Virus record (IMG/VR): IMGVR_UViG_3300032331_004188
Location: 1-44,745 of that record
Length of the DNA stretch: 44,745 nucleotides
Direction: 5' to 3' (one strand)
Source: a virus
The position numbers were made by a program, and so were the translations under genes. The notes beneath the pieces were generated by a model. That model did no database searches and was not told the origin of the DNA. It saw only the letters and a list, made by a program, of their open reading frames with translations. Positions 1 through 44,745 of this stretch are shown here, piece by piece (positions within the stretch are counted from its first letter, which is position 1; each line of letters opens with the position of its first letter).

Positions 1-1458
1 CACGGCCTTGGCGTCATTTGATAGCGCTACGGTTGTGGCCAGATTGCCAATTCTCTTAGCCTTTTCCTCAGAGCCGGCTTTTGACGGCTGCATGTTGATA
101 TCGTACGATGTGGCAGAAGAGCGCGAGGACACTTTGTCTTCAGCTATATGATGAAGCCTGTTAAAATACAGTGGACCTGTAAGCACATCAATATGTTTAC
201 CCGACTCAGGGTCATAGAGGTTTTCCGTATCTTTAATTCCGTTTTTCTCTAGAGTATCTATGACTTTCTGTACTGCAGAGCCTTTTGTAAAGGCAGTCAT
301 ATTGAGAGGTGTTCCCTTTTTCTGGGCCAGCTTGCCTAGCCCGATAGTGTTTACCAGACCAGGAGCAATACGAGAGGTAATACTCATAGAGTTAAGCAGC
401 ACGTCCACAGGTTTGCCATCTTCACCCTGAGGCATCTGAGTGTCAGGAGCAATATGCACAACTCCCTTAGCTCCAAACGGCATGTTCAGCTTGTCGCCAA
501 AACTCATAGGTCTCTTTGTTTTGACTGTAACCGAGATTAGCTTGGCTGTGACGGAAACATCTGTAACCACTCCTGGATACTCGTACTCCCAGGCTACAGA
601 AGAGTCCGAGTGAGCATTTCTGATTACTTTAGACAATTTACCTAGCTGAATATCTAGAGATTTTAAACTTTTAGGCTGCAGCGCCAATATTACAGGGTCG
701 CCATTGTTCAAGGTGACGCCTCTTTTGATTACTCCGTTTGAGTCTATATTAACTAGCTGGTCGTTGTAGTACTTGTTAGGAAACAGAGAAATAAACTTAT
801 CCTTATCAGAAATTAATCCTCTTCCTAATTCAAGACGTATAGGAATTAGCTGTTCGCCTTCTAGTTTTTTTGCGGCGCTTTCTGAGATAACAAGAGCGTC
901 TTCGAAGTTAAGAGAACGAAACGGCATTACCGCTGTCTTAAGATTCATGCCAAGAGCCAATGATCCTTTATTGTCAGAATAGTTGGAGGTAGCCAGCAGC
1001 TGGTCTTTTTTGACAGTGTCTCCAACCTTAACTACAGGAGTATGGTGGATGTAGCTTTCTCGTCCTACTATGTAGTTAGAGTACTTCTCATGCTCGTGTA
1101 TTTTTCCTGCAGAGTCTTTGACGTCGATAGAGTCTTCGTCAATTTTAACTACCTTACCATCTACGGTAGAGTTTACCGTAACCAGTTTACCGAACTGAGA
1201 GCTAAAACTTTCTTTTTTTCCTTTTGGGGCAGGCTGAATCAAAGGGGCCTCGCGGTTTACAAGAGTCATAGCCTGCAGGGATGACTTGTCGCCAATTAGT
1301 ACTCGGGCACCTGACACAGAGCTCAGTCCTGGGATCAGGTTCGTGACAGGACTGAAAAAGTCGGAAGGATCTGGAATGGTGTACTTGGCTTTAAGACTAG
1401 AGGAGACTCGTTTCAGCTTACCATTATCCAACACATACTTGTGGTTATTTGACGTCAT
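1..1458 (-). CDS. RNA polymerase beta subunit, C-terminal fragment (3' end outside window)
   Basis: The 486 codons visible match the second half of bacterial RpoB, which forms part of the catalytic centre and the clamp contacts. The protein starts at the position equivalent to about E. coli residue 650, with a LIPGL...LIGDKSSLQAM segment like the RpoB LIPFLEHDDANRALM region. It continues through NFEDALVISE (residues 184-193, equivalent to E813-D814), GDK and GAKG at 321-332 (equivalent to K1065 and K1073), PVDVLLNSMSITSRI (350-364) and NRLHHIAEDKVSSRSS (433-448, equivalent to H1237). The catalytic-site residues are therefore kept. The ATG at 1458 lies 16 nt after the stop of the upstream gene, so the two probably form one operon. 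The reading frame is open at base 1. The first half of beta is missing here and is encoded by two other genes, at 9253-9918 and 14843-15535. Identity as beta is secure; assembly with the other pieces is inference. Confidence 0.93.
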   Translation of the reverse strand, partial: MTSNNHKYVLDNGKLKRVSSSLKAKYTIPDPSDFFSPVTNLIPGLSSVSGARVLIGDKSSLQAMTLVNREAPLIQPAPKGKKESFSSQFGKLVTVNSTVDGKVVKIDEDSIDVKDSAGKIHEHEKYSNYIVGRESYIHHTPVVKVGDTVKKDQLLATSNYSDNKGSLALGMNLKTAVMPFRSLNFEDALVISESAAKKLEGEQLIPIRLELGRGLISDKDKFISLFPNKYYNDQLVNIDSNGVIKRGVTLNNGDPVILALQPKSLKSLDIQLGKLSKVIRNAHSDSSVAWEYEYPGVVTDVSVTAKLISVTVKTKRPMSFGDKLNMPFGAKGVVHIAPDTQMPQGEDGKPVDVLLNSMSITSRIAPGLVNTIGLGKLAQKKGTPLNMTAFTKGSAVQKVIDTLEKNGIKDTENLYDPESGKHIDVLTGPLYFNRLHHIAEDKVSSRSSATSYDINMQPSKAGSEEKAKRIGNLATTVALSNDAKAV

Positions 1459-1474
1459 ATAAAAATATTAACTA

Positions 1475-1777
1475 TTACTGCTCTGTATTGTCAACCTCTC
1501 CCGCAAATCTGAGACCACATCTCCATAGAGCATTGGCAATGTCATCAGATATCACATCCACGATGTCATTCTGAATTTCCCATATAGCGCAATGTATGAA
1601 CTCGTCGATTAGGGTAGCCAGCAGTTCTTTCCCTTTTTCCCTAGAGTCAATGTACACAGTCTTGTTCTTTGTGTCAGGATGCTCTGTGAGCCCTCGGGCC
1701 TCTCTAAGTTTCTTTACAACGAAGTTGTATCTCTTGCCTCGAATAGTGATTGTTTTGATCTTGTTTAAGTTTTTCAT
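1475..1777 (-). CDS. SprT/zincin-like phage protein with altered HExxH motif
   Basis: This 100-residue protein resembles small phage proteins with a helix of the type HExxH followed by a downstream helix ending in ALWRxGxRF. Here the metal motif reads DEFIH (about residue 58), so the first histidine is replaced by aspartate, while the Glu and second His remain and the ALWRCGLRF end is typical. If the usual zinc-peptidase chemistry needs both histidines, the protein may be inactive or bind metal differently. It is the first gene of a leftward unit that continues into the RNA polymerase beta C-terminal gene 16 nt away, and a good sigma70-like promoter lies just upstream. Family placement is by motif pattern only. 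Confidence 0.6.
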   Translation of the reverse strand: MKNLNKIKTITIRGKRYNFVVKKLREARGLTEHPDTKNKTVYIDSREKGKELLATLIDEFIHCAIWEIQNDIVDVISDDIANALWRCGLRFAGEVDNTEQ

Positions 1778-1797
1778 TGGTGCCCAGGATTAACTGT

Positions 1798-1826
1798 ATT
1801 ATAGTCTAGCATGGTCGTGCGTACAA
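1798..1826 (-). promoter_or_regulatory. Sigma70-like promoter for the metallopeptidase-like/beta C-terminal unit
   Basis: On the minus strand TTGTAC (1821-1826) and TATAAT (1798-1803) are separated by exactly 17 bases and lie 21 bases upstream of the ATG at 1777. The -10 hexamer is a perfect consensus. This implies that the beta C-terminal gene is transcribed by a host-type sigma70 holoenzyme. Confidence 0.6.
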
Positions 1827-1849
1827 TCCTGTTGTTTGTAGGGGATAGC

Positions 1850-1992
1850 CAGGCTACCAGTATAACCCATAGTGTACTATCTATTCCCTCTCTCTCCCAT
1901 TCGCATACTCTCCCTCTCTCACATAACCTCTCTAATACTCACTCCCATTACAATGCTCTCTCATAAGATCATACTAAGCTTTAAGATCTCTC
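1850..1992. other. Pyrimidine-rich noncoding leader before the HUH gene
   Basis: The stretch between the divergent genes at 1777 and 2010 is strongly pyrimidine-rich on the plus strand, with CTCTC occurring repeatedly in the last 120 bases. No open frame or hairpin terminator is evident. The same CTCT/AGAG bias continues into the first kilobase of the HUH gene. It may be an untranslated leader, a binding region for the endonuclease, or only compositional drift. Confidence 0.4.
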
Positions 1993-2009
1993 CTGGTTAT
2001 TTGAAGTAG

Positions 2010-3740
2010 ATGGCACACACGGGCACAATATCTCTAGATGAGCTTCTCGATATAAAGAGCTCTGACAAACAAGAGTCTCGTAACTTCACATATGTAGGAC
2101 TTGAGTGTGCTCCTCCCCCTGCTAGTGCTGTAGAGGAATTCAGATCGTCTGACTGGTATCTCTCTAGTTCCTCTAGTCTGATCTCTAGCAATTCTAAATG
2201 CTCCTCTAGATATGATCTCAATTGGGCTAATCCCTCAGACTATCTCTCTAACTGGCGTTTGCTATCCTCTCATGAAAAAGAGCAATTTAGAAGTCTGGTA
2301 GTCTCTGACACCGGAGGTAACTCTAATAGGTTTGGTCTTAAAAAGCTAAATTTAGAATCTCATCTACTTTTAAGTATTGGCTGTGACATGATGAACATAG
2401 CTCTTACTGGCAAAGATCCTATTCTTACCAATCTAAAGAACTCTCATACAAAAGACTATCATCAGGAAATATTCGACAACAGGACTGTAGATCCTAGAAG
2501 CTCGCTGAGAGCCTATAAGAAATTCATAAAAACATACTCTCCTGAAACTCTCTTCAGTCTAGGTCTAGAATGCTATCAGGCTGTGGTTACTCTAGACAAA
2601 AAGTACAGCAAGCTCACTGATCCTCAAGAAACCAAAGAGCTCTATCAAAAGTTCTTTCAAGAGAACAACAGGGCTTTCAGTAGGCTCTGCAACAAAAGGA
2701 AAAAGATCTTCAGCTATCTCTACAGCCACGAGATCAGTGTAGACTCTATCATCAACCAAGAGTACAGAGCTCATACTCATATAGTCTTCTGGGTGCCTAG
2801 GGCCGCAAAAGGCAAAAGAGCAGCTTCTGACGTAAAAGAGATCGAAAACATCTTCAACAGCAGTTTCAAAGACAGAGAGCTCAAGATAGAGACTATCGAG
2901 TCTGACAAAGGAGATGTTCCAAGAGTTTCCAGAACATACAAAGACATCGAGGTGTTTCTAGCCTATATGTTCAGAGGCTATAGTCTGGCTCCTCAGTATC
3001 TGCGAGAAATCAGAGAAGACAACATCAGAGAGCTCAACAAGAAGACTGTAGAAACATATCACAACCTGATCTGGCTGGTAAAAGGAGATGTGTTTTCTAA
3101 AAGCGTTCGCAGAAACAACCACTCTTACATTCCCAAAAGAGATCAGAAAGAGTCTTTTAAGCATCCTCTCTTGCAAACCAAGAAAATATCCAATACAATA
3201 AAAGTAAAAATACCCAGAAACTCTAAAGGAACTGCTCATGCTCTGCTCGTCAATCAACCCTGTCAATCTGACAAGCCCAAAAGATCTCGCAAGATATCTT
3301 CAAAAACACAGCTCGCACAAGTCTCTCAGGAAAGAGGCGTTTCTAGAAGGAGCAAACCACGAGCTGGAGCTGGTCAAGAAAAGCTATCAGGAGAAAGAAG
3401 CACGCTATCTAAACTACCTGCAGAACAGGCTGAGAGAGCTCAACAAGAAAAGCTCAGAGAAGCTAGAAGAGCAAGAAATTCTAGAGATCACCAAATCAGC
3501 GGAAGCGTTCAACAGATACTTTCAAGAAGAGAGCAGAAACGTATGGAACGGAATTCTGGACGAGCTCAAAAAAGAGGGAGCCAACCAGAGCTTCATCGAG
3601 GGAATGCAAAAAGAGGCAGCAGGCTTCGACGCTCAGAAGATCTACCGAATGCTCAGCGTACCATTCAGAAGATTTGCAAGAAAGTTTCGTCCAGCCTCCT
3701 CCCCGCAAGCAGCGGCCCCAGCATCGGCTCCAGCACCTAA
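2010..3740 (+). CDS. Candidate HUH-type (Rep-like) endonuclease
   Basis: A 576-codon frame opens at an ATG without a clear ribosome-binding site. Residues 250-261 read QEYRAHTHIVFW, which fits the HxH metal motif of rolling-circle replication initiators (H255, H257). It is preceded by a basic helix (NKRKK) and a YLYSHEIS strand, as in microvirus VP4-like replication proteins. Tyrosines 319 and 324 (LAYMFRGYS) are candidates for the nucleophile, but the usual lysine of a YxxK motif is not obvious. The first 190 residues are Ser-rich and unrecognised. From about residue 410 the frame is Arg/Gln/Ser-rich low-complexity sequence and overlaps the next gene out of frame for 503 bases, so the true C-terminus is uncertain. 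Codon use is rich in AGA, TCT and CTC, unlike later genes, which suggests separate acquisition. Confidence 0.55.
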   Translation: MAHTGTISLDELLDIKSSDKQESRNFTYVGLECAPPPASAVEEFRSSDWYLSSSSSLISSNSKCSSRYDLNWANPSDYLSNWRLLSSHEKEQFRSLVVSDTGGNSNRFGLKKLNLESHLLLSIGCDMMNIALTGKDPILTNLKNSHTKDYHQEIFDNRTVDPRSSLRAYKKFIKTYSPETLFSLGLECYQAVVTLDKKYSKLTDPQETKELYQKFFQENNRAFSRLCNKRKKIFSYLYSHEISVDSIINQEYRAHTHIVFWVPRAAKGKRAASDVKEIENIFNSSFKDRELKIETIESDKGDVPRVSRTYKDIEVFLAYMFRGYSLAPQYLREIREDNIRELNKKTVETYHNLIWLVKGDVFSKSVRRNNHSYIPKRDQKESFKHPLLQTKKISNTIKVKIPRNSKGTAHALLVNQPCQSDKPKRSRKISSKTQLAQVSQERGVSRRSKPRAGAGQEKLSGERSTLSKLPAEQAERAQQEKLREARRARNSRDHQISGSVQQILSRREQKRMERNSGRAQKRGSQPELHRGNAKRGSRLRRSEDLPNAQRTIQKICKKVSSSLLPASSGPSIGSST

Positions 3741-4290
3741 CGCAACACCATCGGCCCCTGCTCCAGCAGCAGGTGGAGGAGGGGGTTCGGCATTTACATT
3801 CAGTCCAGGAGGAGCCCTCAAGGGTCTTGCAGGAGGAGCTCTTACAGGAGGCATGCTAGGAGGACTTCCAGGAGCAGTGATCGGCGCAGGAATTGGCGGG
3901 CCCATGGGTCTACTGGGTAGCGTAGGAGGCCCTCTGGCCACAGCAGGCCTGCTAGGCTATGGAGCATACAAGGGAATCAAAGGAACAGGTCTGCTAGGAA
4001 AAGGAGACGAGCGAGACATCTCAGGAGAACTAGAAGACAGAAACAGAGTAGTTCCGTTTTTAAACAACAAATTTCTAGGAGGAGCAGGAGGAGCTCTGCT
4101 AGGAAACCTGGTAGCGTCAGAGGCAGGTCTTCAAGGACCTATGAGCTGGCTTGCTCCGGTAATAGGAGGAATAGCAGGCTACAACTATCTTCCTCAGATG
4201 ATGAACAAATGGAAAGACCCTGTTGGAGTAGGTGCAAACAGCATCAGTCCATGGGCAGCAAGAACAAACAGAATGGTCATAGGACAATAA
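3238..4290 (+). CDS. Coiled-coil plus glycine-zipper protein, candidate virion or ejection protein
   Basis: A 350-residue protein of unknown family. Residues 14-110 are charged and helical, with Leu/Glu/Lys heptad character, then GMQKEAAG near residue 121, an Ala/Pro linker (about 145-178) and a long Gly/Ala/Leu region (about 180-260) with closely spaced GxxxG-type repeats that could insert into or cross a membrane. The ATG at 3238 is preceded by AAAGGA seven bases upstream, one of the few ribosome-binding sites in the window, which supports this start inside the preceding gene. It opens a run of similar glycine-rich proteins up to 8995, spaced 1-4 bases apart, so co-expression is likely. Its role as a DNA-ejection or inner-virion protein is inference. 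Confidence 0.75.
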   Translation: MLCSSINPVNLTSPKDLARYLQKHSSHKSLRKEAFLEGANHELELVKKSYQEKEARYLNYLQNRLRELNKKSSEKLEEQEILEITKSAEAFNRYFQEESRNVWNGILDELKKEGANQSFIEGMQKEAAGFDAQKIYRMLSVPFRRFARKFRPASSPQAAAPASAPAPNATPSAPAPAAGGGGGSAFTFSPGGALKGLAGGALTGGMLGGLPGAVIGAGIGGPMGLLGSVGGPLATAGLLGYGAYKGIKGTGLLGKGDERDISGELEDRNRVVPFLNNKFLGGAGGALLGNLVASEAGLQGPMSWLAPVIGGIAGYNYLPQMMNKWKDPVGVGANSISPWAARTNRMVIGQ

Positions 4291-4294
4291 TTTT

Positions 4295-6118
4295 ATGAAT
4301 CTCTATCTACCCGCATTTAGCCTAGGAATTCGCGAAGAGCTGGAAAAAGCGAGCATGCTCAAAAAAGAAGCTGCAGGAATTTCTGGATTCAATCCAGCTC
4401 AATACAAAACCAATCAGCCTAAAGCATCTGCTGCTGTACCAGCTGGAGCGCCCAGCAGCAATCTGCCTCGCCCTACAGGAGCTGATCTGGAAAGTCTGGA
4501 CGCATTCAAAGCATTCAAGGCCAGAAGCCAGAATCCTCCACCAGTAGCTCCAAGACCTCCAAGCAATCAGGAGCTCACCAGACGGGACATGTACGATAGG
4601 ATGAATGCTGGTAATGGAATTACTCCCATAGATCCTAGAGGAGCAGAAACTTTGCGCAGTGGTCTTTTAAGCGGTGCGCTGACTCCTAGACAAGTACAGG
4701 ACGCTATTCGTATGATGCCTGCTCATGAGCGCACTCAAGCTCAGATGATTGTGGCTGGAGGAAGAAATCCTCAGGAGGTACTCACGGCAGCCAACAACTA
4801 CAACAGTCCTTACGGAGGCAATGCTTACGGAAAAGATTATCTCGTGCACCAGAACAATCAAAACTGGCTGAATGCGCAGAGGGCTATCACTCAAAGTAAT
4901 CCTCTGATAGGAAAGGCTGGCACAAAAGAAAACGCTCAGTTTCTTGCTGAATATAGAAACCGTGCAGGATCAAACCTCCATCAAAATCACGAGGCCCTGC
5001 AAGGAGCATTAGCTGCAATGAATTCGGCTAGGCCGGCCGGAGCAAATGTAGCTGCTGCGCCAGGAACTCCAGTACAGGCAACTCAAGCCCCTTCTCCTGC
5101 AACAACCGTCAGAAGCAGTCAGGGCTCCATGCCTGTGCCAGTCTCAAGCAACGATACAACCCCAAAAGGCGCGCCTCTTCCAGGAGGACCTATAGGCAAC
5201 GCACCCATGCCGCCTGCGGCGACCACGAGCGCGGGCGGTCAGGGTACAATGCCTCCACCTGTGCCTGCGCCGGCGTCTGCGCCAAGCAACAGCGCCATGC
5301 CAAAGCCGGCCCCTATTCCTAATGCGCCTACTGGCACCACCAAGACTAGCATGGATCTTTCGTCTATGCCAATGAACGAGAACATACTTCCTAATATAGG
5401 CAAGCAGGCAAAATGGAAGTATGTGCGAACAAAAGATGGCCTTAAGCTTACTGACGGAAATCTTGTATACAGCTTTGGAGGATTTCCAGAAAACTTCTCA
5501 GCTGACGATTCTAGAGTTTCTAGAATGAGCGACGATAGTATTTTGGACTTTGAGAAAGACATGCTGTCTAAAGGAACCGCACAGATTCATAGAAGCAGCC
5601 CAGACAATATCTACATGACCCTGGCTGACGGAAGTCAAAATCCTACGTTTATGCTTCAACATGAGGAAGGGAAGAACTGGAGATACAGTCCTTCTAAAAA
5701 GTTTTTATCTAAGCTCAAAGCAATATCAGATTTGAGCAAAAAGGAAAATCCTAGCATTCCTGAAACGGTGGATGTAAATCCAGAGAGCATGCTAGACGCA
5801 GCAACCGACGCTGGAGTGAAGCTTGCAAATCTCTCGCTAAACATGACCGCAGACGATCTGGCCGACGCATCAACCAATCTTATAGAAGGAGTCAAAAACT
5901 TTGGAAAAGGATTCGTACACACTCACGCCACAAAACCTGTCACAGGATTTTTAGAAAGCTATATGCTCTCTAAAGGAATAGGAAGCATCAGAGACTATCT
6001 CAATCCTAAGAGAAAAATCGAAAGGCTCATAGATCCTGCTGTGCGCAAAAGTAGAGAAGTTTGGCCCTTGGCTGAGGCAGCACTAGCCACGCTAGGAAGC
6101 AGAGCTATCGCTATGTAA
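4295..6118 (+). CDS. Large Pro/Ala-linked virion-like protein
   Basis: A 607-residue protein with no family I recognise. The N-terminus (residues 1-30) carries SMLKKEAAG, a short motif repeated in neighbouring proteins. Residues about 100-245 are helical and Asn/Gln-rich; about 250-350 is a long Pro/Ala/Gly/Ser linker typical of extended structural proteins; about 375-470 looks like a compact beta-rich domain; the C-terminus is helical with basic patches. The ATG follows the previous stop by four bases and has no Shine-Dalgarno sequence. The linker and its place in a cotranscribed block of glycine-zipper proteins suggest a virion or host-entry component. No enzyme motif was seen. Confidence 0.75.
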   Translation: MNLYLPAFSLGIREELEKASMLKKEAAGISGFNPAQYKTNQPKASAAVPAGAPSSNLPRPTGADLESLDAFKAFKARSQNPPPVAPRPPSNQELTRRDMYDRMNAGNGITPIDPRGAETLRSGLLSGALTPRQVQDAIRMMPAHERTQAQMIVAGGRNPQEVLTAANNYNSPYGGNAYGKDYLVHQNNQNWLNAQRAITQSNPLIGKAGTKENAQFLAEYRNRAGSNLHQNHEALQGALAAMNSARPAGANVAAAPGTPVQATQAPSPATTVRSSQGSMPVPVSSNDTTPKGAPLPGGPIGNAPMPPAATTSAGGQGTMPPPVPAPASAPSNSAMPKPAPIPNAPTGTTKTSMDLSSMPMNENILPNIGKQAKWKYVRTKDGLKLTDGNLVYSFGGFPENFSADDSRVSRMSDDSILDFEKDMLSKGTAQIHRSSPDNIYMTLADGSQNPTFMLQHEEGKNWRYSPSKKFLSKLKAISDLSKKENPSIPETVDVNPESMLDAATDAGVKLANLSLNMTADDLADASTNLIEGVKNFGKGFVHTHATKPVTGFLESYMLSKGIGSIRDYLNPKRKIERLIDPAVRKSREVWPLAEAALATLGSRAIAM

Positions 6119-6120
6119 TT

Positions 6121-6486
6121 ATGAGCGAAAATCTCTTCTCAATGGTCAGCTCTTCTGTTGACCCTAGCTTCTATAAGAAACCTTCAGGAGATCTTCAGCC
6201 TATTCTGGTTAAGATGATTTCTCAGGATCATGGGTTAGATCTGGGCAAAAAGCAAAGCTTGCTTACGCTGCTAAACTCTCCAGAAGCTTTGGATAATCTA
6301 TTGGTAGGAGCTATAGGAGCAGCAGTAATGCATACACTAGCCTCATACAAAAAGATGTCTCCTACCTCTCGCACTCTATTGAGCTTGGCTGGATTTGGAA
6401 TTGGTACTATAATGTACAACATAATTAAAGAACGTAAATTTACCTCTTTCGACCAGGCTACAGGAAAAGTAAAAATTAAAATATAA
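6121..6486 (+). CDS. Small protein with two hydrophobic segments
   Basis: A 121-residue protein of unknown family. Two hydrophobic stretches (about 58-72, LLVGAIGAAVMHTLA, and 84-102, LLSLAGFGIGTIMYNII) could form a helical hairpin in a membrane, followed by a basic tail. It begins two bases after the preceding stop in the TATG context and is followed after one base by the next gene. It probably works with the surrounding glycine-zipper proteins. Confidence 0.7.
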   Translation: MSENLFSMVSSSVDPSFYKKPSGDLQPILVKMISQDHGLDLGKKQSLLTLLNSPEALDNLLVGAIGAAVMHTLASYKKMSPTSRTLLSLAGFGIGTIMYNIIKERKFTSFDQATGKVKIKI

Positions 6487-6487
6487 T

Positions 6488-6859
6488 ATGGAACTTACAA
6501 AATTTGCACAGGCAGTAAAACAAGAGCTAGAGATCGAACTGTTGAAAGCAGGATCTAGCCTGCATGAGTTTGAGCAGGCTCTCCAGACCATCAATACCGG
6601 AGAGGGCGTTCTGAAAATTGCTGTAGATGGAAACAGGATTATCGACAATATGATCTCAGGAGGAATGAGCTCTGCAGGAAGTATTCCTGAACTAGCGTTC
6701 AAAGGTTCGCTTGCAGGAGGAGCTTTGGCTGGCCTTACTCTAGACGAAATGGACAAATCTGTAGACTCGTTGCATAAAGCTCTTGCTAAAGAGCGAGAAA
6801 AAATTAATCTGGTCAAGCGGGTAACAACCAATCTAAAGAGAGAACATGGACTTATTTAA
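6488..6859 (+). CDS. Small helical protein with glycine-zipper segment
   Basis: A 123-residue protein of unknown family. It has an amphipathic N-terminal helix, a short central glycine-zipper stretch (about 77-89, GSLAGGALAGLTL) and a charged C-terminal helix. It starts one base after the preceding stop and its last 14 bases overlap the next gene, a sign of translational coupling. It belongs with the other glycine-zipper proteins of this block. Confidence 0.7.
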   Translation: MELTKFAQAVKQELEIELLKAGSSLHEFEQALQTINTGEGVLKIAVDGNRIIDNMISGGMSSAGSIPELAFKGSLAGGALAGLTLDEMDKSVDSLHKALAKEREKINLVKRVTTNLKREHGLI

Positions 6860-7223
6860 TGACACTATAGAAGCAAAGGCTACAGAACATTTTGATTTTG
6901 GTGTGAGTTCGGCAGATTTGACCACTGCAAACAGAAAGAGAAACATCAAGAACGAAGTAGCCAACAAGTCGTTTGATCCTGAAACTGTTATAGACGCCTA
7001 TGAGCTAGCCAAAGGCATAAAAAAGAGACCTAAAGCTGATGATCTTACAGGATACACTTTTAAGAACATCATTCTAGATCCCGAGCAGCAGAAAGATCAG
7101 GACATGCTCAACGAGCTGATGAACAACAAAAAATACGTAATTGCGCACTGGAAAGACACCTGGACAGCTCAAGGAAGTTTTAGAGTATTTATAATTTACG
7201 GAACTAAAAAAGAAACCCAATAA
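6846..7223 (+). CDS. Unknown soluble protein
   Basis: A 125-residue, charged, apparently soluble protein with no family I recognise. The first half is helical (NRKRNIKNEVANKSF). The second half has beta character ending in FRVFIIYGTKKE. The start overlaps the end of the previous gene by 14 bases and has AGAGAG just upstream, so reinitiation from the preceding gene is likely. It lacks the glycine-zipper features of its neighbours. Confidence 0.7.
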   Translation: MDLFNDTIEAKATEHFDFGVSSADLTTANRKRNIKNEVANKSFDPETVIDAYELAKGIKKRPKADDLTGYTFKNIILDPEQQKDQDMLNELMNNKKYVIAHWKDTWTAQGSFRVFIIYGTKKETQ

Positions 7224-7227
7224 CTAT

Positions 7228-8334
7228 ATGGAGATAAATCAAAAAACCGCATCAACACCATTACCACTTTCTCCAGAAGAGGCACAGCTTGCTTCTAAGC
7301 TATTTGGTCGCAGTCTGTTTAGTGCACTTGCTCTTGCTAATGAACAGGAGTCTCGCAGAAACCTAGGTCCAGAGCAGCTAGGATTTGATGACGAAAAAAC
7401 TTTGAGAATTCCTATTCCTATGAATTTGCTTCCTAGTAAAACGGCAGCCTTTGGTCAGCCTGCTTACATAGGGCCAGATACTCCTCCAGAACCTGCTGAA
7501 GGCCAGGGTATTCTTGCTCATGTTAAAAGAAACTTGGGCAAGTACCTGGGCAGCTACGGAGGAGCAGCTCTCGGTGGTGCTCTGGGAGCTACAGGCAAGC
7601 ACGGAGGAGCATTAAAGAAAGTCTTAAAAACTCTGGCAGGAGGAACAGTCGGAGCAACCGCCGGAGCAGGGGCAGGAGCTCTGTATGATGAGCTTGAAAA
7701 AGATAAGCAAATAGCGTCGATGCAGAACTCCAGACTGAACAAACAGAAACTTCTGCAGAGCATGATACAGACAGGAGAGCTAGAAGATCTTTTGAATTCT
7801 GGTGACGTAAGCAAGTATGCTAGCGAAGATATGGCTGATTCTTACGAGCCAGGAATGCTGGCTAGAGCATTTAAAAATCAAAGCAATCCTATCAGCATGC
7901 TATTTGGAAGTCAGACAGGATTTAGAGACGCTAAGAAAGACTATTACCTGCAGCAGAAGAAAAGAATTCAGGATGAGCTGATGGCTGCTCAGCAGGACTA
8001 TATGGATGTGCTGTCTAAAATCAAAACAGGGTCTAGTCTTGAAACTCCTTGTGTGGACGCATTCTGCAACGGAATAGCCTATTCATCCTTGTTTCAAAAA
8101 ACAGCAGAAGATGTGAATATTGAGGAAGGAGCCGTAGGCAGAATGTTGGGAGATATGCTTGGAGGAATTAAAAAACCCTTCCAACCTGCAGTAGACGCCG
8201 CCACATCAGGACTTGTTAGCACAGGAGCCGGTTCAGCCTGGCTGACATTCTTGCTGCGCAAAAAGATGCGCGAAGAACCTGAGAAGTACATGGAACAAAA
8301 CATGCCCACAAGGGTTGAACTCGCACCCTACTAA
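7228..8334 (+). CDS. Glycine-zipper virion-like protein with several KTA motifs
   Basis: A 368-residue protein of unknown family. The N-terminus carries NQKTASTP (about residue 4), a second SKTAAF lies near residue 71 and a third QKTAED near residue 290. These are the clearest examples of a short Lys-Thr/Glu-Ala motif repeated across this gene block. Residues about 105-155 are Gly/Ala-rich (GGAALGGALGATG and following), suited to membrane insertion. The rest is helical and charged. It starts four bases after the previous stop in the TATG context. A role in the virion or in DNA ejection, possibly with proteolytic processing at the KTA sites, is inference. Confidence 0.75.
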   Translation: MEINQKTASTPLPLSPEEAQLASKLFGRSLFSALALANEQESRRNLGPEQLGFDDEKTLRIPIPMNLLPSKTAAFGQPAYIGPDTPPEPAEGQGILAHVKRNLGKYLGSYGGAALGGALGATGKHGGALKKVLKTLAGGTVGATAGAGAGALYDELEKDKQIASMQNSRLNKQKLLQSMIQTGELEDLLNSGDVSKYASEDMADSYEPGMLARAFKNQSNPISMLFGSQTGFRDAKKDYYLQQKKRIQDELMAAQQDYMDVLSKIKTGSSLETPCVDAFCNGIAYSSLFQKTAEDVNIEEGAVGRMLGDMLGGIKKPFQPAVDAATSGLVSTGAGSAWLTFLLRKKMREEPEKYMEQNMPTRVELAPY

Positions 8335-8338
8335 TCCT

Positions 8339-8995
8339 ATGAAAATTGATTGGACAGAACTTCAAAAAGGCTTTGAGCGGGAAAAGATAAAGACTGCCTC
8401 AGCACCAACTCCAGCAGTCGGGGCAGTTGGATCGGCTGTATCCAAAGTTCCTTTTTTAACTAAAATACTAGACAAAGTCAAAGGTTGGCTGCCGTCTGCA
8501 GGCAAAGCAGCCACAGGCGTGGCAGCCGCAACAACAGCAGGAATTGTAGGAAAGGGCGCATACGACGCAGGCAAGAATTTACTCGGAGGAGCACAGGACA
8601 CACTACTTGGGCTGACAAATCACTTGCCTTCGCTTTTAGCTGGCGCGCAAGGGCAGCAGTCTGTTCAGACACAAGGCCCTGGGTATGTATTGCCTCCGCA
8701 AAGGGGAGGCGTATCATCCTGGAAAAATCCTCTTTCAGTTTACGAGCCTACAAGACCTGTATTTAAGCGCGCCGGAATTATGGGAGACGTGACTAATATA
8801 GCTAAAAATCGTATAGCTAACAGTGTAATTAACGAAGTAACTAAAACAAATCCTCTTGGTGGAGATATATCAGAGCATGCTCCAGCACAACCTTCAGAGA
8901 AAGAAATTCAACTTGTTTCAGAATTTCCTGAGATCAAAGAGATGTTGAAAAACGAAGAGAATAAAGCTTATTTAGAAAGATTGCTTAAAGATTAG
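8339..8995 (+). CDS. Ala/Gly-rich virion-like protein
   Basis: A 218-residue protein of unknown family. An in-frame ATG at 8315 lies inside the preceding gene; I prefer the ATG at 8339, four bases after that gene's stop, which matches the spacing used throughout this block and gives the N-terminus MKIDWTELQ. An IKTASAP motif follows near residue 18, then a long Ala/Gly helical region (about 45-90, with GKAATGVAAATTAG), a Pro/Gly-rich middle and an acidic C-terminal helix. A hairpin overlaps the stop codon, so this is probably the last gene of the block that began at 3238. Confidence 0.75.
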   Translation: MKIDWTELQKGFEREKIKTASAPTPAVGAVGSAVSKVPFLTKILDKVKGWLPSAGKAATGVAAATTAGIVGKGAYDAGKNLLGGAQDTLLGLTNHLPSLLAGAQGQQSVQTQGPGYVLPPQRGGVSSWKNPLSVYEPTRPVFKRAGIMGDVTNIAKNRIANSVINEVTKTNPLGGDISEHAPAQPSEKEIQLVSEFPEIKEMLKNEENKAYLERLLKD

Positions 8996-9021
8996 GCATA
9001 ATTGCTTGCCTAAACATCTTT
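8987..9021 (+). terminator. Two-part hairpin at the end of the glycine-zipper block
   Basis: The sequence forms an outer stem AAAGAT/ATCTTT and an inner stem TAGGCA/TGCCTA around an 8-base loop, with three unpaired bases on the right side. The stop codon of the upstream gene lies in the left arm. No long T run follows, so it may be a weak terminator or an mRNA-stabilising hairpin. Confidence 0.45.
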
Positions 9022-9044
9022 GAGTAGCTATTTTTAAATAAATT

Positions 9045-9275
9045 ATGTCAGCGTCAAATAAACAGATATACATTCCTGCAATAGCAATTAAAGGATCGTT
9101 TATAGAAGAAATTGGCAGTTCTGAAGATCGCCTAATCTACCCTGGAGAGCAATTTAATATCACCTTGTCTGCAGAAGATTTTGCAAATTCCGAAGAGTAT
9201 CACACCGCCTGGATTACCATAACTAGAGCTGTAAAATCTAAACTTCTAAAAGATGCAACCTCAAGATCCTCCTAA
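9045..9275 (+). CDS. Small unknown protein upstream of RNA polymerase beta N-terminal gene
   Basis: A 76-residue protein with predicted beta-strand character (KQIYIPAIAIKG..., FNITLSAEDF..., AWITITRAV) and no family I recognise. It starts in the TATG context after an AT-rich leader and overlaps the next gene by 23 bases in a different frame, so the two are probably translated together. Confidence 0.6.
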   Translation: MSASNKQIYIPAIAIKGSFIEEIGSSEDRLIYPGEQFNITLSAEDFANSEEYHTAWITITRAVKSKLLKDATSRSS

Positions 9276-9918
9276 AAATACAAGATCGTTTTTTGATCCT
9301 AAAGGATTAAGAAAAATGATCTTTGATATTGCTGTAGATTCTTTTGGAAAGAAGCTCAACACAATTGAAACAGCAGACTTTAAACTGCAGGCTAGAGATC
9401 TTAAGATAGACCTTCCTAAGGTTACTCCCTCAATTCAGAAAAAAGCTATCCTAGAAAAGAAAGACTTGGTGGCTCCTCTAAAAGCCACTGTCGATCTGAT
9501 TCACAAAGCATCAGGCAAAGTTGTAGAATCCAAGTCCACAACAATTGCCCATATACCGTACGTAACAGGACACAATACCGTAATTTATAACGGATCAGAA
9601 TACGAAGGCGTAAATCAACAAAGGCTCTTGCCTGGCATTTATTCTCGCGTGAGACAAGACGGAATTCCAGAGTCTCACATCAATCCAGAAGCGCGCACAG
9701 GGCAGTCTTCTAGAATCATGTTTTTGCCTGACAAACAGCTATTTATCATGATGGTAAAAAATTCTCAGGTAAAACTTTACGGAGTTTTAAAAGATCTAGG
9801 CATCTCAGACGGAGCAATTAAAGAAGCTTGGGGAGAGCAGATATATAACGCTAACAGGCTGCAGTACAGGGGAGACGAGATCGACAAGCTGTACTCTATT
9901 CTTGTTGGAGGAGAATAG
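9253..9918 (+). CDS. RNA polymerase beta subunit, N-terminal fragment
   Basis: This 221-residue protein corresponds to roughly E. coli RpoB 20-220 (the protrusion). Residues 99-131 (AHIPYVTGHNTVIYNGSEY, then NQQRLLPGIY) align with the RpoB segment PLMTDNGTFVINGTER...SQLHRSPGVFF, and the following ARTGQSSRIMFLPDKQLFIMM aligns with ARIIPYRGSWLDFEF. The segment before it matches the RpoB stretch that enters this motif. The frame ends at a normal stop 2 bases before the next start, so it is a finished gene and not a broken end. It lies on the opposite strand from, and about 8 kb and 5 kb away from, the other two beta pieces. Function as part of a phage RNA polymerase is inferred from homology. 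Confidence 0.88.
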   Translation: MQPQDPPKNTRSFFDPKGLRKMIFDIAVDSFGKKLNTIETADFKLQARDLKIDLPKVTPSIQKKAILEKKDLVAPLKATVDLIHKASGKVVESKSTTIAHIPYVTGHNTVIYNGSEYEGVNQQRLLPGIYSRVRQDGIPESHINPEARTGQSSRIMFLPDKQLFIMMVKNSQVKLYGVLKDLGISDGAIKEAWGEQIYNANRLQYRGDEIDKLYSILVGGE

Positions 9919-9919
9919 T

Positions 9920-10399
9920 ATGGCACTGATAGATGAGTTGTATTCTCCTGAAGACTGCCAGAGGATAAAGCTTATCTATAAAGAAGATCCATCTAGCAGA
10001 AAAGTCTTGATGGAGGCTCTTGGACACAAGATTGTCCAAAACGAAAGTATACTCAACAGCAAGCCTCTGGACATACTTGCTCTAATTTGCATGACTGCAG
10101 AATTTGCAAGCTCAGACAACGAATGTCATACTGTTGCAATAATTGTGCACAAGCATATAAATACTAAAGATCCTTTACCGTACGTCCTTGACGACAAAGG
10201 AATAACTCTTGCTGAGAAATGTCTTGTAAGTCTTTCTTTCTTCTTGCCTGCACTAGAACGCAGATATAAAAAAGGTGCACCTTCTCCTTCTTTCTACAGA
10301 AACGCTAGCAAGATTATGTTTAGTCGATATGAACATAATGATATTGCAGAGCATCATGAGAAATGGGAAAACTTCTTCAGCGAAATGTTGTTGATGTAG
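9920..10399 (+). CDS. Unknown helical protein
   Basis: A 159-residue mainly helical protein with no family I recognise (ALIDELYSPEDCQRI at the start, several Leu-rich helices, His/Glu-rich end). The ATG at 9920 is chosen over an upstream TTG because GGAGGAG lies 6 bases before it, although those bases also encode the end of the preceding gene. It follows the beta N-terminal gene by one base, so the two are probably cotranscribed. I see no similarity to RNA polymerase parts. Confidence 0.65.
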   Translation: MALIDELYSPEDCQRIKLIYKEDPSSRKVLMEALGHKIVQNESILNSKPLDILALICMTAEFASSDNECHTVAIIVHKHINTKDPLPYVLDDKGITLAEKCLVSLSFFLPALERRYKKGAPSPSFYRNASKIMFSRYEHNDIAEHHEKWENFFSEMLLM

Positions 10400-10492
10400 C
10401 TCATGATACAGCAGGTCAAATTTAGCCCTTGCAGAAAATTTTACAATCGGTAATAATACTTTTTAGCAATGGAGTAGATCCTCGATCCTCTG

Positions 10493-10536
10493 GGAACAAA
10501 TGTTCCTATTGCATCTTGACTTTCTGTTGTTAAATA
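10493..10536 (+). promoter_or_regulatory. Promoter with adjacent LexA-like inverted repeat
   Basis: The dyad GGAACAAATGTTCC (10493-10506) has the GAAC-N4-GTTC core of Gram-positive-type LexA boxes and stands directly before a possible promoter TTGCAT (10509-10514), 16-base spacer, TAAATA (10531-10536). The gene at 10563 follows. The dyad could be an operator, a small hairpin or chance; the promoter match is moderate. Confidence 0.35.
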
Positions 10537-10562
10537 AACAAAAACAACTAAATAGAAAAAAT

Positions 10563-11051
10563 ATGCCTAAAAACATCTCAATTAAGAAAGTTGCAGTAAA
10601 TGTTCCCGGAACATCTACAGCTAAAGACGTGGGTGGACTCAAGAGTTCGCGCTACGAAAAACTGCAAATGAGCTATGGCTCGATCTCAAAAGACGACTAT
10701 AGCAGCGGAGACACTTTGGTTTTCTCTGATGTCCCCGCCCGCGACATCATCAGAGCCACAATCATCGTTAAAACCGCAAATCCTGCTGAGCTCTATGTGT
10801 ATCCCTTCACGGATGTGACCGGAACACTTACGCTTAACGCCACCTCGAAAGAAGATATCAGCTATGTGATCGAATACGTTCGAGGCACAGGCCGCCCTGG
10901 TACAGCAACAAATCAGGGTGATCTCTTGAAGGTTACGATCAATACCTCAGCCGCTCCTGGCACAGCTTCTGGTGACGAAAATGTCATTGGCGCTACCGGT
11001 GCAACTGGCGCAAGAGGATCTACTGGCGCAACTGGTGCTACAGGATTATAA
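10563..11051 (+). CDS. Virion-like protein with short collagen-like tail
   Basis: A 162-residue protein. Residues 1-140 look like an all-beta domain (alternating hydrophobic and polar strands). The C-terminus is a short Gly-Ala-Thr collagen-like stretch ([19 protein letters not shown]). An upstream in-frame ATG at 10500 lies in the promoter region; the ATG at 10563, after an A-rich leader and in the TATG context, gives the sensible N-terminus MPKNISIKK. The gene is flanked by its own promoter-like region and a strong terminator, so it is probably expressed alone and abundantly. Codons are more GC-rich than in its neighbours. A decoration or fibre protein is likely; the exact role is unknown. 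Confidence 0.7.
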   Translation: MPKNISIKKVAVNVPGTSTAKDVGGLKSSRYEKLQMSYGSISKDDYSSGDTLVFSDVPARDIIRATIIVKTANPAELYVYPFTDVTGTLTLNATSKEDISYVIEYVRGTGRPGTATNQGDLLKVTINTSAAPGTASGDENVIGATGATGARGSTGATGATGL

Positions 11052-11070
11052 TCCTAATTATAGTATAGAA

Positions 11071-11105
11071 AAAGAGGCGCAGCCAAAAGCTGCGTCTTTT
11101 TTTTT
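11071..11105 (+). terminator. Strong intrinsic terminator
   Basis: A 12-base-pair stem with a GCGCAGC/GCTGCGT core closes on a CAAAA loop and runs into nine T residues. It ends the transcript of the gene at 10563-11051. Confidence 0.9.
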
Positions 11106-11175
11106 GCAAAAACTGCTTGCAGCCTATCCAGAGAATATCTAATCTAAAAATTGAGGCAGGTGCCTCTAAAAAAAT

Positions 11176-11343
11176 ATGAACGAACAAAACACGACAAAAG
11201 AGCAAAAAATCTACAATCTAGTGATTGAGTTAGAGTTAGCTAAAAAAAACAAGAAAGCCGTCGTTGGAGCTCACAACGACGAAATCAAAAGAATCCAAGC
11301 AGAAATCAAAGAGCTTTTAAAAGAAAACGAAGAACTAGCGTAA
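11176..11343 (+). CDS. Small coiled-coil protein
   Basis: A 55-codon frame starts at an ATG after an A-rich leader (TATG context) and ends one base before the next gene. The product is almost entirely helical and charged, with Leu/Ile heptads (YNLVIELELAKKNKKAV, EIKRIQAEIKELLKE). It pairs with the similar small coiled-coil gene that follows, and the two could form one complex. No family recognised. Confidence 0.65.
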   Translation: MNEQNTTKEQKIYNLVIELELAKKNKKAVVGAHNDEIKRIQAEIKELLKENEELA

Positions 11344-11344
11344 T

Positions 11345-11581
11345 ATGACAAACCAGAAAGTTGTACTCCCTGACGATAATAAGTCCGAAGAAAATCAAGA
11401 GGTCACTCATATGGACATCGTGGAAGCTGGCCTAGCTCAAGTAGAGCAGTTATTGCAGGCTCAAGAAGAGGAGATTAAAAAGCTGAATGAATCGGCAGCA
11501 AATCTGCAGCAGCGAAGAGTTGCAGCACTTGCTCAAAAAAGTCTGCTTGTTGATTTGAAAGAAAAGTTCAAGACTGAATAG
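11345..11581 (+). CDS. Small coiled-coil protein
   Basis: A 78-residue protein with an acidic N-terminus and a long Gln/Glu/Leu-rich coiled coil (VEQLLQAQEEEIKKLNESA and on). It starts one base after the preceding small coiled-coil gene and ends one base before a membrane-protein gene, so all three are probably translated from one message. Function unknown. Confidence 0.7.
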   Translation: MTNQKVVLPDDNKSEENQEVTHMDIVEAGLAQVEQLLQAQEEEIKKLNESAANLQQRRVAALAQKSLLVDLKEKFKTE

Positions 11582-11582
11582 T

Positions 11583-11924
11583 ATGCTGCTTAATTTCGGC
11601 ATAGTTTCCGTACTGCTGGGCTACCTTCTTCTGATCTGGAGAAGGACCGATGCTTTTGCAGAGTATTGTGAGCTGTTTAAGATTAATAATCTTTTTTGTC
11701 TACGTGAATATCGTGAAGTCAAAAACAACGGCTATGACGGAAACTATGCTGATTTTTTGCGAGAGTACTACTTAGATAAATTTATTGTTAGGCTTGCCAC
11801 TTGCCCTATTTGCTTAAGTTTTTGGTTAGGTTTGATCTGCGTACTGGTTAGTGGTAATATTCTAAGCATGGTCTGCGGACCTATAGCTTTATTTATATAC
11901 CTTTTGTTTAATAAACTGATCTAG
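11583..11924 (+). CDS. Small membrane protein with CPxC motif
   Basis: A 113-residue protein. An N-terminal hydrophobic segment (residues 1-18, ending in WRRTD) is followed by a soluble loop and by two hydrophobic segments near the C-terminus (about 78-90 and 95-110). Between them lies [11 protein letters not shown], a CPxC motif followed by FW at the start of a membrane helix, as in small bacterial and phage membrane proteins of the DUF1360 kind. It could be redox-active or metal-binding; that is inference. It starts one base after the coiled-coil gene and is followed by the fibre gene after one base. Confidence 0.65.
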
Positions 11925-11925
11925 C

Positions 11926-13605
11926 ATGGCCAAAAGAATTGATATCAACTCACTACACCTAGGTAAATCTAGCGCTCAACAAAGTGCCTGGGATTTTGAA
12001 TACTATACAAAATACCAATCAACAAGCAGTTCAGAAATTCCTGAAATCTGCTTTTTGCCTACTGTAAACTCTTTCTCTTTTACAGCCCCTAAACTTGTAG
12101 AGTTGAATCCTTCGTGTACGTTTACATTTCCTGACGTATTTCCTGTTCCTCCTCCGCCTCCTGTAGTTGCGAATACGTGGCCTGCTTGTGAGTATCTTAC
12201 AGTAGTAAATCAGGTAAGTATGTGTGAAGGAGCGTACCTCAATCTGTCAGGAGGAGGAGCATCCGACAATGGAGATCTTCCTAATCCATGTCAGCTAGTT
12301 TTATCAGGTGTAATTCCTTGCCCTGAGCCTATCCCAGGACCATCAGGCTCCTCAGGGCCGCCTGGTACAGTAGGCCCATCAGGACCTCCAGGCCCATCAG
12401 GACCTCCAGGAATGAGTATTCCAGGCCCATCAGGACCTCCAGGACCAAGCGGAGGGACAGGCCCATCAGGACCTCCAGGAATTCCTGGACCGCAGGGCCC
12501 GATGGGACCAGCGGGCCCATCAGGCTCGCAGGGTCGGCCTGGAGCTGCGTCGACCGTAGCAGGCCCGCAGGGCGAAAGGGGAGCTCAAGGCCCGCAGGGC
12601 GAAAGGGGGGCTCAAGGCCCGCAGGGCGAAAGAGGGGAGCAGGGTCCGGCCGGAGCGGACGGAGGTGCCGGTTCTCAAGGCTCTCAAGGTCCTCAAGGCC
12701 CTCAAGGCGCAAGCGGCGCCAGCGGAGCATCAGGCGCAACTGGAGCATCAGGAAGACGCAGCAATGGAGGCGACTTCAGCTGCTCTGGAGGTACTGACTC
12801 TGAGGGTATACCAAAGGATACTACTTTGGAGCTGAGCTCTTTATCTTGCGATACAGTCACCGCCACAACCTGTTGCGTTTCAAATAATGGTTCGTATATA
12901 GACTTTTGTCCTGGCGATCTTGTGTTCTATGGACCAGCAGGAGCAGCTGACGGAAATACTCTATCTATGAATAGTGATGCTATTCATATTGATGGGTATT
13001 CAGGCAAGGAAATGTCCCTTACTAACGAGGAGCTAAATTTATCTAAAGGATTAGCTCAAGATTACGCCAATCTGACTGCAGAAAAATTCACAATGACGAC
13101 TGGTGGCGGGAATGAGCGTCCAAGATCAGTCGAAATTTCGTCTGACCGCGTCATAGTTACAGGAGAAGGAGGGAGTATGTATCTTAACGCAAATGACAAC
13201 ACATTTTCTATATCGGAGTCGCAGGGAGAGGAGAATAACACCACAATCCACATGTCAGGCGGCGGGGACGGGCAGCTAATCATAGGCAAAGGGCAGCAAA
13301 ACGGTTCAAGCAGAGTTGAAATTGAGGGTAATGGCTCATTTACCCTAGGGGAAGGTGATGGGCAGGTGCAAATGTGGAGCGATAATACCAACTCTACTAT
13401 AAGGCTTGGAAGTATCATGATAACAACTGAAGACACAACAGTCTACATAGGTACTGAAACCAATGCAGGCACTTTGAGTATAAATGATGGCTCAAGCAAT
13501 CCTGTTGTACTTTCCGGTTCTGAAATAGAATGGCGAGACCTGGAGGTTTGCATAGATGGAACAACAACAACAATTCAAGTTTTAGCCAAAAAACTCACAA
13601 CGTAA
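11926..13605 (+). CDS. Collagen-like tail fibre protein (Gly-Pro-rich type)
   Basis: A 559-residue protein. Residues 1-140 form a non-repetitive head with a Pro-rich spot (PVPPPPP). About 141-285 is a collagen-like region of Gly-X-Y triplets, first of the GPSGPPG type, then GPQGERGAQ, then GASGASGAT. The remaining 270 residues are beta-rich with regular short strands, typical of a trimeric fibre shaft or tip. At DNA level the collagen part contains near-identical 18-bp and 27-bp units and is clearly more GC-rich than its surroundings. It is probably a trimeric virion fibre. Downstream, seven bases away, is the cysteine-rich gene. Confidence 0.85.
12373..12477 (+). repeat. 18-bp repeats in collagen-like region
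   Basis: The unit GGCCCATCAGGACCTCCA occurs identically at 12373-12390, 12391-12408, 12424-12441 and 12460-12477, coding for GPSGPP. Identity at third positions suggests recent duplication or ongoing slippage in length. Confidence 0.9.
12562..12642 (+). repeat. Three tandem 27-bp units in collagen-like region
   Basis: Three consecutive 27-bp units start at 12562, 12589 and 12616, each beginning GGCCCGCAGGGCGAAAG and coding for GPQGERGAQ or GPQGERGEQ. The first two differ at one base; the third diverges at its end. Such units can expand or contract by recombination. Confidence 0.9.
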
Positions 13606-13611
13606 TTCGCA

Positions 13612-14289
13612 ATGGCGACTACCCTAAAAAAATGTGATGGCGAATGCTCAGAATCAGACGACGCTTGTAGTGAAGCTATTCAAGTATGCCCTGCAGGCTA
13701 CTTTTGTGCGTTTGGAGACCCTTTTGGAGAGGATATTGCTGAAACAGAGTGCCTTTCAGGGAGATGTCTAAGTGTGGATGACTCTACTGACATGCTTACT
13801 ACTATCTGGTGTAGCAGATGTGATCCAGGCTATATAATTGTAACCTGGAAAGAAGAGTATAAGACTTCCGAAGGTACAGAAGAATGTGCGTTTGTAATCT
13901 CAGAATGTCCTATGATCTGCCCGGAGGGCAGTTCTGAATGTACGGATAAATGGAGTTGTAATGTTCAGTGCGATGAATCTCCAAAAGAGTGCGCATACCC
14001 TGACGGAAATATTACAATCACTTGCTCAGCAGAAGATCAAAAGGCCTGCTCAGAAGATTATAGTTTTATCGGAAAAGATATGGACGAGGCAAATTCCGGT
14101 AGGCCAAAAGGAACTGTCACAAATCAGCCACTCAAAAAATGCTGTGGATGTGACTACAACTTATGCCCAGGATGTCCTCCGTATTGTGTAGAGTGCGATA
14201 TAAGCGACTCCGATACTTGCAGCGACGGACTTAGATGCCGATTAGAAACATCTGGACTCTGCGCAGGCAGATATATGTGTGGATTTTAA
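13612..14289 (+). CDS. Cysteine-rich protein (29 Cys in 225 residues)
   Basis: No family recognised. The protein has 29 cysteines (about 13 percent) spread over its full length, often as CxxC, CxxxC or CC, including KKCCGCDYNLCPGCPPYCVEC near the C-terminus. It is acidic and has no signal peptide or membrane segment. The pattern fits either a disulphide-rich extracellular domain such as a fibre tip, or a multi-zinc protein. Its position seven bases after a collagen-like fibre gene favours a virion tip or adhesin; oxidation would then have to happen on lysis or in a host with an oxidising cytoplasm. Confidence 0.8.
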   Translation: MATTLKKCDGECSESDDACSEAIQVCPAGYFCAFGDPFGEDIAETECLSGRCLSVDDSTDMLTTIWCSRCDPGYIIVTWKEEYKTSEGTEECAFVISECPMICPEGSSECTDKWSCNVQCDESPKECAYPDGNITITCSAEDQKACSEDYSFIGKDMDEANSGRPKGTVTNQPLKKCCGCDYNLCPGCPPYCVECDISDSDTCSDGLRCRLETSGLCAGRYMCGF

Positions 14290-14322
14290 CCTAAGAGCGG
14301 ACTATTTATTTTCACTATCTCT

Positions 14323-14865
14323 ATGAGCCTGTACCCTAAGCTGGACAAGATTGTTGTAGCAATGACAGTCGCTGACAGAAAAAATAAGAATAAACCTTTA
14401 GCCAAAAAATGGATTTCCAGAGGATTTAGAAGAATAACTAAACAGAATCTTATTAAATACTGGGAAAACAGACTGTCCTCAAAACCAGAAGATCTTGATT
14501 TATATAAGACCACCTTGACCATGTATGAAAGAACGCTTGGCTCGCCAGCTCGCGAAAAGGTTGATGCTACTGCAGGCTCAAATCAAGAAATTCAAGCTCC
14601 CGGTGTGTGGCAAATGATGAAGACCGCCGCAATAGCAGGCAAAAACTTTGTAAAGTCAGGAATGAAATTTGTGACTGAAGAACAGTTCGAGGCGCGTGAA
14701 GCTATTTGCAAAGGATGCGAATACTGGAATCCTAAAGGATACGGAAATACTGGGCAGTGTCTCAAATGCGGATGCGCAACCAAAGCAAAGTTGAGGCTTG
14801 CCTCAGAATCTTGCCCATTGCAAAAATGGGTAAAAATTGAAGCTAGTACTCAGGAATATCAATAA
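14323..14865 (+). CDS. Zinc-ribbon phage protein
   Basis: A 180-residue protein. The first 115 residues are basic and helical. The C-terminal 60 residues hold a zinc-ribbon pattern CxxC (C129, C132), then CxxCxC (C146, C149, C151), then C164 in SCPLQKW. The arrangement matches a small zinc-ribbon tail found on many phage proteins of unknown role. An MMKTAA motif lies near residue 98, of the same type as in the virion-like block. Its last 23 bases overlap the end of the RNA polymerase beta middle gene on the other strand. Confidence 0.75.
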   Translation: MSLYPKLDKIVVAMTVADRKNKNKPLAKKWISRGFRRITKQNLIKYWENRLSSKPEDLDLYKTTLTMYERTLGSPAREKVDATAGSNQEIQAPGVWQMMKTAAIAGKNFVKSGMKFVTEEQFEAREAICKGCEYWNPKGYGNTGQCLKCGCATKAKLRLASESCPLQKWVKIEASTQEYQ

Positions 14866-15535
14866 CAGAAGAAAGGAACTCTTGATGATCGATCCATACG
14901 GGCTTATTTGTAGCATTATCAATTACTTGACGATAAAGCTTTCCGTCAGTGCCTTTCCTAATGTTGTTAACGAAAAAATTTACTACCCCAATGGTAGTTG
15001 CCTCTACTGTCTGTATAGGGTCAAGTAGCCCAAACTGAGACTCGTTTACTTCTCTAGACGATTCTGGAATAGCCTCACTAGATCCGATCCCACCTTCTCC
15101 CATTTTTGTAACTTTGTGAGCCAGCATATACTGCTCCATAGGATTAACTCCCTCGATGTTCTGACTTAACGTATTTCCCACAAAAACCGATTTGACCTGA
15201 GGTGTAAAAAATCCTGCATGCAGCCATGAAAGATTTCTTTTTTGCCTTAATTTGTTTTTAGCTTTAAATTGCAACTTTCCTGCGTCATGTTCAATGTGCT
15301 CTTTAATATAATCCTCAGGACCTAAAAATTTAGAAAAAACAACATTGTCACGATCATCCGGAGCTTCCTGCCTACCAAACACTTTTAAAAGTTTTTTTGA
15401 AGAATCCAGCAAAATTTGAGGCGTTACAAAATTACTAGGACTTCCTAAAGTTCTACCCATAACAGAAGCATCTAACTTCATATTTTTAAAGTACTCTTTA
15501 AGTTTAGTTATTTTTTCTTGTTTGGTAGTGCTCAT
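14843..15535 (-). CDS. RNA polymerase beta subunit, middle fragment (fork / rifampicin-pocket region)
   Basis: This 230-residue protein matches about E. coli RpoB 440-610. Residues 123-151 (LSQNIEGVNPMEQYMLAHK, then GEGGIG) align with RpoB [19 protein letters not shown]...GPGGLT. Residues 168-184 (QFGLLDPIQTVEATTIG) align with HYGRVCPIETPEGPNIG. The N-terminal helices match the RpoB segment before the fork. The ATG at 15535 is in the TATG context and the stop is normal, so this is a complete gene. It supplies the part of beta that lies between the N-terminal piece at 9253-9918 and the C-terminal piece at 1-1458; the lobe (about 220-440) is not found here. Several rifampicin-contact positions differ (D516 to E, H526 to L, S531 to T). 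Confidence 0.88.
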   Translation of the reverse strand: MSTTKQEKITKLKEYFKNMKLDASVMGRTLGSPSNFVTPQILLDSSKKLLKVFGRQEAPDDRDNVVFSKFLGPEDYIKEHIEHDAGKLQFKAKNKLRQKRNLSWLHAGFFTPQVKSVFVGNTLSQNIEGVNPMEQYMLAHKVTKMGEGGIGSSEAIPESSREVNESQFGLLDPIQTVEATTIGVVNFFVNNIRKGTDGKLYRQVIDNATNKPVWIDHQEFLSSVIDIPEY

Positions 15536-15579
15536 ATTAGGTATATTAGTAAGTAATTAATACCAATGCAATAAATACA

Positions 15580-15768
15580 ATGACTTTCGAATTTGATTAT
15601 AACACAGACACCGATCAAATCACAATTGTTTACGACGGACAGTGTGTGCTTAAGGCTGATTTTGACGGGGATAGGCCCGTGTTTCATAACTTTGAAAAAA
15701 TTCGAGATGACGACATTGAAGACCTTCTAAAAAATCTTTGCAGGCGTGCTTATGATGTGTTAGCGTAA
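15580..15768 (+). CDS. Small acidic protein
   Basis: A 62-residue acidic protein with beta character at the start (FEFDYNTDTDQITIVYDG) and a helical end. It lies seven bases before the dCMP deaminase gene and is probably cotranscribed with it. The family is unknown. Confidence 0.6.
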   Translation: MTFEFDYNTDTDQITIVYDGQCVLKADFDGDRPVFHNFEKIRDDDIEDLLKNLCRRAYDVLA

Positions 15769-15775
15769 CACATCT

Positions 15776-16219
15776 ATGAATAGTACTGAAAGAAACAGGA
15801 TCGGTTGGGACGAGTATGGTATGCTGCTAGCGCACGCAGCAAGTCAAAGATCCCCAGATCCTTATGTAATTGTCGGGGCAGCAGGATTTAGAAAAGATCA
15901 CTCTACGGTATGCACTGGGTATAACGGAGCTCCTGCTGGTGTGGAAATCGACTGGAGCAACCGAGAGCTGCGTAGACCCTACGTTGTACATGCAGAGTAC
16001 AACTGCCTCAAATACGCAAAGCCCGGAGAAATACACTATCTCTATGTAACCATGCTTCCGTGCGAGTTTTGTTTAAAATTTGCCGCAGCCACAGGAGTCA
16101 AAGAAATTATTTATGATAGCCTTTATCATAGAGATGATTCGTCGCTAATCAAAGCGCAAGAATGCGGTATATTATTGAGGCAACACTCGCTGACTTCAAT
16201 TGGCGTAGTTGCAAAATAA
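15776..16219 (+). CDS. Deoxycytidylate (dCMP) deaminase
   Basis: A 147-residue zinc-dependent deaminase, close to the usual length of phage dCMP deaminases. The catalytic motif HAE (H72, E74) and the zinc ligands PCEFC (C96, C99) are intact, with TGYNGAPAG near residue 47 as in the family. It converts dCMP to dUMP and so feeds dTMP synthesis. It stands between a small acidic gene and the class II ribonucleotide reductase gene, so it belongs to a nucleotide-supply cluster. Confusion with other cytidine deaminases is unlikely given the loop sequence. Confidence 0.9.
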   Translation: MNSTERNRIGWDEYGMLLAHAASQRSPDPYVIVGAAGFRKDHSTVCTGYNGAPAGVEIDWSNRELRRPYVVHAEYNCLKYAKPGEIHYLYVTMLPCEFCLKFAAATGVKEIIYDSLYHRDDSSLIKAQECGILLRQHSLTSIGVVAK

Positions 16220-16260
16220 AAAAGCAAGATTTAAATTTTACCTAGGCAAAACTTAATTTC

Positions 16261-16290
16261 TTGCAGCCTAAAACTTAATTTTGCTAGGAT
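16261..16290 (+). promoter_or_regulatory. Promoter of the ribonucleotide reductase gene
   Basis: TTGCAG (16261-16266) and TAGGAT (16285-16290) are 18 bases apart, about 35 bases before the ATG at 16325. The segment also holds the direct repeat AAACTTAATTT twice (ending at 16259 and 16281), which could bind a regulator. Confidence 0.45.
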
Positions 16291-16324
16291 AGTGTTCTGG
16301 CAATTAACCTTATTAAAAAAATAT

Positions 16325-18175
16325 ATGAGTAAAGAATTTCTGTCTAAAATTGTACACTACCGCACATACGCTAAATACCTTTCTGATGAACAGAGAAGAG
16401 AGACCAAAGACGAAACCATCCAGAGAAATCTAGATATGCACGTTAAGAAGTTTCCAAAGCTTAAAGACGAGATCTCTAAGGCATACGAGCAGGTCTTTGC
16501 AGGCAGGGTGGTCCCAAGCATGCGTAGTTTTCAGTTTGCTGGAGAGGCTATCGAGCGCAGACACAACCGCATGTACAACTGCAGCTTCCTGAACATTACG
16601 TCTGTAAAAGACTTTGCAGACTTGTTTTATATGAGCATGAGCGGCGCAGGTGTAGGCTTCAGCGTCAAGAAACGTCACGTATCACTGCTGGACGCTATTC
16701 CTGAAGGCTTTGTTGTTGCTCCCTACATTATCGAAGACTCTGCCGAAGGCTGGTGCGATTCTCTGGTAGCCCTGTTTACTAACCCTGATCTGCAGTTCGA
16801 CTATACTCAAATCAGGCCCATGGGTAGCCCATTAAGCACAGGAGGCACCTCTAGTGGTCCCAAGGCGCTAATCAAAATGCATGCAAATGTTCGAGCTATA
16901 CTCAGGAAAGCAGAAGGGCGTAAGCTTACCCCATTTGAATGCCATAGAATCTGCTGTCTGGTGGCTGACTGTGTTGTGGTGGGAGGTGTACGTAGAGGTG
17001 CGCTGATTAGTCTTTTTGATGCGGATGAGCAAGAGCTTGTTCATTGCAAGGCAGGAAACTGGTGGGAGAAATATCCAGAACTCGCTAGAGCAAACAACAG
17101 TGCTGTCTTGAGAAAGGACGACCCTGAGTTTGACAGCAAGGCTGCTTATATCATACAGGCATGCTTCGACGGAGGGCAAGCTGAGCCGGGGTTATCGCTT
17201 ACAGGAGATAGTGATGACCTCGGCTTTAACCCATGTCATGAGATTGCGCTAAGATCCCGAGGCGTCTGTAATCTGACAGAAGTTAACGCAGCAAAGTGCT
17301 TTTCGAGAGAAGAGTGGCTTCAGGCTGTAGAAGCTGCTACAATTATAGGAACTCTACAAGCATCATACACTGATTTCAAATATGTTCACCCAGGATGGAA
17401 AGAAAACGCAGAAGATGAATCGCTTCTCGGTGTATCAATCACTGGTCAGGCTGAAAATCAACAAATTCTCACTAATGAGAACCTGCGTGATGGAGCCAAG
17501 CTCGCCGTCGAAGCCAACAAAATCTGGGCAGCAAAACTCGGCATTAAGCCTGCAAGAAGGATTACTACCACCAAGCCTAGCGGAACAAGTAGCAGCTGGC
17601 TCGGAACTACAGCAGGAGTTCATGCAGGACATGAGATCCGATATATTAGGCGAGTTCGCATGGATAAGTTCAGCGCTCTTGCTAAAGCATTGGCCAAACG
17701 ATTCCCTAGCTTTGTTGTTGATGACCCTTTCAACAGCAGCGACATGATCATGCAGGTGCCAATTAAACTATATGATACCACACTACTCAGATCTCAGGAA
17801 ACTGCCGTACAATGTCTTGAGCGCGTTAAAAAACTGTACGATAATTGGATTGTGCCTGGCCACATCGAAGGCACTAACACTCATAACATCAGCCTTACGA
17901 TCAACTACCACGAGCATGAAAAAGAGGCGATAAAGAAGTGGATGATTGAGAACAAAGACTCTTATTATGGGATTAGTCTTATTCCTTATGACGGTGGAGA
18001 TTATAAGTACTTGCCTTATAGCCAGCCCCCGCATCCGGAAGTGTTTGAAATCCTTGATAAAGCGTTCACCCAAATAGCTGACAACTTCAGCTTTGAAGAT
18101 ATCAAAGAAAGAAAAGATAATACTGATTTCAAAGGCGAAATTGCCTGCGCCGGAGGAGCCTGCACTATTGACTAG
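16325..18175 (+). CDS. nrdJ: Adenosylcobalamin-dependent class II ribonucleotide reductase (monomeric, RTPR-like)
   Basis: The 616-residue protein reduces ribonucleotides to deoxyribonucleotides with a B12 coenzyme. Motifs of the Lactobacillus leichmannii RTPR type are present: MYNCSF (C86, equivalent to C119), NPCHE (C304 and E306, equivalent to C408 and E410), C315 (equivalent to C419) with the exact spacing, KPSGTSSSWLG, and a C-terminal redox pair CAGGAC (C608, C613). RTPR is about 740 residues, so this is a short version. A GTG at 16292 is in frame, but the ATG at 16325 after an A-rich leader and in the TATG context is preferred. A terminator follows the stop. The cofactor-making adenosyltransferase lies at 18886-19434. 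Confidence 0.93.
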   Translation: MSKEFLSKIVHYRTYAKYLSDEQRRETKDETIQRNLDMHVKKFPKLKDEISKAYEQVFAGRVVPSMRSFQFAGEAIERRHNRMYNCSFLNITSVKDFADLFYMSMSGAGVGFSVKKRHVSLLDAIPEGFVVAPYIIEDSAEGWCDSLVALFTNPDLQFDYTQIRPMGSPLSTGGTSSGPKALIKMHANVRAILRKAEGRKLTPFECHRICCLVADCVVVGGVRRGALISLFDADEQELVHCKAGNWWEKYPELARANNSAVLRKDDPEFDSKAAYIIQACFDGGQAEPGLSLTGDSDDLGFNPCHEIALRSRGVCNLTEVNAAKCFSREEWLQAVEAATIIGTLQASYTDFKYVHPGWKENAEDESLLGVSITGQAENQQILTNENLRDGAKLAVEANKIWAAKLGIKPARRITTTKPSGTSSSWLGTTAGVHAGHEIRYIRRVRMDKFSALAKALAKRFPSFVVDDPFNSSDMIMQVPIKLYDTTLLRSQETAVQCLERVKKLYDNWIVPGHIEGTNTHNISLTINYHEHEKEAIKKWMIENKDSYYGISLIPYDGGDYKYLPYSQPPHPEVFEILDKAFTQIADNFSFEDIKERKDNTDFKGEIACAGGACTID

Positions 18176-18191
18176 AGGCTCTGACAGCTAA

Positions 18192-18227
18192 AAAAAGCCT
18201 GGATTCCTTTTAGGGTCCAGGCTTTTT
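18192..18227 (+). terminator. Bidirectional intrinsic terminator
   Basis: AAAAAGCCTGGA and TCCAGGCTTTTT form a perfect 12-base-pair stem around a 12-base loop. Runs of A and T on the two sides let it act in both directions, ending the reductase transcript and the leftward unit that stops at 18239. Confidence 0.9.
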
Positions 18228-18238
18228 CTGTTTCAGGG

Positions 18239-18463
18239 TTAGCGAACTCTCTTCAACATGGCGAGCTGCTGTTGTAATTTCTCGTTGGTTGAACTGTGTC
18301 TTTGCTGTCCCCTGCTGTTCCAAATCCCGCAGTCATAACCGATCAATCTCCATGGAGATTCGGTTATATTGACAACCCACTCCTCAGGCTCCTCTCTTGG
18401 AGGATTTGTGTTTTTAGGAAGAGCTATAGTTGGCCCATCGGGCAAACGCTTATCATCTGTCAT
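18239..18463 (-). CDS. Unknown small protein
   Basis: A 74-residue protein of unknown family, Pro-rich at the N-terminus with EEPEEWVVNITESPWRLIGYD in the middle and a basic, Gln-rich end. A longer start at 18505 is possible, but the ATG at 18463 overlaps the stop of the upstream gene as ATGA, the sign of translational coupling, and is preferred. Confidence 0.55.
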   Translation of the reverse strand: MTDDKRLPDGPTIALPKNTNPPREEPEEWVVNITESPWRLIGYDCGIWNSRGQQRHSSTNEKLQQQLAMLKRVR

Positions 18464-18792
18464 AAATACCCTACTTTGATTAGTTTTTTGTTTGCATCGT
18501 CCCATTTACACAAAGCAATAGCTCCAATGACGGGGCTTTTTTGCAGCTTGTTTAAAATAGGTTCGTAGTGTTTATCAAACACCACGAAAAGCTCTTCGAG
18601 TTGGTCTGCCTGCCTGTAGCTGATTTTTGCGGCTTTCAGCATATCCTCAATACCCATGTCTGTGATGTCTGCATTATTGTCCGACTGGGTGCCGCACAAA
18701 ACATCCATGAACAAACCTGTGTCGAAGACATCGTGGGCAATCCCATGGTTTTTACTAAACACTAGTGCATTTTTTTCATTACATATTTTCAT
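18460..18792 (-). CDS. Unknown small protein
   Basis: A 110-residue, mixed helix/strand, slightly acidic protein with no family I recognise. It is the first gene of a two-gene leftward unit (next gene overlaps by ATGA) that lies between the reductase and the adenosyltransferase genes. A TATAAT element sits 40 bases upstream. Confidence 0.6.
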   Translation of the reverse strand: MKICNEKNALVFSKNHGIAHDVFDTGLFMDVLCGTQSDNNADITDMGIEDMLKAAKISYRQADQLEELFVVFDKHYEPILNKLQKSPVIGAIALCKWDDANKKLIKVGYL

Positions 18793-18831
18793 TTTTGCAT
18801 TGGTTAAATAGAAGGCTACTAACCTTCATAG

Positions 18832-18847
18832 TATTATACCATTAAAT
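18832..18847 (-). promoter_or_regulatory. Promoter motif ATTTAATGGTATAATA (copy 1)
   Basis: On the minus strand this 16-mer contains a perfect TATAAT (18833-18838) and recurs identically at 24654-24669, also upstream of a leftward small-gene unit. No good -35 hexamer is visible at either copy. Confidence 0.5.
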
Positions 18848-18885
18848 CGCTTGCTTTTTTATCCCGCCTCATATCACATATAGAT

Positions 18886-19434
18886 ATGAGCATTGCTACA
18901 AAAACAGGAGACAAAGGATACACCGGACTATTATTTGGTGAACGCGAAAAGAAATCTGCAAAAATATTTGAAGCTGTTGGAAATGTGGATGAGCTTAACG
19001 CTAGTATAGGTATGCTAAAAGCCACTATTCTTGATAAACTCTCAGGCAAACCGTTTGTCGCTTTTATAGAAGAAGTTCAGCACAGACTTACACTATACAT
19101 GGGCGAACTTGTCGCAGAACCTCAGAATAGAGAAAAATATGTGCAGATGTATGATTCAATCAAAGAAGCTGATCTAGAGCAGCTTGACATGACTGTGAAG
19201 ACTCTTGAAAAAGACCCTAATACAAAGCAGTCAGGTTGGGTTCTGTATGGTAACTCTACGGTAGGTTCGACAGCAGATTTTGCCTCAAAGGTATGCAGAA
19301 GAGCAGAAAGAAGCGTAGTCTATCTGGATCCTGAGCATAATCTTCGCCCTATCCTGCTGCAATATATCAACAGATTAAGTGACGTGCTGCATTTACTCGG
19401 AAGATATTTTGACGGTTTGCAAAAAATATCTTGA
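18886..19434 (+). CDS. PduO-type cob(I)alamin adenosyltransferase
   Basis: A 182-residue protein that transfers the adenosyl group of ATP to cob(I)alamin, making adenosylcobalamin. The family signatures are all present: TKTGDKGYTG (residues 5-14), GNVDELNASIG (32-42), RRAER (138-142) and the C-terminal INRLSDVLHLLGRYF (161-175). Length is normal for the PduO/MMAB family. The ATG at 18886 is in the TATG context. Its position next to an adenosylcobalamin-dependent reductase gives it an obvious partner; this pairing is inference, but family membership is secure. Confidence 0.93.
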   Translation: MSIATKTGDKGYTGLLFGEREKKSAKIFEAVGNVDELNASIGMLKATILDKLSGKPFVAFIEEVQHRLTLYMGELVAEPQNREKYVQMYDSIKEADLEQLDMTVKTLEKDPNTKQSGWVLYGNSTVGSTADFASKVCRRAERSVVYLDPEHNLRPILLQYINRLSDVLHLLGRYFDGLQKIS

Positions 19435-19470
19435 TCTTTCGATAGTCCTATATAACTTAAGAAAATAACT

Positions 19471-19782
19471 ATGAGCACTCCAGAATCAACCGTATTAGAT
19501 AAACTAAAAGAAGTAGGTCTGTCTATTGATGAAGTAAAAGACTGGTTGAACCAGACTAGCGAAGATATCTCAGACAATAACAACGAACAGAGCAACGAGT
19601 GTAATATTCTGTTTCTTCCTGCCAGTAATACGGAAAATACTAAGGTATATTTCTTAGATGAAGAGCAGAACGGATATTTGATTAATGGTGTTGTTCGTGC
19701 TGGGCTGGAATATGATCCTGATCTAGGCTTCCCGATTTTAAATCTTCAGATTGCAAATCCGATTATTCCTGATTTTAATTAG
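19471..19782 (+). CDS. Unknown acidic protein
   Basis: A 103-residue acidic protein. An N-terminal helix (STVLDKLKEVGLSIDEVKDWL) is followed by an Asn/Asp/Glu-rich linker and a beta-rich half (NTKVYFLDEEQNGYLINGVV). No family recognised. The gene is followed by an intrinsic terminator. Confidence 0.65.
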   Translation: MSTPESTVLDKLKEVGLSIDEVKDWLNQTSEDISDNNNEQSNECNILFLPASNTENTKVYFLDEEQNGYLINGVVRAGLEYDPDLGFPILNLQIANPIIPDFN

Positions 19783-19813
19783 TTAGTTAGTGTTGTGTTG
19801 TTGCGAACGAGAC

Positions 19814-19852
19814 AAGGGTCTATGGTCTTAGGACTGTAGGCCCTTTCTTTTT
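19814..19852 (+). terminator. Intrinsic terminator
   Basis: AAGGGTCTA pairs with TAGGCCCTT (one G-U pair) around an inner GTC/GAC helix, followed by TCTTTTT. It ends the transcript of the 19471-19782 gene. Confidence 0.8.
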
Positions 19853-19878
19853 GTCTGGAACCCAAAAAATAATAGTAT

Positions 19879-19884
19879 TATAAT
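19879..19884 (+). promoter_or_regulatory. TATAAT element close to the start codon
   Basis: A perfect TATAAT ends six bases before the ATG at 19891, so a transcript starting at the usual distance would be nearly leaderless. No matching -35 hexamer is visible. Confidence 0.4.
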
Positions 19885-19890
19885 AGTAGT

Positions 19891-20772
19891 ATGCTATTTA
19901 TACTACTTGTCGCTTTTAGCGCTATGTTTGTGGCCGGATGCGCGGCCTTCTTCAGTATCAAGGGGCTTATTGTCCTGTTTTCTGGAAGCAGTCTCGCAAT
20001 CGGAATTATGGCCAGTAGCCTTGAGATAGGCAAACTGGTTGCCGCTAGTTTCCTGCATACCTATTGGAAGCAAATCAGCTTTCTTTTGAGAACATACCTC
20101 TGCGTGGCCGTGCTTACCTTGATGGGTATTACCAGCCTAGGGATCTTCGGATTTCTTACAGGTGCTTATCAGGTACATTCTGCCACAGTAAATACTTTTG
20201 AGAGCAAGATTGAGGCTCTCACTACAGAAAAAGTGTCAATCGAAACAGGCGTAGCTGAACATAGTGAACGCATCAAAAGTCTCACCACGCTGAGACAGGA
20301 CCAGGAACAGCGAGTCAAGGACGCCGGCAACTATAAAGCTCCTAGAGAGCAGGCCTACAAGGCCATCGAAGAAGCCAACCTAGAGATTAAACAAAAAGAA
20401 GAATCTTTGACTAAAGAAAGAGAAAGAATTATTGAAATTGAGAAAGAAATATCTGAACTAAAAATAGGTATGAACACCACTACTGATGTAGGATCATTTA
20501 AATTCATCGCAGCCGCCACAGGCTCCACTGTAGACGAAGCTGTAAGGTATTTCATATTTGCTTTGATCTTTGTATTCGACCCTCTCGCAGTAACACTTGT
20601 TCTAGCCTGGAATAAACTATTGGAAGCTAGAAGAGAAAAGCGAGCTCAGGAAGAAGCTGCCTATATTGCTAGTCTTAAACCCGTCGAATTCGATGGGATT
20701 AACGCCTCGCAAGATATCCCGCAAGTTTTCGGGGTATCAAACGATGACAAGACTAGCTTAAAAAAAAAGTAG
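19891..20772 (+). CDS. Membrane protein with central coiled coil (0-frame product)
   Basis: A 293-residue protein. Hydrophobic segments at about 1-23, 25-45 and 65-92 are followed by a long charged coiled coil (about 103-190) and a fourth hydrophobic segment (about 222-242, containing FIFALIFVFDPLAVTLVL), then a soluble tail. Similar four-segment proteins with an FDPLAV motif occur in marine phages; their role is unknown. The 0-frame ends at TAG immediately after an A AAA AAG heptamer, and the -1 frame stays open for 86 more residues, so a longer C-terminal tail is likely made by frameshifting. Confidence 0.8.
   Translation: MLFILLVAFSAMFVAGCAAFFSIKGLIVLFSGSSLAIGIMASSLEIGKLVAASFLHTYWKQISFLLRTYLCVAVLTLMGITSLGIFGFLTGAYQVHSATVNTFESKIEALTTEKVSIETGVAEHSERIKSLTTLRQDQEQRVKDAGNYKAPREQAYKAIEEANLEIKQKEESLTKERERIIEIEKEISELKIGMNTTTDVGSFKFIAAATGSTVDEAVRYFIFALIFVFDPLAVTLVLAWNKLLEARREKRAQEEAAYIASLKPVEFDGINASQDIPQVFGVSNDDKTSLKKK
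20763..20769 (+). other. Candidate -1 programmed ribosomal frameshift site
   Basis: The heptamer A AAA AAG lies in the correct phase (codons TTA AAA AAA AAG TAG) and is identical to the slippery site of E. coli dnaX. The 0-frame stop follows at once. Ten bases downstream ATTCTA (20779-20784) can pair with TAGAAT (20800-20805). A one-base error in the nine-A run is the alternative. Confidence 0.6.
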
Positions 20773-21029
20773 ACGCTGATTCTAGCATAGGTATTTCTGT
20801 AGAATTAGACCCTAGAGAAATACTAGAGCAGCGCATAATCCCGGACGCTCAAAAGGAAAAGGTTGAGCTGTTTCAGGCAGACCCTGTTTCGGGTTTAGCC
20901 ATAAGTGAAGTAAAAAAGATAGAAGTTGACCTGGACTCTGATGAAGAAGATCCGCTCATTGAATCTCAACTTACTGAAGCAGAACAAATTAAATTAAAAA
21001 AAGAAAAGAAAAACAGGAAAAAGACTAGT
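20769..21029 (+). CDS. -1 frame extension of the membrane/coiled-coil protein
   Basis: After slippage at 20763-20769 the -1 frame reads VDADSSIGISVELDPREI and continues for 86 residues to a stop at 21027-21029. It is acidic (DSDEEDPLIESQL) and ends in a Lys/Arg-rich stretch. It has no start codon of its own near the beginning. The complete frameshift product would be about 379 residues, adding a cytoplasmic tail to the membrane protein. The composition looks protein-like and not like a shadow frame. Confidence 0.6.
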
Positions 21030-21069
21030 GGACCAAATAACTCTATAGTCAAATTTTAAAGCTTACTAC

Positions 21070-21097
21070 TTGATTAAAATTAACTGTTTTTTAAAAT
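21070..21097 (+). promoter_or_regulatory. Possible promoter of the exported BPL_N-type gene
   Basis: TTGATT (21070-21075) and TAAAAT (21092-21097) are 16 bases apart, just before the ATG at 21108. The leader would be very short. Confidence 0.35.
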
Positions 21098-21107
21098 AGC
21101 TATAGGG

Positions 21108-21827
21108 ATGAAATACCTTATAGCTTTTTTATTGCTCCAAATCACCGTGCCCACCACAACAGCCAACGCTAATTCTGTGCTAGAGCAACGCAATATTGCC
21201 GTTTATGAGCAAGAGCCTATTGCGGCGAGGGATTGTGCTCTGGCTATAAAGAAATTATTAAAAACTAGATATTCGAATGTTTTTATAATTTCTCACGATG
21301 AATGCACTAAAGAAAAGCTAGCAGATCTGGACTGTATTGTTTTCCCTGGAGGAGAAAAAGACGTAGATAACTTTGACGTCTTGATAAAAGACAAGGCGAA
21401 GCTTATTAGAAGCTATGTAGCCGATGGAGGAAGATATCTGGGAATCTGTATGGGAGCGTACATAGCAGGCAGGATGTACTTCAATATTCTTGGAGGCACA
21501 TCAGCAGAGCAATATATAGCAGACCCTACGTCCGAAATATCCGCAGAAAAAGAAACAACCGCTGAAGTGAGCATATCAGGAAAGGTATACAATACATATT
21601 TTTATGACGGCCCTGTGTTTGAAAAATATCTTAGACAATCAAATATTCTAGCCACATACAAAAACGGTAAAGCAGCCAGCGTAATAAAAGCCTACAAACG
21701 CGGCAAGGTATTATGTGTCGGCCCGCATCTAGAATCAGAAAAAAACTGGTACGCTGACACAACTCACTGGCATCACGGAGAACAGCACAAACTGCTGCTG
21801 TCTATGGTGGGCAGACTTCTAGAATAA
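21108..21827 (+). CDS. Exported glutamine-amidotransferase-like protein (BPL_N type)
   Basis: A 239-residue protein with an N-terminal signal peptide (residues 1 to about 22, basic start, Leu-rich core, cut after ANA). The mature part resembles the class I amidotransferase-like fold seen in biotin-protein-ligase N-terminal (BPL_N) domains: VFPGGEKDV (78-86), the nucleophile elbow YLGICMGAY (110-118, C114) and a late GPHLESEKNW strand-loop near residue 205. Proteins of this kind are found in bacterial envelopes; the substrate is unknown. It is rare to see an exported version in a phage. It ends one base before the convergent gene at 21828. Confidence 0.75.
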   Translation: MKYLIAFLLLQITVPTTTANANSVLEQRNIAVYEQEPIAARDCALAIKKLLKTRYSNVFIISHDECTKEKLADLDCIVFPGGEKDVDNFDVLIKDKAKLIRSYVADGGRYLGICMGAYIAGRMYFNILGGTSAEQYIADPTSEISAEKETTAEVSISGKVYNTYFYDGPVFEKYLRQSNILATYKNGKAASVIKAYKRGKVLCVGPHLESEKNWYADTTHWHHGEQHKLLLSMVGRLLE

Positions 21828-22439
21828 TTATCTACTCCTGACGTCCTCAAAACCCAGCAGCTCATCCAGAACACACTCCCAGGCTAGGGTTTCGGTTTTA
21901 AGACTAACCTTGTATTCTTTAAGCTTACCCTTGAGGTAGTTTGCTTCGTCAGCTTTGGTAATTCTACTCATTAGCTGGTACGCAAGATTATCTATAGCGT
22001 CGACGTCATTGTCAGCATTTTCACGAGCATATTTGATTAGCTTTGCTCTAGATTTTAAAACCGACGAGTAATCTTCGGAGTATTCTTCTCCCGCCAGATA
22101 GCAGATCTGTTTATTTAGCTGCACCCTGCTCAGAGGTGTTTTTTTAAATGTTTTATACGTGGTCGACAACAGTGTTTTTCTTACGTCATCCACACTCATA
22201 TGATCCCAGCCAGGAGTCCACTGCTCTCTAGGCCTGGCCAGGATCCACTCAATGGCCATATTATAGCCGTTGTCGTTGTACACACAGTACCAGTCTATTT
22301 CCTGAGGCATGGGAACAACGCCAAGCACATCTAAATAAGCCCTGCGTATAATGTAAGAATCGTCGTCGTGCTGCTCTGGAAATAAATCACTAAAGCAGAT
22401 AAACGCAAATATCACAAATATGCACAGGTCTTTTTTCAT
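21828..22439 (-). CDS. Exported protein of unknown function
   Basis: A 203-residue protein with an N-terminal hydrophobic signal sequence (about 1-17). The start of the mature part, SYIIRRAYLDVLGVVPMPQEI, resembles the opening helix pattern of DUF1549/DUF4214-type modules (RRxYLDxLGxxPxPxE), but the rest is unrecognised and mainly helical. Its ATG overlaps the stop of a 33-residue membrane peptide as TGATG, and that gene follows phoH by one base, so all three form one unit. Confidence 0.6.
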   Translation of the reverse strand: MKKDLCIFVIFAFICFSDLFPEQHDDDSYIIRRAYLDVLGVVPMPQEIDWYCVYNDNGYNMAIEWILARPREQWTPGWDHMSVDDVRKTLLSTTYKTFKKTPLSRVQLNKQICYLAGEEYSEDYSSVLKSRAKLIKYARENADNDVDAIDNLAYQLMSRITKADEANYLKGKLKEYKVSLKTETLAWECVLDELLGFEDVRSR

Positions 22440-22540
22440 CAGAAAAATATTCTAGCTAATGTGATTAAGCCTACGAGTGTGCATATAGCACTGCCTGCAA
22501 CTACTCCCAGCCCCATTAAAATATATCCTATTGTTCTCAT
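22439..22540 (-). CDS. 33-residue single-span membrane peptide
   Basis: A very short gene starting one base after the phoH stop and ending in a TGATG overlap with the next gene. The product (MRTIGYILMGLGVVAG..., then CTLVGLITLARIFF) is a single hydrophobic helix with positive N-terminus. Its tight fit between two genes supports translation; its role is unknown. Confidence 0.6.
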   Translation of the reverse strand: MRTIGYILMGLGVVAGSAICTLVGLITLARIFF

Positions 22541-22541
22541 A

Positions 22542-23318
22542 CTAGTGTTGAGGATGTAATGTGTTATGGTTGTCTTCAAATGTCTGCACAATGAACTTAC
22601 ACAGCTCGCTGCGCATAATGTCTTCGTTAGTAAACGCCAGGCTATAGATTCCCATTTTTTCCGCCTGCTCTGTGTTGAACATATGCAGACACTTATCAAA
22701 TCCACCCTGCTTGGCCTTAGGAAGATCGCTCTGTGCACTATCAGCACAAAGAATCATTCTGGTAAACTTACCAATACGGGTAAGTAGCGTCTGGATCTCG
22801 TTGATCGTCATGTTCTGACATTCATCTATAATTACACACCTTGCCGTCCAGCTTGCCCCGCGAACAAAGTTAATAGGTTGATAAATAAACCTGCCTTCGC
22901 CCTTGAGGCGCTTAACTTCACCGGCAGGAAGAAGCTCTTCAATCTTATCTTCAAACGGTCCCATATAGGGCTCGTACTTGCCGGCAATATCTCCTGGAAG
23001 AAATCCTAGTTTAGAGTCTGCGCTTTCTACTGCTGCACGAACAAAGACTAAATCACTAACTTTCTTCTGATTAAGTAGTTCCAGTCCAATACGCACAGCG
23101 CTGAGCGTTTTACTGCTACCTGCAGGACCAGCTAGAAATATGATTCTACAATCCTTACTTCCCCCTAACGATATGAGCGCCTTCTGTTTTTCAGTCCAAG
23201 GCAACTCCCTGATATGTAGGTCAAAATCTATTTTTTCTCTTTGATATACTTTAGGGCTTGTATCCTTTTTAGGCTGAGTCTTAGGTTTCTTTTTTGGGGC
23301 AACTTTAGATTTTTCCAT
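22542..23318 (-). CDS. phoH: PhoH-like ATPase
   Basis: A 258-residue PhoH-family ATPase, widespread in phages. A basic N-terminal tail (Lys-rich, residues 1-25) is followed by Walker A GPAGSSKT (64-71), the family motif LPGDIAGKYEPYMGP and Walker B IDECQN (near 165), then a typical arginine-containing C-terminal part. PhoH proteins are RNA-associated ATPases whose role in phage infection is not settled. It heads a leftward three-gene unit and is preceded by an intrinsic terminator for the genes upstream. Confidence 0.9.
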   Translation of the reverse strand: MEKSKVAPKKKPKTQPKKDTSPKVYQREKIDFDLHIRELPWTEKQKALISLGGSKDCRIIFLAGPAGSSKTLSAVRIGLELLNQKKVSDLVFVRAAVESADSKLGFLPGDIAGKYEPYMGPFEDKIEELLPAGEVKRLKGEGRFIYQPINFVRGASWTARCVIIDECQNMTINEIQTLLTRIGKFTRMILCADSAQSDLPKAKQGGFDKCLHMFNTEQAEKMGIYSLAFTNEDIMRSELCKFIVQTFEDNHNTLHPQH

Positions 23319-23356
23319 ATCCTAATTGTACTACAAACAAATAAAGGCCGATAGCT

Positions 23357-23388
23357 AAAAAAAGGCCACCGGTTAGGGTAGCCTTTTT
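23357..23388 (-). terminator. Intrinsic terminator between leftward units
   Basis: AAAAAGGC and ACC pair with GGT and GCCTTTTT, with one internal mismatch and a short loop. Seven A residues on the plus strand give the U run for leftward transcripts. It ends the unit that stops at 23417. Confidence 0.75.
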
Positions 23389-23416
23389 ACCATTTTGTTG
23401 GTGTTACCGATATGGT

Positions 23417-24025
23417 CTAGCCTGGAGGAGGCTGCAGTTCGCCATGAATGCAATAGATGTCCATACTGCGGTCTTCTCCTCTCCACTTAACTGCAGGACC
23501 GTCATCATTATGTAATTCTCCATCTTTATCAAAATGAATTTCTAAAGGACGCTCCTGGAGGAAAACACACTTATCGTAAGGCGCCCACCATCCTACATGT
23601 TTACTTAATTCCATCAGCCCGCCAAATGTCTCAATTTCAGGAATATCAAATTCTTTGTGCAAAAAATCATAGTAACCAAGCCAGGATGCTTCGTTAAATC
23701 CGTAGACCTGCTCTGAAAGAGCTGTAAGTATTTGCTCAGGGTCAAACTCTTGTCCTGGAAGTATCTCAAGTTCAGTTAACTTCAAAATATCTGTGTCTTC
23801 AGGAAGATTCTTAACAATTACCTGCGCCTTTGCGCAATCTAAAGGATTGTTGAATGGCCCGACATGTACAGCAGGAGCTTTAAGTCCTGCATAATAATAA
23901 ACCTTATATATGGCTTCGTGGGCTTTCTTAATGTCGATAGGTTCTGTAGATAAACCGATCTTCGTCCACCTTAAGCCGTAGTCAATTAGCTTATTCTTCT
24001 GCGCTTCGTTTAATTCTGAGATCAT
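23417..24025 (-). CDS. DUF6745-like protein
   Basis: A 202-residue protein. The C-terminal part contains WWAPYDKCVFLQERP followed by a short LEIHFDKDGELHNDDGPAV stretch, the pattern of DUF6745 proteins (RP...H.D..G.LHN.DGPA). The N-terminal part is helical. The family occurs in bacteria and phages and its role is unknown. Its start lies 35 bases inside the end of the upstream gene. Confidence 0.7.
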   Translation of the reverse strand: MISELNEAQKNKLIDYGLRWTKIGLSTEPIDIKKAHEAIYKVYYYAGLKAPAVHVGPFNNPLDCAKAQVIVKNLPEDTDILKLTELEILPGQEFDPEQILTALSEQVYGFNEASWLGYYDFLHKEFDIPEIETFGGLMELSKHVGWWAPYDKCVFLQERPLEIHFDKDGELHNDDGPAVKWRGEDRSMDIYCIHGELQPPPG

Positions 24026-24191
24026 ACATGTTTCTAAATAAATTCACTGCCACTTTTTGGAAATTACGCGTCTTTTTAATATACAGAATTTCAGACAATT
24101 CTTCAGAAAATCGCGTAGTTATCTGCCTGTTGGTGGCGTAGATAACTTCTTCCTGATGGTCTTCAAATATGTATTTTACCGAGCGAATCAT
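23991..24191 (-). CDS. Unknown small protein
   Basis: A 66-residue basic protein with mixed strand/helix character and no family I recognise. It starts in the TATG context, overlaps the downstream DUF6745-like gene by 35 bases and follows the 24223-24498 gene by 31 bases. Confidence 0.5.
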   Translation of the reverse strand: MIRSVKYIFEDHQEEVIYATNRQITTRFSEELSEILYIKKTRNFQKVAVNLFRNMYDLRIKRSAEE

Positions 24192-24222
24192 ATGCCTATA
24201 ATGTGCAGTAAACCTGCAAGCA

Positions 24223-24498
24223 TCAAGCCTTATTTATGTTCTGCTCTATACCCACAGGAACAAGCATCCTGGGGGCGTGTATTTGAAACCCCGAAGGCTT
24301 GTGAGTTATGCCTACATACTTTCCGCCCTCTAACTCAGAATCCACCTTAAACTGTTTAGGACTCTTTTGAAACAGGTCGGCTAGTATTTTATTTTTACCA
24401 GCATAGTCGTTTTTATCCGACTTCTTTTTAGCCTCAATCAGACGCTTTAATTCAAGCGATTTTGCCAGCTTGATTATATTGTCTGATAAAAGACTCAT
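24223..24498 (-). CDS. Unknown phage protein
   Basis: A 91-residue basic protein, helical at first (LELKRLIEAKKKSDKND) and ending in a strand-rich motif VGITHKPSGFQIHAPR. No named family. Its ATG overlaps the stop of the upstream 49-residue gene as TAATG, so translation is probably coupled. Confidence 0.6.
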   Translation of the reverse strand: MSLLSDNIIKLAKSLELKRLIEAKKKSDKNDYAGKNKILADLFQKSPKQFKVDSELEGGKYVGITHKPSGFQIHAPRMLVPVGIEQNINKA

Positions 24499-24647
24499 TA
24501 TTTCTTAACGGTAAAAGCACGTTTCAATGTGCTTAGAACTTTGTCTACTTTTTTAGTAGAATTTTTTAGCTGCTGCATAACTTCGTCGCTCACTAGCGGA
24601 AGATTTACATCAGGTAAAATTTTAACTCTGTTAATAGTTTTTTCCAT
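24498..24647 (-). CDS. 49-residue unknown protein
   Basis: A short gene whose product is MEKTINRVKILPDVNLPLV followed by a basic helix (KNSTKKVDKVLSTLKRAF). The TAATG overlap with the next gene and the promoter-like 16-mer directly upstream support it as the first gene of a leftward unit. Function unknown. Confidence 0.55.
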   Translation of the reverse strand: MEKTINRVKILPDVNLPLVSDEVMQQLKNSTKKVDKVLSTLKRAFTVKK

Positions 24648-24653
24648 ACAATA

Positions 24654-24669
24654 TATTATACCATTAAAT
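24654..24669 (-). promoter_or_regulatory. Promoter motif ATTTAATGGTATAATA (copy 2)
   Basis: Identical to the 16-mer at 18832-18847. The perfect TATAAT (24655-24660) ends seven bases before the ATG at 24647, so the message would be nearly leaderless. Confidence 0.5.
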
Positions 24670-24701
24670 AATATTAGAAAATATACCGTGCTCTTCCATC
24701 A

Positions 24702-26657
24702 TTAGAATGTGGCAAGTAGCACTCGTTTCCAAACGTTGGTTGCCGTGCAGACGTACAGAAAATTGTTAGCGTTATCCACGGCAACTTGCCCCACAAGGCC
24801 AGCAGAAGTTGAAGTAGCCGGGATGGCAACGTGCGTTGTGTTGGTCGTGCGAACTCCCGCTGCTGTTGTCAGGTACATCTGGTCGCCGAACCACTCAACA
24901 GCATTTCCTTGAGGTGTAGACATTAATGCTGCACCAGTCTGAAAAAAGAACGGAGCTTGATTTGCGCCGAGACCATTTGCCCTAAAGGTTTGGTATCCAG
25001 TGAACAAATTGATCGAATTTGTTGCGCTCGCAAGTCTTTGATTAACTCGCACGACCTGTATTGTCGTTGTGCCAACTGTGATGTCAGCATTTCCTCCTGG
25101 CGCAAAAAATGCCATCACGTAACCGCCTTGGGTTGCGCCAAAACGAGTCATGTACATTCCGTTTCTGACAACGCCAGTAAACCAAGCTGGGCGCGTAAAA
25201 ATAGCCGAAACGCCCACAGCACCAACAGTTGTGACTTCCCAGAATCCGTTTTGAGTTGATGTTGTGCCTCCCCCTTGGAGAGTAAATGCAATGATGTCTC
25301 CAAGCACTGGGGTGTAGCCATCGGTGGTAAATACTCCTGTGGCCGTCACAGTAAACGTGTCTGGATCGGGGCCAGTAGCCATCGTTCCCACAATATTGGC
25401 ATTGGTCTGCGCCTCGACCATCCGCATCCCAATACCCAGATTCGAGATCGCAGCTTGGGCACCTGTTGCTGCAGTTCCACCATTGGAAATCGAAACCGGC
25501 AATGATACCCCAGCCCCCGAAGGTCCGGTAGCTCCCGTAGGGCCAGTGGCCCCCTGCAATCCAGACGATACAATCGCAAATATTACTGCATGGTTATTAC
25601 TGAATTCACTGCTTCCTCCAGACGCAAGCAATGTTACCGTAAGCAGTAAGTATGAATTATTCCCAATAACAGGAGTACCATTAATTTTCCAACGCTGAAA
25701 ATTGCTAGAATTTGACTGGTCCTGAATAAGAAACGTATCCCCATCTTTGTATAATGAGAAAAATGCATCAATATCATTACCATTTGCATCTAAATGCGAA
25801 AACGCAATTTGCGTTGCATTAGCCTGGGTCGCATTATTCCAGACAATGTGCCCACTAGATACTGGTGTGCCTGGAGGCATCCCAGTGGTTGACGTACGTG
25901 CTTGATAATTAAAAAACGATGCCGATTGACCAGCAGGTCCAGCCGCACCTGTAGGGCCTGTAGGACCTACTTCACCACTCGGACCTGTAGCTCCGGTAGC
26001 CCCAATACCAGTTGCTCCACGCTCTACAAATAAAGTCCAATAATCATCTATATATCCACCAAAAGGACCATATCCTGACGGGGCATATCGAATGCAGTAC
26101 CAAAGTGAACCGTCGAATGACACAACGGACCCTATGTTATAAATAGTCCCTCCACCCCACAGTCCCAAATAATTAACGGAGCCAGCAGGCCCGACTGAGC
26201 CTGTTGCCCCCGTTTCACCTGTAACTGCAATTCCGAACGAAATAACATCATCATCAGACAGAGTGTTAAACTGCGTAACTAGGGACACGTGAAAAATGAC
26301 ATGATCATCGAACTCATCAGTCACATCTTCAACCTGCGAAAAACTATAGGTTGCAAAGTTGTTAGGCTGGGTCTGCGATGTTAAAGTTAAATGTCCCCTC
26401 TCAAGAGACAAGAAAAGAAGACCAACGTTGCTCAAATCAATCGACTGCTTGCTAACCAACAAATGCGTTGCGTCGAACGGACCGGTGCCGCCAGCAAAAC
26501 GAATTTCTCCTTGCGAGGGCTGAGTTTCTAAACTTTGTGTACCAGACAAATCAAGCCGATAAAGGAAAGTCAGCGCCGCGTCAAGTCCACTGACGCCCGT
26601 GGCCCCAGTTTCGCCAGATCCGCCGCCAGAAGAGGTTGTAGGATTAAATATTCTCAT
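24702..26657 (-). CDS. Tail fibre protein with collagen-like Gly-Ala-Thr segments
   Basis: A 651-residue modular fibre. Four short collagen-like segments of the GATGPT type (near residues 15, 150, 215-245 and 365-385) separate beta-rich modules. One module (YLGLWGGGTIYNIGSVVSFDGSLWYC, cited in part) resembles a small carbohydrate-binding module with spaced aromatic residues. A later module has the SNGGTAATGAQAAISNLG linker found in T4-type and lambdoid fibres, followed by a module with QNGFWEVT as in many tail fibres, and a C-terminal AGLVGQVAVDNANNFLYVC strand region. It probably binds host surface glycans. Confidence 0.85.
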   Translation of the reverse strand: MRIFNPTTSSGGGSGETGATGVSGLDAALTFLYRLDLSGTQSLETQPSQGEIRFAGGTGPFDATHLLVSKQSIDLSNVGLLFLSLERGHLTLTSQTQPNNFATYSFSQVEDVTDEFDDHVIFHVSLVTQFNTLSDDDVISFGIAVTGETGATGSVGPAGSVNYLGLWGGGTIYNIGSVVSFDGSLWYCIRYAPSGYGPFGGYIDDYWTLFVERGATGIGATGATGPSGEVGPTGPTGAAGPAGQSASFFNYQARTSTTGMPPGTPVSSGHIVWNNATQANATQIAFSHLDANGNDIDAFFSLYKDGDTFLIQDQSNSSNFQRWKINGTPVIGNNSYLLLTVTLLASGGSSEFSNNHAVIFAIVSSGLQGATGPTGATGPSGAGVSLPVSISNGGTAATGAQAAISNLGIGMRMVEAQTNANIVGTMATGPDPDTFTVTATGVFTTDGYTPVLGDIIAFTLQGGGTTSTQNGFWEVTTVGAVGVSAIFTRPAWFTGVVRNGMYMTRFGATQGGYVMAFFAPGGNADITVGTTTIQVVRVNQRLASATNSINLFTGYQTFRANGLGANQAPFFFQTGAALMSTPQGNAVEWFGDQMYLTTAAGVRTTNTTHVAIPATSTSAGLVGQVAVDNANNFLYVCTATNVWKRVLLATF

Positions 26658-26659
26658 AA

Positions 26660-27157
26660 TTACGCCTCAAATGCTGTAAACTTTTTACCAGTAGTAGCAC
26701 AGATAACCTTGATCTCTTCCACAGGAACAAAAGAGTCGCACGTAAGAGTGCCTCCGTTTTTAGCAAGTAGTAAACCTAAGCCTACTTCAGGAGTATAACC
26801 TACACCTACATACATATCAGTGTCAGATATGTTTTGGAGCATGAAATATCTTCTATTGTCGTTAGCTGCACTCACAACTTGAGCTGTGCCTCCAGCTGTG
26901 ATCGTACCACTCTGGTTGTCTACTGGCCCTGCACCTACCTTAATAGGATCAATTGCTCCTGTATGTGTAATACCACAAGCAAGATACGCTTCAGTATCAG
27001 GTGCAAGGTCGTCCACATCCACAATACGCTCCACCCATCTTTCTCCTTCTGCAGAGTAGTATTTACCCTCGTCCGTAGCAAAATAGTATGAGTTAGGGAC
27101 ACTTAATGGGTTAGGCCTGTCGGCCAAAAGGCCAGAGTGATTAATTTTTCTAAGCAT
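26660..27157 (-). CDS. Small virion-like protein with beta domain
   Basis: A 165-residue protein. After an N-terminal segment (NSYYFATDEGKYYSAEGERW) there is a beta-sandwich-like domain with GTAQVVSAANDNRRYFMLQN and NGGTLTCDSFVPVEEI, a pattern found in small phage head or tail accessory proteins. It ends two bases before the fibre gene, so both are probably made together and assembled in the virion. Confidence 0.65.
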   Translation of the reverse strand: MLRKINHSGLLADRPNPLSVPNSYYFATDEGKYYSAEGERWVERIVDVDDLAPDTEAYLACGITHTGAIDPIKVGAGPVDNQSGTITAGGTAQVVSAANDNRRYFMLQNISDTDMYVGVGYTPEVGLGLLLAKNGGTLTCDSFVPVEEIKVICATTGKKFTAFEA

Positions 27158-27181
27158 ATTCGTATCAGGTTATTTTATTTA

Positions 27182-27187
27182 ATTATA
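27182..27187 (-). promoter_or_regulatory. TATAAT element before the fibre unit
   Basis: A perfect minus-strand TATAAT lies 24 bases upstream of the ATG at 27157. No convincing -35 hexamer is seen. Confidence 0.4.
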
Positions 27188-27239
27188 ACAGTAAACCTCA
27201 CAGTTGTCTTTGGGTTATTTACGAGGCAAAATATTAAAA

Positions 27240-27659
27240 TTATGCCTGGTTAAACTGCGTGATATCTTTAATCAATATATAGCCCTGAACTTCAGTCAGC
27301 CACATATAGTGCCATTGTTCGCCGTTTGTGGTATTTACAACCGTACCAATGAACTTGCCGTCTTTATTAAAATAAAAGCCAAACCCAACTCTGTTGGCTT
27401 TTTCGGAATCAATAGTTCCTAATATTTTTATAAAATCTCCAGGAACTTCAACCCTCTGGGTAACTACACCTTTGAATATCTGTCCTTCGGAATTTTTAAA
27501 GTTAACTCTATCTGAAGCAATAAGTGGAAGGACCTTCTGCGGAACAAGCCTACCCAGATCATCCGAAAGAGCATGCTCTACATCGCGCAAATTTAGTCTG
27601 CCGTTAATTTCTCCGGCAAAGCATACAGAGGCAAACATTAGAAACACTAAGTTCTTCAT
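27240..27659 (-). CDS. Exported protein of unknown function
   Basis: A 139-residue protein with a clear signal peptide (MKNLVFLMFASVCFA, cut before GEI). The mature part is about 124 residues of mixed strands, with TNGEQWHYMWLTEVQGYILI near the C-terminus. No family recognised. It starts one base after the helicase gene ends, so the two are cotranscribed. Confidence 0.65.
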   Translation of the reverse strand: MKNLVFLMFASVCFAGEINGRLNLRDVEHALSDDLGRLVPQKVLPLIASDRVNFKNSEGQIFKGVVTQRVEVPGDFIKILGTIDSEKANRVGFGFYFNKDGKFIGTVVNTTNGEQWHYMWLTEVQGYILIKDITQFNQA

Positions 27660-27660
27660 A

Positions 27661-29955
27661 CTAGTCTTTAATTAATTTTACAAACTCGTTATTCAATTTC
27701 TCTTTCTCGTCAGCCAAGTTCTGCAAATACTCGTCAGTGCTTGTAGGACTCTTACGCATCAGCTTTTCAAGCGTAGATGGGTTTAACGACGAAAGATAAT
27801 GCTGAATCATAACATTTCTTTTCTCAGGAGACAAGGCCTCATGAGATTTATATCTGGCAGCTCTGCCGATTACTTGCTTTATTTTCTCGTTATTAAAATG
27901 AGGCTCTAGCAGCTGTACCAACCTTGTACCCTTCAGGTCCAATCCTTCTCCTCCTGCAGAGCTCACTATTAAAGCTCTCAGCTTGTTATCGTTATAGTCT
28001 TTGACCAGCTGATTTCTAACTTTATCGTTAATGTCTCCTGTAAATTCTCCAAACGGAATATTTGCCTGCTGTAATAGCTTCTTGTAAGGCTCAACACCGC
28101 TCTGCAGATAGTTAGAGTAAATCAACCCTTTGTATTCTGGGTCAGTCGCAAGCTGGTCCTTGAAGTAATTGAAAGCTTTTTCAATTTTAGGAGACACGAC
28201 ATTCTCGTTATCTTTATCAAACCCTAACGTAGAGTTGCTGATCATTCTTGCGCCACTAAGAAATGGAATCAGTTTGTCTAGTTCTTTGCGATCAGGAGGA
28301 AGACCTGCAGACACCTTTGCTCTAAGATGCCATGGCAGATCTTTCATCAGCGCCTTGTAGATCTGCTGCTGTTTTTCATGCATTGGAACCTTTACAACCT
28401 CTTTGGATACCTCAGGAAAACCTTCAGCATTTCCTGCATGATAATCGATAAGCTTATGAAATACCTTGCGCAGGTATTCTTTGTTTTTCACATGCAACTC
28501 TTGACCAGGTTTGACTCCTAGAATTCGATGAGCAATAGATGGAAATACTGTTTTGGTTCCGATATACTCTTTCTCAAATTCAGGCTGTCTTTCAGGCATG
28601 ATATTTTTGCCTGCAGCCAGATTGATAAGTTTGGCTATATCGCTAGGATGATTATATATGGGCGTACCTGTAAGCAGCACCCTCTTACTAGGTGACACAT
28701 CCTTGAGAGTCTTGTACAACTTTGTGTTTTCATTTCTGAGACGGTGAGCCTCATCAATAATCATCAGTTTGTTTTTAAAGTCTTCAGGATTTATTCCTTT
28801 TCTCGCAACATCCTGCTGTGACCTGATGTTTACGTCTTTAGGGCTTTTCCCTACCCATTTTTTAAGCTCTTTCTCATAGTTACCTTTTAAAGCGGCAGGT
28901 AAAAGAACTTCCGCAGGCAGGCCTAGCTTTTTGTATGCCTCGATAGAGCTTCGTGTTTTTCCGCTTCCTAGGCCATGCATAAGAATTAGACCAGGCTGAT
29001 CTTCTTTCTCAAGTTTCTCTAGTATGCGTTGTTGGTGGGGAAGTAGAGGAGACTTATCTGCACTAGATTTAAACAGTTTATCAAAATCTCTAATCTTATC
29101 GTCTTCTGACAATCCCTTACGATACAGAGGCATCCTAACCTTGGTGATAAACTCTTGTGCCTCTGCCTTGTTTTTGCGCTTTCGCTCAAACCTTTCTTTT
29201 ATATCATTATACTCTTTCTTGAGAATATGATTTTCCAGTAATCCTCCCACAAGATTTAATCCTCCTATAGCCCCCTGGAATACCTGGGTAGCTTTCTGCA
29301 CTTCTTGCACTCTTTTTGACCACTTAAGCATGTCCGCATTGTCCCAGGACATACTGGGCAGTGATGCCTCCTTAACCTTTTTTTTAGGCAGCTTTAAGCT
29401 GCTTACTCTTTTACTTTTTTCAAGCATCGCGCTAAGTACAGTAGGCATCGACTCAATAGCGCCTTCGTTGTGATTCTTGACGTACTCTTCGACTATATCA
29501 TTGTACAACTTTTGCTTCTTATATCTGTTAGCTGTGCCTAACAAAGCAGGAATTGCCGAAAGTGCGGGTAGAAATACCGCAGGGTTTTTGTAGAAAGGTT
29601 TAGCCAATAGTTTTTTTCTAAAAACCGCAGGCATATGCCTCAACTGTTCTTCCATGATGTTATTGGTCATCGCGCCATATATTCCAGAAAATATCGCCCC
29701 CGGCAGCGAGCTGCCTGCCACATCTAAAGCCGCTCGGTATGCAGGATTTTGAATGTGCTGCACCACATCTCTTTTCTCATTATCTAAGATAGGATTAAAC
29801 CATGACCATCCGGCTTTTCTTCTGAAGGCTATCCTGTCTTTTTCTTCATCACTAAGCTCTCTGGGGGCTTTCAGCTCGTTTTTACCAAGAACATACGTAC
29901 GCAGTCCTTTTAAATCGTCTTTTGTAAGTATATCTGTAAATTTATCCGAGCTCAT
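27661..29955 (-). CDS. SNF2/SWI2-type superfamily 2 helicase with extra N-terminal region
   Basis: A 764-residue protein. The C-terminal two thirds carry superfamily 2 motifs: Walker A HGLGSGKT (about 325-333), DEAH in IIDEAHRLRN (about 400), LLTGTPIYN and the C-terminal VSSAGGEGLDLKG and QVIGRAARYKSH, as in SNF2-type DNA translocases. The first 300 residues are unrelated to helicases: they include hydrophobic stretches (AVFLPALSAIPALLG) and VKEASLPS, a variant of the KTA/KEA motif seen in the virion-like block. A virion-associated or membrane-associated helicase is possible. The ATG at 29955 has a good promoter 12 bases upstream. Confidence 0.88.
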   Translation of the reverse strand: MSSDKFTDILTKDDLKGLRTYVLGKNELKAPRELSDEEKDRIAFRRKAGWSWFNPILDNEKRDVVQHIQNPAYRAALDVAGSSLPGAIFSGIYGAMTNNIMEEQLRHMPAVFRKKLLAKPFYKNPAVFLPALSAIPALLGTANRYKKQKLYNDIVEEYVKNHNEGAIESMPTVLSAMLEKSKRVSSLKLPKKKVKEASLPSMSWDNADMLKWSKRVQEVQKATQVFQGAIGGLNLVGGLLENHILKKEYNDIKERFERKRKNKAEAQEFITKVRMPLYRKGLSEDDKIRDFDKLFKSSADKSPLLPHQQRILEKLEKEDQPGLILMHGLGSGKTRSSIEAYKKLGLPAEVLLPAALKGNYEKELKKWVGKSPKDVNIRSQQDVARKGINPEDFKNKLMIIDEAHRLRNENTKLYKTLKDVSPSKRVLLTGTPIYNHPSDIAKLINLAAGKNIMPERQPEFEKEYIGTKTVFPSIAHRILGVKPGQELHVKNKEYLRKVFHKLIDYHAGNAEGFPEVSKEVVKVPMHEKQQQIYKALMKDLPWHLRAKVSAGLPPDRKELDKLIPFLSGARMISNSTLGFDKDNENVVSPKIEKAFNYFKDQLATDPEYKGLIYSNYLQSGVEPYKKLLQQANIPFGEFTGDINDKVRNQLVKDYNDNKLRALIVSSAGGEGLDLKGTRLVQLLEPHFNNEKIKQVIGRAARYKSHEALSPEKRNVMIQHYLSSLNPSTLEKLMRKSPTSTDEYLQNLADEKEKLNNEFVKLIKD

Positions 29956-29966
29956 AGCTATAGGAC

Positions 29967-29995
29967 ATTATACAGTGGGAGATATCAAAAGCCAA
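29967..29995 (-). promoter_or_regulatory. Sigma70-like promoter of the helicase gene
   Basis: On the minus strand TTGGCT (29990-29995) and a perfect TATAAT (29967-29972) are exactly 17 bases apart, 11 bases before the ATG at 29955. Confidence 0.6.
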
Positions 29996-30010
29996 TATCC
30001 AAAATATACA

Positions 30011-30754
30011 CTATACTAATCCTACCTGATTTAATAGCTGGTGATACAAAGACCCTCTGATAGGATCGTTCTTTCTGTTGTTCACAGTCGCGTTTGACCA
30101 GTGAAGTATGTAAACACCCTCGGGCAACGGGTTGTTATCAAAGAACGGTCCACTCTGTCTGCAACCTAGATCCAGGAAGCTGGTGTGAGGCAATTTGTAT
30201 TTTTTATTTTCAGGCAGATATTTATCCAGTGCCCTGCCTATAGCCTTCATCGAATCGTCCCAGTTTAAAATTGGCATGTTGTGCGAGTTCACAATACTGG
30301 CAACCTCCGCATAGGCTCTCCTAGCAAACCAAGAGTCTTTTGGACACTTCATCAAGAAAGCGGCAATATCGTTCTGAGTTTGATGTGGTACAAAAGCGTA
30401 AGGCCCCATAAAATCCAAAGGCTTCAAACAGGCTACATCTAATTGTATATAGATACCTCCGTACAGCGATAGCAGCCTCAACTGAAATTGATCTGACCAA
30501 TGAGACAGTGAACCTATGCCTCCATTTGGAATAAGATCCAAAGGTTTTCCGTTATATCTAAACACCGTATGCTCTTCTAGAATTTCTCTCGCATCTTTGA
30601 CTACCGTACCCGCAGGTACATTGTTAATGTTCTTGTAGCCCCACAGCCACACTGTATGACCATGACTCTGCAAAAGTTTAATCGTGAGACACTCCATTAG
30701 CGTAAGCTCAGGATTTCCCCAAAATGCGTGTACTATTTTGTTTTCTTCTAGCAT
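30011..30754 (-). CDS. Glycosyltransferase with DxD sugar-binding motif (GT32/OCH1-like)
   Basis: A 247-residue protein. It starts with IVHAFWG, like the IPKxxHxxW start of this group, and has WSDQFQLRLLSLYGGIYIQLDV (cited in part; residues about 86-110), which matches the SDxxRxxxLxxxGGxYxDxD region; the first Asp of the usual DxD is replaced (QLDV). It probably transfers a sugar from a nucleotide-sugar. The gene overlaps the next upstream gene by 7 bases, part of a tight glycosyltransferase operon. Confidence 0.8.
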   Translation of the reverse strand: MLEENKIVHAFWGNPELTLMECLTIKLLQSHGHTVWLWGYKNINNVPAGTVVKDAREILEEHTVFRYNGKPLDLIPNGGIGSLSHWSDQFQLRLLSLYGGIYIQLDVACLKPLDFMGPYAFVPHQTQNDIAAFLMKCPKDSWFARRAYAEVASIVNSHNMPILNWDDSMKAIGRALDKYLPENKKYKLPHTSFLDLGCRQSGPFFDNNPLPEGVYILHWSNATVNNRKNDPIRGSLYHQLLNQVGLV

Positions 30755-31365
30755 AAATTTAAAAGTTTATTGTAGTGATATTCTTTGCTCTTTCCTTCTC
30801 CAAAACCATGAAAACCAAAAGATCTGTCAGGGCCAGCTTCCCCTGACTCGATATAACTTTCCCAGCCAAATTTACCGGCCACACCTGCAGGAGCATATTT
30901 CACTCCTTCTGCTTTAAATATATCATACATAGTCTGACACAACCACACGTCAGCAGGATAACCTCTCTGATAGTTTGAGTTCTTATATTTGCGAGCAGTT
31001 TCTAGAAACTTTCTACTTTGCAGCGAAAACCCCGAGTTACCTACGCGGTTATTGAACCCGCATCTCTCCTGCCATGGAGAACCTATCATATCATAGTCTA
31101 GCCAAGAATCGTCCCATACGTGCGGGTTTAAAATAAATCCATCCCATGTGCACTTAAGCATGTGAGAAGTTTCAAAATAATCTAGAGCGCCTCCAATCTC
31201 CCACATCATTGCGTCGTTATAATCTGAGTCTATAGCGACAAAAGCAGCGTGCTTACAGTTTAACAACTTTCTTAACGCTTCAAACACTCTTCTTCCTTCA
31301 GCGTATCTTTCTGGTATGCCGTCAAAATAAACTAGGGTCACATGCGCGTTAAACTTAGGTGTCAT
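30748..31365 (-). CDS. DUF5672-type putative glycosyltransferase
   Basis: A 205-residue protein with the features of the DUF5672 family: CTWDGFILNP (about 72-81), WLDYDMIGSPW (87-98) and a later VGNSGFSLQSRKFL. DUF5672 proteins resemble GT-A fold glycosyltransferases and occur in polysaccharide clusters. It overlaps neighbours by 7 and 4 bases. Confidence 0.8.
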   Translation of the reverse strand: MTPKFNAHVTLVYFDGIPERYAEGRRVFEALRKLLNCKHAAFVAIDSDYNDAMMWEIGGALDYFETSHMLKCTWDGFILNPHVWDDSWLDYDMIGSPWQERCGFNNRVGNSGFSLQSRKFLETARKYKNSNYQRGYPADVWLCQTMYDIFKAEGVKYAPAGVAGKFGWESYIESGEAGPDRSFGFHGFGEGKSKEYHYNKLLNLC

Positions 31366-32354
31366 TGTATAACTTTTAGAATTGCCTCAATTCTGTTAAT
31401 GAATGTGTGGTTGCTTTTAACATAGCTCATGGCCTCAATAATCCTACCATAGTTTTTCCTGTGAGGCTCAGCCTTATCCACCAGCTCTTCAATGTTCCTC
31501 GAGAAAATCACATAATCTCCCATGAGATCGTGGACACTAGGTGAGTTAGTCATGCCCAGTTGTCCGTAGCTGATATTCTTGAATACTCTGCATGGAATAT
31601 AACCATTTGTTAGATGATTAGATTCTTCTGCTGATGCCTCATCGCAGGTTGCCCCGCTTCCTCTGATGTCTGGAGCAATATAAGACTTTCTCACCAACTC
31701 TACAGCCTCTTCGTTAGTTGTAATTTTTTTCCAAGGGTCTCTTACATCAAATTTTACTCCTCTGCGGGCTAGAGCCTTCTCCAGTTCCAGCAACTCTTCT
31801 CTATTCGCGCTCCAAAAACTTCCCACATGGTGAACTGTATCGGTGCGATCAACAAACGCACTAGTAAGATCAATTTCCCTGGGCAGGAAATCTGTAGCCC
31901 AGAACATATAGACTGCCTCATAGCCAGATATCCCTTTTCGATATTTTTCCACAAGAGCCGAGTCGCCTGCTTTTTTCTCGTATAAGCAAAAATCGTCAAG
32001 TTTAACAAGTTTCTCATCAGGTCTGGTATAGTCGTACGAAAAGTCTCTAGTCTTCTTAAGATTAAACCTAATATCAATCAGCCTGCATCCAACCTCTAGA
32101 TATTTTAGAGGATCTTTGGCTATGTGTACAAAATAAACAGAGCTCTTTACCAAGGGTATGTTTTTATCAGCATATCCCTCAGTAATAAATATCGCATTAT
32201 TGTAATCAAAGAATTCAGGAAAGTTGTCGTCACTAAACCAATAGGTCTCGTAACCCAACTCTTTAAAAGCTTTGTACCAGCCGTGATGAATAAAAGAATG
32301 TGTGTGGGTATACAAAGGATACCCCCACACAATTACTTTTTTAAACTTAAGCAT
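31362..32354 (-). CDS. GT-B-like glycosyltransferase
   Basis: A 330-residue protein. The N-terminus (VIVWGYPLYTHTHSFIHHGW) looks like the first Rossmann strand and loop of a GT-B enzyme. A late segment GYIPCRVFKNISYGQLGMTN matches the donor-binding region of proteins with a Glyco_trans_1_2-like C-terminal domain. It overlaps its neighbours by 4 and 8 bases. Substrate unknown. Confidence 0.7.
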   Translation of the reverse strand: MLKFKKVIVWGYPLYTHTHSFIHHGWYKAFKELGYETYWFSDDNFPEFFDYNNAIFITEGYADKNIPLVKSSVYFVHIAKDPLKYLEVGCRLIDIRFNLKKTRDFSYDYTRPDEKLVKLDDFCLYEKKAGDSALVEKYRKGISGYEAVYMFWATDFLPREIDLTSAFVDRTDTVHHVGSFWSANREELLELEKALARRGVKFDVRDPWKKITTNEEAVELVRKSYIAPDIRGSGATCDEASAEESNHLTNGYIPCRVFKNISYGQLGMTNSPSVHDLMGDYVIFSRNIEELVDKAEPHRKNYGRIIEAMSYVKSNHTFINRIEAILKVIQ

Positions 32355-33498
32355 ATAGTGCTCGATAGTTTAAACCCTGCCCAACATTCAGAGGGCGATT
32401 GTGATCTTCATACCAACCCTTACCGTTAAACACATCTCTGAAATCGTCAAAGGCTCTGTCAAATTTAGGTTTAACATTCTCAAGACTAAAATTGTCTTGG
32501 GCAAATTGCACCATACGCTTCCGGTCGATAGTATCGACCAGCCTAATTGCTCTAAGGATATCCCCCATTGTGTTACAGCGGAAGCCGTTTAGACCATCCA
32601 CACAATATTCAGTCATCGCGCCAACATCTGTGAGAATAGGTACGCAACCGCTGAGCATCATCTCTACTGCTGTTCCGCCGAATGGTTCCCAATATGTACT
32701 TAGCAAGAAACCAAATTTAGCTTTACCCATAAGCTCTTTACGCTTCTCGATATCTGCGTAACCCACAAACTCCACATGATCAGGCCAATCCTTTAAGCCT
32801 AGATCGTAAGGAGCTCCTTGTCCGGCAATCTTTAATTTTATCCCCATCATCGCACAAGCCTGGATGGCGATATCTACACCTTTGTTAACTCCAATCCTGC
32901 CTATATACAAAGCATAGTCCTCTCTATTCTGCCCTGGATCAAAGTTAGCCAGATCAAAGTAATTAGGCACAACTCTCCAATACCATTCAGGATAGCATCT
33001 AGCTACACCATTAGTTCCTACAAAAGCGGCCCTTAACGGATAAGACTCATAACATCTGAATTTTGCAAAAGCTCCAGCAGAACCGATTCCAGGCTCTACT
33101 ACAATAAGATCGTTGTCTTTATTTGCCTCTAGCGCTGCGGTGGAGGTGCCTCCCCAAAAAGCCAGTACGAGATCTCCGCGCTGCTTGCGCTCGGTAATAG
33201 CTTTGGCCGCCCATGTATTAAACACCTTATGAGCTAAATCTCCAGAGTCGTGTCTAAACTGATTTTTCCTCCAGTCATAGCCACCATAGGTCTGTTGAAG
33301 AATATCGTTGTTTGTAACATTAACATGTTCATGCGCAGCTGTAACTGAATCAGGATGACCGTAGTGAATCGTCTTGTAATTAGGATCGTCCTTGTACATC
33401 TTCAAGAACTTGAGCACTTTCTGAGTGAAAGCACAGGCAGAATAATCAGGATGTGTTACGGTGTGTGGGACACCTAGGCAATGTAAGTTAGTAGGCAT
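32347..33498 (-). CDS. GT4-family glycosyltransferase
   Basis: A 383-residue retaining GT-B enzyme. The donor-binding half is clear: YIGRIGVNKGVDIAIQAC (about 193-210), IAGQGAPY, VEFVGYAD and STYWEPFGGTAVEMMLSGC (about 268-286), which contains the E-x7-E type motif of GT4. The N-terminal acceptor half is more diverged. First gene of the overlapping four-gene group; a hairpin lies just upstream. Confidence 0.87.
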   Translation of the reverse strand: MPTNLHCLGVPHTVTHPDYSACAFTQKVLKFLKMYKDDPNYKTIHYGHPDSVTAAHEHVNVTNNDILQQTYGGYDWRKNQFRHDSGDLAHKVFNTWAAKAITERKQRGDLVLAFWGGTSTAALEANKDNDLIVVEPGIGSAGAFAKFRCYESYPLRAAFVGTNGVARCYPEWYWRVVPNYFDLANFDPGQNREDYALYIGRIGVNKGVDIAIQACAMMGIKLKIAGQGAPYDLGLKDWPDHVEFVGYADIEKRKELMGKAKFGFLLSTYWEPFGGTAVEMMLSGCVPILTDVGAMTEYCVDGLNGFRCNTMGDILRAIRLVDTIDRKRMVQFAQDNFSLENVKPKFDRAFDDFRDVFNGKGWYEDHNRPLNVGQGLNYRALYA

Positions 33499-33523
33499 AG
33501 TTCTATGACTATACTTAGCTTTA

Positions 33524-33543
33524 AAAAATACGCTAGTATTTTT
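33524..33543 (-). terminator. AT-rich hairpin at the end of the GT92-like gene
   Basis: AAAAATAC and GTATTTTT form a perfect 8-base-pair stem around GCTA, overlapping the stop codon at 33542, with U residues following on the leftward transcript. The stem is AT-rich, so termination may be weak. Confidence 0.4.
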
Positions 33544-34531
33544 ATGTGAGTCTCAAACTTAATTTGTCAAATTTAGCAAAACCTTGAAGAAAGAGCTGCT
33601 GCAAGTATTCCTTGGTATTTTTAGAAAAATTGACTAGCTCTGTGTGCGTAGCGCCGCCGTTTATTGTGGCAGGTATCACATCAGTCACAAGGAAAGGTAA
33701 ATTTTTTACAATATTGTTCGCTGTCCTTTTAGCTAAAAACTTATCAATATCTGTGTAGTATTGAAATATTTCTTCTTGGTAATAATTGCGTTTTTTAATT
33801 ACGCTTAACTGTTTTAATAAATCCTGTGTGTCTAAAAATTTAAGACCCGCTAAGCTTCGACAAAAGTCTATTTTTGTGTTTACCCGTATTTTCCAGTTTA
33901 CGTCCTGTAAATGCAGCAGTAAAAATTGCGGGCAATCTAATAAATCAATTTTTTTATGTGATATATTTAGGGATGAGTTATGACCTACGTTACGTCCAAT
34001 TTTTTCACCTACGGCAGAAGATGCCACAATAGCTTTCCCCTTCTGTAGATTAAACTCTGTAAGATTAAACTTAAAATTAACAACCTCATCTATAGACTCA
34101 AAATCTTTACCTTCGTACATGTTAAATATCCACGTTGTAGGAAAAACAACACGGTCAATATGTGAACGCATAAACTGAAGAAGTTGAGCATTATCTATTT
34201 TTTGTTGCCTATGGTCAAAAAAGCATAAAAACTCATCAGTATCAAATAACGCCCAAAAATGGCAAGTTTTCTTAAGCTCTTCCTGCAGTTCTCTGTAGGT
34301 GTGCAAACTATCAGGACTAACCATGTGCGGAACTTCCGATGCGCTTGGAATTTTCCTGATATCTAGTGAAGAATACTTCTCGTATGCTTCTAATGTTTTT
34401 TTAGACGTACTGTTGTCGTCCCAAATAATTATATTTTCTGCACCTACAAGGTTTATGTAGTATTTAATCCAGGGCTCAATCAAGAAGTCTTCATTCTTGG
34501 TTTTAAGCACCACCTTAAATATGGCCTTCAT
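33542..34531 (-). CDS. GT-A-fold glycosyltransferase (GT92 / Glyco_tranf_2_4-like)
   Basis: A 329-residue protein. KNEDFLIEPWIKYYINLVGA (residues 13-32) and IIWDDNS match the N-terminus of the GT92/PF13704 group, and FDTDEFLCFF (about 95-105) is the metal-binding DxD region. The C-terminal half is poorly conserved. It probably adds a sugar to a glycan. It follows the DUF7192-like gene by 12 bases. Confidence 0.8.
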   Translation of the reverse strand: MKAIFKVVLKTKNEDFLIEPWIKYYINLVGAENIIIWDDNSTSKKTLEAYEKYSSLDIRKIPSASEVPHMVSPDSLHTYRELQEELKKTCHFWALFDTDEFLCFFDHRQQKIDNAQLLQFMRSHIDRVVFPTTWIFNMYEGKDFESIDEVVNFKFNLTEFNLQKGKAIVASSAVGEKIGRNVGHNSSLNISHKKIDLLDCPQFLLLHLQDVNWKIRVNTKIDFCRSLAGLKFLDTQDLLKQLSVIKKRNYYQEEIFQYYTDIDKFLAKRTANNIVKNLPFLVTDVIPATINGGATHTELVNFSKNTKEYLQQLFLQGFAKFDKLSLRLT

Positions 34532-34543
34532 ATCAGTGCGAAA

Positions 34544-35332
34544 CTAACCTGCATGACAAAAGTATCTAATTTTCAGCTTTTCTAATTCAGTACATACCCA
34601 GCGCACACTATCGTCTCTATGCCATACATCTGTCTTGTTCCTGATGCCTTTAATAAAGGCATCAGAGAATTCGTCACCGTAGTTAGGTTCAGGATTACCG
34701 TACATACCATTAACTAAGCCCAGTTTTTTTGCGTTAGGTAATCCCTCAATAACACGCATCCAGCATTTACGGAAAGAATCAGGACTTACAAGCCAGAAGC
34801 TTAACAAGTCCATATCCAATAGTCTATCTGCAGGCTTAACAACTAGAGATCCGTAGAAGTTATGATTATTCTTAGATATGCTACAGTATTGCGTAATACT
34901 AACAGCTCTTCCAGACTGCTCTAAAAGATAGGCAAGAATGGCCGTAATTGCTCCACGCTCAATAATGCTTGTTTTAGAGAAATTATACGGAGTAGTAACA
35001 TTGTAGCCTATGTTGATAATTCTACGCTCTTCGTCAGGGTCAGTGGATACATATGAGCCTCTGTTCTGTGCATCCTGAGGCTCTAACCAGCACTCAGGCA
35101 ATCCTGCGCATACGAGTCCAATATCAAAGAACAACCCGCTGAGGCTTGGGTTGAATTCTTTCCAGAATTTCTCAGGCTCAATATACAGCGACAAACTCTG
35201 CAATAGGTCATGAATAGCTATTGCTCCATCAACCCAGCCAGATCTGGCTGAGCTGAGCACGTCCATCATGCTGGCATGATCTACGAAATCTACAAAATCT
35301 TCTGTAGATTCGAATTTGATAATTGTATCCAT
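34544..35332 (-). CDS. DUF7192-like protein, partner of CobS-like ATPase
   Basis: A 262-residue protein whose pattern matches phage DUF7192 proteins: GWVDGAIAIHDLL (about 32-44), then SGLFFDIGLVCAGLPECWL (67-85) and later IIERGAITAILAYLLEQSGR (124-143). In other phages such proteins accompany CobS-like AAA+ ATPases. Here the ATPase gene lies four bases upstream, which supports joint action. Biochemical role unknown. Confidence 0.7.
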   Translation of the reverse strand: MDTIIKFESTEDFVDFVDHASMMDVLSSARSGWVDGAIAIHDLLQSLSLYIEPEKFWKEFNPSLSGLFFDIGLVCAGLPECWLEPQDAQNRGSYVSTDPDEERRIINIGYNVTTPYNFSKTSIIERGAITAILAYLLEQSGRAVSITQYCSISKNNHNFYGSLVVKPADRLLDMDLLSFWLVSPDSFRKCWMRVIEGLPNAKKLGLVNGMYGNPEPNYGDEFSDAFIKGIRNKTDVWHRDDSVRWVCTELEKLKIRYFCHAG

Positions 35333-35336
35333 GCTA

Positions 35337-36416
35337 TTAAGCCTGGCGAATTTTAGCTACAGTTTCAGCAGAAAGACTCTTGTATAAAAGGCCTTTTTCA
35401 AGGAATTGCTGAGGTACCCCTTGCTTGATCAGGGCAATGCCGTTGTATGTAGCGCGAGGAGAAATAATAGCTTTTGCTCCTAACTCAGCCACAGCATCTC
35501 TAACTTTCTGTACTGTAGCCAACCAAGATTCAACTGTGGGAACCTTGCCGGCTCCTTCGTTCCACTTAGGAGAACTTACGCCAGGGAACCCTGCAACGTG
35601 AGCTTCGAGGCCGTCATCGTACGGCATCTCAACAAAGAAGAAACGGTCCAATGTGGCGGCGTCTATTTGCGTACGTCCGACGTAACTAATGGAAGAGCCT
35701 AAACCAAAAGTATTAGCGCAAGATACGACCACAAAGTTTTTGTGCTTCTTAACCACTTTATCAGGAAACAATGTTTCGTCTCCAGATAATGAACTGTTGA
35801 GGACAGCCAATACGTTAGCATTCCCATTATCAACTTCATCTAAACAGAAAATACCACCATTCTCATAGATCTCGCGGAAGCTAGTGGATCTATAAACGCC
35901 GTGCGCGTCAAGATAACCCAAGAAATCTGTTTTGGTAGTCTGGCTGCAGACACTCAAGGCAGCGTATGAAAGCTTTAATTCTGCTGCTGCGTCTGCGGCG
36001 ACAGTAGATTTACCACTGCCAGCAGGACCAACTAACCACGTATGACACCTGGCAGCCATTGCCTTCTTAAGCAAAGGTAAAAGATAATGATGGCGCTTTT
36101 TGTTTGATGCAGGAATACCGACGCTTACCTTACTAGAGGAATCTGTTTTTGAGGGAACTTCCTTCTCTACTTCTTTAATAAAAGGATCTTCCTTTTTTGC
36201 CTGCTCGATTTTTTCCTGTAATATCTTTTCTTCTTTAATTTTTAACAAAGGAGCAATATATGTTTCGTCAGCTTCCGCTAAAGCCTGTCTGAGTGCAATA
36301 ATTTCAGGTGTAAGCGCTCCCACATAAGCACTGTGATGAGGCGTTGTTTTTTCCTGACGAGTTTTAACTATTAAAGCGTCAATTTCTTCTATGGATAAGT
36401 CATTTAGGTTGTTCAT
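35337..36416 (-). CDS. CobS/MoxR-like AAA+ ATPase
   Basis: A 359-residue AAA+ ATPase. Residues 1-105 form a charged helical extension; Walker A GPAGSGKST is at 130-138, Walker B CLDEVD at 191-196 and sensor 1 VVSCANTFG near 228, followed by LDRFFFVEM. The CobS name comes from a cobaltochelatase subunit, but phage members usually pair with other partners; no CobN or CobT homologue is visible here. The ATG at 36416 follows a TATACT element. Confidence 0.85.
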   Translation of the reverse strand: MNNLNDLSIEEIDALIVKTRQEKTTPHHSAYVGALTPEIIALRQALAEADETYIAPLLKIKEEKILQEKIEQAKKEDPFIKEVEKEVPSKTDSSSKVSVGIPASNKKRHHYLLPLLKKAMAARCHTWLVGPAGSGKSTVAADAAAELKLSYAALSVCSQTTKTDFLGYLDAHGVYRSTSFREIYENGGIFCLDEVDNGNANVLAVLNSSLSGDETLFPDKVVKKHKNFVVVSCANTFGLGSSISYVGRTQIDAATLDRFFFVEMPYDDGLEAHVAGFPGVSSPKWNEGAGKVPTVESWLATVQKVRDAVAELGAKAIISPRATYNGIALIKQGVPQQFLEKGLLYKSLSAETVAKIRQA

Positions 36417-36461
36417 ATGTATCTAGTATACTAAATATAAAAATTTTCTCAAGCCGTTAAA

Positions 36462-37994
36462 TTAGCCTGCCAAACTATTGAATAGCTCATCTCCAAAAGA
36501 AGAAAAATATTTTAAAATATACTCAGAGCCTGAGGTTGAAGTTTTGTCGGCTTTTTTTACAGCGTTGGCCATAATATGTTCTGTAGCTGTAACCAGGTCT
36601 ATTGCTCCAGGATATTCGAAATATATTCCTTCTAATAATGGATGTTTGTGGTCAGTGTAGATATTGTCTCTAAAAGTTAAAACCCTGTTGTTCACATACA
36701 AACTTTCAAGAATAACATAGGGACAAGGATCTTCTTTCGACGTGAGTAAAAAGTAGTCCATCAAACTATAGTATTTATAAGGTAAATTTACGTTTTTAAC
36801 ATGATAAAAATTATCAGAAGCGCAGTCTACGTCATGGTCGCCGCCTACCCATAAAAAATTGTACTGGTTTAAATTCTCAGCTAGTTCAATAAATAGCTTG
36901 TAGTTTTTTCTATCAGATAAGTTTCCACACATCCCGATAGTTATTTTAGACCTATCAATTTCTCCTGCATGATTACTTACACTGGCAGGCTTACAAAACT
37001 CCACGTCTATTAAATCTAATATTTCTCTAGATATTATTGGTGGTTGCACTTTCGGAGGAACTTTATACTGCTTAGATATAGGCACAGAAACCACAAAAGT
37101 TGGTGGAGTAGTACATACATAGTGGTCCTCAATTTCATGACTATGTATGATCAATTTAGACTTGTCTATATACTTTACAACTCTAGCCATCGCAGAAGTC
37201 ATTGAATTAAAATATATTTTTCTAGCCTTGGTAGCCATACATATATGATAAAGCAATGTTGGATCTTTTTTATAGTACATTACATCCGAAGCGCTGAGCT
37301 TGTATTTCTCCTCAAGCATAGGGTTATTGTCAGCTTCTAGCATTTTTACTTTGAACCCTTTTAATTTAAGTTGCTCAAACAATAAGTACAAGTAGTGAGT
37401 GGCCCCATATATAGAGTTATCGTGACTTACCAGCAGTATATAGTCTTCAAGTACAGGTGTTGTAGATATGATATCTAATACTTCTTTAGACTTTATTTGA
37501 CGTATGTCTTTTAAATAATCTTCGTAATACGCAGAGCTATCTAACTTGTTGTAGTGACAAAAGAAATTCCTATCGAACAAGCGGTCACAGTAGACTCGTT
37601 TTTCATATTGTCCATGTTGAAAATAATGCCTTTTTAGCCAGCCGTCAGCCTGATCCTTAATATCTATATTTAGTTGACGATATACCTCTACATCAAAATC
37701 CGTAGGCAAATCTACATAATAAACTCTTTTTTCATTTTTACCGTGCAATACATAATGAGCCTCCAGCTGTAGATTAGTCATACCCTGCAAGTCAGGATTA
37801 TACTCTACATAAGCCTCATGAAAAAAATCAGCAGGCAACAATTGTTTAATAGCGTAAGTTCTACTTTCTTTTCTACCTACAACAATATAATGCACGCGAC
37901 ACTCCATGTCGTTATATGTATGTATGTCTGCGTTTAACTTCCTATATGTGGAAGCGACAAAATCTTTAGGTAAGGGTAAGTAAGAATTATTCAT
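36462..37994 (-). CDS. Glycosyltransferase with three N-terminal repeats
   Basis: A 510-residue protein. Residues about 8-138 hold three copies of a 43-residue repeat of the form LPxDFxxxxYxxLNxDI...HYxxxGxxExRxY, a module found next to glycosyltransferase domains. The rest (about 180-500) is GT-B-like: DNSIYGATHYLYLLFEQL as N-terminal acceptor side, then ITIGMCGNLSDRKNYKLFIEL (cited in part; about 350-370) and DYFLLTSKEDPCPYVILESL (cited in part; about 410-430) of the donor half. Probably a fibre- or glycan-modifying enzyme. Confidence 0.8.
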   Translation of the reverse strand: MNNSYLPLPKDFVASTYRKLNADIHTYNDMECRVHYIVVGRKESRTYAIKQLLPADFFHEAYVEYNPDLQGMTNLQLEAHYVLHGKNEKRVYYVDLPTDFDVEVYRQLNIDIKDQADGWLKRHYFQHGQYEKRVYCDRLFDRNFFCHYNKLDSSAYYEDYLKDIRQIKSKEVLDIISTTPVLEDYILLVSHDNSIYGATHYLYLLFEQLKLKGFKVKMLEADNNPMLEEKYKLSASDVMYYKKDPTLLYHICMATKARKIYFNSMTSAMARVVKYIDKSKLIIHSHEIEDHYVCTTPPTFVVSVPISKQYKVPPKVQPPIISREILDLIDVEFCKPASVSNHAGEIDRSKITIGMCGNLSDRKNYKLFIELAENLNQYNFLWVGGDHDVDCASDNFYHVKNVNLPYKYYSLMDYFLLTSKEDPCPYVILESLYVNNRVLTFRDNIYTDHKHPLLEGIYFEYPGAIDLVTATEHIMANAVKKADKTSTSGSEYILKYFSSFGDELFNSLAG

Positions 37995-38002
37995 AGTATT
38001 TT

Positions 38003-39133
38003 TTAATTACACCAAAAGTTTAAAAATTCGTTAGATACAGCTATTTCATTGATATCCATAAGCTGCTTAAATATATGCGCATTGCTTTTCCATCTTTCAA
38101 GCATGCCCTTGTAATCATGGTTTATCATTCTGTGTTTGGCGTAGCCAATGATATCGCTTATTTTATAATCTTCCGTATATGGAAGCATCATTGTTTCAGC
38201 AAACTCACGAGTACGTTCGTTTACATTAACTAAAAAAGATGGAACTCCACAGGCTAGTGAATACATAGTGCCATGTATTCTAAAACCTATATTATAGTCG
38301 TAACGATGAAGAGTATCCCTCCACTCTTCAATGTCATAAAAAGCTGCAGATTTATTTCTAAAAAAATTAGAGCATTCTAAGTTTTCAAGATCTGCAGGGT
38401 CAAAATCCAGCCTGCCTTCGCTCAAATCTTCGTCAACGCTTTGTCGAAGTATCTTTATCAAGCTATGGTCAGGAGATTGAACCATGTAACTACCGTCATA
38501 TTTAATTACTTCATTAATTATAATTGCGGTATATTTATCAGATACTCTAGTGACTGGATGTGCAGCATTAACAGTTAAGCTTAATAGGGGTTTGCTTATC
38601 CTAGCTGATATACTAGTAAGTATAAACTCAGGGGTAGATATAAATTGAGAAGGGCATCCGCACACTTTGGCTGCACCGCAACCATGTATATCATTAATAG
38701 CTTGCTCAGTTGTTTTACCTCTAACTCCTATAAAAGACTTCTTATCCTTTGCCTTTCTAGCTAAAAAATCTAACCATTTTTTTGTGCCGTCGGTAATTTT
38801 AAGATCTTTTGGGGTGTTGCATTGAACACCTAATCCAAGAGTAATTGTATTTTTATCCAGTTCATTCCATAGCTTAGCAATACCTCCTAAATTGGTATGA
38901 GCGCCTAATTGATTTGCCGCAGGTAATATTAAATTATCTGCATCTTTAGGTATGTTGTACCAATCCGCAGTGGTGATATCGTTTTTGAGTACAGATTCAA
39001 TTCCTTTGTAGTAAACCAAGTTACCTGTATTCTCACCACAATATGTAAGTCTAGCTGCAATACCTCTTACACTAGAAGGATCGTCCTCAAATTCTTTAGC
39101 TATCTTATCGGGCTTAAGTATATAGTTATTCAT
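38003..39133 (-). CDS. Polysaccharide pyruvyl transferase family protein
   Basis: A 376-residue protein. The N-terminal half has CGENTGNLVYYKGIESVL (like the N-terminal GNxGD region), then LGLGVQ near residue 100 and FIGVRGKTTEQAI (138-150). The C-terminal half has YNIGFRIHGTMYSLACGVPS (about 283-303), the most typical motif of the family. These enzymes put pyruvate ketals on surface glycans. It ends eight bases before the glycosyltransferase gene downstream. Confidence 0.87.
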   Translation of the reverse strand: MNNYILKPDKIAKEFEDDPSSVRGIAARLTYCGENTGNLVYYKGIESVLKNDITTADWYNIPKDADNLILPAANQLGAHTNLGGIAKLWNELDKNTITLGLGVQCNTPKDLKITDGTKKWLDFLARKAKDKKSFIGVRGKTTEQAINDIHGCGAAKVCGCPSQFISTPEFILTSISARISKPLLSLTVNAAHPVTRVSDKYTAIIINEVIKYDGSYMVQSPDHSLIKILRQSVDEDLSEGRLDFDPADLENLECSNFFRNKSAAFYDIEEWRDTLHRYDYNIGFRIHGTMYSLACGVPSFLVNVNERTREFAETMMLPYTEDYKISDIIGYAKHRMINHDYKGMLERWKSNAHIFKQLMDINEIAVSNEFLNFWCN

Positions 39134-39160
39134 CTAATTTTTTTGTGTTGCGCTATATCT

Positions 39161-39166
39161 ATTATA
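39161..39166 (-). promoter_or_regulatory. TATAAT element before the pyruvyl transferase unit
   Basis: A perfect minus-strand TATAAT lies 27 bases upstream of the ATG at 39133. The -35 region is not recognisable. Confidence 0.4.
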
Positions 39167-39220
39167 TCGCAAGCATCACAAAAAATCGAGAACACTATAA
39201 TATTTTTTAATCCGCCTTCC

Positions 39221-40297
39221 CTAAAAATGATGATTACACATCACAGATCCGTCGCAGTATTGTTTCCATCCAAGTTTAGACCACTCTTCTCCAGCGTATC
39301 CATCCCAACCTGTCATATAAAAATTACCTGAAAGAGTTTTAAACACTAGCCTGTATGGAAGAACTTTTTTAATTGCTCTTGTGTCGTATAGAGTAAATCC
39401 TCCTCCCTGCATCTCCACTTTAAACAGTTTGGGTTTTACATTTTTTACTTTAGGTATTTTTCCCCAAATCTTAGGCTGCAGGCTGATGCATACAGTAGTT
39501 GGATCCATCTTCTGAGGATAGCAACCTGCCACAGAAGCAGCTTTGATGTTGTTGTCTTCTAGGGTTTTTATATGCTCGTACAATAGCACAAGACCATCTT
39601 GGGTAGGCTCCATGTCGTCTTCTACGGTAAGAATATAATCATAGCTATCTACAATTTGAGAAAGTAATTTAGAATAAGTTCTGGCTACATGTGCATGTCT
39701 GTTTGTTTCTATGCAGTGCATATCATCTTCAGCCTTATGGGGAACACCTAAGTCTACTCTATGTATGTGCCTATACTTCTCAGACATTCTTTCTTTAAAT
39801 CCTTCAAACCAGGTTTTAAATTCCTCTTTGTTTGTATTGTCACCAACAACAATGTCAACAACTACATCCTCAGGCAGCAGAGTATCAATTAGAAATTGCT
39901 CCCAATAGGTAACAAAACCTTTTGGAGAAAACATACTCACTATAGCCAATGAAGGCTTGTCTGTAACTTTAGCTATGTCTACTAGCTTTGATTTGCTTGG
40001 CACAGAGAATCTCTTCGAGTCTATTTTAAATCCACAGTCCACTATTTCTTTGAATAGCTCGTCTACACTGCTCAGCTTTGGTTTGAACATATTCATCAGA
40101 GGTAGATTTATTAAATAAACTCCATCCAATGGCTCGCTCCAAACCAGATCCCTGTCTTTAGGCAAATCAAACTTAGGCTTTTCGTTTTTCCATATCTCAG
40201 GATCAACCACAGCATAAAATTTAGTCAAATCTTTAGGCCTGTTAAAACAAACAGATATTTTTTTAAGAATGTCCTCCTCTGAAATAATATTATCCAT
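39221..40297 (-). CDS. GT-A-like glycosyltransferase
   Basis: A 358-residue protein. The middle part reads SLAIVSMFSPKGF, then IDTLLPEDVVVDIVVGDN, and YDYILTVEDDMEPTQDGL (about 215-232), where EDD is the metal-binding motif of GT-A enzymes; MTGWDGYAGEEWSKLGW near the C-terminus is the likely acceptor side. The N-terminal 110 residues are unrecognised. The gene overlaps the adhesin gene upstream by 8 bases, linking glycosylation and fibre genes in one transcript. Confidence 0.78.
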   Translation of the reverse strand: MDNIISEEDILKKISVCFNRPKDLTKFYAVVDPEIWKNEKPKFDLPKDRDLVWSEPLDGVYLINLPLMNMFKPKLSSVDELFKEIVDCGFKIDSKRFSVPSKSKLVDIAKVTDKPSLAIVSMFSPKGFVTYWEQFLIDTLLPEDVVVDIVVGDNTNKEEFKTWFEGFKERMSEKYRHIHRVDLGVPHKAEDDMHCIETNRHAHVARTYSKLLSQIVDSYDYILTVEDDMEPTQDGLVLLYEHIKTLEDNNIKAASVAGCYPQKMDPTTVCISLQPKIWGKIPKVKNVKPKLFKVEMQGGGFTLYDTRAIKKVLPYRLVFKTLSGNFYMTGWDGYAGEEWSKLGWKQYCDGSVMCNHHF

Positions 40298-41402
40298 AGG
40301 TTACCCCCTCGCTAAATCTGCTTCCCTGGCTGGATGTTTGCCCGGAATCGTACGGATTTCCGACATTTCCAACATAAACTCCTCCACTATAATACTGACC
40401 ATTCCATGTTCCCATTCCGTTGGCGCCTAAAGTAGTCGGAAGACCATTAACATAGTATACTCCGCCTGCGAATCCTGTGAACAAATCGCCATTCATATAA
40501 GTAAAAAACCCGTCAGTGCCGTAACCGTCCGTATTAAATTGTTTTAAAACACCTTTGTAATACCACTCGCCGTTATAACGTCCTGTAAATGGAACGTAGT
40601 TTCGATAAAAAAGCCCGTCAGTCAAGTGGCCGTTTCCGCTATTAAAGAATACCTCAGTTGTTAGTACGCCATACCTCCACCATTTATCATCTATTAATCC
40701 GTGCGCAAGCTCGCCATAATAGTATTGTTGATAGTTGTAAACTCCAGACCAGCCAAAATTAGGAAGATTAACTAACTGTGTAGGCTGTGCGTTAACATAA
40801 TACACACCATCCCATTCACCTGTACCTGATTGATTTAAACTCATCATTTCTCCGTTTATAAAATATACACCGCCAAACCAGCCGTTTTGAGGAGCTATTG
40901 GTGTATTTATTACAATTGGTGATGCTGGTGTTGGCAAACAGCTTACGCCTGTTTCTAATGATCTTGCTTGGGCTTTTACATAATATGTAGCACCAGGATC
41001 TAAGTCCATTAAGCTAAAAGTCACAGCACTACCAGAAGTCACTACCATGTTTTTTTCCTTAACTTCAATTGCTGGAAAATTTGAATATTTAGAATATACT
41101 ACAGAAACAAACAATTCTGAGTCAGGTTTGTGATAAGCTGTAAATACAACCATAGCCACAGGGGGCTTTATAGAGTTTTTAGCTATATTTTTTAAGTTAG
41201 CTCTTAACGCCGGAGATATGTTTGCCTGAGGAGTTACAGACCCAAACAATAAATTTTTAGGGTTATATAATATAGCGTTTACTCCAACTATTACAGGCAC
41301 ACCAGAAGCGTCTACACCTGAAGGCAAACCAGCAGAAGGAGGCCCATAGGATTTATCTAATCCGTGGCTTTTAAAAAGTCCTGATCTAGCTATGCCTCTC
41401 AT
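40290..41402 (-). CDS. Virion adhesin with fibronectin-like domain and aromatic repeats
   Basis: A 370-residue protein. Residues about 95-170 look like a fibronectin type III domain (SAVTFSLMDLDPGATYYVKAQ, cited in part). Residues about 175-360 contain six or more degenerate repeats with W/F-x-G-x-Y-Y and a following NG or G turn (GGVYFINGEM, DGVYYVNAQP, GGVYYVNGLP, WNGQYYSGGV). Such repeats occur in phage tail proteins. It is the last of the fibre genes and overlaps the start of the glycosyltransferase by 8 bases. Confidence 0.72.
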   Translation of the reverse strand: MRGIARSGLFKSHGLDKSYGPPSAGLPSGVDASGVPVIVGVNAILYNPKNLLFGSVTPQANISPALRANLKNIAKNSIKPPVAMVVFTAYHKPDSELFVSVVYSKYSNFPAIEVKEKNMVVTSGSAVTFSLMDLDPGATYYVKAQARSLETGVSCLPTPASPIVINTPIAPQNGWFGGVYFINGEMMSLNQSGTGEWDGVYYVNAQPTQLVNLPNFGWSGVYNYQQYYYGELAHGLIDDKWWRYGVLTTEVFFNSGNGHLTDGLFYRNYVPFTGRYNGEWYYKGVLKQFNTDGYGTDGFFTYMNGDLFTGFAGGVYYVNGLPTTLGANGMGTWNGQYYSGGVYVGNVGNPYDSGQTSSQGSRFSEGVTYG

Positions 41403-41411
41403 AGTGTCAAA

Positions 41412-41978
41412 TTAATAACCTTGTCCGCCAACAAAGCCAAACCAGGTTTCTCCTGCATCAAAAGACAAAAAGGAAAAGATATCTGTGGAGTTATAGATAG
41501 CTGAAACGGTCGGTACAAACCCTCCAGGCCAAAGGACAGCCTTATCTACTCCTCCGGAACTAAAAGCAAAATCAGCACTATATATTCCTGCAGAAGCCTG
41601 CTGAAAAATTATTGTAAAACTTGTAACAGCTTGCCCTGTAATAGCCTGAGGAATATTAGACAAGTTAAATTTTACAATATTTCCTGTAGGGTTTATTTGA
41701 AAAACATTACCCAGAGATAAGTCTAAAGAAACAACACCTTGTATATTTCCTACAGGAGTAACCAAAGTTTCAAGTATATTTCGAACTTGCACATTTCCCG
41801 TAAAAGCTCCTCCTGTTTTAGGCATAGCCAGAGTAGCCAAACTATCTAAAGAAGATAGATCCGTCCATGTCTGGTCTCCCTCAAGCCTCCATTGCAAATG
41901 TGTTTCGCTAGTGTTTAATTGTAGTTTTTTTCCTTCAGGTCCTCTAAACCTGGGTTTTATTGTTGCAAGAGATTTCAT
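41412..41978 (-). CDS. Fibre-like protein, paralogue 1
   Basis: A 188-residue protein that is a paralogue of the next upstream gene. Both share an RGPEG/GPRG start, a THLQWR or THIQYK strand, KTGGAFTGNVQ or KTGGVFSGNIQ, and a C-terminal FSFLSFDAGETWFGFVGGQ-type end. The last part resembles a module found at the ends of phage tail-fibre proteins. It starts in the TATG context. Probably a small virion adhesin subunit. Confidence 0.7.
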   Translation of the reverse strand: MKSLATIKPRFRGPEGKKLQLNTSETHLQWRLEGDQTWTDLSSLDSLATLAMPKTGGAFTGNVQVRNILETLVTPVGNIQGVVSLDLSLGNVFQINPTGNIVKFNLSNIPQAITGQAVTSFTIIFQQASAGIYSADFAFSSGGVDKAVLWPGGFVPTVSAIYNSTDIFSFLSFDAGETWFGFVGGQGY

Positions 41979-42056
41979 AATGTTATTTTAAAAGCCGTGC
42001 AGCTTAATTCAGTTAAAAACATTATAAAATTAAAATCTCTAAAAACCAAGATACTT

Positions 42057-42611
42057 TTAAATGTAATTACTCTTAAAATCCTGTCCTAGAATTTGAGCAA
42101 ACCATGTTGCACCCTGATCTTTAGAGCTGAATGAAAATACGTCCATATGCCCAAGCCCAGATACCACAGAGTCAGGTGAATCGTTGTTAGCCCATTTTAT
42201 TACTGAGTTTCCAAAATTAAAATCTACAGTATAGACGCCCTGCATACTTTGCTCAATAACGAGAGTGAATGTTGCTACATTTGGAGGAGCGTTAATAATC
42301 TCAAAGCTTGTAACATTTTCAGTAAGCGTTAGCCAAAAATAAGAACCAAACGACAGATTAATTGGTACTATACCGTCTGCTGTCGCAGGATAAAAAGTTT
42401 GAGCTAATGACCCCTTGAATTGTATATTACCAGAAAATACTCCTCCTGTTTTTCTGATTGCCTGAGGGGCTAAAGCATTAAGATCTACCAGATTTGTCCA
42501 AGAGTGGCTGTCTACATACTTATATTGAATATGTGTAAGGCTTTTCTGTAAAGAGATGTCTCTGCCTCTAGGACCAATTAGATTAGGCTGTAATAAAGAT
42601 AGTTGTTTCAT
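42057..42611 (-). CDS. Fibre-like protein, paralogue 2
   Basis: A 184-residue paralogue of 41412-41978 with the same order of motifs: GPRGRDISL, SLTHIQYKYV, KTGGVFSGNIQFKG, LTENVTSFEI and FSFSSKDQGATWFAQILGQ. Sequence has diverged strongly, so the duplication is old. The 78 bases to the downstream paralogue hold no gene and no clear hairpin. It ends one base upstream... that is, it starts one base after the stop of the LamG-type gene. Confidence 0.7.
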   Translation of the reverse strand: MKQLSLLQPNLIGPRGRDISLQKSLTHIQYKYVDSHSWTNLVDLNALAPQAIRKTGGVFSGNIQFKGSLAQTFYPATADGIVPINLSFGSYFWLTLTENVTSFEIINAPPNVATFTLVIEQSMQGVYTVDFNFGNSVIKWANNDSPDSVVSGLGHMDVFSFSSKDQGATWFAQILGQDFKSNYI

Positions 42612-42612
42612 A

Positions 42613-43644
42613 TTACTGTCCTACCAAGTTTCTCTGAAGACTAGGGCCTATTGTTGATAAAGTGTCCTGGCACGCCAGCAGCCGTATTTCTCCGGTGATA
42701 TTTTGACTAGCGTTTCTATGCCCTGTTGCCGTGAGCGGTCTAACAGGTACATTGTATGTTGTACCGGTATACAAAGCCTGAGATTTAATTACTCTTACGT
42801 CAGAAATAAACCCATCCCACATTCCTGATACAGTACTATCAGTGCACCGCTCGGCTCTGCTGCCTATAGCTAAAGGATTAGATAGATCGCTGGCCTTCCA
42901 ATCGCAATTAGTAAGATTCATGTTTCTAACATCCTGGAGCTGCCCGTTGAAATATAGGCGTATTGACCCGTTGTTTCTGACAGCCGCTACATGGTGCCAT
43001 TGCTCTTTAGTAAACCCCTCATTCATTATAGGGCGCTCAGTGTCATAATCGTGAGATATGACTTGATTACACGGACCATGAAACATGAAGCCTGGGTTTA
43101 TTTTGCTATATTGATTTCCCTCTCTATAATCTACAGAGAAAGTAAATTTTTTAACATTATATAGCCCGTTGTTAGAGCTGCCAAAAAACCCTGTAAGTCT
43201 TTGGCAATGCCTAGGCTCACCTACAGACGGGTATGCAGAGTATGCCCAGCTCGGCAAAGAGCGAGCGTACAAAAACATTTCAATAGTACAATTCTCAGTA
43301 CGAAAATCTAGTATAGACTGAGGTCCGGTAATGTATGTATCTCCTGGGCCATTAAAATTATGTATACCTACAGCCCAGCCATTACTATCTGCATAAAAAT
43401 AGTTAGACCCTACTTTAAAACAGGTATTATTTAGCTTTTGAGTAAGTCCGGCATTTTTATATACCAGTGCATTATGCAAACTTGTTTTATCTGCGCTTGT
43501 ATAAACAAGATTATTAGATATTACATTGGGTGTTGTGTTTGTAAGTATCTGCGAATTACTCCAAGGCTTGTTCCTGTACAATATAGAGCCATTCGGAGAC
43601 AAACCTCTCACAGAACCTGCACCTGTGGTTGCTAATACGGGCAT
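42613..43644 (-). CDS. LamG/concanavalin-like virion adhesin
   Basis: A 343-residue protein. Residues about 95-300 form a LamG-type domain: RTENCTIEMFLYARSL (first strand pair), EQWHHVAAVRNNGSIRLYFN (about 213-232, the most typical segment: W-H-H-V-A...G..R.Y.NG) and WDGFISDVRVIKSQALYTG near the end. LamG domains in tail proteins bind sugars. It is followed one base later by the fibre-like paralogue 2, and preceded by a collagen-like gene. Confidence 0.78.
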   Translation of the reverse strand: MPVLATTGAGSVRGLSPNGSILYRNKPWSNSQILTNTTPNVISNNLVYTSADKTSLHNALVYKNAGLTQKLNNTCFKVGSNYFYADSNGWAVGIHNFNGPGDTYITGPQSILDFRTENCTIEMFLYARSLPSWAYSAYPSVGEPRHCQRLTGFFGSSNNGLYNVKKFTFSVDYREGNQYSKINPGFMFHGPCNQVISHDYDTERPIMNEGFTKEQWHHVAAVRNNGSIRLYFNGQLQDVRNMNLTNCDWKASDLSNPLAIGSRAERCTDSTVSGMWDGFISDVRVIKSQALYTGTTYNVPVRPLTATGHRNASQNITGEIRLLACQDTLSTIGPSLQRNLVGQ

Positions 43645-43666
43645 AAATTAATAACGTATACAATTA

Positions 43667-44745
43667 CTAGCTGCTCACCAATGCGGCAGTACTCTGAGAT
43701 ACAAATGTGTTATACGCAGGCAGACCTCCCGCATCGGCAACTCTAAATATTGTGAAAGAATACACACCCACTTGGTCTGATTGAGGTTGATAAAAAGCTC
43801 CTGTGTAAGAATAAACATTCTGCGCCAAACCTGCACCGGGAAAAACAGGCGTAGACATTACTCCAGAAGAATTTGATACAATTATAGTTACACTAATAGC
43901 TTCCCCTACCGAAAGTATTGTGTCTAGATTGCTAGAGCTATCGGCTTTAAACAAAAAGTTAAAGTTAGAGCTTATCCCTAGTTTAAAATAATGCACTTGT
44001 TTTTCTTTTAAATATATGGGTATTGTCCCTCCAGAAGTGCTGTTATTTAAATCAAACCTTTCCTTTATAGGATTTGGAAGATATTCCGGAAAAGTGCCTG
44101 CTGCTCCTGTAGCTCCCGTGGCGCCGCCAGGGCTACCGGGGTCTCCCTTAGGGCCTGTCGCACCTGTCGCGCCAACTCCAGTAGCTCCAGTTAAACCGGT
44201 AGCTCCAGTTGAGCCAATGCCGGTGGCTCCGGTTAAGCCGCTAGGGCCAATGGGGCCAGTTGGTCCATCTATACCCATTGGTCCCTGCTCGCCTGTTGCG
44301 CCTGTTGCGCCTAATGCTCCAGTAAGCCCCTGTACTCCTGTGGCTCCTATTGCGCCAACTGCTCCAGCTAGTGTAATTAACCAACCCTCCAACGAATCTC
44401 CCAGCGCATTATTTTCTGATGGATGTGCAACTAAAACGTCGACTACAAGAACACCAACAAGAGGTATTCCTTGCACGGAATAAGACACAACGTTAGCTTC
44501 AAAATAAACTTCGTTATCTACAGAAGAAGTTATGATTACATTTTGATTTGGGATATAATTCAAACCCAACTCAACTGTAAAAACTTTTTCTCCAGTATTA
44601 ATTACTGCAGATACTTCTGAGGTAGTTTGATATCTATCAGAAACGCCATCGGCCCCGGAGGCTCCAGTCGGACCCTGATCGCCAACAGGCCCCTCTACAC
44701 CCATGGGTCCCACTTCTCCCGTGGCGCCCTTTTCTCCTGTAGCTC
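43667..44745 (-). CDS. Collagen-like fibre protein (5' end outside window)
   Basis: The frame is open to the right edge. An ATG at 44713 is only an internal Met: the sequence before it continues the Gly-X-Y pattern ([13 protein letters not shown]), so the gene starts beyond the window. The visible part begins with collagen-like triplets, then a beta-rich module of about 85 residues, a second collagen-like region of [15 protein letters not shown] type (about 80 residues) and a C-terminal beta domain of about 150 residues. It belongs to the leftward fibre block and is probably a trimeric tail fibre. Confidence 0.85.

Follow-up and report, generated by a model that had tools for sequence, protein, structure and literature searches.

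A PduO-type adenosyltransferase gene follows a B12-dependent ribonucleotide reductase gene in a large freshwater phage and in several other phage lineages

A large freshwater phage encodes, on one strand, a class II (adenosylcobalamin-dependent) ribonucleotide reductase (RNR) of the RTPR type (nrdJ) and, downstream of it, a PduO-type corrinoid adenosyltransferase (ATR; pduO), and this order recurs in several phage lineages. The window, i.e. the whole stretch of 44,745 nucleotides analysed here, is part of a ~200 kb phage with a multisubunit RNA polymerase. We put the probability at roughly 0.6 that the phage brings its reductase together with a PduO-fold enzyme that supplies adenosylcobalamin (AdoCbl) to it. 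The phage reductase would turn ribonucleoside triphosphates into dNTPs, while host reductants would take host corrinoid from cob(II)alamin to cob(I)alamin, which the phage ATR would convert with ATP to AdoCbl; the coenzyme would then reach the phage RNR, either by way of the free pool or by direct transfer of the kind known between human ATR and its mutase. In this way the ATR would keep the reductase loaded, repair cofactor that had fallen to cob(II)alamin, and benefit the phage during infection, in which coenzyme supply may limit dNTP production.

The nrdJ gene (16325..18175, + strand) encodes 616 aa and ends with the stop codon at 18173-18175; an in-frame GTG lies further upstream at 16292, and we prefer the ATG at 16325 because the relatives begin with the same MSKEFLSK. 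In profile searches the protein matched phrog_367 ('ribonucleotide reductase') with 391 bits, and its best NCBIfam match was RTPR (TIGR02505; 213 bits, below the cut-off of 340, the phage form being shorter), far over NrdJ_Z (27 bits). The sole PDB match is the RTPR of Lactobacillus leichmannii (1L1L). Alignment to 1L1L places the radical and redox cysteines and the active-site Glu (C86, C304, E306, C315) as well as the C-terminal cysteine pair (C608, C613, in CAGGAC versus CEGGAC in 1L1L), so that the five cysteines and the Glu given at RTPR spacing in the preliminary description were all recovered; their equivalents in L. leichmannii we take to be C119, C408, E410, C419, C731 and C736. By sequence, the window enzyme is a class II reductase of the monomeric RTPR type, predicted to reduce NTPs in an AdoCbl-dependent manner. 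No class I small subunit (PF00268) was found in the window or in the relatives of 204, 184 and 168 kb, records which may be incomplete. Monomeric, B12-dependent class II reductases with the same catalytic residues are known from L. leichmannii (1L1L), Thermus phage P74-26, cobaviruses and marine RTPR viruses; in the respective studies the host is assumed to supply the cofactor, and a phage-encoded adenosyltransferase is not described (PMC6459318, PMC6775973, PMC10547690).

Directly 5' of nrdJ lies a dCMP deaminase gene (15776..16219, + strand; PF00383, 57 bits; phrog_174), a position kept in the clade loci. On the 3' side, pduO is separated from nrdJ by 710 bp, in line with the distance of about 700 bases reported earlier. 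A terminator-like hairpin with a T-run (18192..18227, + strand; fold of 18165-18235 with an MFE of -24.9 kcal/mol, z -2.8) is found directly 3' of nrdJ, followed by ORFs on the opposite strand at 18239-18505 and 18460..18792, the latter of which encodes 110 aa, has homologues in the records L006 and L008 (29-31%) and showed no Pfam, PHROG or NCBIfam match. Because the hairpin terminator and the opposite-strand ORFs intervene, the two genes of the window are probably not one operon and are transcribed separately. In the closer relatives pduO is usually followed by the gene of a 103-aa protein of unassigned function (19471..19782, + strand), and the variable nrdJ-pduO interval is bordered on the right by the gene of a 293-aa membrane/coiled-coil protein (19891..20772, + strand) with 65-90% identity in the clade loci.

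The pduO gene (18886..19434, + strand) encodes 182 aa and was assigned by Pfam, model, residue table and tree. The Pfam scan returned PF01923 only (128 bits, cut-off 24), with no match to a CobA- or EutT-type family, and NCBIfam TIGR00636 gave 101 bits (cut-off 108). The AlphaFold model of the monomer (pLDDT 88.5) has the five-helix-bundle fold and aligns to Bacillus cereus PduO (3ke5) with a Z of 22.0 over 171 residues; the fold is shared with L. reuteri PduO and human MMAB (Z about 21-22 for the three), as are the ATP motif and the catalytic Arg, Glu and Ser. Conserved in the window ATR are the motif TKTGDxGxT (T5-T13), D35, R138, R139, E141, R142, N162 and S165, and the equivalents of human R190, R191, E193, R194 and S217 are intact, R138 corresponding to the catalytic R190. 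In the human enzyme R190, E193, R194 and S217 coordinate AdoCbl/ATP (PMC9262797).

The preliminary description had called this adenosyltransferase complete, which holds for the fold and most catalytic residues but not for one active-site arginine. Position 134, occupied by the second active-site Arg in L. reuteri (R128) and human (R186) ATR, is Ser in the window and Ser or Ala in all 15 clade and L047/L048 sequences, where the adjoining K135 is invariant; it is Arg in all 141 other homologues compared (80/80 bacterial and 61/61 other viral sequences). This clade-wide replacement goes part of the way towards the loss of essential residues that was named at the outset as a refutation, and to that extent counts against the proposed activity; it is treated as a variant within the PduO family, because it concerns one active-site residue that does not define the family model. 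Unlike the L. reuteri and human types, the window ATR also has YG in place of PGG and Trp (W118) in place of the Phe under the cobalt (F112 and F170, respectively); of the 80 nearest bacterial homologues, 62 likewise have Trp, so that this position varies within the family.

The changed pocket (W118, Y121, S134, K135) could instead serve to hand over or retain AdoCbl, if the phage ATR works less as a fast catalyst than as an escort that binds AdoCbl, or as a store of the cofactor, for the RNR. Such a role would suit the clade-wide invariance of the active-site changes, and also the ATR of the Nodularia phages, which is linked to a reductase, diverges strongly from the family (PF01923, 44 bits) and looks degenerate, having lost the VDEL-Asp and most of CRRAER; linkage is therefore no guarantee of catalysis. 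Human ATR, moreover, passes AdoCbl directly to mutase, and mutation separates its catalysis from its chaperoning (PMC8633584). We nevertheless regard a primarily non-catalytic role as unlikely, since the window ATR retains R138, E141, R142 and the ATP motif, the active sites of the RNR-linked ATRs in L052 and L064 are canonical, and transfer from an ATR to an RNR has no known case.

Within the clade of the window, pduO is kept 3' of nrdJ in 15 further contigs, in one of which (L009) the junction measures 5 bp. Except for the near-identical L002, the clade PduO sequences are only 46-56% identical to that of the window; the interval has been rearranged and the pair kept. In two clade members, L008 and L015, a search for a remnant of or substitute for pduO revealed other genes at that place and no ATR; pduO is therefore dispensable, an accessory gene of the clade.

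The search of viral sequences for neighbouring nrdJ and pduO genes proposed at the outset showed that the pair recurs outside the clade, in a marine group, the L064 phage, two more large phages and the cultured Nodularia phages, the partner being either an RTPR or a dimeric NrdJ_Z (L047, L048, L049, L050-L062, L063/L064 and the Nodularia phages). In each of the viral pduO loci that have an RNR no more than 10 kb away (23/23), nrdJ precedes pduO and is read in the same direction, and all RNRs found in the ATR-bearing phage records are class II; no class I small subunit was present in 43 records. In the marine group, pduO occurs in 17 of the 18 contigs that have an nrdJ of at least 81% and enough downstream DNA, whereas none of the 56 relatives at 76-80% carries it; for 47 of these, at least 1.2 kb of downstream sequence is available. 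The link between nrdJ and the ATR is thus supported as functional in evolutionary terms, because several phage lineages show it in one fixed order and with class II reductases only, and this recurrence suggests that coenzyme supply helps phage replication.

The same distribution bears on whether the ATR serves the phage RNR at all: it could be cargo that keeps host B12 enzymes running in infection, or a recent capture placed by chance in a region of nucleotide metabolism. That pduO is accessory and lies in a variable interval would fit, as would the 51 of 74 viral contigs with PduO that have no RNR within 10 kb. In some of these unlinked cases, however, an RTPR is present elsewhere on the record at a greater distance, and the invariable order and strand in separate lineages, the restriction to class II reductases and the purifying selection indicated by the low dN/dS of pduO (0.06-0.11) speak against both, which are improbable in our view. 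We favour supply of the phage reductase, and more tentatively, at somewhat below even odds, a wider proposal: in at least four separate phage ATR lineages a class II RNR may have become coupled with an ATR-family gene, the RNR in front each time, so that AdoCbl supply would be a bottleneck that phage DNA synthesis meets repeatedly, and the ATR of the window clade may be a phage-specific variant, its corrinoid/ATP pocket rebuilt (W118, Y121, S134-K135) and dedicated to loading the phage reductase.

The nearest bacterial sequences to the window ATR (38-43%) are W-type PduO proteins of Verrucomicrobiota (Chthoniobacterales and relatives), which share W118 and D131 with it but keep R134 and P121 and have no RNR within 3 kb; on the tree, one change suffices for the W/F state at the cobalt-facing position. 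The pair might have come to the phages by inheritance of a single block from bacteria in which nrdJ and pduO stay linked, and a single-origin tree of the window-clade and marine-group ATRs is indeed not formally rejected (AU p 0.059, lnL 43.6 worse), so that the independence of both groups is not proven by the tree alone. Such an inheritance is nevertheless very improbable, since no RNR lay within 3 kb of pduO at any of the 80 bacterial loci, a result that speaks against a host-derived pairing, and since the marine ATR is confined to a subclade within a wider group of nrdJ carriers and RTPR and NrdJ_Z partners occur within one viral ATR clade. An assembly chimera or host contamination can practically be dismissed: although the window, like several relatives, is a metagenomic fragment and many GenBank 'phage' pduO matches look like host contigs, the arrangement is present on about 16 clade contigs, including records of 167-204 kb, and the 204 kb record encodes a terminase, a head protease and phage RNA polymerase subunits.

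A phage-linked ATR had been described as unusual; it is rare, but it has a precedent, as existing annotations of Nodularia phage genomes include both genes. These phages (vB_NspS-kac65v151/161/162, kac68v161/162 and vB_NpeS-2AV2; Ravarandavirus), siphoviruses of a cyanobacterium and unrelated to the window phage, have an RTPR-type reductase (phrog_367, 626 bits) that carries an intein, and 1061 bp 3' of it, on the same strand, a gene annotated as 'cobalamin adenosyltransferase'. It surfaced in a structure search; tblastn with the ATRs of the window, L052, L064, L079 and L092 against annotated phages recovered apparent host contigs only and missed the divergent Nodularia ATR, an absence that is an artefact of sensitivity. 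A match in 'Acinetobacter phage MD-2021a' was rejected, as it belongs to a bacterial chromosome, with btuB-yvqK in the neighbourhood of trp and baeRS genes. Most GenBank phages with such reductases have no ATR. In the literature covered, we found no paper on the nrdJ-ATR pair; an annotation-based list of wastewater virus genes includes a viral 'cobA' cob(I)alamin adenosyltransferase, in a passage that draws no connection to an RNR (PMC11183165).

If the recurrent, order-conserved pair holds, some phages would take over the last coenzyme step instead of leaving it to the host alone. The question also matters for the influence of phages on the demand for B12 in lakes and along coasts. AdoCbl limitation in infection would become directly testable, cultured Nodularia phages already carrying a version of the pair, and the window-clade ATR would offer a natural variant without an otherwise invariant active-site arginine. 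A CobS-like gene of the window (35337-36416) was rejected as a member of the B12 pathway, its CobS match reaching 35 bits where the cut-off is 559. The ancestry of the ATR, taken by itself, suggests Verrucomicrobiota as the host of the window phage.

The nrdJ gene of the window (16325-18175, +) encodes a 616-aa class II ribonucleotide reductase (RNR) of the monomeric RTPR type, whose top library match was phrog_367 (391 bits) and which scored 213 bits against the NCBIfam RTPR model, under its strict cut-off. The sole PDB sequence match was 1L1L, the RTPR of L. leichmannii, with whose catalytic and redox residues C86, C304, E306, C315, C608 and C613 align. The downstream pduO gene (18886-19434, +) encodes a 182-aa PduO-type cobalamin adenosyltransferase (ATR; PF01923, 128 bits), the predicted monomer model of which (pLDDT 88.5) matched the B. 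cereus enzyme with a Z of 22.0. A dCMP deaminase gene (starting at 15776) lies directly 5' of nrdJ, and a hairpin with a T-run (18192-18227; MFE -24.9 kcal/mol, z -2.8) immediately 3' of it. Because this strong hairpin and opposite-strand ORFs (homologues of one of which occur in the relatives L006 and L008) intervene, nrdJ and pduO of the window are probably located on separate transcripts. The interval is a variable slot that runs from nrdJ to a conserved gene for a membrane/coiled-coil protein (19891-20772).

Both genes were present on 15 other contigs of the window's clade (L002, L003, L004, L005, L006, L007, L009, L010, L011, L012, L016, L017, L037, L044 and L046), among which L003-L005 are mutual near copies and L002 hardly differs from the window. 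Two further members, L008 and L015, possess nrdJ and lack pduO; in the NrdJ tree L008 is nested beside the pduO-bearing L006, which points to a loss of pduO. In L009 the gap between the nrdJ stop and the start of pduO is just 5 bp. A glutamine-amidotransferase-like gene is found immediately 5' of pduO in L010-L012, L042 and L046 (L010:7837-8508, L011:6105-6773, L046:9320-9988); that of the window (21108-21824, +; PF09825 BPL_N, 63 bits) lies 1.7 kb 3' of pduO. With L002 excluded, identity to the window was 81-96% for NrdJ but only 46-56% for PduO, the clade alignment of PduO retained 50 invariant columns, and dN/dS of pduO was 0.06-0.11 (four pairs, dS being saturated in two). Given the two absences, the lower identity, the invariant columns and the low dN/dS, pduO is an accessory and faster evolving gene in this clade, yet one under clear purifying selection.

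The linkage of a class II RNR with an ATR, which the preliminary description had reported for this phage, is real and more widespread than was recognized there. A scan with the clade PduO alignment revealed PduO relatives at 303 viral loci, 80 of which were retained. Among the 74 newly extracted loci, 23 had an RNR on the same stretch, and its gene invariably preceded pduO on one strand, within about 4 kb; nine of these 23 loci are re-extracted or further loci of the window's clade, and 14 belong to other phages. They include an RTPR with an intein (L047), a dimeric class II enzyme, NrdJ_Z (L048; 450 bits, above its cut-off), and RTPRs in L049, in a marine/estuarine group carrying phage polymerase, primase, helicase and endolysin (L050-L062), and in L063/L064 (366 bits; terminase on the record). 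On further records an RTPR (e.g., G039, G040, G045, G048 and G053, tens of kb away) or NrdJ_Z (G037) lies far from the ATR, and a class I small subunit was found in none of the 43 records tested. In the marine group, pduO lies just downstream of nrdJ in 17 of the 18 members with nrdJ at least 81% identical to that of L052 and enough sequence, whereas it was found in none of 56 relatives at 76-80% identity (47 with at least 1.2 kb downstream). The gene has thus been acquired or lost within a single group of phages. Two phage-labelled records (CAKLQH020000002.1 and CAKLQF020000003.1) were rejected, as bacterial chromosome surrounds their pduO match; several short 'Listeria/Enterococcus phage' contigs with pduO matches look similar to these two.

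The linked ATR, previously described as unusual, is not unprecedented. A tblastn search with the window protein gave no match to the ATR of the cultured Nodularia phages; a structure search led to that of vB_NspS-kac65v161, whose record annotates an 'intein-containing RnR' (115938-119387) and a 'cobalamin adenosyltransferase' (120449-121144). Nine records of these phages carry the ATR, so that the pair had been annotated before (KU230356, MK605242-6); our literature search found no paper discussing it. The Nodularia phage ATR may be non-catalytic, because the Asp of VDEL and most of CRRAER are missing. Inteins occur in two phage RTPRs adjoining ATR genes (L047:6488-9793; Nodularia phage MK605243, 115938-119387), that of L047 at the catalytic NP|C motif.

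The window ATR keeps the T5-T13 motif, D35, R138, R139, E141, R142, N162, R163, S165 and D166, so that its earlier description as complete holds except for a clade-wide substitution. R134, invariant in the 80 bacterial and 61 other viral homologues, gives way to S or A in every one of the 13 clade sequences and to S in L047 and L048, next to an invariant K135, which might take the role of the missing Arg; P121 is changed to Y in the clade. Position 134 corresponds to human R186, which together with R190, E193 and R194 coordinates AdoCbl and ATP (PMC9262797), and mutants of human R190 and E193 showed that catalysis and chaperoning are separable (PMC8633584). This clade-specific active-site change and the recurrence of the pair in fixed order, with class II enzymes only, are the strongest new content.

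In class II reductases AdoCbl is the source of the radical and is re-formed; its decay to cob(II)alamin inactivates these enzymes. ATRs take up cob(II)alamin in the base-off state, facilitate its reduction and transfer the adenosyl group of ATP to it. The pairing is functionally plausible. On the economical reading, the phage ATR would increase the proportion of AdoCbl among the host corrinoids and would repair decayed cofactor, in both cases for the phage reductase. Recurrence, gene order and class specificity support this reading; we infer both the activity of the ATR and its benefit to the phage.

The 80 nearest bacterial PduO homologues are mostly from Verrucomicrobiota, and 62 of them have, like the window ATR, a W where L. 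reuteri PduO has F112; D131 is shared as well. The W/F state requires a single change on the ATR tree, and an all-W-type clade without the long-branched L049 and L063 fitted as well as the free tree. The phage ATR clade is separate from the bacterial sequences (support 99/83 with L047/L048), and no RNR was found within 3 kb of any of the 80 bacterial pduO loci. A host among the Verrucomicrobiota is plausible, though unproven; the two Chthoniobacter genomes checked encode their own NrdJ_Z and ATR, and a host of this kind would hence have at least part of the pathway itself. The nrdJ-linked, W-type ATR of L049 (9980-10516) displays CREAEV instead of CRRAER and is possibly another eroded enzyme.

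By its gene content, the window, a 44.7 kb IMG/VR virus record, derives from a large tailed phage and not from host DNA. It encodes an RNA polymerase beta fragment that is 34-37% identical to its counterparts in Salmonella phage Arash and Vibrio phage D69, and has helicase and tail-fibre matches. A 204 kb relative (G004), with NrdJ 96% identical, encodes terminase, head maturation protease, several RNA polymerase beta pieces, a sigma factor, DNA polymerase A, RecA and a handful of tRNAs. RNA polymerase beta-related fragments of the window (PF00562; phrog_24349) lie about 13 kb apart, at 3-1458 (-) and 14843-15535 (-), and the 230-aa piece is 79-89% conserved across the clade. In the 204 kb relative, which also has three collagen-repeat proteins, ARAGORN predicted a candidate tmRNA gene (L306:11813-12211) whose tag peptide would be unusually long; the window protein at 11926-13605 (+) contains a collagen-like stretch with a weak match to collagen-like adhesins. 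A CobS-like AAA ATPase (35337-36416, -; 'porphyrin biosynthesis', phrog_249) scored far under the CobS family cut-off and is probably not an enzyme of B12 metabolism. Genes for glycosyltransferase and for polysaccharide pyruvyl transferase (PF04230, 65 bits), at 36462-39133 (-), form a possible surface-glycan module.

Follow-up and report, generated by a model that had tools for sequence, protein, structure and literature searches.

A conserved A9 run as the probable transcriptional slippage site of a membrane-protein gene in large tailed phages

Transcriptional slippage at a poly-A tract has been proven for the membrane-protein gene tssM1 of Citrobacter rodentium, in which the tract is A11, and is also known from tssM3 of Yersinia pseudotuberculosis (PMC4256274). 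In one of these two species the slipped product of tssM is the long form, in the other it is the short form; both forms of TssM1, as well as the proportion between them, are of importance (PMC4256274). In many bacterial genomes, counter-selection of slippage in genes becomes visible at about nine A or T (PMC1088944), and most transcription errors in A/T runs are insertions of a single base, which increase with run length (PMC5574713). According to a GeneTack analysis, a variable direction of the shift among orthologues denotes transcriptional realignment, whereas a fixed direction denotes ribosomal shifting (PMC3711429). Regarding phages, the one slippage proposal that was found relates to Campylobacter phage CPt10, in which a methyltransferase gene is disrupted (PMC2853527); the open-access papers searched contained no description of recurrent poly-A slippage within a single phage protein family.

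The locus compared here with these systems lies in a window (i.e., the whole stretch of DNA that was analysed) of 44,745 nucleotides, IMG/VR virus record IMGVR_UViG_3300032331_004188. The reading frames and the sites at their junction are the following:

19891-20772, plus strand: 0-frame ORF of the short form, a membrane/coiled-coil protein of 293 aa and 32.4 kDa
20760-20768, plus strand: A9 run, candidate slippage site, at which an added A in the mRNA would fuse the frames
20763-20769, plus strand: in-phase heptamer A_AAA_AAG, slip site of the rival ribosomal reading
20770-20772, plus strand: 0-frame stop TAG, directly 3' of the slip site
20769-21059, plus strand: -1 frame extension, 96 codons and TAA, predicted acidic tail of the long form, ending SGPNNSIVKF

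The phase TTA AAA AAA AAG TAG described in the initial annotation, with A_AAA_AAG directly before the 0-frame stop, was confirmed at 20758-20772. The -1 frame had been described as open for 86 codons up to 21029; it is indeed open, running from 20757 as far as the stop codon 21057-21059, but its length after the slip is 96 codons, beginning with GTA at 20769, which is 10 codons more. The long form would comprise 389 aa (43.1 kDa) with an acidic extension (pI 4.6), and the short form ends in ...SLKKK. The presence of an A9 run is not unusual by itself (two in the window versus 2.8 expected from dinucleotide shuffles). The long open frame is unusual, as the -1 frame stayed open in one of 3000 dinucleotide shuffles of the extension.

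The 0-frame product is predicted to consist of the following parts:

19894-19950, plus strand: predicted transmembrane helix 1, aa 2-20 (hydropathy; helix 2-20 in the model)
20098-20154, plus strand: predicted transmembrane helix, aa 70-88 (hydropathy; model)
20143-20520, plus strand: predicted long helices or coiled coil, aa 85-210 (model helices 85-145 and 149-210)
20551-20607, plus strand: predicted last transmembrane helix with the family motif FDPLA, aa 221-239 (D230, P231, A233 and N241 invariant in 40-48 homologues)

An AlphaFold2 model of the short form consisted entirely of helices, with a mean pLDDT of 83.7. Alignments of 40 and 48 homologues displayed a common layout of N-terminal hydrophobic helices, a long coiled coil, the last transmembrane helix with FDPLA..N and a variable charged tail. 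By alignment and model, the window protein is assigned to an uncharacterised FDPLA membrane/coiled-coil family of large tailed phages. Homologues also occur in Xanthomonas phage XacN1, Stenotrophomonas phages RAS14/CM1, Salicola phage SCTP-2, Pelagibacter phage Mosig, the Flavobacterium immuto phages and Mel-JY01. Searches of Pfam, PHROGs and the PDB and a fold search yielded no function, only coiled-coil or helix-bundle matches and unnamed phage homologues. Every Pfam match of the window protein was below its cut-off. An identity with DUF4407 or Tetraspanin was considered and rejected, the 48 homologues giving only weak matches, at best with an E-value of about 1e-4 (Tetraspanin) and 1e-3 (DUF4407).

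A search of IMG/VR yielded 16 close relatives of the gene; with near-identical copies counted once, the window's clade (clade I) has 12 distinct members. All 12 carry exactly A9, followed by G (T in L013), an immediate TAA or TAG and then a -1 frame of 45-118 codons. Pairwise dS between the 0-frame parts was mostly about 1 or more (0.3-0.5 in the three closest pairs), and the median dN/dS of the extension was 0.18 in the -1 frame, as compared with 1.03 and 1.87 for the two alternative readings of this DNA. Since the extension is conserved in relatives with near-saturated synonymous sites, chance is excluded as its origin; the 0-frame part and the extension are evidently both coding and under selection. 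Runs of A8 or A10 and an unconserved second frame, named in the initial annotation as findings that would speak against a frameshift signal, did not occur in the clade. Recoding at A9 is almost certainly real and conserved, and the two C-terminal variants of one membrane/coiled-coil protein that had been proposed are to be expected, given a conserved functional -1 extension. A homopolymer error of sequencing or assembly, or a decaying pseudogene, could be suspected on the grounds that homopolymers are error-prone and that in-frame sisters exist. This reading was ruled out by the same A9 and the same frame in 12 diverged members from many metagenomes; the strong purifying selection on both parts and the conserved stop right after the run likewise argue against it.

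Outside the clade, single-frame homologues of 319-404 aa were found (L014/L015, L040, L041, L044, L045, L048, L050, L052 and L094). The identity to the sister homologues was 61-69%, and 48-69% across all single-frame homologues compared. The single-frame proteins end in, e.g., GNNDSIVTNG, GKNNSVITK or SGDNNSIIRG, as compared with SGPNNSIVKF in the -1 extension of the window (NNSI-type). Because the single-frame sisters end in the same type of motif, the extension of the window represents the ancestral C-terminus, and in clade I a slip site came to lie in front of it. The fusion of the extension in one frame in the sisters also bears on a further explanation, in which the extension is a separate overlapping gene that is translated by re-initiation after the 0-frame stop. 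In phages, re-initiation at start codons adjacent to a stop is common. The initial annotation had noted that no start codon lies at the beginning of the extension, and this is borne out for its entire length, which contains no ATG, GTG or TTG; in the relatives, no conserved start was found near its beginning either. A separate gene is thereby hardly conceivable.

Wider scans raised the number of distinct homologues to 131 and that of homologous stretches in IMG/VR to more than 500; a scan of genome contigs yielded no relative. A run of at least nine A after the last membrane helix was present in 35 of the 131 distinct homologues, and in 30 of these 35 the tail is out of frame. A 0-frame tail shorter than 25 aa never occurs among the 131 without a run of at least nine A. 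All genes that need a change of frame have A9-A11 after the last membrane helix, with the sole exception of the pair L197/L199, which has A7. Such runs are rare in these phages: 198 kb of record G001 contain two runs of at least nine A, the slip site among them, and no run other than that of the slip site occurs in 80 kb of G009 or in 73 kb of G011. In the homologues L023, L205 and L271, A9 runs lie in frame within an otherwise continuous tail and may slip to shorter forms. In a tree built from the N-terminal part of the homologues, the out-of-frame state occupied five positions, namely the window clade, L097/L153 (A10), clade III (around L171-L176 and L234-L256), L226/L232 and L197, with at least seven changes, two of which are back-changes inside clade III. 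The same gene in related phages would have acquired the arrangement separately about four or five times.

Clade III differs from the window clade in that its runs comprise A9, A10, A11 or A12 and start in all three codon phases. Its terminal motif F.RLF[KR]N is in the -1 frame in most members, in the 0 frame in L241 (= L170; A12) and L244 (A11), where the run is kept though no shift is needed, and in the +1 frame in L254, L255 and L279 (all A11, from three assemblies). The short tails of clade III were under weaker purifying selection (median dN/dS 0.59). As the tail occupies the -1, 0 or +1 frame while the run varies from A9 to A12, the clade III genes point to transcriptional slippage by the directional criterion (PMC3711429). 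One added A is what 29 of the 30 out-of-frame members need, which matches the bias of RNA polymerase towards single-A insertion (PMC5574713). The features by which transcriptional slippage is recognised were thus found as follows: a run of about nine or more A/T at the junction, a selected coding sequence in another frame, and variable direction and phase, the last in clade III and not in the window clade.

Some close relatives in clade III are one A apart and have their tails in different frames (L170 with A12 and L171 with A11; L244 with A11 and L243 with A10), as would suit phase variation at the DNA level, in which replication slippage alters the run length and each virion makes one form only. 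An on/off switch of this kind would give mixed run lengths, whereas the run length was constant within species across assemblies (A10 in all of L247-L253 from seven assemblies; A11 in all three +1 members) and A9 was constant over the whole diverged window clade. Phase variation is therefore very improbable.

Programmed transcriptional slippage on A9, yielding two C-terminal variants of one membrane protein, is probably the correct explanation. RNA polymerase would slip back on A9 and add an extra A in a fraction of the transcripts. Unslipped mRNA would be translated into the 293-aa short form, and A10 mRNA would be read through the former stop into the 389-aa form with its acidic tail of 96 residues, so that the polymerase would set the ratio of the 32-kDa to the 43-kDa isoform. 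We infer the transcriptional level of the slip, the isoform ratio and the place and function of the tail, which would be cytosolic and recruit a partner in a proportion fixed by slippage; for the role of the tail, TssM1 serves as the analogy.

Clade I alone does not discriminate between slippage of the polymerase and of the ribosome, because its frame relation (uniformly -1) and run length (A9) never vary and all members except L013 have the heptamer in the phase that is ideal for the ribosome. Programmed -1 ribosomal frameshifting of the dnaX or IS type, in which tRNA-Lys would re-pair one base back on A_AAA_AAG and translation would go on in the -1 frame, is accordingly to be weighed. It is in line with the in-phase heptamer of the window and of every other clade I member but L013, with the same phase at A10 in clade II and with a constant direction of the shift inside clades I, II and IV. 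Any A9 within a reading frame also contains an in-phase ribosomal heptamer A_AAA_AAA. In L013, the run is followed by T, giving A_AAA_AAT instead of A_AAA_AAG. A ribosomal -1 shift cannot make the +1 cases and leaves the kept runs of the 0-frame members L241 and L244 unexplained; the direction of the shift, fixed inside the window clade, is not fixed among orthologues. Six A and a G suffice for ribosomal slippage, yet A9 or more was found in all cases but one. That one case is the pair L197/L199, the same protein in two assemblies, with A7 only (TTA AAA AAA GTT TAG) and a conserved motif FFRGYFKSY in the -1 frame; this suits ribosomal slippage, and the lineage possibly uses ribosomal -1 shifting.

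The stimulators of ribosomal frameshifting were sought on both sides of the run. The hairpin described in the initial annotation is as follows:

20779-20805, plus strand: hairpin of 6 bp, ATTCTA/TAGAAT, arms 20779-20784 and 20800-20805; weak, unconserved and judged to lie outside the signal

The six-base-pair hairpin thus exists; as part of a conserved signal it did not hold, for it is weak (about -3.2 kcal/mol as an isolated segment, the 81-nt downstream region folding differently) and absent as a conserved feature in the relatives. No conserved downstream stem-loop was found among the clade members, whose folds vary in place and strength. Folds in the window, L005, L007, L009 and L013 were fairly stable and dissimilar (z -2.2 to -3.6), and no significant downstream fold was found in L003, L008 and L010. 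No Shine-Dalgarno-like element was found upstream of the run in the window, and only L003, L005, L006 and L013 had matches, which were scattered and differed in their distance from the run. Stimulators are absent at some tailed-phage frameshifts (PMC5009743). Taken together, ribosomal frameshifting is an unlikely explanation, and the dnaX-like ribosomal -1 shift given as the mechanism in the initial annotation is probably wrong, as what stays constant throughout the family is a run of at least nine A, whatever its codon phase and whichever frame (-1, 0 or +1) contains the tail. Ribosomal and transcriptional slippage could both contribute.

A conserved gene neighbour was not found across the clades. 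Genes for a cobalamin adenosyltransferase and PhoH lie near the gene in clade I and its sisters, a tRNA nucleotidyltransferase gene near L097 and an exonuclease gene near L226. In the window, a ribonucleotide reductase of the apparent adenosylcobalamin type (16292-18175; weak Pfam matches) is adjoined by a cobalamin adenosyltransferase (18886-19434; PF01923, E-value 4e-37), and the phage may carry the maker of the cofactor of its own reductase. The PhoH-like protein of L040 (5010-6647, minus strand) is split by an intein that contains a LAGLIDADG endonuclease domain. An intrinsic-terminator-like sequence with a stem GCGCAGC...GCTGCGT and a subsequent T9 was seen by eye, unscored, at 11070-11105 of the window; the ORF upstream of it (10500-11051) has an end with collagen-like GATG repeats.

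In L280 and L281 (records G003 and G005), and also in G001, G002 and G004, RNA polymerase beta (PF00562) and beta' (PF00623) domains were found in one ORF of about 1000 aa, in which the motif GADSDGD or GGDSDGD replaces NADFDGD. ORFs of this type in large contigs of the window clade and its sisters are identified as predicted single-chain two-barrel RNA polymerases. Related single-chain phage polymerases, e.g., YonO, are reported to be processive but less accurate than multi-subunit RNA polymerase (PMC5467207). The enzyme is a lead for the slipping polymerase rather than evidence, because single-frame members have it too and its link to transcription of the slip-site gene is only putative. A tentative proposal, more likely wrong than right as a whole, is that this membrane protein family of tailed phages took up poly-A slippage about five times at one and the same site, behind the last membrane helix, and thereby fixes the proportion of tailed to tailless isoforms; in the window clade, the slipping enzyme could be the single-chain two-barrel RNA polymerase that the phage itself encodes.

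Recoding in phages is discussed mainly as ribosomal frameshifting; if the transcriptional explanation is true, slippage of the polymerase joins it as a natural means of setting an isoform ratio. With runs from A7 to A12 and a tail in the -1, 0 or +1 frame, the natural variants lend themselves directly to testing whether the polymerase or the ribosome slips. Annotation is corrected as well, since in these phages the gene appears truncated and the conserved tail at the C-terminus is overlooked. As a mechanism, slippage of this kind is known; its repeated use within a single phage family seems not to have been described.

Among the closest known systems, tssM1 likewise has a poly-A tract that immediately precedes a premature 0-frame stop in the gene of a membrane protein; an added A gives the full-length protein, with a short and a long variant. 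Unlike the phage family, tssM is a bacterial secretion gene with two cases; the phage tracts range from A9 to A12, are located downstream of the last membrane helix and are spread over about five clades. Thermus thermophilus dnaX shares with the window the nine A, at which transcriptional slippage produces mRNAs in all three frames and two protein lengths; its 0 frame encodes the long form, whereas that of the window encodes the short form, and L241 and L244 resemble the Thermus arrangement. The -1 ribosomal frameshift of Escherichia coli dnaX uses the same heptamer A_AAA_AAG in the same phase as found in the window, but has an upstream Shine-Dalgarno element and a downstream stem-loop and yields a shorter product, whereas the window is without a conserved stimulator and its shifted product is longer. 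As in lambda G/GT and the other -1 frameshifts of phage tail chaperones, a phage gene would give rise to a short protein and to one extended in the -1 frame, although the protein here is a membrane protein and not a tail assembly chaperone, and the slip sequence is another one. IS630-type transposases and other IS elements likewise display slippage on A/T runs, with orthologues that need -1 and +1 restoration (PMC1088944, PMC3711429); there the product is the transposase of a mobile element, here a viral membrane protein.
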